DNA from: an uncultured Selenomonadaceae bacterium
Lineage (GTDB): Bacteria; Bacillota; Negativicutes; Selenomonadales; Selenomonadaceae
Assembly (NCBI GenBank): GCA_905236725.1
Contig: CAJOCT010000006.1
Coordinates: 1-42,617 of the forward strand
Length of the DNA: 42,617 nt
Direction of reading: 5' to 3'
Part shown: piece after piece, positions 1-42,617 of the stretch
Layout of the letters: the number at the start of each line of letters is the position of its first letter
How positions within the stretch are numbered: position 1 is the first letter of the stretch
The notes under the pieces: generated by a model
Seen by the model: the letters and a program-made list of their open reading frames with translations, nothing else
Told to the model about the DNA's origin: nothing
The model's database searches: none
Program-made: the position numbers and the translations under genes

Positions 1-144
1 AAAATCGGTCTTGAATTAAATGTGCCGTACGAATTGACTTGGAGTTGTTACGAGCGCGGAGAAAAACCTTGCGGGAAATGTGCGACTTGCAGGGACAGAA
101 AAAAAGCATTTGAATTGAACGGAGTGAAAGACCCTGCATTATGA
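1..144 (+). CDS. queC: 7-cyano-7-deazaguanine synthase QueC, C-terminal fragment
   Basis: Only the last 47 codons are inside the window; the gene begins upstream. QueC converts 7-carboxy-7-deazaguanine to preQ0 with ATP and ammonia in queuosine biosynthesis. The visible tail has the family's C-terminal zinc-binding signature: a Cys in [15 protein letters not shown], then CATC, giving four cysteines (SC, PC, KC, TC), followed by the usual [15 protein letters not shown] ending. The stop codon overlaps the start of the next gene as ATGA, so the two are translationally coupled. Coupling to cobalamin genes is probably an operon of convenience; no shared chemistry is evident. The family call rests on the tail alone but the signature is specific. 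Confidence 0.9.
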
Positions 145-905
145 AAATTTTTTTGATTGCGGGAACTGAGGACGGGCGGAAGTTGGCGAAATTTTTATCC
201 GACAAAAATTTTGAGGTTACCGCGTCAGTTGTCAGCGAGTACGGGAAAAAAATTCTTGAGCAGTACGAAAAAATTAAAATCAACGACAAAAAATTAAATT
301 CCGTCGAACTTGAAAAAATTTTGCGCAATGAAAATTTTAAAATTCTCGTCGATGCCAGCCACCCTTACGCGGAAAATATTTCTCAAAATGCAATTACCGC
401 CTGCGAAAATTCAAAAATTTTTTATATTCGTTACGAACGCCCCGAAGTCGAAATTACTTACAAAAAAATTTTTCGTGCGGAAAGTTACGAACGGGCGGCG
501 GAAATTTCCGCGAGTTTTGGGAAAAATATTTTTTTGACGACGGGCAGCAGAAATTTAAAAAAATTTGTCGAGTGCGAGGCTGTGAAAAATTGCAACATTA
601 CCGCGCGAATTTTGCCGACTGCCGAAGTTTTGAGCGAGTGCGAAAAATTTTTGTCGCCGAAAAATATCATCGCCATTCAGGGAAAATTTTCGACTGAATT
701 AAATGTTGAACTTTTTAAGCACGCGCAGGCTGAAGTTGTCGTTACGAAAAACAGCGGCGAAATCGGCGGAGCAGATACAAAAATTGCGGCGGCGGAGATT
801 TTAAATTTGCCCGTCGTGATAATCGACAGACCGAAAATTTTTTATCCGCGCGTCGCAAAAAATTTTGACGAGGTTTTAAAGGAGATTGAAAAATGGATTT
901 CATAA
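141..905 (+). CDS. cbiJ: Precorrin-6A reductase (CbiJ/CobK family)
   Basis: This 254-aa protein reduces precorrin-6A (or its cobalt form) with NADPH in corrin-ring synthesis in the cytoplasm. The N-terminus has the family's nucleotide-binding signature, [14 protein letters not shown] (residues 6-19). A DASHPYA motif lies near residue 71, and the C-terminal part carries [13 protein letters not shown] followed by a hydrophobic strand and DRP near residue 230, the usual CobK/CbiJ pattern. Length is typical (about 250 aa). The ATG overlaps the queC stop (ATGA), and its own 3' end overlaps the methylmutase gene by 13 bp, so the three form one transcription unit. A neighbouring precorrin-8X methylmutase strongly supports the cobalamin role. 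Whether the route is aerobic or anaerobic is not shown here; the otherwise anaerobic gene content suggests the cobalt-early route, hence CbiJ. Confidence 0.88.
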
Positions 906-1510
906 AACAGCCGCAGGAAATTGAAAATAAAAGTTTTGAAATTATCGCGCCGCATTTAAAAAATCTTAATTTGTCGGCGGAGGAGACAAAAATTTATTCG
1001 CGGATAATTCACGCGGCGGGAGATGTCGAATATGCGCCGATAATAAAAATTTCTCCCGACGCGATTTCTGCGGCGAAAAATGCACTTCAAAGCGGAGCAA
1101 ATATTTTCACCGATGTTGAAATGGTTCGCACGGGGATAAATAAAAAAGTTTTAAAAAAATTCGGTGGCGAAGTTTTTTGCAAAGTTGCCGATGACGAAAT
1201 AAAAAAAATCGCCGAACGCGAAAAAATTACGCGGTCAATGGCGGCGATGAGAAATTTCGGCGAGAAGTTGAATAAATCAATTATCGCAATCGGAAACGCT
1301 CCGACTGCATTGTTTGAAGTTTTGCGGCTTGTCGAAGAAGAAAATATTTCGCCCGTAGTGATTATCGGCGTTCCCGTCGGATTTGTCGGCGCGGCCGATT
1401 CAAAATTAAAACTTGCCGAACAAAATAAAATTCCCTTCATAACCGTCGAGGGTACGAAGGGAGGCAGTCCGATAGCCGTTGCGGCAGTCAATGCGATTCT
1501 ATACCTGTAG
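893..1510 (+). CDS. cbiC: Precorrin-8X methylmutase (CbiC/CobH)
   Basis: This 205-aa protein catalyses the 1,5-sigmatropic methyl shift that turns precorrin-8X into hydrogenobyrinic acid (or cobalt-precorrin-8 into cobyrinic acid). The N-terminal P-x-E-I-E-x-x-S-F pattern, the putative catalytic histidine H40 in RIIHAAGDVEY, the GNAPTALFEVLRL stretch near residue 135, IGVPVGFVGAADSK near 160 and the closing EGTKGGSPIAVAAVNAI are all CobH/CbiC hallmarks. Length matches the family (about 205-210). It starts inside the end of the reductase gene and is the last gene of the plus-strand run: its stop lies only 2 bp from the stop of the convergent gene. No hairpin terminator is visible at this convergent junction. 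Confidence 0.92.
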   Translation: MDFIKQPQEIENKSFEIIAPHLKNLNLSAEETKIYSRIIHAAGDVEYAPIIKISPDAISAAKNALQSGANIFTDVEMVRTGINKKVLKKFGGEVFCKVADDEIKKIAEREKITRSMAAMRNFGEKLNKSIIAIGNAPTALFEVLRLVEEENISPVVIIGVPVGFVGAADSKLKLAEQNKIPFITVEGTKGGSPIAVAAVNAILYL

Positions 1511-1512
1511 AA

Positions 1513-2304
1513 TTATTCGACTCCGCGCAAATATTTGTTTTCCAGTCGCTCAAGCGTGCCGTCCATTCTCAGTTCCGCCAAAACAAAATTTATATAGTTT
1601 AAAAATTCTTGATCGCCCTTCTGCATCAAAATTCCGCAAGAATGTTTCGTGAAAGGTTCGTTGATGAGCGGCGCGGCAAGATTTTTATCGGCTTTTATGT
1701 AAGTCAACGCCTCGACGGTTTCGGTTATCATAATGTCCGCGTTGCCGATTGAAATTTGATGAGGAATTTCTGCATTCTTTTCAAAAACAATCAGCGTCGC
1801 GTTTTTTAAATTCGCATGAGCAAATTTTTCGTTCGTGCCGCCTGGATTTATCATCACACGAACATTTTTTTTATCAATATCGGCAAGAGTTTTAAATTTT
1901 TTCGCGTCAGATTTTCTGCACAAAACAGTTTTGCCGAAAATTCCCACTCCGTAACCGTCAGACATCGCCAAAACTTTTTCCCGCGCGTAATTTCTGGAAA
2001 TTCCGCAAAGCGCAATGTCAAATTTTCCGTCCAAAGTGTCTTGCGTCAAAGTCGGCCAAGTCGTCGGAATGTATTCGATTTTTACGCCTAAAGATTCGGC
2101 AATGATTTTGGAAAGTTCCGCGTCGATTCCTTCATATTCGCCGGTCTCTTTGTTCAAATAAGACATCGGTTTGTAATCGCCGGTCGTTCCGATTTTTATT
2201 GTGCCGCGTGCCAAAATTTCTTCAATGTGACCCGCCTCAACATTTTTTACCGCCGCAAAAAAAATTATCAGCATTAAAATCGGCAGAAAAAATTTTTTCA
2301 ACAT
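1513..2304 (-). CDS. Exported family-3 binding-protein fold, cyclohexadienyl dehydratase-like
   Basis: This 263-aa protein has a signal peptide (MLKKFF, a hydrophobic stretch to about residue 19, then VEA cleavage site) and the fold of ABC-transporter family-3 solute-binding proteins. It is closer in sequence to periplasmic cyclohexadienyl dehydratase (PheC; prephenate or arogenate to phenylpyruvate or phenylalanine) than to amino-acid receptors: it keeps TTGDYKPMSYL, EGIDAELSKIIAESLGV, IPTTWPTL, RVMINPGGTNEKFA and the DIMITETVEA segment with its conserved Glu. No permease or ATPase gene is adjacent, and aroE lies upstream in the same unit, both of which favour an aromatic-biosynthesis enzyme over a transport receptor. 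The ATG was chosen because GGAGG lies 8 bp before it; a TTG further upstream lies inside that Shine-Dalgarno. An orphan amino-acid binding protein is the alternative. Confidence 0.7.
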   Translation of the reverse strand: MLKKFFLPILMLIIFFAAVKNVEAGHIEEILARGTIKIGTTGDYKPMSYLNKETGEYEGIDAELSKIIAESLGVKIEYIPTTWPTLTQDTLDGKFDIALCGISRNYAREKVLAMSDGYGVGIFGKTVLCRKSDAKKFKTLADIDKKNVRVMINPGGTNEKFAHANLKNATLIVFEKNAEIPHQISIGNADIMITETVEALTYIKADKNLAAPLINEPFTKHSCGILMQKGDQEFLNYINFVLAELRMDGTLERLENKYLRGVE

Positions 2305-2319
2305 AAAAAAATCCTCCAA

Positions 2320-3378
2320 CTATTTACTTTCAAAAAACAATCGAACGATAAAATTTATTTCTCCGCCGTCCGTCGCCGAAGTATTTTCAAGTTTGACATC
2401 GGCGGCAAACGAATTTTTCAGGCGGCTTAAATATTTTTCAATCGCGCCGGAATTTTCCGCAAGTCCTTCAAGCTGTACGAAATTTTCCGTCGCGTTAATT
2501 TTTTTTAAGTGAACCGCGCCGCCGGATATTTTTCCCAACTTAATCAGTACGTTCAGCTTTGAAAAATTTTCTCGTTGCCCGAAAAGCAAAGAATTTATCT
2601 CTTTCATTTCGGCAACATCCGCGTCCAAACTTTTTTTCAGGACAAGAGTTTCACTTTCCGCAGATAAAAATTTTTTCGCCGCATCGAGTTCATTTTCCGC
2701 AACTTTATAATCAAAGAAAATTTTCCCGCAAAATCCGCTCAAAATAAAAAAGATGACTGCCGCCGCCGTCAAGGAAATTTTTTTTACGTTCCAATCGGAA
2801 ATTTTTTCAGCCAGCAAGTTCGGAGATTTTTTTTCGAGGATAATTTTTGCAACAAAAACCGCCCTGTCAAGATTGTCTGAAGAATCTTTTTCGGAAAAAT
2901 CCGGCATAACGGTCAAAGCGCAAAGGTTAATCGAATTTTTTTTCCACGCGGAAATATATTCTTTGACGACGGTTTTTGAAAGAGTTTCCGCCCAAATTTC
3001 GCCGTCGATTTCGGTAAAAGTGTACGGCGCATTTTTCCCGGCTTGAGAAGTCGCCCAAGTTTTTACAGCAGAATCAATTTCATTTTCGGGAACATTTTCA
3101 AAATTTTGTCGAAAAGTTATTGCGTCGCCTTCGCGCAGGCACAGACCGACTTTGGATTTTTGCCAACCGCGCTGATTCAAAACCATGAAAATTTTCTCCG
3201 CAAGCTGTTCCTGGTAAGAATTTTCACTGTCCAAATAAAGTTCCCAACCGATTGTCTCCGTTTCAAATTTTTTTGTTCGATGAGCGAGATAAATTTTAAA
3301 GCCGTCATAATAAATTCCCGTGACTTCGGAAAAATCTTCACGAAAAAAATTTTTTATCCGTTCCAAATATTTGTTCAT
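2320..3378 (-). CDS. PilN/GspL-like inner-membrane pilus or secretion assembly protein
   Basis: The 352-aa protein has a roughly 195-residue cytoplasmic part, one membrane segment at residues 200-221, a charged helical (coiled-coil) stretch at about 224-265, then a compact C-terminal domain (VHLKKINATENFVQLEGLAENSGAI pattern, quoted here only in part for orientation). This layout, and the final 'effect of X on Y' ferredoxin-like repeat with AENSGAIEKYLSRL, is that of PilN or of GspL-type proteins that build the inner-membrane platform of type IV pili and type II secretion. Its start codon overlaps the stop of the HlyC/CorC gene (ATGA), and the next gene begins 15 bp after its stop. No other pilus gene is in the window, so the assignment rests on architecture and is moderate. 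Confidence 0.5.
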   Translation of the reverse strand: MNKYLERIKNFFREDFSEVTGIYYDGFKIYLAHRTKKFETETIGWELYLDSENSYQEQLAEKIFMVLNQRGWQKSKVGLCLREGDAITFRQNFENVPENEIDSAVKTWATSQAGKNAPYTFTEIDGEIWAETLSKTVVKEYISAWKKNSINLCALTVMPDFSEKDSSDNLDRAVFVAKIILEKKSPNLLAEKISDWNVKKISLTAAAVIFFILSGFCGKIFFDYKVAENELDAAKKFLSAESETLVLKKSLDADVAEMKEINSLLFGQRENFSKLNVLIKLGKISGGAVHLKKINATENFVQLEGLAENSGAIEKYLSRLKNSFAADVKLENTSATDGGEINFIVRLFFESK

Positions 3379-4712
3379 AAATTTTCTTCTGTATCGTCAA
3401 TTTTTTTCGCGAGCCGAATCAAAACGCGCGTAATTCTCACGCCGTCCACTTCTTCGACGTAAAAAACATTTCCGTTGTAAGATTCCGTTTGACCGACGCG
3501 CGGCTCCCCGCCGAGTTTATCGGAAAGCCAGCCGCCGATTGTATCAACGTCTTCGTCCTCGATTTTTATGTCAAATTCGTCTTCAAGCTCCTCAAGCAAA
3601 AGTTTCGCGTCAACGGAAAAAAGATTTTCTTCGCGCTGTTCAATCTCTGGGCGTTCTTCCTCGTCGAATTCGTCTTGAATATCGCCGACAATTTCCTCGA
3701 TAATGTCTTCAATCGTCACCATTCCCGCCGTACCGCCGTATTCATCGACGACAATCGCCATTTGCGAACGATTTTTTTGCATCATCTTTAAAAGTAAGGT
3801 AACGTCCATACTTTCCGGAACGACGAAAACTTTTCGCGCAAGTTTTGCAAAATTCGGGTTGCGTTGAGAATTTTCCGCCAACCTCCAGCCGATTAAATCT
3901 TTGACGTGCAAAAAGCCGATTATGTGATCTTTGTCCTCATTGCAGACGGGATAGCGCGTCATTTGCTCTTCCAACATCGTGTGCAAATTTTCTTCGTAAC
4001 TTTTATCGGTGTAAAGGCAAATCATATCCGTTCGCGGAACCATAATTTCACGCACGCTCAATTCAGTGAAATCGAAAACGTTGTCAACGAAATCAACTTC
4101 CGTATCGTCAACAAGTCCCTGCTTATGGCTTTCCTCCATTAAAAGGCGAATTTCTTCGGGATTATGAGCGACTTCGCCTTCACCGGAATTTTCCAAGCCG
4201 AGATGATGAGATACGAAAGTTGCGGTAACGTTCAACATTCGCACGAAAGGATACATCACTTTCCAGAAAATTAACATCGGCAGGGCGATTGTCAGCAAAA
4301 TTTTTTCGGAATTTGCTATTGCCATTGATTTCGGCGTGAGTTCGCCCAAAATTATGTGCATTGAAGTTATTATCGTGAATGCGAGCGCGAAAGAAATTGT
4401 ATGACCGATTGCGTTATTAAAGCCGAGCGCGTGAGTTATCGGCAAAATTAACTCCGCCACGAAAGGTTCACCGACCCAACCTAAGCCGAGAGATGCCAAA
4501 GTTATTCCCAGCTGTGTTACTGAAAGTGCTTCGTCAAGTTCGTCAGTCAATTTTTTCGCATAAGTTGCGCGTTTATTGCCTTCCTGAATTAAAGTTTCGA
4601 GACGTGAAGGACGCATTTTTACGCAACAAAATTCTGCCGCGACGAAAAATCCGTTCATTGATATCAAAAAAAATACTAAAAAAATCTGCAGTAATATAGG
4701 GACAATGTCCAC
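3375..4712 (-). CDS. HlyC/CorC (CNNM) family transporter with DUF21, CBS pair and CorC_HlyC domains
   Basis: This 445-aa membrane protein belongs to the CNNM/CorC family implicated in magnesium (or cobalt) efflux and homeostasis. Residues 1 to about 190 form the DUF21 membrane domain, with several hydrophobic helices (ILLQIFLVFFLISMNGFF at the start; FNNAIGHTISFALAF). A CBS pair follows, recognisable from VREIMVPRTDMICLY and DEYGGTAGMVTIEDIIEEIVG. The last 90 or so residues form the CorC_HlyC domain (DTIGGWLSDKLGGEPRVGQ). Length is standard. The ATG is preceded by a GGAGG-type site 16 bp after aroE, and its TGA overlaps the start of the PilN-like gene, so it sits in the middle of an operon. 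The old name hemolysin C does not imply a toxin. Confidence 0.9.
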   Translation of the reverse strand: MDIVPILLQIFLVFFLISMNGFFVAAEFCCVKMRPSRLETLIQEGNKRATYAKKLTDELDEALSVTQLGITLASLGLGWVGEPFVAELILPITHALGFNNAIGHTISFALAFTIITSMHIILGELTPKSMAIANSEKILLTIALPMLIFWKVMYPFVRMLNVTATFVSHHLGLENSGEGEVAHNPEEIRLLMEESHKQGLVDDTEVDFVDNVFDFTELSVREIMVPRTDMICLYTDKSYEENLHTMLEEQMTRYPVCNEDKDHIIGFLHVKDLIGWRLAENSQRNPNFAKLARKVFVVPESMDVTLLLKMMQKNRSQMAIVVDEYGGTAGMVTIEDIIEEIVGDIQDEFDEEERPEIEQREENLFSVDAKLLLEELEDEFDIKIEDEDVDTIGGWLSDKLGGEPRVGQTESYNGNVFYVEEVDGVRITRVLIRLAKKIDDTEENL

Positions 4713-4728
4713 GAAAAAAATTTCCTCC

Positions 4729-5586
4729 TTATTTGACTTTCAATTCTTGTTTCAAAACGCGCCGCATTATATCAATATCGGGAATTTCTCCGGTGAAAAG
4801 TCTGAATGATTCTTTTCCCTGCAAAAGCAACATCGTCATCCCGTTCAAGGTCGGAAAGCCGAGTTCTTCCGCTTTTTCTAAAAATTTTGTCTTCGCGGGA
4901 TTATAAATTACGTCGTAAACCAGTGCGCCTTCCGGCAAAAGTTCCAAACTTACGGGCGGCATTTCGTCAACATTCGGATACATTCCCAGTGGCGTTGTGT
5001 TTATCAAAATATCCGCCGTCTGCAAAACTTCTTTAAATTCTTCGGCGTTCCAATCGTGACCGCCGATATTTCCGTACTGTGAAAATTCTTCGGCGAGTTT
5101 TTGAGCTTTTTCGGCATTTCTTGCGCCGATTGTGATATAACCCGCTTTACGCTTGCAAAGTCCCCAAAGTATCGCGCGAGCTGCTCCGCCTGCGCCCAAA
5201 ATCACGGCGTTACAATCTTCCGGCATAAAATTTGCCTCCGCCAGTGACGCGAGAAAGCCTGTAACGTCGGTGTTGTAGCCGGTCAACATTCCGCCGTCGT
5301 TGACAACGGTATTCACTGCGCCGATAATTCTTGCGTCGGCATCAACCGCGTCCAAATGTCTCATAATCGCGGTTTTGTGCGGAATGGTTACATTCACCCC
5401 GCGCAGGTCAAGACCTTTAATTCCGTCAACGACGAGTAGAAGTCTGCCTTTTTGCACGGGAAAAGTCGAGTAATTATAATTCGGAAATCCCGCCGTCTTG
5501 AACGCCGCCAAATACATCTTGGGCGAGAGCGTGTGTCCGAGGGGCCAGCCGATTATCCCAAAATTTTTAATTTCATTAGATGCCAA
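4729..5586 (-). CDS. aroE: Shikimate dehydrogenase AroE
   Basis: This 285-aa enzyme reduces 3-dehydroshikimate to shikimate with NADPH in aromatic amino-acid synthesis. It shows the substrate-binding serines in GHTLSP, the catalytic lysine in VNVTIPHK, the Asn and Asp in NTVVNDGG and YNTDVTGF, the NADP-binding loop GAGGAARAI, NTTPLGMYP, and the C-terminal MLLLQGKESFRLFTG. Length is typical. The start is a TTG: an AGGAGAG site lies about 7 bp upstream and no ATG is available nearby. A good promoter (TTGCAA-17-TATACT) sits 51 bp before the start, so aroE heads a unit running through HlyC/CorC, PilN-like and the cyclohexadienyl dehydratase-like gene. Confidence 0.95.
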   Translation of the reverse strand: MASNEIKNFGIIGWPLGHTLSPKMYLAAFKTAGFPNYNYSTFPVQKGRLLLVVDGIKGLDLRGVNVTIPHKTAIMRHLDAVDADARIIGAVNTVVNDGGMLTGYNTDVTGFLASLAEANFMPEDCNAVILGAGGAARAILWGLCKRKAGYITIGARNAEKAQKLAEEFSQYGNIGGHDWNAEEFKEVLQTADILINTTPLGMYPNVDEMPPVSLELLPEGALVYDVIYNPAKTKFLEKAEELGFPTLNGMTMLLLQGKESFRLFTGEIPDIDIMRRVLKQELKVK

Positions 5587-5636
5587 CAGAAACCTCTCCT
5601 TTAAGTTTTTTTACAAATCGTCCAATAACTGCGGTT

Positions 5637-5665
5637 AGTATAAATAAAACATTGAGAAATTGCAA
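5637..5665 (-). promoter_or_regulatory. Promoter of the aroE operon
   Basis: On the minus strand a -35 TTGCAA (5660-5665) and a -10 TATACT (5637-5642) are separated by 17 bp. It lies between the pncB stop and the aroE start and would initiate transcription about 45 bp before the TTG start. Confidence 0.65.
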
Positions 5666-5678
5666 TTCGTTGAAAAAA

Positions 5679-7139
5679 TCAACTGTTCATTTGCGAGCGA
5701 GTTTTATAAAGCAAATTCATTTTCATTTCGTAATAATTCGGCGACATATCCAGATAATGATGGTGGGGATTTTCAAAACGCTGTTCTTCCTGCCAAATTT
5801 CGTTTTCAAGTTGATGTTTGACGTAATCGCGAATTTCATTCAACGGTGGCAAATTTTCAACGCGCTTGCCGTCTTTTACGTAAAGTTTCAGAAGTTTTTT
5901 CGCGGTGAAGTTATGGAAAGTTCTTTGTTTCCAAGGCTTTATCGGGTCAACGTATCTGAACGGCTTCGACAAGTCAATTTCTTCATCGGGCATGGCGATT
6001 AAATCGGCGACGGCGTGTCCGTGTTCGTCGTAAATGCGATAAATATTTTTTAAGCCGGGATTGGTAATTTTTTCGACGTTCTCACTGATTTTAATTTTCG
6101 GGAGAAATTTTCCGTCCTCTTCGACAGCAACGAGCTTATAAACCGCTCCGAAAACAGGCTCACTCTTCGCGGTAATCAATCTTTCGCCGACTCCGAAACT
6201 GTCAATAGCCGCGCCCTGACTCAAAAGTGAACTTATCGTAAATTCGTCCAAACTGTTCGACGCAACAATTTTACAGTCATTCAAGCCCGCCTCGTCCAAC
6301 AGTTTGCGAATTTTTTTTGAAAGATAGGCCAAGTCACCCGAGTCAATTCTGACGCCTTTTAAACGCTGTCCCATCGGCTCCAAAACTTCTTTCGCCACAC
6401 GAATTGCGTTAGGGATTCCGCTATGAATAACGTCGTAAGTGTCAACAAGTAAAGTCGTCGATTGCGGATAAACTTCGGCGTAACGTTTGAACGCCTCGAA
6501 CTCGTCTTTGAAATACATAACCCAACTGTGCGCCATCGTGCCGTTAATCGGAATGTTAAACATTTTCCCCGCGGAAACCGTCGCCGTGCCGTTTACCCCG
6601 CCGATAAAAGCCGCCCGCGCTCCATAAGTTGCCGCGTCCATGTTGTGAGCCCGACGCGCTCCGAAGTCCGAAACGAAACGACCTTCAGCCGCTCTGACAA
6701 TTCTGCGCGATTTTGTCGCGATTAAAGATTGATGGTTGACTTGGGCAAGAATGGCGGTTTCAATCAGTTGTGCGTCGATTAAATTCGCCACGACCGTCAT
6801 AAAAGGTTCATTCGGATACATAACAGTCCCTTCGGGGAAGGCGTAAATATCTCCGCGAAAACTGAAATTTTTCAGATATTCCAAAAAATCTTCGCCGAAA
6901 AGATTTTGACTGCGAAAATATTCAATGTCCTCCGCGTCGAACTTCATATTTTCCACATACTCTATAACCTGCTCAAGTCCCGCGAAAATTGCAAAACCGC
7001 CTTGATCGGGATTTCTGCGATAGAAAACGTCGAAGGCAACTTTTGTATTCGTCCCGCCGCTGACAAAGTAACCGTTTGCCATAGTCATTTCGTAAAAATC
7101 CATCATCATGCTGATATTTCGCTTATCGTATTGCGTCAT
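5679..7139 (-). CDS. pncB: Nicotinate phosphoribosyltransferase
   Basis: The 486-aa enzyme makes nicotinate mononucleotide from nicotinate and PRPP, with ATP, in the NAD salvage pathway. Family signatures are clear: DFYEMTMANGYF at the N-terminus, the conserved FPEGTVMYPNEPF segment, the active-site region ATVSAGKMFNIPINGTMAHS around the conserved histidine, and the phosphate-binding stretch KGVRIDSGDL. Length is that of bacterial long-form NAPRTases. It starts 15 bp after the dCMP deaminase stop, so the two are probably cotranscribed from the promoter upstream of that gene. No clear terminator is seen between its stop and the aroE promoter. Confidence 0.95.
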   Translation of the reverse strand: MTQYDKRNISMMMDFYEMTMANGYFVSGGTNTKVAFDVFYRRNPDQGGFAIFAGLEQVIEYVENMKFDAEDIEYFRSQNLFGEDFLEYLKNFSFRGDIYAFPEGTVMYPNEPFMTVVANLIDAQLIETAILAQVNHQSLIATKSRRIVRAAEGRFVSDFGARRAHNMDAATYGARAAFIGGVNGTATVSAGKMFNIPINGTMAHSWVMYFKDEFEAFKRYAEVYPQSTTLLVDTYDVIHSGIPNAIRVAKEVLEPMGQRLKGVRIDSGDLAYLSKKIRKLLDEAGLNDCKIVASNSLDEFTISSLLSQGAAIDSFGVGERLITAKSEPVFGAVYKLVAVEEDGKFLPKIKISENVEKITNPGLKNIYRIYDEHGHAVADLIAMPDEEIDLSKPFRYVDPIKPWKQRTFHNFTAKKLLKLYVKDGKRVENLPPLNEIRDYVKHQLENEIWQEEQRFENPHHHYLDMSPNYYEMKMNLLYKTRSQMNS

Positions 7140-7154
7140 GAAAAAAATCTCCCT

Positions 7155-7607
7155 TCAGCTTAGAGAAACTTCGGAAATTTCGCCTTTTGTATCTCGGCAA
7201 ATAACTTTTGCGATTTGTGCATTTTTAATCATTCTGCGGCAAAGAAGGCAAGGCTCCCCCGAAGCAAAACTGCCGTCCGCAACATTTCTCCCGACAATAT
7301 AAATCGTCGCGCCCTGCATTTTCAAAGGATCGCCGTTAATAATCGCATTTTGTTCGGCGTGGACGGCAACGCAAAGTTCGTATCTTTCGCCCTTCGGAAT
7401 GTGAAGTCTTTCGCGCTCGCAAACTTTCGCGTCAATGCAGTTTATTTCTCCGCGCGGACTGCCATTGTAACCCGTGCTGACGATAATATTATTTTTAACG
7501 ATAATTGCGCCGTAGCGGCGACGAAGACAGGTTGAACGCTTGCCGACTTCTTCCGCAATGTTCAAAAAATATTCGTCCCACTCGGGTCGCTTGTAGTCTT
7601 CAGCCAT
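7155..7607 (-). CDS. dCMP deaminase (ComEB-like)
   Basis: The 150-aa cytoplasmic zinc enzyme converts dCMP to dUMP for thymidylate synthesis. The zinc and catalytic residues are visible: VHAEQNAI (His ligand and the proton-shuttling Glu) and GEPCLLCRRM (two Cys ligands). The N-terminal RPEWDEYFLNIAEEVGKRSTC and STGYNGSPRG are characteristic of the dCMP/deoxycytidylate deaminase group rather than cytidine deaminases. The ATG start was chosen over an upstream GTG because the GGAGG site is 9 bp from the ATG but only 3 bp from the GTG. It is the first gene of a unit with pncB and has its own promoter and an upstream terminator isolating it from the preceding operon. Confidence 0.92.
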   Translation of the reverse strand: MAEDYKRPEWDEYFLNIAEEVGKRSTCLRRRYGAIIVKNNIIVSTGYNGSPRGEINCIDAKVCERERLHIPKGERYELCVAVHAEQNAIINGDPLKMQGATIYIVGRNVADGSFASGEPCLLCRRMIKNAQIAKVICRDTKGEISEVSLS

Positions 7608-7637
7608 AAACACTTTCCTCCAAAAAATTTTGAAATA

Positions 7638-7666
7638 ATTTTAACAATCACGGTGAAAAATGTAAA
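7638..7666 (-). promoter_or_regulatory. Promoter of the dCMP deaminase-pncB unit
   Basis: Minus-strand -35 TTTACA (7661-7666) and -10 TAAAAT (7638-7643) with exactly 17 bp between them, about 30 bp upstream of the dCMP deaminase ATG. Confidence 0.6.
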
Positions 7667-7704
7667 GAATTTGACCGCCTTCCAAATAAATTCTGCAAAA
7701 AAAA

Positions 7705-7736
7705 TTACCGTCAACCTTTTTCTCAGTTGGCGGTAA
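7705..7736 (-). terminator. Intrinsic terminator after the condensation/cNMP gene
   Basis: An 11-bp stem (TTACCGCCAAC pairing with GTTGACGGTAA on the minus strand, one G-U pair) encloses a 10-nt loop and is followed by a run of T on the minus strand. A-tracts on both sides mean it could also act in the other direction. It ends the operon that starts at sigH or below it. Confidence 0.8.
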
Positions 7737-7752
7737 AAAATTTTTTTTTATC

Positions 7753-9594
7753 TCAACTTTGTAACCATAAGAGCCGGAATTTTTCGAGTTGTTTTAAACT
7801 GTGTCTCATGAAATTTTTGTAAAAGCCGGGATATTTTCTCAAGACGTTTTCGGCATTTGCGCGGGGAATGGACAGGACAGTTGCATTTTCCGTCAAAACT
7901 TCTGCGGCAACTTCAGAGCGGCGATCGTCCAAGAAAACAGTTTCGTTCAGCCAGCCGCCCTTTGAAATAATATCCAACGCATTATACCAGCCGTCGCCGG
8001 TGTCCAAACTTCGCGCAACTTTTCCTTCGACGACGAAGACCAAATTTTTATCCAAAATATCTCCGCTGATTCTGTCGCCTTCAAAATAATCAATGAGTTT
8101 TGCAGATTCCGCAAACATTGTATTGGAGCCGACGTCATCGCCCTGCAAAATTTTGTTCGTGGAAATGAAGTCCAAAATAATTTTTCGTTCGTCACGCCGC
8201 TGCGCTTCCAACTCCGCATGCGGATCCATGAAAATTACTTCCGTGACACTTTCGATAAATTTTTCAAAAGGCTGATTCCAATAACTTAACATTTTCTGCA
8301 AAATCAAATTGTAAATTTTTGAGAAAAGAATTCCGACCGTCGGCGGAAATTGATTTGCGTCATAAAGATAAGTCATCGACAAATTCGCGTGTGAGTAGTT
8401 AAAATAAACGCAAAGTTTCATCCCGCAGTTATCCCAAAAATTTCTTGAGACAAGATTTCCGGAAGGTTTCGCCACAGATTCGGAATAATTTTTCTCCTCT
8501 GTGTTGAAATATGGAAAGCTCACGAAATGATCGAAGTTTATGGAGTGACCTGCCGTCAAACTCTTCAAACTTTGCCAGTCGAAAAAGCTGTACGACTGCG
8601 AAACAACCATCTGTTTAAATTGTTTGTTTACAATCGACTCGACGGTTTCGTTATCGTAACTTTGCAAAACTATCGGAATGACGTTGAGGGACATGGCGTT
8701 TGAGTTGACTTTATTGGTGTGTAAAACGAGTCGGCAAAATGCGGCCGCGTCAACTTTGTTCACCGTTTGAAGGAGAAAGCCCCAAGCAGTTTGCAAAATC
8801 GCCATCAACATTGCTTTATTCGACCGCGCTTTTGTCCGAAGTTCAGAAACGATATCTGCGGGAATTTTTTCGCGATAACTTTTTTCACGATATTCGCCGA
8901 AAGGTTTTTTTGAGTAAGGAATACCTTTAATCGGCGGCAAATTTTTTAAAATATTTTGCCAATAATTGCGGACCGGTTCTTCGAGTTTCGAAACTTCTTC
9001 AACTGTACCGGTATGAACTTCTGTCAATTTATAAGCGTCATTTGTGAAAACGGCGTCGAAGAAATTTTGCGCGTTGAAACTTCCCGCGATCATCTGCGGC
9101 ATCGTGACTAAAATGGCAAATTCTTCGTTGCCGGTGTGAAAGACAGAAAATCTCATCAAATTTCCTTCGCGCAAGTCAAAATTTATACGCCTGTCCGCTT
9201 CCATAATTTTCGTCAACATATCGTCAAGTTCTTCGCCTTCGTATTGCGAAAGATTCCTGTAAATAATTTCGGGAATCGGTCTGTTTTCGTCGAAAATAAC
9301 TTTTACCGTCTTTTTGCCTACGTTGCAGAAATTTGCGCGAAAATCTTTTGCCTCGACCATCAAGCTGTGAACCGCGCGATTAAATTTCAACGGGATAACT
9401 TTTCCGAAAACTTTATAAAGAGTTTGCACGGAAAATTGCGGCGAAACAAAATTTTTTCCGCTGAAAAATCTCTGCTCTTCCGCCGTCAAGTCCAAAACTT
9501 CGATAATTTGACGCGGCTTGTAGCTTACGTTATTTTCAAATTGTCGCCCGTAAACTCCCTCCAAAAATTTCTTTTCGTTTGAGTTCAATTCCAT
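7753..9594 (-). CDS. Degenerate NRPS-type condensation domain fused to a cNMP-binding-like domain
   Basis: This 613-aa soluble protein has two recognisable halves. Residues about 55-460 look like an NRPS condensation domain or related CoA-dependent acyltransferase: INFDLREGNLMRFSVF (about 137-152) and the following strand align with the segment preceding the active site. At the place where the catalytic HHxxxDG should be, it reads MPQMIAGS (165-172), so both His and the Asp are gone. Residues about 501-613 match the cyclic-nucleotide-binding beta barrel: FVVEGKVARSL, GGWLNETVFLDD, a phosphate-cassette-like DDRRSEVAAEV and VLSIPR, without a helix-turn-helix. No adenylation or carrier domain is nearby. 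Its neighbours are a DUF2939-like membrane protein and a small membrane protein. A regulatory or scaffolding role is inference; no function is established. The ATG is preceded by GGTTGGAAG. Confidence 0.6.
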   Translation of the reverse strand: MELNSNEKKFLEGVYGRQFENNVSYKPRQIIEVLDLTAEEQRFFSGKNFVSPQFSVQTLYKVFGKVIPLKFNRAVHSLMVEAKDFRANFCNVGKKTVKVIFDENRPIPEIIYRNLSQYEGEELDDMLTKIMEADRRINFDLREGNLMRFSVFHTGNEEFAILVTMPQMIAGSFNAQNFFDAVFTNDAYKLTEVHTGTVEEVSKLEEPVRNYWQNILKNLPPIKGIPYSKKPFGEYREKSYREKIPADIVSELRTKARSNKAMLMAILQTAWGFLLQTVNKVDAAAFCRLVLHTNKVNSNAMSLNVIPIVLQSYDNETVESIVNKQFKQMVVSQSYSFFDWQSLKSLTAGHSINFDHFVSFPYFNTEEKNYSESVAKPSGNLVSRNFWDNCGMKLCVYFNYSHANLSMTYLYDANQFPPTVGILFSKIYNLILQKMLSYWNQPFEKFIESVTEVIFMDPHAELEAQRRDERKIILDFISTNKILQGDDVGSNTMFAESAKLIDYFEGDRISGDILDKNLVFVVEGKVARSLDTGDGWYNALDIISKGGWLNETVFLDDRRSEVAAEVLTENATVLSIPRANAENVLRKYPGFYKNFMRHSLKQLEKFRLLWLQS

Positions 9595-9597
9595 TCT

Positions 9598-9630
9598 TCC
9601 AACCCCTATCCCCTATCCACTTATCACTTG
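9598..9630. repeat. Copy of a GTGGATAG-type intergenic repeat
   Basis: The short intergenic stretch reads, on the minus strand, AGTGGATAGGGGATAGGGG, built from GTGGATAG and GGGATAGG words. The same words recur near 20178-20249 and 20945-21015 around the fsa gene, so this is probably a degraded member of one dispersed repeat family. It lies between the DUF2939-like gene and the condensation/cNMP gene. Confidence 0.45.
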
Positions 9631-9633
9631 CCA

Positions 9634-10641
9634 CTAATTAGCCATTCTCCGCGCCAAAACATTCGCTTCAGTCGTCAAAACTTGCGCCTGACGATGTTTT
9701 TCGTCCGCAGATTTCAGCGTGGCGGCTTTTCTGTCACTCATCCACTGCGCATAATCTTCTGCGTAACCGATTTCCAGGTCACAAATTTTTATTCGCAAGT
9801 TATGCAAATTTTCCGCGCCTTGAGGTACAGTCAAATTGAAAAGTTCCTGCTTGCGAACTTCCCAATCTTTTTTCACAACGTCAAGCATCAAATTTTTTAA
9901 ATCTGAGCGAGTTCCTTCCTGCCCGATATTTCCGACAGCCAAAATCGAACTGTATTTTTGCTCCGCCTCGCGAATTGTTTTGTCGTGAACGGAATTTATT
10001 TCTTCAGCCTTTAACAAATATTCTTTAAGTTGAGCGCGACGAACTTCACCGATCTGCGTGACAAATTCGCGGAAATTTTGCAGGTTTATAATTTTCCACT
10101 GCCCGTTTTCATCTTTTCTCAAATTTGTTTTCAACATAAATTCGTGACCGAGTTCCGGCTGAAAAATTTTTATATCGGCGGAAGCCAGATTTTCTTTTTC
10201 GGGGTTGACGGAAATATTTTCAAAGCCGCGAAATTCGATTTTATCTATACCCGTTCTGCTTAAAAGTTCTTGAACGCCGTCTTCGCCGACAAATTCGCCT
10301 TTTTCGACGTAAGAATCAATCGCGGATTTCAAGCTGAGCATCAGCGGAGATTTCAACATTTGCGTAAAATTTTTGACGGCCTCCCGCGCCTCGATGCTCA
10401 TTGTTTTATCGGAATCGGTCAAGCCTTCGACAACTTCATCGTAACTTGAATTTAAAACGCCGTCCACATCGACGAGTTTATAAAATTCGATCTTGTCGTG
10501 ATTTTTTATGGAATTTTCCACCTGCGTCATCGCATATTCGGGCGTTGTCTTGTTCGCGGAATGAGAAAAAAAATATCCGCCGCCCGCCAAAATAATTATC
10601 GCCGCACCAATTCCCGCGCCGATTTTTAATTTATTGTCCAC
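9634..10641 (-). CDS. Membrane-anchored protein of unknown function (DUF2939-like)
   Basis: The 335-aa product has a short cytoplasmic start, one hydrophobic segment (about residues 7-26, GAGIGAAIIILAGGGYFF), then an extracytoplasmic region beginning TTPEYAMTQVENSIKNHD. The pattern PEYAM..Q...AI..HD..FYK.VD continuing into VDVDGVLNSSYDEV is that of DUF2939-type proteins, which have no established function. The C-terminal part is predicted helical and charged, including a segment rich in Ala and Glu. GTG was chosen as start because GGGGAGGA lies 8 bp before it; the TTG two codons upstream is only 2 bp from that site. The gene lies directly upstream of the condensation/cNMP gene (39 bp gap) and 75 bp downstream of the small coiled-coil membrane protein. 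Confidence 0.6.
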   Translation of the reverse strand: MDNKLKIGAGIGAAIIILAGGGYFFSHSANKTTPEYAMTQVENSIKNHDKIEFYKLVDVDGVLNSSYDEVVEGLTDSDKTMSIEAREAVKNFTQMLKSPLMLSLKSAIDSYVEKGEFVGEDGVQELLSRTGIDKIEFRGFENISVNPEKENLASADIKIFQPELGHEFMLKTNLRKDENGQWKIINLQNFREFVTQIGEVRRAQLKEYLLKAEEINSVHDKTIREAEQKYSSILAVGNIGQEGTRSDLKNLMLDVVKKDWEVRKQELFNLTVPQGAENLHNLRIKICDLEIGYAEDYAQWMSDRKAATLKSADEKHRQAQVLTTEANVLARRMAN

Positions 10642-10716
10642 CGTCAAATCCTCCCCGTCGTTAAAAATTTTGAAAAATTATTCGTCAAAATTCGAGATTT
10701 TTCCTGCAGGTAAAAC

Positions 10717-10971
10717 TCAGTGATTGAGTACGGAATAAATGATACTCACCGCCATTGCGCCGCTTGCCAAAACCATTGCGCCGATACCGATTAACGAAGC
10801 GATTGTAATATTTCTGACGTGCCGACCGATATTTCTCATTTCAGCTTGATTTTCTCTGACCTCTCGTTTAAAATCTCGCATTTCCTCAATAAAAGCATCA
10901 ATTTTTGTATTTTGAATATCAATTTTCGCGTTCATTTGCGTATTGATAATTTCCTGTTCAACGCGTGCCAT
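10717..10971 (-). CDS. Small coiled-coil protein with C-terminal membrane helix
   Basis: The 84-aa product begins MARVEQEIINTQMNAKID, has a heptad-like amphipathic stretch to about residue 52 and a hydrophobic C-terminal segment (ASLIGIGAMVLASGAMAVSI) ending YSVLNH. The layout resembles the XhlA group of holin-associated proteins and other small tail-anchored proteins, but the match is only architectural. A longer reading frame opens 57 bp upstream, but that start would lie next to the sigH terminator; the internal ATG has AAGGATGG about 5 bp before it and is preferred. It may be transcribed with the DUF2939-like gene downstream. No promoter is obvious. Confidence 0.6.
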   Translation of the reverse strand: MARVEQEIINTQMNAKIDIQNTKIDAFIEEMRDFKREVRENQAEMRNIGRHVRNITIASLIGIGAMVLASGAMAVSIIYSVLNH

Positions 10972-10990
10972 TTCAACCATCCTTTCCAAT

Positions 10991-11022
10991 AAAAAGAGAT
11001 TGTCGCAATTTGCAACAATCTC
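10991..11022 (-). terminator. Intrinsic terminator of sigH
   Basis: On the minus strand GAGATTGTTGC and GCGACAATCTC pair (11 bp, one wobble) around a 5-nt loop, followed by TTTTT. It begins 16 bp after the sigma factor stop codon. Its position also argues against the upstream start of the next small gene. Confidence 0.85.
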
Positions 11023-11037
11023 CCGCAATTTATTTTT

Positions 11038-11790
11038 TTAAGCGTGCAAACTCTGTCTTATCGACGGTTTTATATGCCTGTCAATCGTCGAAAGCCCTCT
11101 GTAAACCGTGCCGATGTCAATCGCTTCGCCCCGACTGCTTACATAACGCTCCAATTTTCTTTTAACGCGCTGCAGTGCGTTGTCGATAGATTTTACATGA
11201 CGATTTAAGCCGGTCGCGATTTCTTGATAAGACTTTCCGTCCAAGTAAGCCATCAAAACTTGCCATTCAAGGTCGCTCAAAATTTCTTCCATTTTTCTTT
11301 CAATCGCCAAAAATTCTTCGCGACTGATAACAAGTTCTTCGGGGTCGGCAACTTTAACCCCGCTCAAAACGTCCAACAAAGTCCTGTCCGAATCTTCGTC
11401 ATAAATCGGTTTATTTAAAGAAATGTACGAGTTCAGCGGAATATGCTTTTGACGCGTGGCAGTTTTTATCGCGGTGATAATTTGTCGCGTGACGCAAAGT
11501 TCCGCAAAAGCATGGAACGAGGAAAGTTTATCGCTCTTAAAATCCCGCACGGCTTTATAAAAACCGATCATGCCCTCTTGAATTATATCCTCACGATCCG
11601 CACCGATTAAAAAATACGACCTCGCCTTTGCCCTGACAAAACTCCTGTATCTGTGAATCAGATAATCCAACGCAGATTTATTTTTTTTATCTTTTATTTC
11701 ACAAATCAATTCTTCATCTGTCAGAGAATCATACCGGGCGTACTCGTCATTGGTGACGGTTTCAAGGACGCTTCCAACACTCGCTTCCAT
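11038..11790 (-). CDS. sigH: RNA polymerase sigma factor SigH (Spo0H type)
   Basis: This 250-aa sigma-70-family protein matches SigH of the Bacillota. Region 2 has RYRSFVRAKARSYFLIGADR and EDIIQEGMIGFYKAVRDF, and the downstream ELCVTRQIITAIKTATRQKH and IPLNSYISLNKPIYDE are nearly diagnostic. Region 4.2 (LSDLEWQVLMAYLDGKSYQE through ALQRVKRKLERYV) gives the -35 recognition helix. It is about 30 residues longer than the Bacillus protein because of a C-terminal tail after residue 215 (SRGEAIDIGTVYRGLSTID). SigH drives stationary-phase, competence and early sporulation genes; in non-sporulating relatives its regulon is less clear. It has its own promoter and terminator, so it is monocistronic. 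The ATG follows GGAGGTCATGAA. Confidence 0.93.
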   Translation of the reverse strand: MEASVGSVLETVTNDEYARYDSLTDEELICEIKDKKNKSALDYLIHRYRSFVRAKARSYFLIGADREDIIQEGMIGFYKAVRDFKSDKLSSFHAFAELCVTRQIITAIKTATRQKHIPLNSYISLNKPIYDEDSDRTLLDVLSGVKVADPEELVISREEFLAIERKMEEILSDLEWQVLMAYLDGKSYQEIATGLNRHVKSIDNALQRVKRKLERYVSSRGEAIDIGTVYRGLSTIDRHIKPSIRQSLHA

Positions 11791-11812
11791 TTCATGACCT
11801 CCGTTTGCGGTG

Positions 11813-11841
11813 ATTATAACCTACAAAATTCGGCAAGTCAA
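11813..11841 (-). promoter_or_regulatory. Promoter of sigH
   Basis: Minus-strand -35 TTGACT (11836-11841) and -10 TATAAT (11813-11818) with 17 bp spacing, close to the sigma-A consensus, about 20 bp upstream of the sigH ATG. Confidence 0.8.
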
Positions 11842-11886
11842 ATTTTTTTCGGAAAAAAGGCAGGAATAAAAAAAATTTTGCAGAAT

Positions 11887-12390
11887 TTAGCTTTTTTGTT
11901 TATCGTGCGTCAAAAAATTTTTTTCAGGGAAAGTTTTTTCATCGAAAATTAAATTCACGTTGTAATATTTCGGATCGGCGGAAACTTCTTCGCCAACCCA
12001 ACTCGGTATTTTAACAAATTCGTCGGCGGAATTTATTTCGACCTCCGCAAGAATCAAACCCGCGTGCCGACCTTCAAAAATATCGACTTCCCACAAATGA
12101 TTTTCAAACTCAATTTTATAGCGGATTTTGCTCAAAATATTTTTCCCGCAAAGTTTCAAAAGTTCTTCCGCATCGGCAAGAGGAATTTCGTATTCAAACT
12201 CACGGCGGACGATTCCGATATTTTTAGTTTTCACGGCAAGGAAGCCGCGATTTTTTTTTATGCGAACGCGAACGATTTTCTCAACGTCAGTCGATAAATA
12301 GCCTTGAGAAATTTTTTCTCCGTCCGTCAAATGAATTTCGGATAATTTTTCCGCGTCAACCAAAAATTTTCTTTCGATTTCCAAAGCCAT
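11887..12390 (-). CDS. CYTH domain protein (triphosphate tunnel metalloenzyme)
   Basis: The 167-aa protein belongs to the CYTH superfamily, which includes class IV adenylate cyclase, inorganic triphosphatase and thiamine triphosphatase. The N-terminal signature ALEIERKFLV carries the E-x-E-x-K-type motif. Later strands contain RVRIKKNRGFLAVKTK and REFEYEIP with alternating basic and acidic residues expected for the tunnel, then RYKIEFENHLWEVDIFEG and LILAEVEI. By the short, single-domain form an inorganic or nucleoside triphosphatase is most likely; the substrate is inference. The ATG in ALEIER is preferred over an upstream in-frame start because GGGGAGGA lies at the right distance. It diverges from the rubrerythrin gene and has its own promoter. 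Confidence 0.85.
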   Translation of the reverse strand: MALEIERKFLVDAEKLSEIHLTDGEKISQGYLSTDVEKIVRVRIKKNRGFLAVKTKNIGIVRREFEYEIPLADAEELLKLCGKNILSKIRYKIEFENHLWEVDIFEGRHAGLILAEVEINSADEFVKIPSWVGEEVSADPKYYNVNLIFDEKTFPEKNFLTHDKQKS

Positions 12391-12411
12391 AAAAAATTCC
12401 TCCCCGCGAAA

Positions 12412-12439
12412 ATTATATTTTCTCTCCGTCACCTGTCAA
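12412..12439 (-). promoter_or_regulatory. Promoter of the CYTH gene
   Basis: Minus-strand TTGACA (12434-12439) and TATAAT (12412-12417) with a 16-bp spacer, just upstream of the Shine-Dalgarno of the CYTH gene. It is back to back with the rubrerythrin promoter. Confidence 0.75.
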
Positions 12440-12442
12440 GTA

Positions 12443-12471
12443 TTGCCGAAAAAATTTTCTTATGTTAAAAT
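12443..12471 (+). promoter_or_regulatory. Promoter of the reverse rubrerythrin gene
   Basis: TTGCCG (12443-12448) and TAAAAT (12466-12471) are separated by 17 bp, about 40 bp upstream of the ATG. The region between the two divergent genes is short, so a shared regulator could act on both; no clear PerR or other operator is seen. Confidence 0.6.
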
Positions 12472-12511
12472 ACATTAAGTGTATGAAATTATTTTTTAGG
12501 AGGTTTTTAGT

Positions 12512-13057
12512 ATGGCAAAGTATGTTTGCAGTGTGTGCGGTTATGTTTACGAAGGCGACGAACCGCCGATTGAGTGTCCGATTTGCAAAGCTCCCGCCGA
12601 TAAATTCAACAAGCAGGAGGGCGAATTGGTTTTTGCCGATGAGCATGTTGTCGGCGTGGCGAAAGGCGTTGACTCAAGAATTATCGAAGGTCTTCAGCAG
12701 AATTTTACCGGCGAATGTTGCGAAGTCGGAATGTATCTTGCAATGAGTCGCGCGGCTCATCGTGAAGGTTATCCCGAAATCGGCGAAGCTTTTCGCCGTT
12801 ATGCTCTCGAAGAAGCCGAACATGCCGCGAAGTTTGCTGAACTTTTGGGCGAAGTTGTTTCAGCGTCCACGAAAGAAAATCTCGAAAAACGTGTTGCGGC
12901 TGAACACGGCGCATGTCAGGGCAAAAAAGATTTGGCTACTCTCGCGAAACAGCTTAATCTTGACGCAATTCACGATACCGTTCACGAGATGGCGAAAGAT
13001 GAAGCTCGTCACGGCAAAGGCTTTAAAGGCTTGCTGGATCGTTATTTCGGAAAATAA
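12512..13057 (+). CDS. Reverse rubrerythrin (NADH-dependent peroxidase type)
   Basis: The 181-aa protein has the rubredoxin-like iron site at the N-terminus (CSVCGYVY and CPICKAP, residues about 6-25) followed by a ferritin-like four-helix di-iron domain. This domain order is the reverse of classical rubrerythrin. Di-iron ligands are visible in [42 protein letters not shown] and [15 protein letters not shown]. These proteins reduce hydrogen peroxide (and oxygen, via partner flavorubredoxins) in anaerobes such as clostridia. The gene has its own promoter, a GGAGG site 7 bp before the ATG and a terminator after it, so it is probably monocistronic. Its presence supports an anaerobic lifestyle. 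Confidence 0.93.
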
Positions 13058-13086
13058 AATTTCTCGCTCAACTAAATAAAAAAAAG

Positions 13087-13117
13087 AGTTGTCACCTTGC
13101 ACGGCGGCAACTTTTTT
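13087..13117 (+). terminator. Intrinsic terminator of the reverse rubrerythrin gene
   Basis: AGTTGTC and GGCAACT pair (7 bp, one wobble), with two more G-C pairs inside, followed by TTTTTT. An A-run on the other side makes it potentially bidirectional. The next gene's Shine-Dalgarno starts only about 5 bp beyond the T-run. Confidence 0.75.
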
Positions 13118-13135
13118 ATTTTGGAGGTTTTTTTT

Positions 13136-14365
13136 ATGAAAGTTATTGTAATCGGCGGCGGACCTGCGGGAATGATGGCGGCGATTCGTGCGGCCGAAAA
13201 TTCCGCCGAAGTTATTCTGTTTGAAAAAAATAATCGGCTCGGAAAAAAATTATCAATCACGGGCAAAGGGCGTTGCAATCTCACGAATATTGCGGACGTT
13301 CCCGAAGTCGTGAAAAATATTCCCGGCAACGGAAAATTTTTATACAGTGCGCTGAAAAATTTCACGACGGCTGACACGATAAATTTTTTTGAATCGCTCG
13401 GCTTGAAAACAAAAATTGAACGCGGCGGCAGAGTTTTTCCCGAAAGTGACAGCGCGGCGGAAGTTATCGAAGTTTTGACGAAAAAACTTGCTCTTTTGAA
13501 AGTCGATGTTCAATTAAATTCAAAAGTCACGGAAATTATTTCTGACGGGAAAAAAATTCTCGGCGTTGAGGTCGGCAAAAAATTTTTCTACTCGGATAGA
13601 ATAATTTTGGCGACGGGCGGATCAAGTTATCCCGCGACAGGTTCAACGGGCGACGGCTTTAAATTCGCGAAAAAACTCGGGCACATCGTCACGAAAATTT
13701 TTCCCGCACTCGTTCCCCTCGAAGTCGAAGAAGATTTTATAAAACCTCTGCAAGGCTTGAGTTTAAGAAATGTTCGCGTGACGTTAAATGCCGACAATAA
13801 AAAAATCCGTGAAATTTTCGGCGAAATGCTTTTTACGCATTTTGGAATTTCCGGACCGATAATTTTGACTTTGAGCGGTGAAGTTGCGAAACTTTTGGAC
13901 GAAAAAAATTTTGTCGAAATTTTAATTAACCTAAAACCCGCACTGACCGCCGAACAACTCGACGCAAGAATTTTGCGCGACTTTGAAAAATTTAAACGCA
14001 AGTCAATAAAAAATTCACTCGTCGAACTTTTGCCGCAAAAACTCATTCCGATTATTTTGGATTTATCTTACATCGACGGAGAAAAAAAAGTTGACGACGT
14101 GAGCAAAATTGAACGGCGGCGACTTGTCGAAGTTTTACAAAATTTGCCGCTGACCGTGACAAAAACCCGACCGATTGACGAAGCGATTGTTACGGCGGGC
14201 GGCGTGAGCGTCAAAGAAATCGATCCGAAAACAATGCAGTCGAAAATTTTGCAGGGACTTTACATAATCGGCGAAGTTGCGGACGTTGACGGATTTACCG
14301 GCGGTTTTAATTTGCAGGCGGCTTGGGCAATGGGAAACGCGGCGGGCAAATTTTGCGTCGAATAA
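13136..14365 (+). CDS. HI0933/BaiN-family FAD-dependent flavoprotein
   Basis: The 409-aa protein is a Rossmann-fold flavoprotein of the HI0933 (YhiN, BaiN-like) family. The N-terminal dinucleotide-binding motif VIGGGPAGMMAAIRAA is followed by the hallmark KKLSITGKGRCNLTN, a middle domain with LATGGSSYPATGSTGDGFKF and ALVPLEV, and the FAD-contacting GLYIIGEVADVDGFTGGFNL near the C-terminus. Family members have been proposed as NAD(P)H-dependent oxidoreductases; BaiN in gut bacteria reduces bile-acid intermediates, but most homologues have no known substrate. Start: the ATG preceded by TTGGAGG 8 bp upstream; an earlier in-frame ATG at 13097 lies within the upstream terminator hairpin and was rejected. 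Downstream is a hairpin shared with a convergent small gene. Confidence 0.88.
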   Translation: MKVIVIGGGPAGMMAAIRAAENSAEVILFEKNNRLGKKLSITGKGRCNLTNIADVPEVVKNIPGNGKFLYSALKNFTTADTINFFESLGLKTKIERGGRVFPESDSAAEVIEVLTKKLALLKVDVQLNSKVTEIISDGKKILGVEVGKKFFYSDRIILATGGSSYPATGSTGDGFKFAKKLGHIVTKIFPALVPLEVEEDFIKPLQGLSLRNVRVTLNADNKKIREIFGEMLFTHFGISGPIILTLSGEVAKLLDEKNFVEILINLKPALTAEQLDARILRDFEKFKRKSIKNSLVELLPQKLIPIILDLSYIDGEKKVDDVSKIERRRLVEVLQNLPLTVTKTRPIDEAIVTAGGVSVKEIDPKTMQSKILQGLYIIGEVADVDGFTGGFNLQAAWAMGNAAGKFCVE

Positions 14366-14377
14366 CTTTTAACAAAA

Positions 14378-14414
14378 AAAATTCCTCCGACATTTTTTTG
14401 CCGAAGGGATTTTT
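14378..14414. terminator. Bidirectional terminator between flavoprotein gene and 37-aa gene
   Basis: A hairpin with an ATTCCTCCG arm and a matching CGAAGGGAT arm (two mismatches) is flanked by an A-run on the left and TTTTTT on the right. Each gene of this convergent pair stops shortly before it. Confidence 0.6.
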
Positions 14415-14445
14415 TATTTACCGAAAAAAATTTTCTTCCATAGCT

Positions 14446-14559
14446 TCAAATAAATTTTTCAAAAGCATAGAAAAACGCAAACCCGACCGTCAACGCAGTT
14501 ACAAAAACTTTCGCGCTGAACACCACCGCGCTGTCATCGTCAATAAGATTTTTAAACAT
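14446..14559 (-). CDS. Small hydrophobic peptide (37 aa), predicted membrane protein
   Basis: A 37-codon frame reads MFKNLIDDDSAVVF, then a hydrophobic segment (SAKVFVTALTVGFAFFYAF) and ends EKFI. It has a proper GGGAGGA Shine-Dalgarno 8 bp before its ATG, a likely promoter about 60 bp further upstream and a terminator after it, so it looks like a real single-gene unit. The short acidic N-terminus before one membrane helix is like many small membrane proteins that bind larger complexes, but I recognise no family. Coding status rests on signals around it rather than on homology. Confidence 0.5.
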   Translation of the reverse strand: MFKNLIDDDSAVVFSAKVFVTALTVGFAFFYAFEKFI

Positions 14560-14616
14560 TTTCAATTCCTCCCGTGATATTCTCAATTTGCTCCCGTCCT
14601 TTGGTGCTGAACTTTT

Positions 14617-14647
14617 ATTATATACAAAATTTTGTCTTTTTAAACAA
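14617..14647 (-). promoter_or_regulatory. Probable promoter of the 37-aa gene
   Basis: A perfect minus-strand TATAAT (14617-14622) with TTGTTT (14642-14647) at a wide 19-bp spacing. The -10 is good and the -35 weak. Confidence 0.45.
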
Positions 14648-14721
14648 CCAATTCCTATTGATTGCAGTCGCGCTTCCTATTACTTTTTCGGGTTTATTTC
14701 GGTTTTACTTAAGAAAAATTT

Positions 14722-15069
14722 TCAGGCGAGCAAAATATTTTTATTGGCAAGAATTTCCAGCGCGGGTTTGCAGGCTCCGCAGTCGCAGTATTTCGCGCCG
14801 CTTGCCTTGAGTTCGTCCGCGTGAGCCGCAAAATTTTTCTGTCCTTCGCCGAAAATTTTCACTGCCGTTTCGGAATGAGCAAACGCAACCAAGTGATCAA
14901 TATCGGTTACGTCCTCTTTAATTTCGGCGATGAGATTTTCTGCGCGGTTTTTTTCGTCGGCTTTGCCCACAGAATCGATCCACGCTTGAGCAACCGCATG
15001 AAGTTCGGGACAACAGCTCGGCGCCTTAATCATTTCTTTCGCCTTAAGAACCAAATCATTTTTTGTCAT
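14722..15069 (-). CDS. Small cysteine-rich cytosolic protein of unknown function
   Basis: This 115-aa soluble protein has a CC pair near the N-terminus (APSCCPELHAVAQAW) and a YCDCGACKPALEIL motif near the C-terminus, between acidic helical stretches. Closely similar small proteins occur in clostridia and related anaerobes and are often labelled heat-shock protein (Hsp90-like) in databases, a name not backed by any resemblance to Hsp90. The cysteine pattern suggests metal binding or thiol redox function, which is inference. The ATG is preceded by GAGGAG; an in-frame GTG three codons upstream was rejected on spacing. Its ATG overlaps the TGA of the fbp remnant upstream (ATGA). Confidence 0.7.
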   Translation of the reverse strand: MTKNDLVLKAKEMIKAPSCCPELHAVAQAWIDSVGKADEKNRAENLIAEIKEDVTDIDHLVAFAHSETAVKIFGEGQKNFAAHADELKASGAKYCDCGACKPALEILANKNILLA

Positions 15070-15600
15070 AAAAACCACTCCTCAAAAAAAATATTCGCGG
15101 TAAAAGAAACTTTACCTTCAAAAAAATCTAACCACTGTCCATTAGCTTTGACGGGACTTTCGCCCTTGTTGAAGAGCACGTGAACATGTCCGTTGATTAT
15201 GTGACCGGTTTCCGTGTCAAGGTCGAATTCCTTCAAAACCGCGTCGCAAATTTTTTCGTCGTCGATGAGGTCAAAATAAAAATCTGACGGTTCTTTCCAA
15301 GTCGTCTCGTCCTTCAAAAAAGAACGCTCAAAAGTATGAAACTCTCTGCCGGCAATCGGCGATAAAAGCCCGCACCACAAAAAATACATAAAATCAACAT
15401 CGTTTTGTTTTTTATTGAGGTAAGCGTGACGCGCTCTTTGATCGACGTAATCAAAATATTTTCTGCCGCGAAATTTTCTTTTGCCGAAAGTAATTTCTTT
15501 GAAAGTGCCGTCCTCGTTCATCGGCACGCACGCATTGAAAAGCAAATTGCCGTTATAGCGCGTGTAAACTCCGCCTTTTTTGAAAAGACAATCTAGGTGA
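15066..15600 (-). pseudogene. fbp: Remnant of class III fructose-1,6-bisphosphatase gene
   Basis: The frame encodes only the C-terminal third of a class III FBPase: GGVYTRYNGNLLFNACVPMN, a DYVDQRARHAYL segment, FLWCGLLSPIAGREFHTFER, a KEPSDFYFDLIDDEKICDAV segment and TGHIINGHVHVLFNKGESPV are recognisable in order. A complete enzyme is about 640-670 aa, so some 470 N-terminal residues are missing, and no start codon or ribosome site precedes the conserved part. At the C-terminus the homology stops after SPVKANG; the remaining 25 or so residues do not match the family, which should continue into a glycine-rich GGFS segment. The sequence at the join reads GGACAGTGGTTAG, like the repeat words found near fsa. 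It is unlikely to make an active enzyme. Another copy may exist elsewhere. Confidence 0.8.
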
Positions 15601-15702
15601 ATTTTTAAAATCCGACTTTCGCGGGGTTCGTGAAAAACGAATTTTTATAAAAAATCGCATATTGACTCCGATTTTCTGGAATTTTTAAATTTTGTAGAGA
15701 TT

Positions 15703-15748
15703 GAATTATTGTAAAGATTTTATTCGGTCTCGGGAATTATTGTAAAGA
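15703..15748. repeat. Two direct copies of GAATTATTGTAAAGA, 31 bp apart
   Basis: The 15-bp word occurs at 15703-15717 and again at 15734-15748, in the AT-rich gap between the glycosyltransferase stop and the fbp remnant. The rest of this gap holds no gene that I can support. Confidence 0.6.
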
Positions 15749-15753
15749 AAAAA

Positions 15754-16839
15754 TTATTTTTTTAATTGCTCTTGCAATTTTTGAATTTCTTTTTGCAGCT
15801 GATTTATTTTTTCGGATTGATAAAATGCCTTTGCGTTAAAAAAATTCATTCTTCCGAAAAATAAAGCCGCCAACGAAGTATTATCATCTTCAGACTTTTC
15901 AAATTCCTCGCGTGCAACATCATAAAGTTGAGACAGCGGAATTTTGTAATAAATATTTCCCAAATAATAAAATGAATCTAAAGTTGAATTTTCAAGCACC
16001 GAATATTTTAAATCGGAATGTTTCTGAAAAAATTCTTTGTCGCTCAAAAATTTGTCGAGATATTGAAAATTTTGAATGACTTCGCGAATACGTTCGCGGA
16101 GAATTTCCTCAACTTTTTTATTTTTATGAGACAAAGAATTATCTGCAATTCGATAAAAATTTATTACGCTTGGAACGAGAACATAATTTTTTGAATTTAT
16201 CAGAAAGCAAAAAGTTAAAGTCCTGTCCTCACCCAAAGCGTTCGTAAATTTAAAATTATTTTTCACAAAAAAATCTCGACGAATAAGTTGGCTCCAATTA
16301 GGCCACAAAAATTTTCTTTCCAGCCAATCATTTACGCGTGTTTTCAAATTATCACTCAATAAAGTCGGAGCCGTCACAAATTTTATATTCGGATAACTTA
16401 TCATCGGCGGCGAAAAACTATTTAAATCTTCTAAAGTGTTTTCAGCTGAAATTTGATAAAATTTTTCACATTGAACCACATCGGCATCAAAATTTTTTGC
16501 AATTTTATAAAGTTCTTCCAAAGCAGTTTTTGTAATCATGTCGTCGCTGTCCATGAAAAAAATATATTCGCCGCGTGAAATTTTTAATCCGTCATTTTTT
16601 GGAAGTCCGGCACCGCCAGAATTTTTTTTTCTGCGAATAATTTTAATTTTGTCTTTGAATTTTGAAATATAATTTTTTGCAATTTCAAAACTTTTATCGG
16701 TTGAACAGTCATCAACGACAATAACTTCATAATCGCAAAAAGTTTGAGCCAGAAGACTGTCGAGACATTCGCCGAGATATTTTTCTGCGTTATACATCGG
16801 AATGATAATTGAGATTGCGGGAAAAAAATTTTTTTCCAC
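15754..16839 (-). CDS. Family 2 glycosyltransferase with C-terminal coiled coil
   Basis: The 361-aa protein opens with the GT-A fold signature: SIIIPMYNAEKYLGECLDSL, VIVVDDCSTDKS, and the metal-binding DSDD in YIFFMDSDDMITKTALEEL. Such enzymes transfer a sugar from a nucleotide donor to surface glycans, commonly in polysaccharide or glycoprotein synthesis. After about residue 330 the protein ends with a short predicted coiled coil (INQLQKEIQKLQEQLKK), also seen in the paralogue at 34962. The GTG start is preceded by AAAGGAGA at 6 bp. A hairpin terminator separates it from the GH84 gene upstream. Sugar and acceptor cannot be told from sequence. Confidence 0.88.
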   Translation of the reverse strand: MEKNFFPAISIIIPMYNAEKYLGECLDSLLAQTFCDYEVIVVDDCSTDKSFEIAKNYISKFKDKIKIIRRKKNSGGAGLPKNDGLKISRGEYIFFMDSDDMITKTALEELYKIAKNFDADVVQCEKFYQISAENTLEDLNSFSPPMISYPNIKFVTAPTLLSDNLKTRVNDWLERKFLWPNWSQLIRRDFFVKNNFKFTNALGEDRTLTFCFLINSKNYVLVPSVINFYRIADNSLSHKNKKVEEILRERIREVIQNFQYLDKFLSDKEFFQKHSDLKYSVLENSTLDSFYYLGNIYYKIPLSQLYDVAREEFEKSEDDNTSLAALFFGRMNFFNAKAFYQSEKINQLQKEIQKLQEQLKK

Positions 16840-16858
16840 TTAAATTCTCCTTTCAAAA

Positions 16859-16900
16859 AAATAAACCCCGAAACATTTTAAACATTTCGAGGATTTATTT
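16859..16900 (-). terminator. Intrinsic terminator of the GH84 operon
   Basis: Minus-strand AAATAAATCCTCGAAA pairs with TTTCGGGGTTTATTT (one bulge) and is followed by TTTTTT. It ends the four-gene operon read from 19956 to 16913. Confidence 0.8.
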
Positions 16901-16912
16901 CAATCGGAATTT

Positions 16913-18334
16913 TTATCTGCGTTTTTTTGTGTCAAAAAAATTTATAACGTCGTCGATAAATTTTAGAGCGGATTGTTCGGAAAGTATCGCGGTCGGTTCG
17001 TTTTTTGAAATTTCTTCGCGCAAAACTTTTAATTTCGGGTCAAAAGTTTTCGATTCCAAACATTTTAAGGCCAATCTGTCGGCCTGCGCGATTCTTTTGA
17101 ATTGTTCGAGTTGCGGTTTGCATTCCGCCAAAATTTCTTGCGGCAATTTATCGAGCAAATTAAATGCGGCAAGTTCCATTTCATCAATCAATTTTTCGAG
17201 CGGTGCAAAGTCGACGTCATGATTATTTTTCACGCCGTTTAAAACTAAATAAGCCGCCGTGTTGAATGCTCTGTTGTCCGCCGGTCCGACTTTTGCCCAA
17301 GAATTTTCCATGTGTTGGGAGTGGGACGCGAAAATTTTCATATCGTGAGCAAGTTCGCCGAATTGTTCATTGAGTGCCCTATCCCAAGATTTTTCCGCGT
17401 CGTAATTGTTCGGCGAATTTGCATATTCCGCACCCGTCGCCAGTGCGATTTTTGAAAGTTCTGCTTGGCTCATCGGGTTGAAAAAAATCGCCTGAACTTT
17501 TTCGGCGGGAAGTTTTTCAATCGGACCGAGTGCAAGTTTTGCGTTTCTTTCTCCGTTCTCCGTCAAAGAATAATCGTTGACGGGATAATTCCACCAAATG
17601 CCGACTTCGCGGTTAAAAATTTTGTTGACTTCCAGTAAAGATTCCTGCGTGATTCCGTCGCAAACAACGCCGTCGCCCGTGTACAGGACGACAATTTTTT
17701 TGTTCAGATTTTCTGCAAGGTCTTCGGTGTAAGGCTTAATTTTATTTCCCTTGAGCATATCCTCGCGAAAATATTCTGTGGGAACCATTATCAGCGGGAA
17801 AACATCTTTATGCCGCGCCTGAAGTTCTTTTTGCACGCGATTTAAAAATTTTGCCTGATCTTCGCCGTCCTCGTGATGATTGCCCTTCTCGTCCTTCAAG
17901 TCATCAAAAAAAACCGCAAAATCACGAACGCCGATTTGATACATCGTCTCAAATTTTTTCATCAGCGCGTTAAAATCTTCTTCCGCTTTTTTACCGCGAT
18001 ATTTTAAATCGAGACCGGGCGAAATTGCGAAAATAAATTTTACGCCGTTTTGCTTGGAAATTTCGACAAGTTTTTTCAGCTCGTCAAGTTTTTCGGTCGG
18101 GTAAGGAGTGCGCCATTTTTCGCGGTGATACGGGTCATCTTTCGGCGCGTAAATGTAGGCGTTCAAATTATGTTGACGACAAAAATTCATTAAGTCCGCC
18201 CGCTCATCGAAAGTCCAAGCCCTGCCGTAAAATCCTTCGACTACCCCGCGCAACGGAATCGGTGTCGCAAAAGTCACCGTTTGAGTTGAAAGAGCCATTA
18301 AAAGAATTAGAATTGCGAATTTAAAAATTTTCAT
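16913..18334 (-). CDS. Exported GH84 beta-N-acetylhexosaminidase
   Basis: The 473-aa protein carries a signal peptide (hydrophobic residues 5-22, cleavage near TFA-TP) and a glycoside hydrolase family 84 catalytic domain. The diagnostic opening [18 protein letters not shown] is followed by [18 protein letters not shown], a FAISPGLDL segment and the catalytic Asp pair D144-D145 in [11 protein letters not shown], then [10 protein letters not shown] and [11 protein letters not shown]84 enzymes remove terminal beta-linked N-acetylglucosamine by substrate-assisted catalysis (bacterial NagJ, O-GlcNAcase type, some act on mucin). Residues after about 320 form a helical region. It overlaps the CofE-like gene by 4 bp. 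The presence of nagA elsewhere in the window gives a route for released amino sugars after uptake and phosphorylation. Length is at the short end for the family, with no extra binding modules. Confidence 0.9.
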
Positions 18335-18987
18335 GATTTACCCTCCTGATATTGGCGGAAATTTTTCAAAATGCAGATCGGTCTTTTTTCCGAGGCGTTG
18401 CCGAAAGGATTGTCGAGAAGTAAATCCGAGGCAAGTTGAGCATTCATTCCGTCCGTTGCCCCGACAATTCGCGAACGTTTCAAGTCGTTTACATCGGCAA
18501 TCATCGCGCCGAAACAGCCGAGTCGGTTTTTTAAATCCGCGCAAACTTTTTCGGGATTTTCCGGACCGTAAACAACGCACTTGTCGAAAGGCGGCATCGT
18601 TCCGGTAACGTCGTCGATTAACGCCGCCTGACGACCTCCCCACTTATAAAAAAGTCCGCGCATTCCGATTATTTTTCCCAAAAATCCCGCGAACAGTGCG
18701 AAAGCCACGCGCCATTCGCCTTCTTTTCGCATGAGTGCCTGCATGCCGTGCGGGGTTGCAAGACTGCCGTAATCGGGAATAAATCGGCAACAAAGCCGCG
18801 CAAGGCAACTGATTTTCATCTCGTCGGGTCTTACGATATTTCCCTGCGTTATCGCAACGACACTTTCAGCAACCGTTACAACGTCGTCGGGGGTAATTTT
18901 ATCTTTCGTGTATTTTTCTATCACGTCAACAATATCGTCTTTCGGCGTCAAAATTCTCGTAGACACCGGAATTATTTTTACTTCCAT
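18331..18987 (-). CDS. CofE-like (F420-0:gamma-glutamyl ligase family) protein
   Basis: The 218-aa protein resembles the coenzyme F420-0 gamma-glutamyl ligase family: an N-terminal [20 protein letters not shown], the [17 protein letters not shown] metal-binding-type segment, [20 protein letters not shown] and [20 protein letters not shown]. Bacillota homologues lie in genomes without F420 biosynthesis and have no proven substrate; amide ligation to glutamate or a related acid is the family chemistry. It overlaps the GH84 gene by 4 bp downstream and follows a single-pass membrane protein by 5 bp, so it sits in the middle of a tight operon. The operon partners (GH84 hexosaminidase and thioesterase) do not explain the ligase. 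Confidence 0.72.
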
Positions 18988-18992
18988 TATTT

Positions 18993-19532
18993 TTACTCCT
19001 TAATCAATTTAACGCCGGCTAATTTCGTCAATTCTTCTGCCGTCAAAATTATTCTCGCTATTGACCAGTGCATCGGATTTCTGCCGACTTCGCGATAAAT
19101 AAATTCAATCGGGAAATCTACCATATGACTTAAAGCCTCTTCCAGCGACAAATTTTTTCGCGCAGTTAAAGTAACTTTCGCAATCAAATTGACGCTCTCC
19201 TGATGTTCCAAAACCAACGCCTCGAAGTAATCGTCTTCGCGCGGCTTGCCTTCGCGTTCGGCTTTTCCCCTGACCGCAATTCCGTCGTATTGCTCAAAAG
19301 GCAGTTGCGGATGGCAGATTGCATCGACAATCATCGCGCTTTGTTTTCCCGCGTTGAAAAATTCTATCGTTGTAGAAAGCGTCAAAGATTTTTCGTCACG
19401 CGCTTCAATTTTAAACGGCGTACGACTTTCCAACTTCGGCACGACTTTTTCTTCGCCGCGATTTTTTAAATAAACTGCAATCAGCAAAACAAAAATGACC
19501 GCCGCGATCACTGCGCCTGCAAGTATTTCCAT
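18993..19532 (-). CDS. Single-pass membrane protein of unknown function
   Basis: The 179-aa product has an N-terminal membrane segment ([20 protein letters not shown]), a basic and acidic linker, then a soluble domain of about 145 residues with a predicted beta-sandwich character ([20 protein letters not shown] resembles an Ig-like or CARDB-type strand pattern). I recognise no named family. The ATG follows the thioesterase stop by 5 bp; the upstream in-frame TTG overlaps the previous gene and has no ribosome site, so it was rejected. The GAGGAG site is rather far, 13 bp, from this ATG. It is likely coexpressed with the thioesterase and the CofE-like gene. Confidence 0.65.
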
Positions 19533-19536
19533 TTTT

Positions 19537-19956
19537 TCAATCCATCTCCTCAATCATAGCCTTGTCAAGTTTTAAAAAATATTTGTCGGGCAAGCGGATA
19601 ATTTTACCGGTCTCCATGCTCGTGAAAACGTTTTGACTGTAGCCGCTCACCAAAATTTCTTCTTCGCCCTTGCGCCGAATTTTGTAATTAAATTCCATTT
19701 TCACTTTCGTCAGCGTCAGCGGATTTGTTTCAAGCTCAAGCTCGTCATCAAAACGCGCGGGATGAAAATATTTCGCTTTAACTTCGGTCAGCGGAAACAA
19801 AATTTTATCGCTCATCATTTCGGTTAAACTGATTCCGATTGAGCGCAAAAACTCGACGCGCCCTGTTTCGAACCAGCGAATATAATTTGAATGATGAACC
19901 ACGCCCATCAAGTCAGTATCATAAAAATGCACGCGAAAAAAATTTTTTACCGACAA
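19537..19956 (-). CDS. YbgC/hotdog-fold acyl-CoA thioesterase
   Basis: The 139-aa protein has the YbgC and 4-hydroxybenzoyl-CoA thioesterase signature: RVHFYDTDLMGVVHHSNYIR followed by WFETGRVEFLRSIG. The Asp in YDTDLMG is the catalytic residue in the family. Homologues hydrolyse short-chain or aromatic acyl-CoAs, and in proteobacteria YbgC belongs to the Tol-Pal gene cluster; there is no Tol-Pal context here. The start is a TTG with GGGGAG about 6 bp before it. It is the first gene of an operon leading through the membrane protein and CofE-like protein to GH84, with a good promoter and a roughly 85-nt leader. Confidence 0.88.
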   Translation of the reverse strand: MSVKNFFRVHFYDTDLMGVVHHSNYIRWFETGRVEFLRSIGISLTEMMSDKILFPLTEVKAKYFHPARFDDELELETNPLTLTKVKMEFNYKIRRKGEEEILVSGYSQNVFTSMETGKIIRLPDKYFLKLDKAMIEEMD

Positions 19957-20042
19957 ATTTTTCTCCCCTTCACAAGTAAAATTTACGCGGGGAAATTTTA
20001 TTTATTCCCGCTTTAAATTATTGTTTAATCTTTAAGGCGTAA

Positions 20043-20071
20043 AGATAATCATTTTTGGCGGAATTTGTCAA
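20043..20071 (-). promoter_or_regulatory. Promoter of the thioesterase-GH84 operon
   Basis: Minus-strand TTGACA (20066-20071) and TTATCT (20043-20048) with 17-bp spacing. The leader that follows can form a short hairpin from GCGGGAA and TTCCCCGC words before the TTG start; whether this regulates translation is unknown. Confidence 0.7.
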
Positions 20072-20106
20072 GTATTTTTTTGATTAACGCCGAATTTTCT
20101 TACAAA

Positions 20107-20134
20107 AAAACCGCCACCGATTAAAGTGACGGTT
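20107..20134 (-). terminator. Intrinsic terminator of the GRE-fsa operon
   Basis: CCGTCAC and GTGGCGG (one mismatch, extended by A-T pairs) with an 8-nt loop, followed by a T-run on the minus strand; the plus side is also T-rich. It lies about 115 bp after the fsa stop, beyond a repeat. Confidence 0.75.
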
Positions 20135-20177
20135 ATTTTTTTTTGAGAAAATTTTTGGAGCAGTGTTCACAGCTTCA

Positions 20178-20249
20178 GTGATTAGTGGATAGTGGACAGG
20201 TTACAGGGATTTCTCCCTAACCACTGACCACTGTTCACTGCCCCCTGTC
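20178..20249. repeat. Palindromic intergenic repeat, copy downstream of fsa
   Basis: The words AGTGGATAGTGGACAGG, TTACAGGG, CTAACCACTGACCACTG and CCCCCTGTC form imperfect inverted repeats. The block abuts the fsa stop. Related sequence is on the other side of the gene (20945-21015), and shorter traces at 9598-9630 and inside the fbp remnant near 15130. Confidence 0.6.
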
Positions 20250-20927
20250 TTAGCAATCTTTCATCGTTTTCCCTTCGCCGACGAGTTTTGAAAAATCTGT
20301 CAAAAAATCTTCGACGGCAGATTCGACGACTTTATTTTTCGCGAGACCGGAAATTATATCGGGTGACGCAGTTGCCGCGCCGACTCCATATTTGCAAAGT
20401 TCCAGAAGTTGTTGAGAATTCTTGAAACTTGCCGCCAAAATTTCAGTTTCAAAATCATTCGCGCAAAAAATATCGTGAATGTCCTTCGCAACCTGCACGC
20501 CGTCATAACCGAGATTGTCCAAGCGGTTGATATAAGGAGCCGCATAACTTGCCCCCGCCTTCGCCGCCAAAAATCCCTGCATCGGCGTATAAATCGCGGT
20601 CGCGGTAAATTTTATATTTTCGTCGCGCAAAATTTTCATCGCCTTGAAACCTTCTTCAATCGCGGGAATTTTTATCAAAGTATTTTTCCCGAGCCGATTC
20701 AAAATAAAGCGTGCGTCCTCGACCATTCCTTCGGCCGTCCTTGCAGTCGCCTGAACGTGCATTTCTGAATTTTCACCGATAAATTCGCGAATTTCTTTGA
20801 GAACGTCGAAAGGTTTGCCGCCGACTTTATAAAGAATCGTCGGGTTAGTCGTCACGCCGTCCACGGGATAAAATTCATAAATTTTTTTAATCTGCTCGAT
20901 ATGAGCGTCGTCAATCAACAATTTCAT
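20250..20927 (-). CDS. fsa: Fructose-6-phosphate aldolase (transaldolase-like, FSA/TalC)
   Basis: The 225-aa protein is the short transaldolase type that cleaves fructose 6-phosphate to dihydroxyacetone and glyceraldehyde 3-phosphate, or acts as a short transaldolase. It has the N-terminal DGVTTNPTIL, the Schiff-base lysine K86 in TLIKIPAIEEGFKA, TATAIYTPMQGFLAAKAGA and the C-terminal GVGAATASPDIISGL. Length is standard (about 215-225 aa). It follows the glycyl radical enzyme in the same direction, an arrangement also known from the E. coli ybiW-ybiY-fsaA region, although here no activating enzyme gene lies between them. Repeats flank the gene on both sides. Its ATG is preceded by GGAGG. Confidence 0.88.
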   Translation of the reverse strand: MKLLIDDAHIEQIKKIYEFYPVDGVTTNPTILYKVGGKPFDVLKEIREFIGENSEMHVQATARTAEGMVEDARFILNRLGKNTLIKIPAIEEGFKAMKILRDENIKFTATAIYTPMQGFLAAKAGASYAAPYINRLDNLGYDGVQVAKDIHDIFCANDFETEILAASFKNSQQLLELCKYGVGAATASPDIISGLAKNKVVESAVEDFLTDFSKLVGEGKTMKDC

Positions 20928-20944
20928 TTTAAAAAATCCCTCCA

Positions 20945-21015
20945 GTCTTAGTGTTTAGCGGATAGTGGACAGGTTACAGAAAAACTATCCCCTATCCACT
21001 GTCCACTATTCCCTA
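20945..21015. repeat. Palindromic intergenic repeat, copy upstream of fsa
   Basis: GATAGTGGACAGG with TTACAG, then CTATCCCCTATCCACTGTCC and ACTATTCCCTATT. ATAGTGGAC pairs with GTCCACTAT to make a 9-bp stem around a long loop. It fills the gap between the GRE stop and the fsa Shine-Dalgarno. Confidence 0.6.
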
Positions 21016-23424
21016 TTATAAACTTTGTTCAGTCCTGCCGATAATATCGTCTTGAGTGGCTTTTGAAAGTGCGTTGAAAAATGCGCTGTAACCCGCCACA
21101 CGCACGATTAAATCTTTGTGCTTTTCGGGATGTTTTTGTGCGTCAATCAAAGTTTCGCGGGAAACGATATTATATTGAACGTGATAGCCGTGCAGTCGAT
21201 TGAAAAAAGTTTTTATGAGCATAATCAATTTGTGTTTATTTTCTTCCTTCGACAAAATCTGCGGAGTCATTTTTTGATTGAGTAAAACGCCGCCCGTGAT
21301 TTTTTCCGTGCGAAGTTTTGAAACGGATTTAAAAACTGCGGTCGGACCGTTTTTATCGGAATTGTGCGCGGGTGAACAACCTTCCGCCAAAGGTTCATGC
21401 GCTTTTCTGCCGTCGGGAGTCGCCATCGTTCCCATACCTTGCCCGACGTTTGCGGAGATTGAAGAAGTCCCCGCGTAACGAATCCCGCCGATCGGTCCGC
21501 GCCTGTAGCGGGTATTCGGATATTTTTTTATCTCGTCAATGTAGGAATCGTAAGCCTCGACAATTAAACTGTCAACAAAATCGTCGTCATTGCCGTATTT
21601 CGGCGCGTCGTTTATCAACATATCTTGAATTTTTTTATTTTTCGGTAATTCAAAATTATCAAGAATCGCGTCCCAAAGTTCTGCAGGCGAAATTTTTTTC
21701 TCGTCGAAAACCAGTTTTTTAATCGCGGCGAGAGAGTCAGCCATATTCGCGATACCGACTTGCAGACCGCTGATAAAATCGTACACTGCGCCGCCTTCCT
21801 TGATAGTTTTTCCGCGCCCGATACAATCGTCAGTCAACGCGGAACATAAAATATCGGGAACATCTCTTTCGGAGGCTTTATCAATCGCGTTTTCGACAAT
21901 AACGCTGTATCTCGTCATTTCGCGGACGGTTTTATCCCAAATTTCCATAAGTTCTTCGTAACTCGTAAAATCTTTGAAATATCCGTAACCTTTCGTAAAT
22001 CTTTTTCCACTCGTCATATCAACGCCGTCATTCATCGCGCAAAGTAAAACGCGGGGGAAATTTATATAACTCATTCCCGTGCAGCGATAACCCCACTTGC
22101 CGGGAACTGCAGTTTCAACGCAACCGATCGCGCTGTAGTTGTAAGCGTCCTCCTCCTTCACGCCCCAATTTATGAAAGAAGGAATAATAATTTCGTCGTT
22201 GTTGAGTGCGGGCATTCCGAAACCGAGTTTCATAACTTCGATACATTCTTCCATAAATTTTTTGTCGATATTCGCGTGATAACGGACGGTAAAATTCGGT
22301 TGAGTCAATCGAGTTTGCGCAATCGACTTTAAAACCAAAAATGAAAGTTCGTTGACGGCATCTTTTTTATCGGTAGTTTGTCCGCCGACCGTGACATTTT
22401 GATACATCGGCGAACCTGCAGAGCTTAAAGTATGCGCCTGCGAACGAATTTTTTGCACAGTCAAAGTTTTTATCCAAAGGCAAGTCAAAAGTTCCAACGC
22501 CTCATCTTCAGAAATTTTTCCTTCAGCAATATCTTTTTTGTAGTAACGATACATATACTGATCGAATCTGCCGTAACTCAAAGAATGACCGTTGCTTTCA
22601 ATCTGTAAAATTACGTGAATGAACCAAACCGACTGAACCGCCTCGCGAAAAGTTTCTGCGGGGTGATAGGGAACTTTCGCGCAGATTTTGGAAATTTCTT
22701 CGAGTTCGGATTTTCTTTTAGAGTCAGTTTCTTTTTCGGCAAGTTCGGCGGCAAGTTTCGAGTATCTCAATGCAAAATTTTTCACCGCGTCGAGAACGAT
22801 TAAAACAGCCTTGTAAAAAATATTTTTGTCGATTGAATCGGGATCGGTCAAATCCAAATGCGCTTTGAGAGTTTTGACCCTTGTTTCGTAACCTTCCAGC
22901 CCTTCGCGCAAAATTTTTTTGTAGTTGACGGCAAGATGAGCGTCGCCGGCGTTGAGTTTTCCCTCCATTCCGAGAGAAGGCAAAACGTCCAAAACTTCTT
23001 CCGGCAAAAGTGCCATTCCGCGATCGTGCAGACAATTATTTTCCCAGAACGGCGCAATTTCGCGAAGATTTTTTTTCGTTTCTTCAGTTATGTAAAAAAC
23101 ATCTCCGTCGCGCTTTTCAAATTTGTCGAGTTCATCAATGACAAATTTCATCGTGTATTCGGGAAAAATCGGCGCATTACAATTTTTCGTCGCCTGATTA
23201 CCCGCAAGCAGAGAATTTTTTTCGATATAAATCGTCATATTTTCCAAAATATTTTTCAGACCCAACGCACGTTTCATAACAGGCGGCTGATTCTGATTTT
23301 TTTTGTAAGATTCCGTCACCAAAATTGCGCGTTCTGCGTCAATGTGCGGTTTTTCGTCCAAAACTTCTTCGCGAAAAATTTTCATTCGTTCGGTAAGTTC
23401 TCCGAAATGTTCTTTGTTCTCCAT
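21016..23424 (-). CDS. Glycyl radical enzyme, dehydratase-class (PFL-like family)
   Basis: The 803-aa protein has the two hallmarks of glycyl radical enzymes: the thiyl-radical cysteine C435 with E437 in SAIGCVETAVPGK, and the glycyl-radical loop RVAGYSAFF with G779 near the C-terminus. The single Cys followed by x-Glu is typical of radical dehydratases and eliminases rather than pyruvate formate-lyase, which has two adjacent cysteines. H163 in GDAHLAVNYKKIL matches the position of the base histidine of glycerol and diol dehydratases. The substrate cannot be assigned; PflF/YbiW-type is a fair description given the fsa neighbour. The required radical-SAM activase is not encoded in the window. 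Start: ATG with AAAGGG upstream, giving a normal length. A consensus promoter precedes it. Confidence 0.88.
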   Translation of the reverse strand: MENKEHFGELTERMKIFREEVLDEKPHIDAERAILVTESYKKNQNQPPVMKRALGLKNILENMTIYIEKNSLLAGNQATKNCNAPIFPEYTMKFVIDELDKFEKRDGDVFYITEETKKNLREIAPFWENNCLHDRGMALLPEEVLDVLPSLGMEGKLNAGDAHLAVNYKKILREGLEGYETRVKTLKAHLDLTDPDSIDKNIFYKAVLIVLDAVKNFALRYSKLAAELAEKETDSKRKSELEEISKICAKVPYHPAETFREAVQSVWFIHVILQIESNGHSLSYGRFDQYMYRYYKKDIAEGKISEDEALELLTCLWIKTLTVQKIRSQAHTLSSAGSPMYQNVTVGGQTTDKKDAVNELSFLVLKSIAQTRLTQPNFTVRYHANIDKKFMEECIEVMKLGFGMPALNNDEIIIPSFINWGVKEEDAYNYSAIGCVETAVPGKWGYRCTGMSYINFPRVLLCAMNDGVDMTSGKRFTKGYGYFKDFTSYEELMEIWDKTVREMTRYSVIVENAIDKASERDVPDILCSALTDDCIGRGKTIKEGGAVYDFISGLQVGIANMADSLAAIKKLVFDEKKISPAELWDAILDNFELPKNKKIQDMLINDAPKYGNDDDFVDSLIVEAYDSYIDEIKKYPNTRYRRGPIGGIRYAGTSSISANVGQGMGTMATPDGRKAHEPLAEGCSPAHNSDKNGPTAVFKSVSKLRTEKITGGVLLNQKMTPQILSKEENKHKLIMLIKTFFNRLHGYHVQYNIVSRETLIDAQKHPEKHKDLIVRVAGYSAFFNALSKATQDDIIGRTEQSL

Positions 23425-23458
23425 TTCATTCACCCTTTCAAATATTTTTTGTGACGTA

Positions 23459-23487
23459 ATTATAAAACTTTCGTTTGAAACTGTCAA
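23459..23487 (-). promoter_or_regulatory. Promoter of the GRE-fsa operon
   Basis: Minus-strand TTGACA (23482-23487), 17 bp, TATAAT (23459-23464): full consensus. It implies a strong constitutive start unless a regulator blocks it. Confidence 0.85.
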
Positions 23488-23516
23488 AAAATTTTTACGA
23501 AACTTTTTTGCATAAA

Positions 23517-23552
23517 AAAATCTCCGACCAAAAAATTTTAATTGGAGATTTT
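23517..23552. terminator. Bidirectional hairpin terminator between XRE locus and GRE promoter
   Basis: AAAATCTCC pairs with GGAGATTTT (9 bp) with A- and T-runs on the two sides. It lies downstream of the XRE remnant on the minus strand and insulates the GRE promoter. Confidence 0.75.
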
Positions 23553-23652
23553 TTGTTGTCTGAAATTATTTTTGCCTTCAAAAAAAATAAAAATTCTTAC
23601 CCGCGGGGTAAATACTTTTGAAAAAATTTTTTGTACAATACTTTTGAGGGAG

Positions 23653-23757
23653 CTAATCCGTCGTTTTCGAGGACTCGGAATTATGTTCCCTCTCATAAAT
23701 CGCGTCGAGCATAATGTCAACGATGTCTTGACCCTCGTCGCTCAAATTTAAATATTT
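23653..23757 (-). pseudogene. Out-of-frame 3' end of the XRE regulator gene
   Basis: In a frame shifted by one relative to the intact 5' part, the minus strand reads KYLNLSDEGQDIVDIMLDAI and continues YEREHNSESSKTTD to a TAG. The LSDEGQ-D-I-V pattern is the usual C-terminal helix of Cro/CI-type regulators in this group, so it is the original 3' end of the adjacent HTH gene, cut off by the inserted hairpin element. Confidence 0.7.
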
Positions 23758-24058
23758 TTTCACCTAAAAGCGCCGAGAAGCCTCCGCCTTTAGGCGTGGG
23801 GTAGTTGACTTGCCTGTGAGCGTGCGGACTGATTTTTTGCGTGTTGTCCTCAAGCTCAATTCCGTCCCTCCCCAAAATATAATCTGCAGTCACCCCGAAA
23901 AGTGCGGTAAGTTCTTTTAACTTTCGCACGGGCTGAATTACACCGTGTTCATATTTATTGTAAGCCGTTCGAGAAATTCCGAGAATGTTCGCGACCTGTT
24001 GTTGAGACAATCCGCGCTTTTTCCGCAGTTCACGAAGACGGTAAGCTGTGGCGTTCAT
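23717..24058 (-). CDS. XRE-family transcriptional regulator with aberrant C-terminus
   Basis: The 113-aa product has a clear Cro/CI helix-turn-helix: YRLRELRKKRGLSQQQVANI, LGISRTAYNKYEHGVIQPV and KLKELTALFGVTADYILG. After about residue 80 (DNTQKISP) the sequence turns into translation of an inserted hairpin element (HRQVNYPTPKGGGFSALL) and ends out of frame; the natural C-terminal helix lies downstream in another frame. The DNA-binding part may still work. The ATG was chosen because GGGGG lies at about 9 bp; an upstream GTG is too close to it. The gene faces a membrane-protein pseudogene, and the shared intergenic region has inverted repeats, as expected for an autoregulator of a divergent pair. 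Confidence 0.75.
   Translation of the reverse strand: MNATAYRLRELRKKRGLSQQQVANILGISRTAYNKYEHGVIQPVRKLKELTALFGVTADYILGRDGIELEDNTQKISPHAHRQVNYPTPKGGGFSALLGEKIFKFERRGSRHR
23762..23826. mobile_element. Remnant of an IS200/IS605-type element end (hairpin)
   Basis: On the plus strand CCTCCGCCT and AGGCGTGGGG form a tight hairpin with a 2-nt loop (23781-23801), directly followed by TAGTTGACTTG. This hairpin plus GTAGTTGAC is the usual look of the right end of IS200/IS605 and TnpB-type (omega-RNA) elements. No transposase or TnpB gene is present; about 60 bp remain. Boundaries are approximate, inferred from where the XRE protein frame breaks. Confidence 0.6.
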
Positions 24059-24087
24059 GGCAATCACCCCCGCAACAGCTTACATTG

Positions 24088-24144
24088 AATTTAAATTGTT
24101 AAAAAGCCGTGTTTTATAATCACAATTTGAATTGACTGCACGGC
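24088..24144. promoter_or_regulatory. Candidate operator region between divergent genes
   Basis: Two inverted GCCGTG (24106-24111) and CACGGC (24139-24144) boxes and two AATTTAAATTG or CAATTTGAATTG words are interleaved here. One CACGGC lies in the spacer of the plus-strand promoter, and the other flanks a minus-strand TATAAA that may be the -10 of the XRE gene. The layout fits repression by the XRE protein, which is inference. Confidence 0.45.
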
Positions 24145-24160
24145 ATAAAAATTTTATAAT
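24132..24160 (+). promoter_or_regulatory. Promoter of the membrane-protein pseudogene
   Basis: TTGACT (24132-24137), 17 bp, TATAAT (24155-24160). About 58 bp before the original ATG of the broken gene. Confidence 0.75.
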
Positions 24161-24217
24161 TTCACTCAAAAGTTAATTATAAATCACTTTATTAAATTTT
24201 TTTTTGAGGTTATTTGT

Positions 24218-25059
24218 ATGCATTGACTTTTTATTTTGATCTAGCTTGTGAGTGCGGTTGCATTTATCGTTTTTTGGTGGAAGAAAAGAAAAGCGCGACT
24301 TGCAGCGGGTGAAGATTACCAAAACAACGCAGATTATCAAGTCAAAAGTAAAACCAAGAGAATTATCGGTGCAGTTTGTGCATTGTCCTTTGTTTTGGCT
24401 ATGGTGACGAGTCCCGACTCTTCTTCGGAAAATGGAACTCCCGCCGCAAAAAATCCGCCCGTCACTCAAAAAGAAGAAACTCCCGAAGAAAAAGCTGAAC
24501 GCGAGGCCAAAGCCACCGCCGAAAAAGCTGAACGCGAAGCTAAAGCCGCCGCTGAAAAGGCTGAACAGGAAGCCAAAGCCGCTCAGAAAAAACATGACGA
24601 TATGATAAAAGAAATTACTACCGGTTGGAACACAGAAACCACCGACACCGATAAAAATCATGACAACTGGGAAAAAGCAACCGACCTGGTGAAAAAATAT
24701 CCCGACTACATTCATAACGCCGAACCTAATTGGATTAATCCTTTGGATGCACAGAAAAAACCTTGGGAATTTTACGGAAAAGTTGTAAATTTGAGCGGTC
24801 GAATTTATTCAATCGAACAGTTGCCGCCCGGTCATTCCGTTGCCAAATTTTTTGGAGGAAATTGTGTTATCATGCCATGCTTGCTACAGGCAGTTTGGAT
24901 GAACCTGTGGCTTTTTCGATATACATCGTCGGAAATTCCGAAGGTATCGGAGAAGATTCAAATATCAACGTGAAAGGCTATATTTTCGGTCATGTAGGTT
25001 TGCAAAATCGTATGGGGGGCAGCAGCAAAGGCGTGGCTTTTGTAGGATTTGCAGAATAA
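24218..25059 (+). pseudogene. Broken gene for a membrane protein with an EKAEREAK-type helical repeat
   Basis: The original start is probably the ATG after TTTGAGGTTATTTGT. In the same frame TGA (24224) and TAG (24242) interrupt what would be the first membrane helix (LFILI and LVSAVAFIVFWWKKRK lie around them). The frame then runs through a second hydrophobic segment (KRIIGAVCALSFVLAMVT), a Ser/Pro linker, a charged helix with EKAEREAKA repeats, and a soluble domain with ATDLVKKYPDYIHNAEPNWI and GKVVNLSGRIYSIEQLPPG. After GGNCVIM a 5-bp duplication shifts the frame; the true ending continues as LATGSLDEPVAFSIYIVG and stops in GVAFVGFAE. A 241-aa frame from a GTG at 24248 exists, but it lacks the start region and has a false C-terminus. 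Family not recognised. Confidence 0.75.
24871..24880 (+). repeat. Tandem duplication CATGC-CATGC causing a frameshift
   Basis: Two adjacent copies of CATGC. Removing one restores a continuous protein reading from GGNCVIM into LATGSLDEP. Confidence 0.8.
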
Positions 25060-25104
25060 AATTTTTCACCAAATTTCACAGACTCAATCAGATTTTTTGT
25101 AAAA

Positions 25105-25134
25105 AAAAACCTCCGTAAAAATTTGGAGGTTTTT
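25105..25134. terminator. Bidirectional terminator between pseudogene and hpf
   Basis: AAAAACCTCC pairs with GGAGGTTTTT around a 10-nt loop, with runs of A and T on the sides. It serves the convergent ends of the pseudogene (plus) and hpf (minus). Confidence 0.85.
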
Positions 25135-25157
25135 TTATTTACGTTAATTTTTTAATT

Positions 25158-25712
25158 TCAGTTGCCCGATTCAATCAAGCCGTAAGCACCGTCTTTGCGC
25201 TTGTAAACGACGCAAAATTCTTCGGTTTGAGCGTCGCGGAAAACGAAAAAGCTGTGGTTAATCAAATTCATTTGCATAATCGCTTCTTGAACGTCCATAG
25301 GCTTGACGACGAAACGCTTTGTCTTAACGATGGGATATTCCGCGCTGTCAGCCTCTTCCTCACGTTCGGCGCGAAGTTTTTGTTCCTCAATCATCTCGCC
25401 TTTGAAACCGCCCGCACGAAAACGACGTTCGAGTTTGGTTTTCTGCTTGTGAATTTGACGTTCGAGTTTTTCGACAACCAAGTCAATGGAAGTGTACATG
25501 TCGCCGGTCGATTCTTCGCCGCGAAGGACAAGCCCGCCGTAAATATTCGCCGTGACTTCGACGATATGAGAATCTTTTTCGACCTCCAAGAAAACAGAAA
25601 TTTCGTCGACTTTATCAAAATACTTCGCGATTTTTCCCACGCGCTTTTCCACGTATTCGCGGAGCTTTTGAGTAATTTCAATATTTTTTCCCCTGATGTT
25701 GAATGTTGCCAT
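25158..25712 (-). CDS. hpf: Ribosome hibernation promoting factor, long form
   Basis: The 184-aa protein pairs an N-terminal HPF/RaiA domain (MATFNIRGKNIEITQKLREY, the KYFDKVDEISVFLEVEKD segment, and the TSIDLVVEKLERQIHKQKTK helix) with the C-terminal dimerisation domain of the long form (VVKPMDVQEAIMQMNLINHS, then FFVFRDAQTEEFCVVYKRKD and YGLIE). It inactivates 70S ribosomes by tethering them into 100S dimers in stationary phase. The ATG has AAGGGAGA upstream; an in-frame TTG start further up lies in front of that site. Its terminator is shared with the convergent pseudogene. No clear promoter was found upstream. Confidence 0.95.
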   Translation of the reverse strand: MATFNIRGKNIEITQKLREYVEKRVGKIAKYFDKVDEISVFLEVEKDSHIVEVTANIYGGLVLRGEESTGDMYTSIDLVVEKLERQIHKQKTKLERRFRAGGFKGEMIEEQKLRAEREEEADSAEYPIVKTKRFVVKPMDVQEAIMQMNLINHSFFVFRDAQTEEFCVVYKRKDGAYGLIESGN

Positions 25713-25789
25713 AATTGCTACATCTCCCTTCAACATTTCGATTTAATTTTACTGCCGTTAGTATTCTGCGCGACAAAAATAAATCCTTT

Positions 25790-26128
25790 TTATTGAAAAA
25801 CGGAACTCATAAATTTATTGACACCGAAGCGAATACCCGAGTCCTCAACCGCCTGCATCATGGATTTTGTCCCCGCGTCCACGTCAAAAACAATTTCGCC
25901 GACAGCGGGCGCGGCAACTTTGAGCAAATTCAAAGTATAAACATTTACGTCAAAAACAGTCCCGCCGAGTTCTTCTTGAACCGCCAAGAAAATTTTTTGA
26001 GTAATCTGCCGCGCTTCGGGAGTGATTCTGTTGTCAAGAAATTTGAAAGGTCTGTAGGGTGTGGGAGCTTTGCGCGTCGTGGTTTTGAGTTTCGACGCGT
26101 CAAGGATTACAGAAATATTTTTTGCCAT
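25790..26128 (-). CDS. Unknown protein, second gene of a two-gene unit
   Basis: The 112-aa soluble protein begins MAKNISVILDASKLKTTTRK and contains ITPEARQITQKIFLAVQEEL, GGTVFDVNVYTLNLLKVAAP and VGEIVFDVDAGTKSMMQAV. There is no signal peptide or membrane segment. I do not recognise a family. GAGGTG precedes its ATG at 7 bp, and the gene begins 9 bp after the 186-aa gene's stop, so the two are made together. Composition and codon use look like the neighbouring core genes. Confidence 0.7.
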   Translation of the reverse strand: MAKNISVILDASKLKTTTRKAPTPYRPFKFLDNRITPEARQITQKIFLAVQEELGGTVFDVNVYTLNLLKVAAPAVGEIVFDVDAGTKSMMQAVEDSGIRFGVNKFMSSVFQ

Positions 26129-26137
26129 GACCGCACC

Positions 26138-26698
26138 TCATTTTTTGTGGAGGAAAAACGCATTTGCCGCCGGGGTTTGAAGTTGCAGAGGGCTTTTTTC
26201 GTCCAACTGACCGCCGCCGACAATGAACGCAACGACTCTACACCAATCGCGCATCAAATTTTCGTCGAAACCGAGACAGTAAGCAAGATCGACAATGTTG
26301 GAAAGTTCATTGTTATAAATTTCGTCGTCAATCGACGCACTGAACAACAGCCAGAAAATCAGGCGGTAAAACTCATTGAAATTTTTTTCGCCGCTGGGTT
26401 TGCTTTTAATGTCGCGGTACATTTGAATAAGTCCCTGCTCGTCGATAGTTTCAAGCGGACCGGATTTTCCGGGGTTGAAAGTGCTTTCCATCACCGCGAT
26501 AAAAGAATCTGAGTTATAACGTTTGAACTGCGGTACGAAATAAGTTTTATATTTCGCATTTGCGCCGCCGAACATAAAAACACTGCCCGAACGTCCCGCC
26601 AAATAACGATCGGTGTTCTGAATCATCGCCTTAAATTTCGTCTGCTTCATGACTTCGGAGCCTGTTGCCCCGCCACTGCTTTGCGCCATCATTACCAT
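26138..26698 (-). CDS. Unknown protein, first gene of a two-gene unit
   Basis: This 186-aa protein begins MVMMAQSSGGATGSEVMKQ and has no membrane segment. It contains a glycine-rich SVFMFGGANAKYKTYFVPQF stretch and, in the C-terminal half, a helical region (FYRLIFWLLFSASIDDEIYN, ELSNIVDLAYCLGFDENLMR) that superficially recalls TerB-type helical domains with acidic ID-D residues. The match is weak. GGAGGA lies 9 bp before the ATG and a promoter upstream. The function of the pair is not known to me; tight spacing suggests a complex. Confidence 0.7.
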   Translation of the reverse strand: MVMMAQSSGGATGSEVMKQTKFKAMIQNTDRYLAGRSGSVFMFGGANAKYKTYFVPQFKRYNSDSFIAVMESTFNPGKSGPLETIDEQGLIQMYRDIKSKPSGEKNFNEFYRLIFWLLFSASIDDEIYNNELSNIVDLAYCLGFDENLMRDWCRVVAFIVGGGQLDEKSPLQLQTPAANAFFLHKK

Positions 26699-26733
26699 AA
26701 AATTTTCCTCCTAAAAAATATTTGTTTCAGTTA

Positions 26734-26762
26734 ATTTTATCAAGTTGAGCAATTACATTCAA
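26734..26762 (-). promoter_or_regulatory. Promoter of the two-gene unknown unit
   Basis: Minus-strand TTGAAT (26757-26762), 17 bp, TAAAAT (26734-26739), about 35 bp before the ATG. Confidence 0.6.
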
Positions 26763-26783
26763 GTTTTATTTTTTCTGAAAAGT

Positions 26784-27629
26784 TTATAAATCCACGAGTT
26801 CGCGCTTACGATCGGCAAATCTTGAAATTTTTTTGTAACCGAAACTTTTCACATATTCCGCCGCCTCATCGGAAAACTTTCCGCAATCTTCAGGCTGATG
26901 AGCGTCGGAACTGATAATTATCGGCAAGTCGTACGCCGCCGCAATTTTCATGAAATCCGCGTAAGGAGAAATTTCTTTGACGGGATAGCGATATTTTGTG
27001 CCGGTGTTCACGTCGACAGCCATATCAGCTTTTTTCAAAGCCGCCGCCACGCGCTCAAGATAATTCGTCACGTCAAAATCAGGAAAAAAATTGAACAGCC
27101 GAATATTGAACGGGTGACCGAGTATATCGTAATTTTTCGACTCCGCCAACTTTTCGACCTCTGAAGTATATTCTTCGTAAATGTCGCGAAGATTATGATT
27201 TTCCCACTCAAATTTTATTTTTGACGCGTCGTAACCCCAGCCCCAAAGAAAATGAACCGAGCCGATAATATAATCGAAATTCCACGCGTCGAGAATTTTT
27301 TTGACTTCGGTTTGATTTTTAAAATTGCAAACTTCGATTCCGATTTTAACCGCGTGATTTTTTTTCAGCTCGTGCATAAAATCAAAATAATCTTTGAGCG
27401 TGTGCTTAAATTTATTTGTCTTGAGCCAAATTTTTTGAAACTTTCCAACCTCTGAATCGTCCAAAATTAAATCGTCGTAATAAAATTTTTCAAATTCGGG
27501 AAAAGTGTGAGTGTGTTCGGAAATTCCGATTTCATCAAGATTGCGATTTTTCGCCGCGTCAAAAAAACCTTGAACCCAGTTTAAATCATAATCGCCGTAT
27601 TCAAAATGCATATGATAGTCAAATTTCAT
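26784..27629 (-). CDS. PHP-family phosphatase (histidinol-phosphatase HisJ-like)
   Basis: The 281-aa protein is a PHP-domain metal-dependent phosphoesterase. Metal-binding motifs are visible in order: DYHMHFEYGD at the N-terminus, GISEHTHTFPEF, then IGIEVCNF, IGSVHFLWGW, DILGHPFNI, DVNTG and IISSDAHQPEDCG. The ISEHTH and SSDAHQ pair is typical of HisJ, which dephosphorylates histidinol phosphate. No his operon gene is adjacent, so another phosphoester could be the substrate. It follows prfC with a 31-bp gap, probably in one transcription unit with GT61 and prfC. Confidence 0.82.
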   Translation of the reverse strand: MKFDYHMHFEYGDYDLNWVQGFFDAAKNRNLDEIGISEHTHTFPEFEKFYYDDLILDDSEVGKFQKIWLKTNKFKHTLKDYFDFMHELKKNHAVKIGIEVCNFKNQTEVKKILDAWNFDYIIGSVHFLWGWGYDASKIKFEWENHNLRDIYEEYTSEVEKLAESKNYDILGHPFNIRLFNFFPDFDVTNYLERVAAALKKADMAVDVNTGTKYRYPVKEISPYADFMKIAAAYDLPIIISSDAHQPEDCGKFSDEAAEYVKSFGYKKISRFADRKRELVDL

Positions 27630-27660
27630 AAAAAAACTCCTTCAAAACGCTTTAAAAATT

Positions 27661-29259
27661 TTATTCAAAAGGCGTTGCACTCATAATTAAATTTTTGTTG
27701 TTATCGGTTATCCAGCCCAAAGCCCATTCGTTTTCGACGAGCAGGACGGGATTTTCATTTCTGTCGAGCAAAAACATTCCCCTGTCAATTCCGCGCAGTT
27801 CGGCGGGAGTAACTTTTTTTTCATCGTCAAATTTCAGCCAGCGAGCGACCTCAAAAGGCAACATCGTCATCAAAATTTCGACGTTATATTCTGATTTCAA
27901 ACGATATTGCAAAACTTCAAATTGCAAAGTTCCCACAGTGCCGACGACGTAAGAATCAGTTCCCGCGCCGACGGGGTAGAAAAGTTGAATCGCGCCTTCT
28001 TGCGTCAACTGTTCGATCCCCTTCGCAAATTGTTTTCGTTTCATCGTGTCTTTTGCCTGAACGCGAGCAAATTTTTCGGGCGGGAATGTGGGGAAGTCTT
28101 CAAATTTAAATTTATGCGCCGCGTCAGTAATTGTGTCGCCGATTCCGAAAATTCCCGGGTCGAAAAGTCCGACAATATCGCCGGGAAAAGCCTCGTCGAT
28201 AATTTGCCTTTCCTGCGCGAGAAATTGTTGAGGTTGAGCGAGTTTTATAATTTTTTCTGACGGCGCGTGCCAAACCTGCATATTTCGTTCAAACTTCCCA
28301 GAACAAATTCTGATAAAAGCGAGCCTGTCACGGTGCGCGGGATTCATATTTGCTTGAATTTTGAAGACGAATGCGGAAAATTTTTCATCGGTCGGCTCAA
28401 TAATTCCGTCGTCAGAAAGTCTTGGAGCAGGCGGCGGAGCAAGTTTTAAATATTCTTCGAGAAAATTTTTCACGCCGAAATTTGTCATTGCCGAGCCGAA
28501 AAAAGTCGGAGTCAAATCTCCCGCGTCAATTTTTTTCTTGTCAAATTTTTCTCCCGCCTCGTCAAGTAACATCAAATCATCTTGCAAAGCGTCAAAATTT
28601 TCCTGCCCGATTCTTTTAATAACTTCAGGATCGTCAGGTGAAAAAATTTCCGAAATTCTTTCAGTCTGCCCGTGAGAAGTGTCTTCGGCGAAAAGTTCAA
28701 TCTGATTTTTTTGCCTGTCGTAAACGCCCAAATATTTTCCGTCAACGCCGATCGGAAAATTCATCGGATAAGTATTTATCCCCAAAATTTTTTCAACTTC
28801 GTCAAGCAGGTCGAGGGGAATTTTTCCGTAACGGTCGAGTTTGTTTATAAAAGTGAAAATCGGGACTCGTCTTTCTCTGCAAACCTTGAAAAGTTTTTTT
28901 GTTTGAGCCTCAACGCCTTTCGCCGCGTCGATAATCATAACCGCGCTGTCAACCGCCATCAAAGTCCGATAAGTGTCCTCCGAAAAATCTTGGTGACCGG
29001 GCGTGTCCAAAATATTTATCCTGCAATCCGCGTAATCGAATTGAAGAACCGAACTTGTTACGGAAATTCCGCGCTGTTTTTCAATTTCCATCCAATCGCT
29101 GACGGCGTGGCGTTGAGTTTTTCTTGACTTAATCGAGCCCGCCAAGTGAATTGCGCCGCCGTAAAGCAAAAGTTTTTCCGTCAAAGTAGTTTTTCCCGCG
29201 TCGGGGTGAGAAATTATCGCAAAAGTTCTGCGTTTTGAAATTTCTTCGGTTAAAGTCAT
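27661..29259 (-). CDS. prfC: Peptide chain release factor 3
   Basis: The 532-aa translational GTPase recycles RF1 and RF2 from the ribosome after termination. G-domain motifs: SHPDAGKTTLTEKLL (G1), the RGISVTSSV switch I segment, DTPGHQDFSEDTYRTL (G3) and FINKLDRYG (G4). Domain II/III sequences such as FKIQANMNPAHRDRLAFIRI and the C-terminal GTLQFEVLQYRLKSEYNVE are typical of RF3 rather than EF-G. The ATG (in MTLTEEISKRRTFAI) was chosen since AGGTGG precedes it at about 9 bp; an in-frame GTG lies inside that site. It begins 16 bp after the GT61 gene. Confidence 0.96.
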   Translation of the reverse strand: MTLTEEISKRRTFAIISHPDAGKTTLTEKLLLYGGAIHLAGSIKSRKTQRHAVSDWMEIEKQRGISVTSSVLQFDYADCRINILDTPGHQDFSEDTYRTLMAVDSAVMIIDAAKGVEAQTKKLFKVCRERRVPIFTFINKLDRYGKIPLDLLDEVEKILGINTYPMNFPIGVDGKYLGVYDRQKNQIELFAEDTSHGQTERISEIFSPDDPEVIKRIGQENFDALQDDLMLLDEAGEKFDKKKIDAGDLTPTFFGSAMTNFGVKNFLEEYLKLAPPPAPRLSDDGIIEPTDEKFSAFVFKIQANMNPAHRDRLAFIRICSGKFERNMQVWHAPSEKIIKLAQPQQFLAQERQIIDEAFPGDIVGLFDPGIFGIGDTITDAAHKFKFEDFPTFPPEKFARVQAKDTMKRKQFAKGIEQLTQEGAIQLFYPVGAGTDSYVVGTVGTLQFEVLQYRLKSEYNVEILMTMLPFEVARWLKFDDEKKVTPAELRGIDRGMFLLDRNENPVLLVENEWALGWITDNNKNLIMSATPFE

Positions 29260-29275
29260 ATTCTTTACCACCTGC

Positions 29276-30493
29276 TTACTTTTTTAAAAAATTTGAATTG
29301 TTTTTGAGAGATGTCATAAATTCCAAAATCAAGTCCGAAAAATATTTATCGTCCTGCGGATTTATCGACCAATTATTTTCTTTGGCGAATTTTGAATAAG
29401 TCAAAAAATGATAAAAATCCTCCTGCGAAAATTTTTCTGTTATCTCATCGCCGAAAAATTTTCTCAACTGTTCGCTGAGGATATAACAAAAAGTTCCCGA
29501 CTGACTTCGCGCGAAAATTGAAAATGCCGAATCGATATAAAAAATTTCCAAGTCGTGAACTTGATCAATCGCCTGCTGATAAATATTTAAAAATGCGGGA
29601 CGACGGGGAATTAAAATCGCTTGCGAATGATTTTTCAAAAAAAGAATGTTATGAGAAATTGATCCGATTACCGAAGCAAAATTTTCGCAGTTCGCCAAAA
29701 TATTCAGTTGCTCGTCGAGAGAAAATTTTTCCGGCTCTATCATTTCGTAACCTTTTTCAGAAAAATAATCTGCAAGCCTGCCTTCGCCCGTCTGATTTCC
29801 GCCGTAATAGAAAAAAAATTTTTTTTGCGTGAGAGGCGAAAAATTTTTCTGCGCAAAATTTCTTATTTGCTCAATCGTCTGAATATATTCTTGCGTGAAA
29901 AAAGCGGTATCGTTGCCGTTAAAATTATTTCGTGAACCTTCAATGGCGCAATCGTAATTTTCCGCGCTGCCTTTGTCGAGAAAAAAAGATTCGTCCGGCA
30001 AAATAATCTTTTTGAATCGGGTCGGCTTCTCAATTTCCAAAAAATCTTCGACTTCAACGCCCAAAATTTTAAGCAGCCTTGCAAAATTCGGAATGATTCC
30101 AACTCCCGCTTTCACGTAAACAATTTGGCAGTTTTTAAAATTTTCTTTGAAAAAATTACTTTTCAGAAACCAAATGCGCTTTATGTTGTCGGTCAAACAA
30201 TGCCCCCAAACGTGAACCAACATTCCCAAATAAATCACGGTCTTCGGCGAATATTTAACTTTTCTGTCGGGCGTGTAAGAATTGCCCGCGCCTCTGTGAA
30301 TGAAACTTTCTTTGATAAAATTTCCTTCAGCGTCGACAATTCCGCCGAGTCCCACAGAATTTTCCAGCGGTTTATAAGGCAAAATCGTTCCGTTCTCGAT
30401 TATTTGAAAGCCCAATTCTTTTTTTGAAAAATGATTCTCGAAAAGTTTTTCGCCGTAATAATTTTTCTTGTACAAGCTGTCATAATTGGTCAA
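29276..30493 (-). CDS. GT61-type (DUF563) glycosyltransferase
   Basis: The 405-aa protein matches the DUF563 or family-61 glycosyltransferase pattern: YLGMLVHVWGHCLTDNIKR as the start of the domain, then IIPNFARLLKILGVEVEDF, ILPDESFF, KKFFFYYGG, the YEMIEPEKFSLDEQLNILAN region and GSISHNILFLKN, the last being the donor-phosphate contacting part. These enzymes add sugars to capsular or extracellular polysaccharide. The TTG start was chosen because GGGAGGA lies 6 bp before it; the longer frame starting 11 codons earlier has no ribosome site. It heads the prfC-PHP unit and diverges from pckA. Confidence 0.78.
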   Translation of the reverse strand: MTNYDSLYKKNYYGEKLFENHFSKKELGFQIIENGTILPYKPLENSVGLGGIVDAEGNFIKESFIHRGAGNSYTPDRKVKYSPKTVIYLGMLVHVWGHCLTDNIKRIWFLKSNFFKENFKNCQIVYVKAGVGIIPNFARLLKILGVEVEDFLEIEKPTRFKKIILPDESFFLDKGSAENYDCAIEGSRNNFNGNDTAFFTQEYIQTIEQIRNFAQKNFSPLTQKKFFFYYGGNQTGEGRLADYFSEKGYEMIEPEKFSLDEQLNILANCENFASVIGSISHNILFLKNHSQAILIPRRPAFLNIYQQAIDQVHDLEIFYIDSAFSIFARSQSGTFCYILSEQLRKFFGDEITEKFSQEDFYHFLTYSKFAKENNWSINPQDDKYFSDLILEFMTSLKNNSNFLKK

Positions 30494-30598
30494 AATAAAT
30501 TCCTCCCGATAAATTTTTCCCGCCAATTTTAAACTGCGCTGTTGAAGTTATCAAGATTTTTTTTCGTGAAAGACAAGAGCGATTCAAAAAATTTCTTT

Positions 30599-30627
30599 TT
30601 GACATAAGCCGTCAAATGAGATATATT
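30599..30627 (+). promoter_or_regulatory. Promoter of pckA
   Basis: TTGACA (30599-30604), 17 bp, TATATT (30622-30627), 52 bp upstream of the ATG. Confidence 0.8.
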
Positions 30628-30679
30628 TATCGGTGGTTAAAATAAAATTTTCAGCAGATTTTTTTTGGAGGTTGATAAG

Positions 30680-32296
30680 ATGGCAATGATGGATTTGACA
30701 AAGTACGGCATCACCGGCACAACCGAAGTTGTTTACAATCCGACTTACGAAGTTCTTTTTAACGCAGAAATGGAACCCGGCTTGACCGGCTACGATGTCG
30801 GACAAGAAACCGAACTCGGCGCGGTCAACGTTATGACGGGAATTTATACCGGTCGTTCGCCCAAAGACAAATTTATTGTTTACGACGACACGACAAAAGA
30901 AGGTGCGCCCGGCGAAATTTGGTGGACGACTCCCGAATATCCCAACGACAACAAAAAATGCAGCGTTGAAAGCTGGAAAGCCCTCAAAAAACTCGCGATT
31001 GAAGAACTTTCCAACAAAAAACTTTACGTTGTTGACGGATTCTGCGGAACTCACAAAGATACCCGCATGAAAATTCGTTTCATCATGGAAGTTGCTTGGC
31101 AGGCTCATTTCGTCACGAATATGTTTATTCGTCCGAAAAATCAGGCTGAATTTGACCAAGAGCCCGACTTTGTCGTTTTCAATGCGTCGAAGGCTAAAGT
31201 CACCAACTGGAAAGAACTCGGTCTCAATTCCGAAACCGCGACTGTTTTCAACATCACCGACAAAGAGCAAGTTATTTTAAATACTTGGTACGGCGGCGAA
31301 ATGAAAAAAGGTATGTTCAGCATGATGAACTACTTCCTCCCGCTCAAAGGAATTGCGGCCATGCACTGCTCCGCGAATACCGATAAAAACGGCGAAAATA
31401 CCGCGATTTTCTTCGGACTTTCCGGCACAGGAAAAACCACTTTGTCAACCGATCCGAAACGTCTCTTAATCGGCGACGACGAGCACGGCTGGGACGATAC
31501 CGGCGTTTTCAACTTTGAAGGCGGTTGCTATGCAAAAGTTATCAACCTCGACAAAGAATCCGAACCCGATATTTACAACGCTATCACCCGCGACGCACTT
31601 TTGGAAAACGTCACCGTTGACAAGGACGGAAAAATTGACTTCGCAGATAAATCCGTCACGGAAAATACTCGCGTAAGTTATCCGATTTATCACATCAAAA
31701 ATATCGTTCGCCCCGACAGTCACGGTCCGGCGGCTAAAGCTGTAATTTTCCTCAGTGCAGACGCATTCGGCGTTCTTCCGCCCGTCTCGATTTTGACTCC
31801 CGAACAGACAAAATATTATTTCCTTAGCGGATTTACTGCAAAACTCGCGGGAACTGAACGCGGAATCACTGAACCGACTCCGACTTTCTCCGCTTGTTTC
31901 GGTCAGGCCTTCCTCGAACTCCACCCGACAAAATACGCTGAAGAACTTGTAAAGCGTATGGAAAAATCCGGCGCGAAGGCTTATCTCGTCAATACCGGTT
32001 GGAATGGCAGCGGCAAGCGCATTTCGATTAAAGACACACGCGGAATTATCGACGCAATTCTCGGCGGCGCAATTAAAAACGCTCCGACAAAGAAAATCGA
32101 TATTTTCAACCTCGAAGTTCCCACAAAACTCGAAGGCGTTGCGACTGAAATTCTCGATCCGCGCGACACTTATGCAGATCCCTCGGAGTGGGATAAAAAA
32201 GCTAAAGACCTTGCAGAGCGTTTCATTAAAAACTTCCATAAATATGAACACAACGCGGCAGGCAAAGCACTTGTCCCGGCAGGTCCGCAACTTTAA
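30680..32296 (+). CDS. pckA: Phosphoenolpyruvate carboxykinase (ATP)
   Basis: The 538-aa enzyme converts oxaloacetate and ATP to PEP, CO2 and ADP, or runs in the reverse, carboxylating direction in succinate- or propionate-forming anaerobes. Signature segments: [15 protein letters not shown], the kinase-1a P-loop [20 protein letters not shown], the metal-binding [26 protein letters not shown] and the adenine-binding [20 protein letters not shown]. The ATG was chosen because GGAGG precedes it at about 10 bp; a TTG start five codons earlier overlaps that site. Codon choice looks like a highly expressed gene (many GAC, AAC, CTC). It is monocistronic, with its own promoter and strong terminator. 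Confidence 0.97.
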
Positions 32297-32321
32297 TTTA
32301 AACTTAAGAAAATAATTTTTT

Positions 32322-32360
32322 AGTGGTTGGCAATTTTGTAATTGCCGACCACTTTTTAAA
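32322..32360 (+). terminator. Intrinsic terminator of pckA
   Basis: AGTGGTTGGCAATT pairs with AATTGCCGACCACT (14 bp, one wobble) with a TTGT loop and a T-rich tail. Confidence 0.9.
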
Positions 32361-32379
32361 TTTTGTTGAGGTGATTATC

Positions 32380-33324
32380 TTGCCAAATTCAATTACTTTG
32401 ACTGCAAAAGAAATGACTAAAACTTTATTCGGCGAAATGATTTATTGTTACTGGGACTGTTATGACTGCAACAATAATTTTGAATTTTTGCATAAAGACG
32501 GCGAAATATATTCTGCAGATGGTCACGATAAAAAAATTTTTAACAGATTGCTTGAAGTTTTCCCTGCAATCAAAAGGCACATGAAAGGCGCAGATTTAGG
32601 CGACTGGACTTGGTATTTTTTGGAAGGCGGCGGCGGTTCAATAATCGTCCGTAAAGAAATTGCGCAAAAATATGAAGAAACATCTCGGGCGCAGTATGGA
32701 AAAATCAGTCCAAACTTTGCATTGGCAAAAAAATTTTTTGACGATCTGCCTTTGCCGGAAAAAAATCATATCGGTGTTATGGAAATAAATCATACAATTA
32801 TCAACTCGATGACTGCTGTTAAGAACGGCTGGATTTATCTCGGTAATGAATTTGAACGCTATGTACTTGGAGAGCCTAAACAAGAAAATTTGCTGATTTT
32901 TGGCGTTAATCCAAGCACCGCCACACCCAAAAATCCTGATGCTACGATGACTAAAATTTTAAAGATCATTTCGAAGACTGCAGAATTAAAAAATTGCGGC
33001 TACATTATGATGAATTTAAATCCCCAGAGAACTCCCAAACCTGAAGAATTAGAGGAAAATGCACATCGAACGGCAAACAATTTAGACGTTTTGGATTTTG
33101 TCATTAAAAATTTTGACATAAAAAAAATTTGGTGTGCTTGGGGAACTTCTATTGACAAGAAAAATTTTTTAAAGTTTTCACTGGATCAAATAAAAACGAA
33201 GTTGAGCGATTATAATTGGATTCATTACGGCGACCTTACAAAAAAAGGTCACCCTCGTCATCCCTTGTATACGCCTTTAAATGCAAAATTCAGTAAATTT
33301 TCTATGGATAATTATCCCAAATAA
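32380..33324 (+). CDS. DUF1643 domain protein
   Basis: The 314-aa protein has no membrane segment. Its C-terminal half matches DUF1643: LLIFGVNPSTATPKNPDATM, NCGYIMMNLNPQRTPKPEEL, WCAWGTSIDKKNFL and the closing KKGHPRHPLYTPLNAKFSKF. The N-terminal 170 residues (KEMTKTLFGEMIYCYWDCYD at the start) are not recognised. DUF1643 proteins are scattered in phages and accessory regions and have no accepted function. A TTG start is inferred from GAGGTG 6 bp before it, within the gap after the pckA terminator; no ATG is suitable. AT content is higher and the usual GCG/CCG codons are rarer than in neighbours, which fits horizontal arrival. Confidence 0.72.
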   Translation: MPNSITLTAKEMTKTLFGEMIYCYWDCYDCNNNFEFLHKDGEIYSADGHDKKIFNRLLEVFPAIKRHMKGADLGDWTWYFLEGGGGSIIVRKEIAQKYEETSRAQYGKISPNFALAKKFFDDLPLPEKNHIGVMEINHTIINSMTAVKNGWIYLGNEFERYVLGEPKQENLLIFGVNPSTATPKNPDATMTKILKIISKTAELKNCGYIMMNLNPQRTPKPEELEENAHRTANNLDVLDFVIKNFDIKKIWCAWGTSIDKKNFLKFSLDQIKTKLSDYNWIHYGDLTKKGHPRHPLYTPLNAKFSKFSMDNYPK

Positions 33325-33328
33325 ATAA

Positions 33329-34630
<1,302 letters not shown>

Positions 34631-34686
34631 AAAATTTTTTTTAAAAAGGGCTTTATTATTTTTGAAAAATGTAGTAGAATACGGCA

Positions 34687-34895
34687 CGACCCGTTAACGA
34701 AGACGTTGTTTTTGTATATGGGTTGTAAAAAACTGAATAGGTTACGCCACAGTTTTGAGAGAAGTCACCAAATCTCTCACGAAGTTTAAAGACGAATCCA
34801 CCAGTCGTCTTCAGGGGGGTGTCGCGTCAGCAGTTTGAGATGAACTTATATCCAGTTATTTAGTTGGGACGAGGGCTTTTGCCTTCGTCTTTTTT
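34687..34895 (+). ncRNA. Candidate structured small RNA downstream of obg
   Basis: No reading frame fits this 330-bp gap, but it has the signs of an RNA gene. A -10 TAGAAT (34675-34680) with a weak TTTATT-type -35 lies in front and an intrinsic terminator at its end. The transcript folds well by hand: the ends pair (CGACCC at 34687 with GGGACG at 34866-34871); an inner helix joins AACTGAATAGGTT (34731-34743) to AACTTATATCCAGTT (34843-34857), with one bulge and a mismatch; ACGC-CAC pairs with GTG-TC-GCGT; two hairpins, GAGAGA/TCTCTC and AAGACGA/TCGTCTT, occupy the tip. GAAGACG (34699 on) could instead pair with CGTCTTC, competing with one hairpin. I do not recognise an Rfam family. It is neither tmRNA, SRP RNA nor RNase P RNA by conserved motifs; 6S RNA cannot be excluded on size. 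Confidence 0.55.
34868..34895 (+). terminator. Intrinsic terminator of the candidate RNA
   Basis: GACGAGGGC and GCCTTCGTC pair (9 bp, one wobble) across a TTTT loop, followed by TTTTTT. Confidence 0.85.
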
Positions 34896-34896
34896 G

Positions 34897-34925
34897 TTGC
34901 GATAAAAAAAATTTTCCTGTATAAT
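34897..34925 (+). promoter_or_regulatory. Promoter of the GT2-CDF unit
   Basis: TTGCGA (34897-34902), 17 bp, TATAAT (34920-34925), immediately after the RNA terminator and 36 bp before the ATG. It shows that the preceding RNA is not simply a leader of this gene. Confidence 0.7.
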
Positions 34926-34961
34926 CCTGCAGAAAAAAATTTAGATATGGAGTTTGAAAAA

Positions 34962-36092
34962 ATGGCTAATGAGACAGAAAATTTAAGACAAATTTTTGCA
35001 GAGAAACATCCGCAATTCAACTTGACGGCTCCTTCGATCCCTGCAGTTTCCGTGATAATTCCGATGTACAATTCTCAACGATACATCAAATCTTGCGTGA
35101 CGAGCGTTTTAAATCAGACTTTGAGAAATTTGGAAGTTATTTGCGTTGATGATTGCTCAACCGATGACACTTTTAAAATCGTCAGCGAAATTGCGCAGAA
35201 AGATAAGCGCGTAAGAGTTTGCAAACTGCCGAAAAATTCCGGCGGAGCGTCCGAGCCGAGAAATTGCGGGATAAGAATGAGTCGCGGAAAATATATTGCT
35301 TTCCTAGACAGCGACGACCTTTACACGCCGACCGCAATGCAGGAACTTTTTGTTCTGGGCGAAAAGTGGAAAGCCGACGTTGTTCACACCGAGCAAGTTT
35401 ATTTTCCGGAAAATCAGCAAATCGACGTTGACGAAAATACAAAATTTACGACTTTCAGCAAAGAGCGCGGAGGTTTTTGCAAAGAACCGAAATTGGAGAC
35501 CGATAACCTTGCCGAGCGCGTGAAAATGTTTTTTGAGGGAAAATTTTTCGGCTGGGTTCACAATAAACTTTATCGCCGGGATTTTCTCATGGAAAAAAAT
35601 TTGAAATTTGAAAAGCTGAAAACTTCCGAAGACATAATTTTTTATTTTCTGGTCATTTGCACCGCGCCTAGAATTGTCAGAGTGCCGAACATAATTTATA
35701 TTTACCGCCACAATCCCGACTCAATCACTCGAAAAATTGTCAGCATTCAAGAATCACTGCACGCGCTTACTCATTTGATGATTGAGGGGACGAAAATTAT
35801 GGACGATTTTATGGGACAAATTCCTCTCTTCGTGCAAAATCCCGCGCTCCGTCAACTGCCGATTGATTACATCGTTCAGCAACATTTAATTTGGACGCAA
35901 AGATTTTTCGACAAGTACACGGCGGCTCAGCTCGACGCACTTATCAGAAACGAGATGAAACCTTTCTGCGGCGATCATTCGGCTTTTTATGCGTACCTTT
36001 TCAGCGCGATTCACGTTTATCGGCAGAAAATGATAAATTACGAGAAAAAAATTAAAGAGCTTGAAGAACAAATTCAGAAATTAAAATCATGA
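34962..36092 (+). CDS. Family 2 glycosyltransferase with C-terminal coiled coil
   Basis: The 376-aa GT-A enzyme has VSVIIPMYNSQRYIKSCVTS, LEVICVDDCSTDDTFKIV, SGGASEPRNCGIRMSRGKYI and the metal-binding DSDD in FLDSDDLYTPTAMQELF. It ends with a charged coiled coil (KKIKELEEQIQKLKS) like its paralogue at 15754. It is about 40% similar to that paralogue by eye in the first 120 residues. Role: surface glycan or protein glycosylation; substrates unknown. GGAG lies 9 bp before the chosen ATG; an in-frame ATG five codons earlier overlaps that site. The TGA overlaps the CDF start (ATGA). Confidence 0.88.
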   Translation: MANETENLRQIFAEKHPQFNLTAPSIPAVSVIIPMYNSQRYIKSCVTSVLNQTLRNLEVICVDDCSTDDTFKIVSEIAQKDKRVRVCKLPKNSGGASEPRNCGIRMSRGKYIAFLDSDDLYTPTAMQELFVLGEKWKADVVHTEQVYFPENQQIDVDENTKFTTFSKERGGFCKEPKLETDNLAERVKMFFEGKFFGWVHNKLYRRDFLMEKNLKFEKLKTSEDIIFYFLVICTAPRIVRVPNIIYIYRHNPDSITRKIVSIQESLHALTHLMIEGTKIMDDFMGQIPLFVQNPALRQLPIDYIVQQHLIWTQRFFDKYTAAQLDALIRNEMKPFCGDHSAFYAYLFSAIHVYRQKMINYEKKIKELEEQIQKLKS

Positions 36093-37213
36093 GAAAATTT
36101 TTTAGCACTCGCGAAGGTTACGGATTTCTTGTCGGGCTGATTGGAATTTTTGCAAATTTGATTTTGTCCGGCGTGAAATTTTTTATCGGATTTTTTTCCG
36201 GCGCAATTTCGATTATCGCCGATGCGCTGAATAATTTATCTGACGCGGGAAGTTCCATTATTATGTTGATTGGTTTTAAAGCCGCCTCAAGACCTGCCGA
36301 TTTCGAACATCCTTTCGGACACGGTCGCGCAGAATATCTGGCGGGCTTTTTTATTTCCATCACAATGATTTTTGCGGGATTGGAATTTTTAATAACGTCG
36401 ATTGAAAAAATTATCGAGCCTGAAATTTTAACCGTTGATAATTTGACAGTCGCGATTTTAATTTTATCCGTCGTCGCAAAAATTTTTCTCGCGCTGTTCT
36501 ATCGTCACGCGGGAAAGAAAATAAATTCCGAAACAATTCAAACTGCGGCGATCGATTCTTTCACCGACTGCCTTGCAACTTGCGCAGTTATCGTTTCGAT
36601 GATTATTTATAAAAATTTTAATTTGAATATCGACGGAATTACGGGCGCATTTGTTTCGATTCTGATTTTGTACGGCGGTTATGATACTTGCAAAAATATT
36701 TTAAATCCTCTGCTCGGCGAAAAACCTGCGCCCGAATTTATCGCCGAAATAAAAAAAACTGTCATGAACACTCCCGAAATTTTCGGAGTTCATGACATGA
36801 TTATTCACAGTTACGGCGCGAACAGAATTTTTGTTTCAATGCACGTTGAAATGTCCGCCGCGTTGAAACTTCTTGATGCGCATGAGATTGTCGATAAACT
36901 TGAGCGGCGTTTACAGTCGAAATTTAATATTTTCGCAACTTTGCACATTGACCCGACTGTTACCGACGACGCGGAATTTGATAATTTGCGTGAACTTGCC
37001 GAAAAATTTTTAAGTGAAATTGACGAAAATTTATCTCTTCACGATTTTAGAATTGTTCCGTATAAGTCCGGAAAAAAATTGATTTTTGATGTTGCAGTTC
37101 CCGAAAATTTTTCTTTGACTGACAGAGATATTCGCCGCGAATTCCAGCGAAGACTTCTAAAAATTTTCCCGACTTATCGCGCGGTGATTCACTGCGATCA
37201 TCAATATTGTTGA
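36089..37213 (+). CDS. Cation diffusion facilitator (CDF) metal exporter
   Basis: The 374-aa inner-membrane protein exports divalent metal ions (Zn, Mn, Fe, Co or Cd) by proton antiport. Six membrane helices can be drawn, beginning GFLVGLIGIFANLILSGVKF. The metal site lies in ADALNNLSDAGSS and HPFGHGRAEYLAGFF, plus DSFTDCLATCAVI. A CTD follows (residues about 215-290), with an added C-terminal stretch of about 85 residues (VTDDAEFDNLRELAEKFLSE) that looks like a second CTD-like repeat. The metal cannot be assigned. It overlaps the GT2 stop by 4 bp, and its 3' end overlaps the convergent nagA by 13 bp. Confidence 0.9.
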   Translation: MRKFFSTREGYGFLVGLIGIFANLILSGVKFFIGFFSGAISIIADALNNLSDAGSSIIMLIGFKAASRPADFEHPFGHGRAEYLAGFFISITMIFAGLEFLITSIEKIIEPEILTVDNLTVAILILSVVAKIFLALFYRHAGKKINSETIQTAAIDSFTDCLATCAVIVSMIIYKNFNLNIDGITGAFVSILILYGGYDTCKNILNPLLGEKPAPEFIAEIKKTVMNTPEIFGVHDMIIHSYGANRIFVSMHVEMSAALKLLDAHEIVDKLERRLQSKFNIFATLHIDPTVTDDAEFDNLRELAEKFLSEIDENLSLHDFRIVPYKSGKKLIFDVAVPENFSLTDRDIRREFQRRLLKIFPTYRAVIHCDHQYC

Positions 37214-38325
37214 CCGTCGATAAAAACTTTTTTGATATTAAAATTTTCGTCGAAGATGACAAAGTCCGCAGATTTTCCGACTTCAAGCGAGCCGATTTTA
37301 TCATAGAGATTCAATTTTTTCGCGGGATTTTTCGTCACGAGTTCGACAGTTTCGGCGACGGTTGCGGAAGTGTTTTCATGAAAATTTTTCGCAACGTCAT
37401 TCATTTTTGCAACGGAGGCGGCAATATTTCCGTCAGCCAAAGTTGCAATATTTTTTTTGACGAAAATTTTTTGCCCGCCAAACTCAAATTCACCTTCGCC
37501 GACACCGCAAGCCCTGCAGGAATCGGTTATCAAAATAATTTCTTCGCGCGGTTTAACTTTCCAAACAATTCTCTGCACGGGGGGCGAAATATGAACGTTA
37601 TCCGCAATGAGTTCGACGGTTGCATTTGAGTCGAACGCCGCGCCGACAAGTCCGGGCTTTCGGTGATGCAAGCCGGTTTGTGCGTTAAATAAATGCGTGA
37701 TGTGATTCGCGCCGCGCCGAATTGCTTTTAAAGCGGTTTCATAATCCGCCGCGCTGTGTCCGATTGAAACGACGATATTTTTTTCGCGACAACGATCGAT
37801 AAAATTAAAATCGTCGAGTTCTTCGGGCGCGATTGTGATAATTTTTATAACGTCAAGAAAATCCGAAAAAATTTCAAAATCTGCGCGAAGAATATTTTTT
37901 TTGTCCTGCGCACCGTGAAATTTTTCGCTGATGAAAGGCCCTTCGAGATTTACGCCGATAATTTTTGCGCCGAGAATATTTTTGTGAGCGCGAATATTTT
38001 TCAGGGCGTTTTTTATTTCGGAAATTTTCATCGTCATGGTAGTCGGCAAAAAACTTGTCACGCCTGTTGACGGCAGAAAATTACACATTTCGTCAAGTGC
38101 TTCGGGAGTTGCGTCCATCGTGTCGAAATTTTTACAGCCGTGAATGTGAATGTTAATAAAACCCGGCGCAACAAAATTATTTTCCGCGTCGATAATTTTT
38201 TCCGCGTCGGTCGAGTTTCCGATTTCTAAAATTTTTTCGTCGAAAGTCATAATTTTATTTTCCGCGACAAAAAAATTTCCGTTTTCGTCGGGCAAAATAA
38301 ATTTTCCGTTCTTTATCGCCGTCAT
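37201..38325 (-). CDS. nagA: N-acetylglucosamine-6-phosphate deacetylase
   Basis: The 374-aa amidohydrolase deacetylates GlcNAc-6-phosphate to glucosamine-6-phosphate for amino-sugar use and wall recycling. Visible signatures: the N-terminal metal-site helix and loop VAPGFINIHIHGCKNFDTMD, the GVNLEGPFISEKFHGAQDK segment (family hallmark), SIGHSAADYETALKAI, GANHITHLFNAQTGLHHRKP and ITDSCRACGVGEGEFEFGG. Length is standard. GAAGGAG lies about 7 bp before the ATG; an in-frame extension of 16 codons upstream has no ribosome site. No nagB or PTS gene is adjacent. The last 13 bp overlap the end of the convergent CDF gene. Confidence 0.93.
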   Translation of the reverse strand: MTAIKNGKFILPDENGNFFVAENKIMTFDEKILEIGNSTDAEKIIDAENNFVAPGFINIHIHGCKNFDTMDATPEALDEMCNFLPSTGVTSFLPTTMTMKISEIKNALKNIRAHKNILGAKIIGVNLEGPFISEKFHGAQDKKNILRADFEIFSDFLDVIKIITIAPEELDDFNFIDRCREKNIVVSIGHSAADYETALKAIRRGANHITHLFNAQTGLHHRKPGLVGAAFDSNATVELIADNVHISPPVQRIVWKVKPREEIILITDSCRACGVGEGEFEFGGQKIFVKKNIATLADGNIAASVAKMNDVAKNFHENTSATVAETVELVTKNPAKKLNLYDKIGSLEVGKSADFVIFDENFNIKKVFIDGQQY

Positions 38326-38407
38326 AAATTTACTCCTTCTTTTAAAGCTGACAACCGCAATATTTACCGGCATTTCTTTAGAAGATGTTAACGGCTCAAT
38401 TTTTTAG

Positions 38408-39021
38408 TCATAAAACTAAATTTTTGCCGATTTCATAAGCCTGATTGCAAAGTTTATCAAAAAATTCTTCCTTGTACGCAAATTTTTCTTCCGCGTTGAA
38501 AATCGACGATTCATATTTTGAATAATCTTGAAATTGAACGGTGTTGAATGCATAAAGAACTTTCGGCTTGACCTGCAAAATTCTTTCTGTAAAAATTTCA
38601 TAAATTCCGAGTTTTTCGGACATCTTAAACTGCTCAAAATGTTTTTCGGTCATATTCATCGTGTAGAAAAACGCGCTTGGAAGTTTTTTGGGAAATACGG
38701 TAGGAATCTCTTCGCTGTAAATGTAATTCGAGAAAAAAAGTCTCTCGATAAACGCAACCATACTTGAAGAAAAATTCATGAAATAAATCGGCGTGCCGAA
38801 AATATCGGCGTCAAATCGTCTTTCATCGCGCAAGTTCCATGCTCTTTGCTCTTCAGTTTGCAGTAAAAACAACTTGTGCAACCCTTGAAAGTCAGCGAAT
38901 AGAGATCAACAATTTCAGCCTCCGCTCCGGCATCTTTCGCGCCTCTGACCGCCTCTTTCAAAAGTTGCGCAGTATTCCAATTTTTGCGCGGACTTCCGTT
39001 AATCGCAATGAGTTTTTTCAT
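38408..39021 (-). pseudogene. Frameshifted NADPH-dependent FMN reductase-type flavoprotein gene
   Basis: The 5' part encodes the N-terminal half of a flavodoxin-like iron-sulfur or FMN-reductase protein: MKKLIAINGSPRKNWNTAQL, GAEAEIVDLYSL, and a cysteine cluster CTSCFYCKL. After AMKDDLTP the reading frame ends in a few false residues. The continuation is in another frame, starting DADIFGTPIYFMNFSSSMVA and running through FIERLFFSNYIYSEE to the C-terminus. Between LTP and DAD about a dozen residues that homologues carry are missing, so the break is a deletion rather than a single-base slip. GACGCCG is common to both sides (near 38806-38812), suggesting deletion between short direct repeats. 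The gene is unlikely to be functional. Confidence 0.8.
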
Positions 39022-39068
39022 AAAAAACCCTCCCCAAAAAAATTTTTACGAACTCATTATAAAAAAAA

Positions 39069-39100
39069 ATCCCGAATCAAAGCAATTTGATTTTCGGGAT
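39069..39100 (-). terminator. Intrinsic terminator of the DUF362 gene
   Basis: Minus-strand ATCCCGAAAATCAAA and TTTGATTCGGGAT pair strongly (13 bp with a small bulge) and are followed by a long T-run. Confidence 0.85.
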
Positions 39101-39116
39101 AAACAATAATTTTTTT

Positions 39117-40070
39117 TTATTTGACGGTTATCAATTCGTACTGCGGATTGCCCATCTTCAAATCTTTCATTGCGGTGAGTTGATGAAGCCCGGCGCGGCT
39201 TTCAATGCGCTCTTTAAGGTCGTGGCTGTCGCTTGCTGAATAAACCAAATCACAGCAGGCCTGATCAATCGCCAAAATGTCAGTCGAAGCGCAAATTCCG
39301 ATGTCTTTCATAGTCGGCTCGGCGGCGGAAGTTCCCGCGCAATCACAATCGACGCTCATTCTGCGCATCACGTTTATAAAAACAATTTTTTTGCCGAAAT
39401 AATCACACGTCGCCTTTGCCGATTCCGCCATAGATTCCATAAAACGCTCTTTCATCGGCCAATCCAGATAATTTTCCGGCGGATTTTTTTCGTCCACCAA
39501 ATGAACCTGATTTTTTCCGCGATGACCGCTCGCGTTGCCGATCCCGATATTTTTCATTGAGCCGCCAAATCCGCCCATTGCGTGGCCTTTAAAGTGCGTC
39601 AAGACAATCATCGAATCATAATTTACGATATTCGCGCCCATCGTGATAAATTTGTGATGTTTTCCGCCGCGAACGGGCAGGTCAACGGTTTTTTCGTCCG
39701 CGTCCATAATATCGACGGGGCAAAAAGTCCAGCCGTTGACTTTCAAAGTTTCGCGGTGATCTTCGGTCGTGTAGCGGTCGCCGTGATAGAGCGTGTTACA
39801 TTCGACGATTGCGGAATTGGGAATTTGTGCCATAAATTTTTGAACCATATCGCGCGGCAAAATATTCGGTCCGTTTTTTTCGCCCGTATGAAGTTTAATT
39901 GCAACTTTGCCGAAAATTTCGCTGTTTACGCACTGATAAATTTTGATGAGGCTTTCAGCGTCAATTTTTTCCGTGAAATAAACTTTTGCCGCCGTACCCG
40001 TGTAATTCGTGCCGGTAACATTTTTACTGCCGATAACGGGAGCTTGAGTAATTTTTTTTGCGTCTGCCAT
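39117..40070 (-). CDS. DUF362 family protein
   Basis: The 317-aa protein matches the DUF362 family of unknown function. The conserved parts are VAIKLHTGEKNGPNILPRDM, NTLYHGDRYTTEDHRETLKV, MIVLTHFKGHAMGGFGGSMK, NIGIGNASGHRGKNQVHLV and CDCAGTSAAEPTMKDIGICA, ending with DILAIDQACCDLVYSA. Many DUF362 proteins carry an additional ferredoxin domain; this one lacks it, but has isolated cysteines in VDCDCAG and the terminal part that may bind metal. GGAGGG precedes its ATG, 25 bp after the flavodoxin stop, so it is the second gene of a two-gene unit. The shared unit with an exported flavodoxin hints at electron transfer, which is inference. Confidence 0.82.
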   Translation of the reverse strand: MADAKKITQAPVIGSKNVTGTNYTGTAAKVYFTEKIDAESLIKIYQCVNSEIFGKVAIKLHTGEKNGPNILPRDMVQKFMAQIPNSAIVECNTLYHGDRYTTEDHRETLKVNGWTFCPVDIMDADEKTVDLPVRGGKHHKFITMGANIVNYDSMIVLTHFKGHAMGGFGGSMKNIGIGNASGHRGKNQVHLVDEKNPPENYLDWPMKERFMESMAESAKATCDYFGKKIVFINVMRRMSVDCDCAGTSAAEPTMKDIGICASTDILAIDQACCDLVYSASDSHDLKERIESRAGLHQLTAMKDLKMGNPQYELITVK

Positions 40071-40095
40071 TTATAAAATCCCTCCAAAAAAAATT

Positions 40096-40692
40096 TTAAT
40101 AACTTAATTTATTCAACCAAGCCGAAACTTTTTGTTCTGACTCGGAAAAATTTTTCTGCGCAATCGTGCCGCGAATTTCAAAACCTTTCAAAATTTTCGC
40201 ACTCGGGCAAACCAAAACAAATTGCTGATCCGTCGAAGAAAGTCCGCTTCCGCCGTGCGTACAGAACGGCACAATATTTTTTCCGCCAAAGTCGTAACTT
40301 TCAAGAAAAGTATAAACCGCCATCGGTGCATCTCCGTACCAAATCGGATAACCTAAAAAAATCGTGTCGTACTCGGAAAAATTTTCAACCTTGCCGACAA
40401 GTTCGGGGCGTGCCTTCGCGGACTTTTCACGGCTGGCGACTTTCGTGCATTCTTGATAGTCGACCGGGTAAGGTGTCACGGTTTTAATTTCAAACAAATC
40501 TCCGCCGACCTTCTGCGCGATAATTTCGGCGATAATTTTTGTGTTGCCCTTCTGAATATTTCCCACGCCGTATTCATTGCCTGTGCGCGAAAAATACGCA
40601 ACCAAGATTTTTCCTTGAGCCGACGCAAAATTATTTCCAAGCGTGAAAAAAAGACCTGCCGACATCAAAAACGCCAAAATTTTTTTACTCAT
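40096..40692 (-). CDS. Exported flavodoxin-family protein
   Basis: The 198-aa product has a signal peptide (KKILAFLMSAGLFFTLGNNF with cleavage near ASAQ) and a flavodoxin fold of the Flavodoxin_4 type: ILVAYFSRTGNEYGVG, FEIKTVTPYPVDYQECTKVA, YDTIFLGYPIWYGDAPMAVY and NIVPFCTHGGSGLSSTDQ. The FSRTGN and GYPIWYG loops bind FMN. An exported FMN flavodoxin is uncommon; the family is found in gut anaerobes. GGAGG lies about 9 bp before the ATG. It heads the unit with DUF362 and has a promoter with an inverted repeat on its -35. Confidence 0.85.
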   Translation of the reverse strand: MSKKILAFLMSAGLFFTLGNNFASAQGKILVAYFSRTGNEYGVGNIQKGNTKIIAEIIAQKVGGDLFEIKTVTPYPVDYQECTKVASREKSAKARPELVGKVENFSEYDTIFLGYPIWYGDAPMAVYTFLESYDFGGKNIVPFCTHGGSGLSSTDQQFVLVCPSAKILKGFEIRGTIAQKNFSESEQKVSAWLNKLSY

Positions 40693-40736
40693 ACCGAAAA
40701 CCTCCTGTATAAAATTTTTTAGCTGAAAGCTGTCAA

Positions 40737-40765
40737 ATTTTATAATTTTATTGACACTGCGTCAA
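40737..40765 (-). promoter_or_regulatory. Promoter with palindromic operator upstream of the flavodoxin gene
   Basis: Minus-strand TTGACG (40760-40765), 17 bp, TAAAAT (40737-40742). TTGACGCAGTGTCAA (40751-40765) is a 5-bp inverted repeat with a 5-bp centre covering the -35 and could be a repressor site. Confidence 0.6.
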
Positions 40766-40990
40766 CAAAATTTTTTCAAAAATTAAAATTTGATTAAAAA
40801 TGAACAGCCACAACGTAAGTAATAATCAGCTTTTTGTATCCTGTTTGTAGTCTACCTAAACGAGCGTAGATGAATTTATAGTTAGTTTGCGAAAAAAATT
40901 CTTCCATTTTGTGGAGTTTTTTTTTATTTTATAACAGGAAATCCAGTGTACCTTATAGAATATTTCGTAAGTATCCCATAGGAGGTCAAG
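40766..40990. other. Intergenic gap with weak regulatory signals only
   Basis: Between the flavodoxin promoter and the DUF6978 gene I see no gene. There is a weak hairpin TCCA-TTTTG-TGGA (40903-40915) with A- and T-runs, a possible terminator, and a -10-like TAGAAT (40956-40961) without a good -35 that may start the DUF6978 gene. Sequence composition changes here toward the less biased type of the following two genes. Confidence 0.4.
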
Positions 40991-41518
40991 ATGTGTTTAA
41001 CTAATGAGCAAGCAATGAATTTGTTGGCAGTTACAAAAATAGTATTTGACGCTAATGATCTTCAGCAATCAGTAACAATTAAAACTGCTATGAATATCAA
41101 ATTTAAGTGTCAGTTGAAATCACTGGATGAAAAGGCTATCTTTTTGTTGAGTGTACAGCAAGGATTGCATGAAAGTCTTAAGGTCAGTCTCCACCTTCAA
41201 GAAAATGCATCATCGCCACCAATAGGACTTTTGCGGATTGATTATGGTAACTCACCGCCACATACAAATCCTGTTACATTGAAAGAATCAGTGCCTGAGT
41301 TTGCGATTCCATACATTGGCGAGGAAATAAAATGTGATCACGCTCACTTTTATGTGAGTGGATATAAACCGCTGGCTTGGGCAGTACCGCTGGAAGCATT
41401 TGATTTTCCTATAAAAAATATCTCGGATTTTGAATCATTCGAGGATGCTGTTATAAAATTTTCGGAAAAAATAAATCTGAAAACGCGCTTGTTGTTAGAA
41501 AGGAGGTTATATCTGTGA
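40991..41518 (+). CDS. DUF6978-type protein, first gene of an accessory pair
   Basis: This 175-aa soluble protein begins MCLTNEQAMNLLAVTKIVFD. The central strand region has LHLQENASSPPIGLLRIDYG followed by NSPPHTNP. The C-terminal third carries CDHAHFYVSGYKPLAWAVPL, whose Cys-x-His-x-His-x-Tyr pattern is what I recall for DUF6978 and may form a metal or nuclease-like site. No function is established. GGAGG precedes the ATG at 6 bp, and its TGA overlaps the GTG of the second gene (GTGA). Codons and base composition differ from the surrounding genes (fewer GCG and CCG, more CAG and CCA or CAA), suggesting transfer. This could be a toxin-antitoxin or anti-phage unit, but nothing in sequence proves it. 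Confidence 0.6.
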   Translation: MCLTNEQAMNLLAVTKIVFDANDLQQSVTIKTAMNIKFKCQLKSLDEKAIFLLSVQQGLHESLKVSLHLQENASSPPIGLLRIDYGNSPPHTNPVTLKESVPEFAIPYIGEEIKCDHAHFYVSGYKPLAWAVPLEAFDFPIKNISDFESFEDAVIKFSEKINLKTRLLLERRLYL

Positions 41519-42312
41519 GTTTTGTGGAGAAAATTATCGACGAATATATGCAGTTTCTTAGAGCGAGAATGTCGTATCGCGAAGCAGATAATGGTTGGCA
41601 AGTTATAACCACTCCGTTTTTGGATATGTATAACGATGCCATCGAAATTTATTGCAAAGCAAAAGACGACCAAAAAATAATTTTCTCTGATGGTGGCGAA
41701 ACTTTAAATAAATTGGAGCTTGCGGGAATAACCTTCAATCGTCGCGGTAAAAGAAAGAATATTTTTGATAGTATCCTTCTTAATTACGGTGTCAAATTAA
41801 AAAATGAAGAAATTTTTGTTGAAGTTGAAGATATGAGGAAGGTTGCTTCAGCTAAACATAATCTTTTGCAAGCCATTATTGAAATTTCCGATATGTATGT
41901 GATGTCTACAAATCTGAACGAGGGCTCTAAAACTTTTAACGAAAAAGTTCAAAAATATTTCAGAGACAATAACGTTGTGGTCACGCCAAAATTTAGTGCG
42001 AAAAGTAAAGTCGGACTGGAATTTACTTTCGATTTTCAAATAGCCGGTTTGGATACTGAAATACTCGTTGAAACATTCAATACGATTACAACCACAAATT
42101 TAGCAGTCAGCCTTTTTAGTTACGAAAGCATTAGAGAGTTACGCGAAGAAATCAGCGGAAAGAAAGTCAGAAGCATTTCCATAATAAACGACGAATACAC
42201 GGAAATAAGATCTGAGTATATCGATACCTTTCGCGATAAGGATATTGAGCCAATTCTTTGGACTGGCAGAAATCAGTCTGAGAATTTATCAAAGTTTAGA
42301 TTTGTTGCTTAG
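41515..42312 (+). CDS. DUF1828/DUF1829-type protein, second gene of an accessory pair
   Basis: This 265-aa protein begins MSFVEKIIDEYMQFLRAR. An N-terminal part (about residues 20-90) includes TTPFLDMYNDAIEIYCKAKD and IIFSDGGETLNKLELAGI, which is the DUF1828 pattern (tPf-D-hnD-I-Y followed by l-DDG-tl--l). The C-terminal half (about 150-245) with LEFTFDFQIAGLDTEILVE, VKSISIINDEYTE-like strands and the acidic DTFRDKDIEPILW is DUF1829-like and recalls a nuclease-like beta sheet, without a clear catalytic motif. The start is GTG with AGGAGG 7 bp before it. The overlap means translation is coupled to the DUF6978 gene, so the products probably act together. The function is unknown; composition suggests acquisition. 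Confidence 0.62.
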   Translation: MSFVEKIIDEYMQFLRARMSYREADNGWQVITTPFLDMYNDAIEIYCKAKDDQKIIFSDGGETLNKLELAGITFNRRGKRKNIFDSILLNYGVKLKNEEIFVEVEDMRKVASAKHNLLQAIIEISDMYVMSTNLNEGSKTFNEKVQKYFRDNNVVVTPKFSAKSKVGLEFTFDFQIAGLDTEILVETFNTITTTNLAVSLFSYESIRELREEISGKKVRSISIINDEYTEIRSEYIDTFRDKDIEPILWTGRNQSENLSKFRFVA

Positions 42313-42332
42313 TTTTTCTGCGTACAAAAAAG

Positions 42333-42366
42333 TTCTTCCGATTGAATTTTGGAAGAGCCGATTTTT
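42333..42366. terminator. Intrinsic terminator of the DUF6978/DUF1828 pair
   Basis: TCTTCC and GGAAGA pair around an 11-nt loop. The plus side continues GCCGATTTTTTA, and the minus side has TTTTTT directly after the stem. Confidence 0.6.
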
Positions 42367-42437
42367 TATTTTCGCCGTGCCAAAAAATTAAAACTTTTGC
42401 CGACGAGTAAGTGCCGAATTTTGCAGATTTTGCTTCT

Positions 42438-42470
42438 AACTTGCCGGTAACTTGCCGGTAACTTGCTGAC
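42438..42470. repeat. Three degenerate copies of the 11-bp repeat
   Basis: AACTTGCCGGT, AACTTGCCGGT and AACTTGCTGAC follow each other directly. They are variants of the main array starting 55 bp further on. The stretch between (42471-42525) holds no gene on signals that I can support. Confidence 0.85.
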
Positions 42471-42525
42471 CTAATATAAATCTCCAAATTTATCCAAATA
42501 GAACGGCTTAGTAACGCGAAAATTT

Positions 42526-42617
42526 AACTTGCCGATAACTTGCCGATAACTTGCCGATAACTTGCCGATAACTTGCCGATAACTTGCCGATAACTTGCCG
42601 ATAACTTGCCGATAACT
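42526..42617. repeat. Tandem array of AACTTGCCGAT, at least 8 copies, open at the window edge
   Basis: Eight perfect 11-bp units plus 4 bp of a ninth run off the end. Every plus-strand frame meets TAA; on the minus strand no frame has a stop, because the 33-bp period reads SYRQVIGKLSA in all three phases. Confidence 0.97.

Follow-up and report, generated by a model that had tools for sequence, protein, structure and literature searches.

We analyzed a 42,617-nucleotide stretch of DNA from an uncultured Selenomonadaceae bacterium (contig CAJOCT010000006.1; hereafter the window) and found that, as judged from sequence and conservation, it encodes a real stand-alone small RNA. The RNA belongs to a previously undescribed family, so far found in one genus alone, comprising Quinella and its close relatives from the rumen. 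A sequence-only reading of the window had proposed an independent structured RNA of ~210 nt, and homologues, compensatory changes and a conserved promoter and terminator bear this out.

Boundaries and fold of the window RNA

The RNA appears to have a promoter and an intrinsic terminator of its own, as expected for an independent small RNA gene, and a separate promoter-like site precedes the next gene (Table 1); all three elements had been read from the sequence. A consensus sigma-70 scan did not list the TTTATT-17-TAGAAT promoter, and the site of the next gene, TTGCGA-17-TATAAT, scores 10 of 12 matches, a level that chance alone would reach 1.9 times in the scanned region. The claim of a promoter for the RNA thus rests on conservation, the element being retained in a relative at another locus. 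No open reading frame of at least 60 aa was found on the plus strand within the RNA stretch, and the homologues differ by single-base indels, which argues against coding.

The MFE of the window RNA is –66.0 kcal/mol, compared with –53.3 ± 4.2 for 200 dinucleotide shuffles (z –3.0), and two of the 200 shuffles folded equally well; the opposite strand folds more weakly (z –2.0). Of the helices drawn in the sequence-only reading, the two tip hairpins, P2 and P3, are real, the first showing compensatory changes, counted from four sequences alone, and the second keeping a near-invariant stem. The end-closing helix forms in the two closest copies but is kept only in part in the two divergent ones, and the long inner helix of 13 bp, present in the window MFE, gains no support from the relatives. 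The competing segments GAAGACG (34699) and CGTCTTC (34806) can pair as suggested, but the proposed switching is unsupported because the 5' element involved is missing from most family members. Two C-rich words are predicted to be mostly unpaired in the window fold, UCACCAAA (0.97) and UCCACCAG (0.90).

Table 1. Features of the small RNA gene and its surroundings in the window
Feature	Position	Strand	Basis and remarks
Promoter of the RNA, TTTATT-17-TAGAAT	34652–34680	+	Sequence; conservation of 87% in G013, where the locus differs
–10 element TAGAAT, with TTTATT (34652–34657) 17 nt upstream	34675–34680	+	Sequence reading
Small RNA gene	34683–34895	+	Start inferred from –10, end from terminator; fold, homologues, covariation
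5' hairpin	34686–34726	+	In MFE; replaced in G013, not conserved among relatives
Closing helix, 5' strand	34731–34739	+	9 bp; partner 34857–34865
ACGCCACAG, first C-rich segment	34744–34752	+	Position shared by window-type and canonical copies; absent there in G009
Hairpin P2, loop with UCACCAA	34757–34778	+	Compensatory change at 4 of 6 pairs
Hairpin P3, loop with CCACCA	34789–34811	+	Stem near-invariant in relatives
GGGGGGTG, Shine-Dalgarno-like, can pair with CACC loop	34814–34821	+	Sequence; relatives have GGAGG
AUG and 7-codon ORF	34840–34863	+	Position matches canonical mini-ORF; Shine-Dalgarno poor here
Closing helix, 3' strand	34857–34865	+	Partner 34731–34739
Intrinsic terminator	34866–34895	+	11 pairs at 34866–34891 plus T-run
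Promoter-like site of next gene, TTGCGA-17-TATAAT	34897–34925	+	Sequence scan
Next gene, glycosyltransferase ORF	34947–36092	+	ORF list

The RNA could not be assigned to a known family, in agreement with the earlier reading. Scanning the whole window against Rfam 15 at gathering thresholds gave no match, and relaxing the limit to E values up to 5 for the RNA stretch gave chance-level matches alone. Like 6S RNA, the window RNA is independent, of similar length and enclosed by a closing helix; it differs in giving no match to the 6S model RF00013, and the true 6S RNA of the genome is located elsewhere (G000:C27:9036-9215). The raiA RNA of Firmicutes is likewise independent, structured and about 210 nt long, and its model, RF03072, gave nothing in the window even at E values as high as 5; a search of the RNA's own genome with that model, run without a positive control, was also empty. 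The models of RoxS/RsaE and other Firmicutes small RNAs in Rfam did not match the RNA, and a literature search found no description of it, nor of an independent regulatory RNA of such kind for these bacteria.

Homologues and the canonical form

A BLASTN search over 60 relatives produced one true homologue, in a genome of the same genus (G013). There the RNA occupies another locus, ahead of a yggS-like gene, and obg is on a separate contig. The two copies align at 87% in the promoter stretch and 79% in the core and differ by single-base indels, and the 5' domain of the window copy is replaced in G013. Directly upstream of the G013 copy, between a gene labelled X and the RNA, there is an apparent remnant of a transposase gene (L002:900-1300). 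A 28-nt match in G028 (L003:1501-1528, minus strand; 93% to window 34819–34846) covers the extreme end of a coding gene, may be due to chance and was not taken as a homologue. Obg-linked loci fetched from other members of the genus contained no copy of the RNA.

With a covariance model of these two sequences, one further, divergent copy turned up in each of the two genomes (G013:C96:295-426 and G000:C5:38837-38969); the remaining genomes of the genus and 200 genomes from the class gave no match. Common to the four copies are ACGCCACA, the P2 loop UCACCAA, the P3 loop CCACCA, GGAGG or GGGGUG, RAUGA and the terminator. An exact pattern scanned over the family returned the four known copies alone, plus chance coding matches, and a synteny search with gene X confirmed copies in G013 and G009 alone.

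Searching 189 genomes of the family with the four-copy model gave four weak further matches that could be chance on their E values alone. Three of them, however, represent one RNA locus, located before ispG in each of three species, and a fourth species also has the locus; the match in G009 and the G013 copy both follow the same gene, a synteny that played no part in the search. The ispG-linked form consists of ACGCCACAG, a P2 inner loop UCCCC, the P3 loop CCACCAA, GGGAGGUGAGAUAUG and a terminator. In G062, a sub-threshold match to the RAGATH-18 RNA (L132:1103-1160, plus strand; 35.7 bits against a gathering threshold of 44.9) precedes the ispG-linked copy by about 200 nt.

Scanning the named genome collection with a pattern identified ten canonical loci along with the known G013:C96 copy (L188), all labelled as Selenomonadaceae from ruminants and one as 'Quinella sp. 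1Q5'; the remaining matches were chance coding matches. With a model built from the ten loci, the canonical RNA was found in 30 of the 66 genomes of the genus, with E values from 1e-32 to 2e-14, and in the other genera of the family no canonical copy was detected beyond one marginal match (E 0.035). The genomes are largely metagenome assemblies, and the lack of a detected copy in about half of the genus may represent absence, incompleteness or divergence.

The covariation analysis of relatives that had been called for brought out compensatory changes in both forms, as an independent small RNA gene would show. Among the 30 canonical sequences, 98% of the paired cells are standard, and 9 of the 18 pairs, with 39 cells, are changed on both sides. 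None of 500 shuffles did as well, and sliding the structure along the alignment reduced the pairing to 9–48%. The loops UCCCC and CCACCAA, predicted to be mostly unpaired, are invariant in 30 of 30 copies.

The window-type and canonical RNAs share signatures that agree in order and identity. All versions have a terminator and two hairpins whose loops are rich in C (P2, UCACC or UCCCC; P3, mostly CCACCAA), and nearly all have ACGCCACA; the register and loop of P2 differ between the two types. Global alignments compared against dinucleotide shuffles gave z values of 5.6 for L063, 5.5 for L065, 3.2 for L064, 3.0 for the window and 2.3 for L093, all somewhat inflated, since likeness to the window type was what first led to the canonical members. 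The last of these copies (G009, minus strand) lacks ACGCCACA before P2 and has a similar AACGCCACA after P3, as if the elements were permuted.

Within the family, the window copy ranks as a divergent paralogue that has a different promoter and, before its AUG, a decayed Shine-Dalgarno sequence. Its lack of the canonical promoter repeats and of that Shine-Dalgarno sequence, together with the unconserved 5' domain, is what one would see if it were a functionless, decaying duplicate of a real family. We consider this highly unlikely, as the promoter, both hairpins, the closing helix and the terminator are conserved with the G013 copy at another locus and P2 has undergone compensatory change.

Promoters and neighboring genes

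Wherever the 5' flanks of canonical copies were examined, a divergent malic-enzyme gene was found on that side. The genes on the 3' side vary, including ispG, glycosyltransferase-like, glutamine-synthetase-like and others, and the neighbor of copy L064 is convergent. Thus, the constant downstream gene of one pathway that would mark a cis-acting leader was not found, and the varied downstream genes and the convergent neighbor point to an independent gene. A leader role, either as a riboswitch or as an attenuator with the terminator as its switch, would explain why ispG starts directly after the terminator in four genomes, with no obvious promoter between them. Given the variation in downstream genes, the copy facing a convergent gene and the promoter-like sites that follow the window copy and the rpsT copy, we regard such a role as the most improbable of the explanations weighed. 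Structured RNAs of the same bacterial class, the ldh2 and gltD motifs of Negativicutes, are leaders found directly before ldh2 or gltD genes, and the ldh2 motif has a three-stem junction (PMC8632094). By description, they are set apart from the present RNA, which is independent and has varied neighbors.

The canonical promoters contain TTCTAA-N5-CTCTAA repeats, which have a period of 11 bp and end ~11 nt before TATAAT. Copies L064 and L065 have related YTTAA-type repeats, and the window and G013:C42 copies have none of these repeats. In L226–L255, TCTAAT direct repeats of the same period stand at a distance of 50 nt before the canonical RNA. Such a period and placement ahead of the –10 element is the geometry of OmpR/PhoB-type activator sites. 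Membership of the Pho regulon was considered but gained no support: the pst operon of G073 (L335, G073:C15 from 39601; order pstB-phoU-pstS-pstC-pstA-phoB) has a promoter with three TTAACA-type boxes before TATAAA, in contrast to the TCTAAT repeats of the RNA promoters, at the same 11-bp period. As the boxes differ, the canonical RNA promoters are probably controlled by an OmpR-family protein other than that of pst. A search of genome G073 for a second promoter like that of the RNA gave no strong match. In two genomes with no detected copy of the RNA, G066 (L285) and G032 (L267), TCTAATGACAATCTAAT-TATAAT promoters precede the gene for a secreted proline-rich protein, and the regulator acting there is possibly the same as for the RNA.

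Possible modes of action

Several small RNAs of Firmicutes offer precedents for the C-rich loops. RsaA is C-rich and binds Shine-Dalgarno regions (PMC3961350), and the C-rich regions of RoxS and FsrA act on Shine-Dalgarno regions as well (PMC8216469). RoxS is activated by the OmpR-family protein ResD (PMC8216469) and is tied to malate metabolism. Like RNAIII, RsaA, RoxS/RsaE and FsrA, the RNA described here is independent and carries C-rich words that could pair with Shine-Dalgarno regions, placed in loops that the predicted fold leaves accessible and that are invariant. As with RoxS, the canonical copies appear to have an OmpR-family activator, and they adjoin a malic-enzyme gene, a likeness to the malate link that is by neighborhood alone. 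The differences are the lack of an Rfam match, other hairpins, loops with UCACC or UCCCC and CCACC in place of UCCC and, as a feature of the new RNA, a near-invariant ribosome-binding site with a mini-ORF.

Because of the C-rich loops, predicted to be mostly open, and the precedents of RsaA, RoxS and FsrA, we favor a trans-acting small RNA whose loops would pair with the Shine-Dalgarno sequences of target mRNAs, and hold it about as likely as not. The RNA would be transcribed from its own promoter, ended at its own terminator and expose words that are for the most part unpaired, with GCCAC close to its start, UCACC (or UCCCC) in the P2 loop and CCACC in the P3 loop. These are complementary to GGUGG, GGUGA and GGGGA, sequences of the Shine-Dalgarno type, and pairing with the ribosome-binding sites of targets, as we infer it, would block or retune translation. 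A scan of the translation starts of G073 for complements of the loops found exact matches to be rare and without a theme, and no target emerged.

The invariance of the loops would also fit a protein partner and in this respect counts against the trans-acting model. CsrB-type RNAs titrate CsrA, and the RNA might similarly bind and titrate a protein through repeated YCACCAA loops. The window-type copies do have two near-identical loops, UCACCAA and CCACCAA, and the loop sequences are invariant within each type; on the other hand, each RNA offers two sites and no more, the P2 loop of the canonical form is UCCCC, and no known protein of such specificity was identified. We judge titration to be quite improbable.

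The trans-acting model also leaves the invariant ribosome-binding site unexplained. In the canonical copies, GGUGAGAYAUG is near-invariant and located ahead of the terminator. Of 29 copies, 22 reach a stop codon within three sense codons; 2,000 shuffling trials gave 7.3 such copies on average and never more than 15. The residues encoded by the mini-ORF are not conserved. The main rival to the trans-acting RNA is built on these observations and takes the ribosome-binding site and the one- to three-codon ORF as the working part, ribosomes being loaded on a start-stop minigene that serves as a decoy or a sensor of translation, with pairing between CACC of P3 and GGUG of the Shine-Dalgarno sequence closing the site. 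The count of short ORFs is suggestive but no clean test, since the related copies do not count as independent. ORFs in six or seven of them are longer, a good Shine-Dalgarno sequence is lacking before the AUG of the window copy, and the CACC–GGUG pairing is missing in some window-type copies. We thus rate this reading as rather unlikely. Its stricter version, in which the conserved structured domain governs the ribosome-binding site through P3 loop–Shine-Dalgarno pairing and the output is ribosome capture instead of a peptide or a downstream gene, seems to us decidedly unlikely.

Quinella-like bacteria inhabit the rumen and are known mainly from metagenomes. For them, the results add an RNA family that is well supported, lies outside Rfam and has a clear consensus, ready to be sought in rumen metatranscriptomes. 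Its invariant C-rich loops, near-invariant ribosome-binding site and almost immediate stop codon pose a testable question of how a small RNA uses ribosomes.
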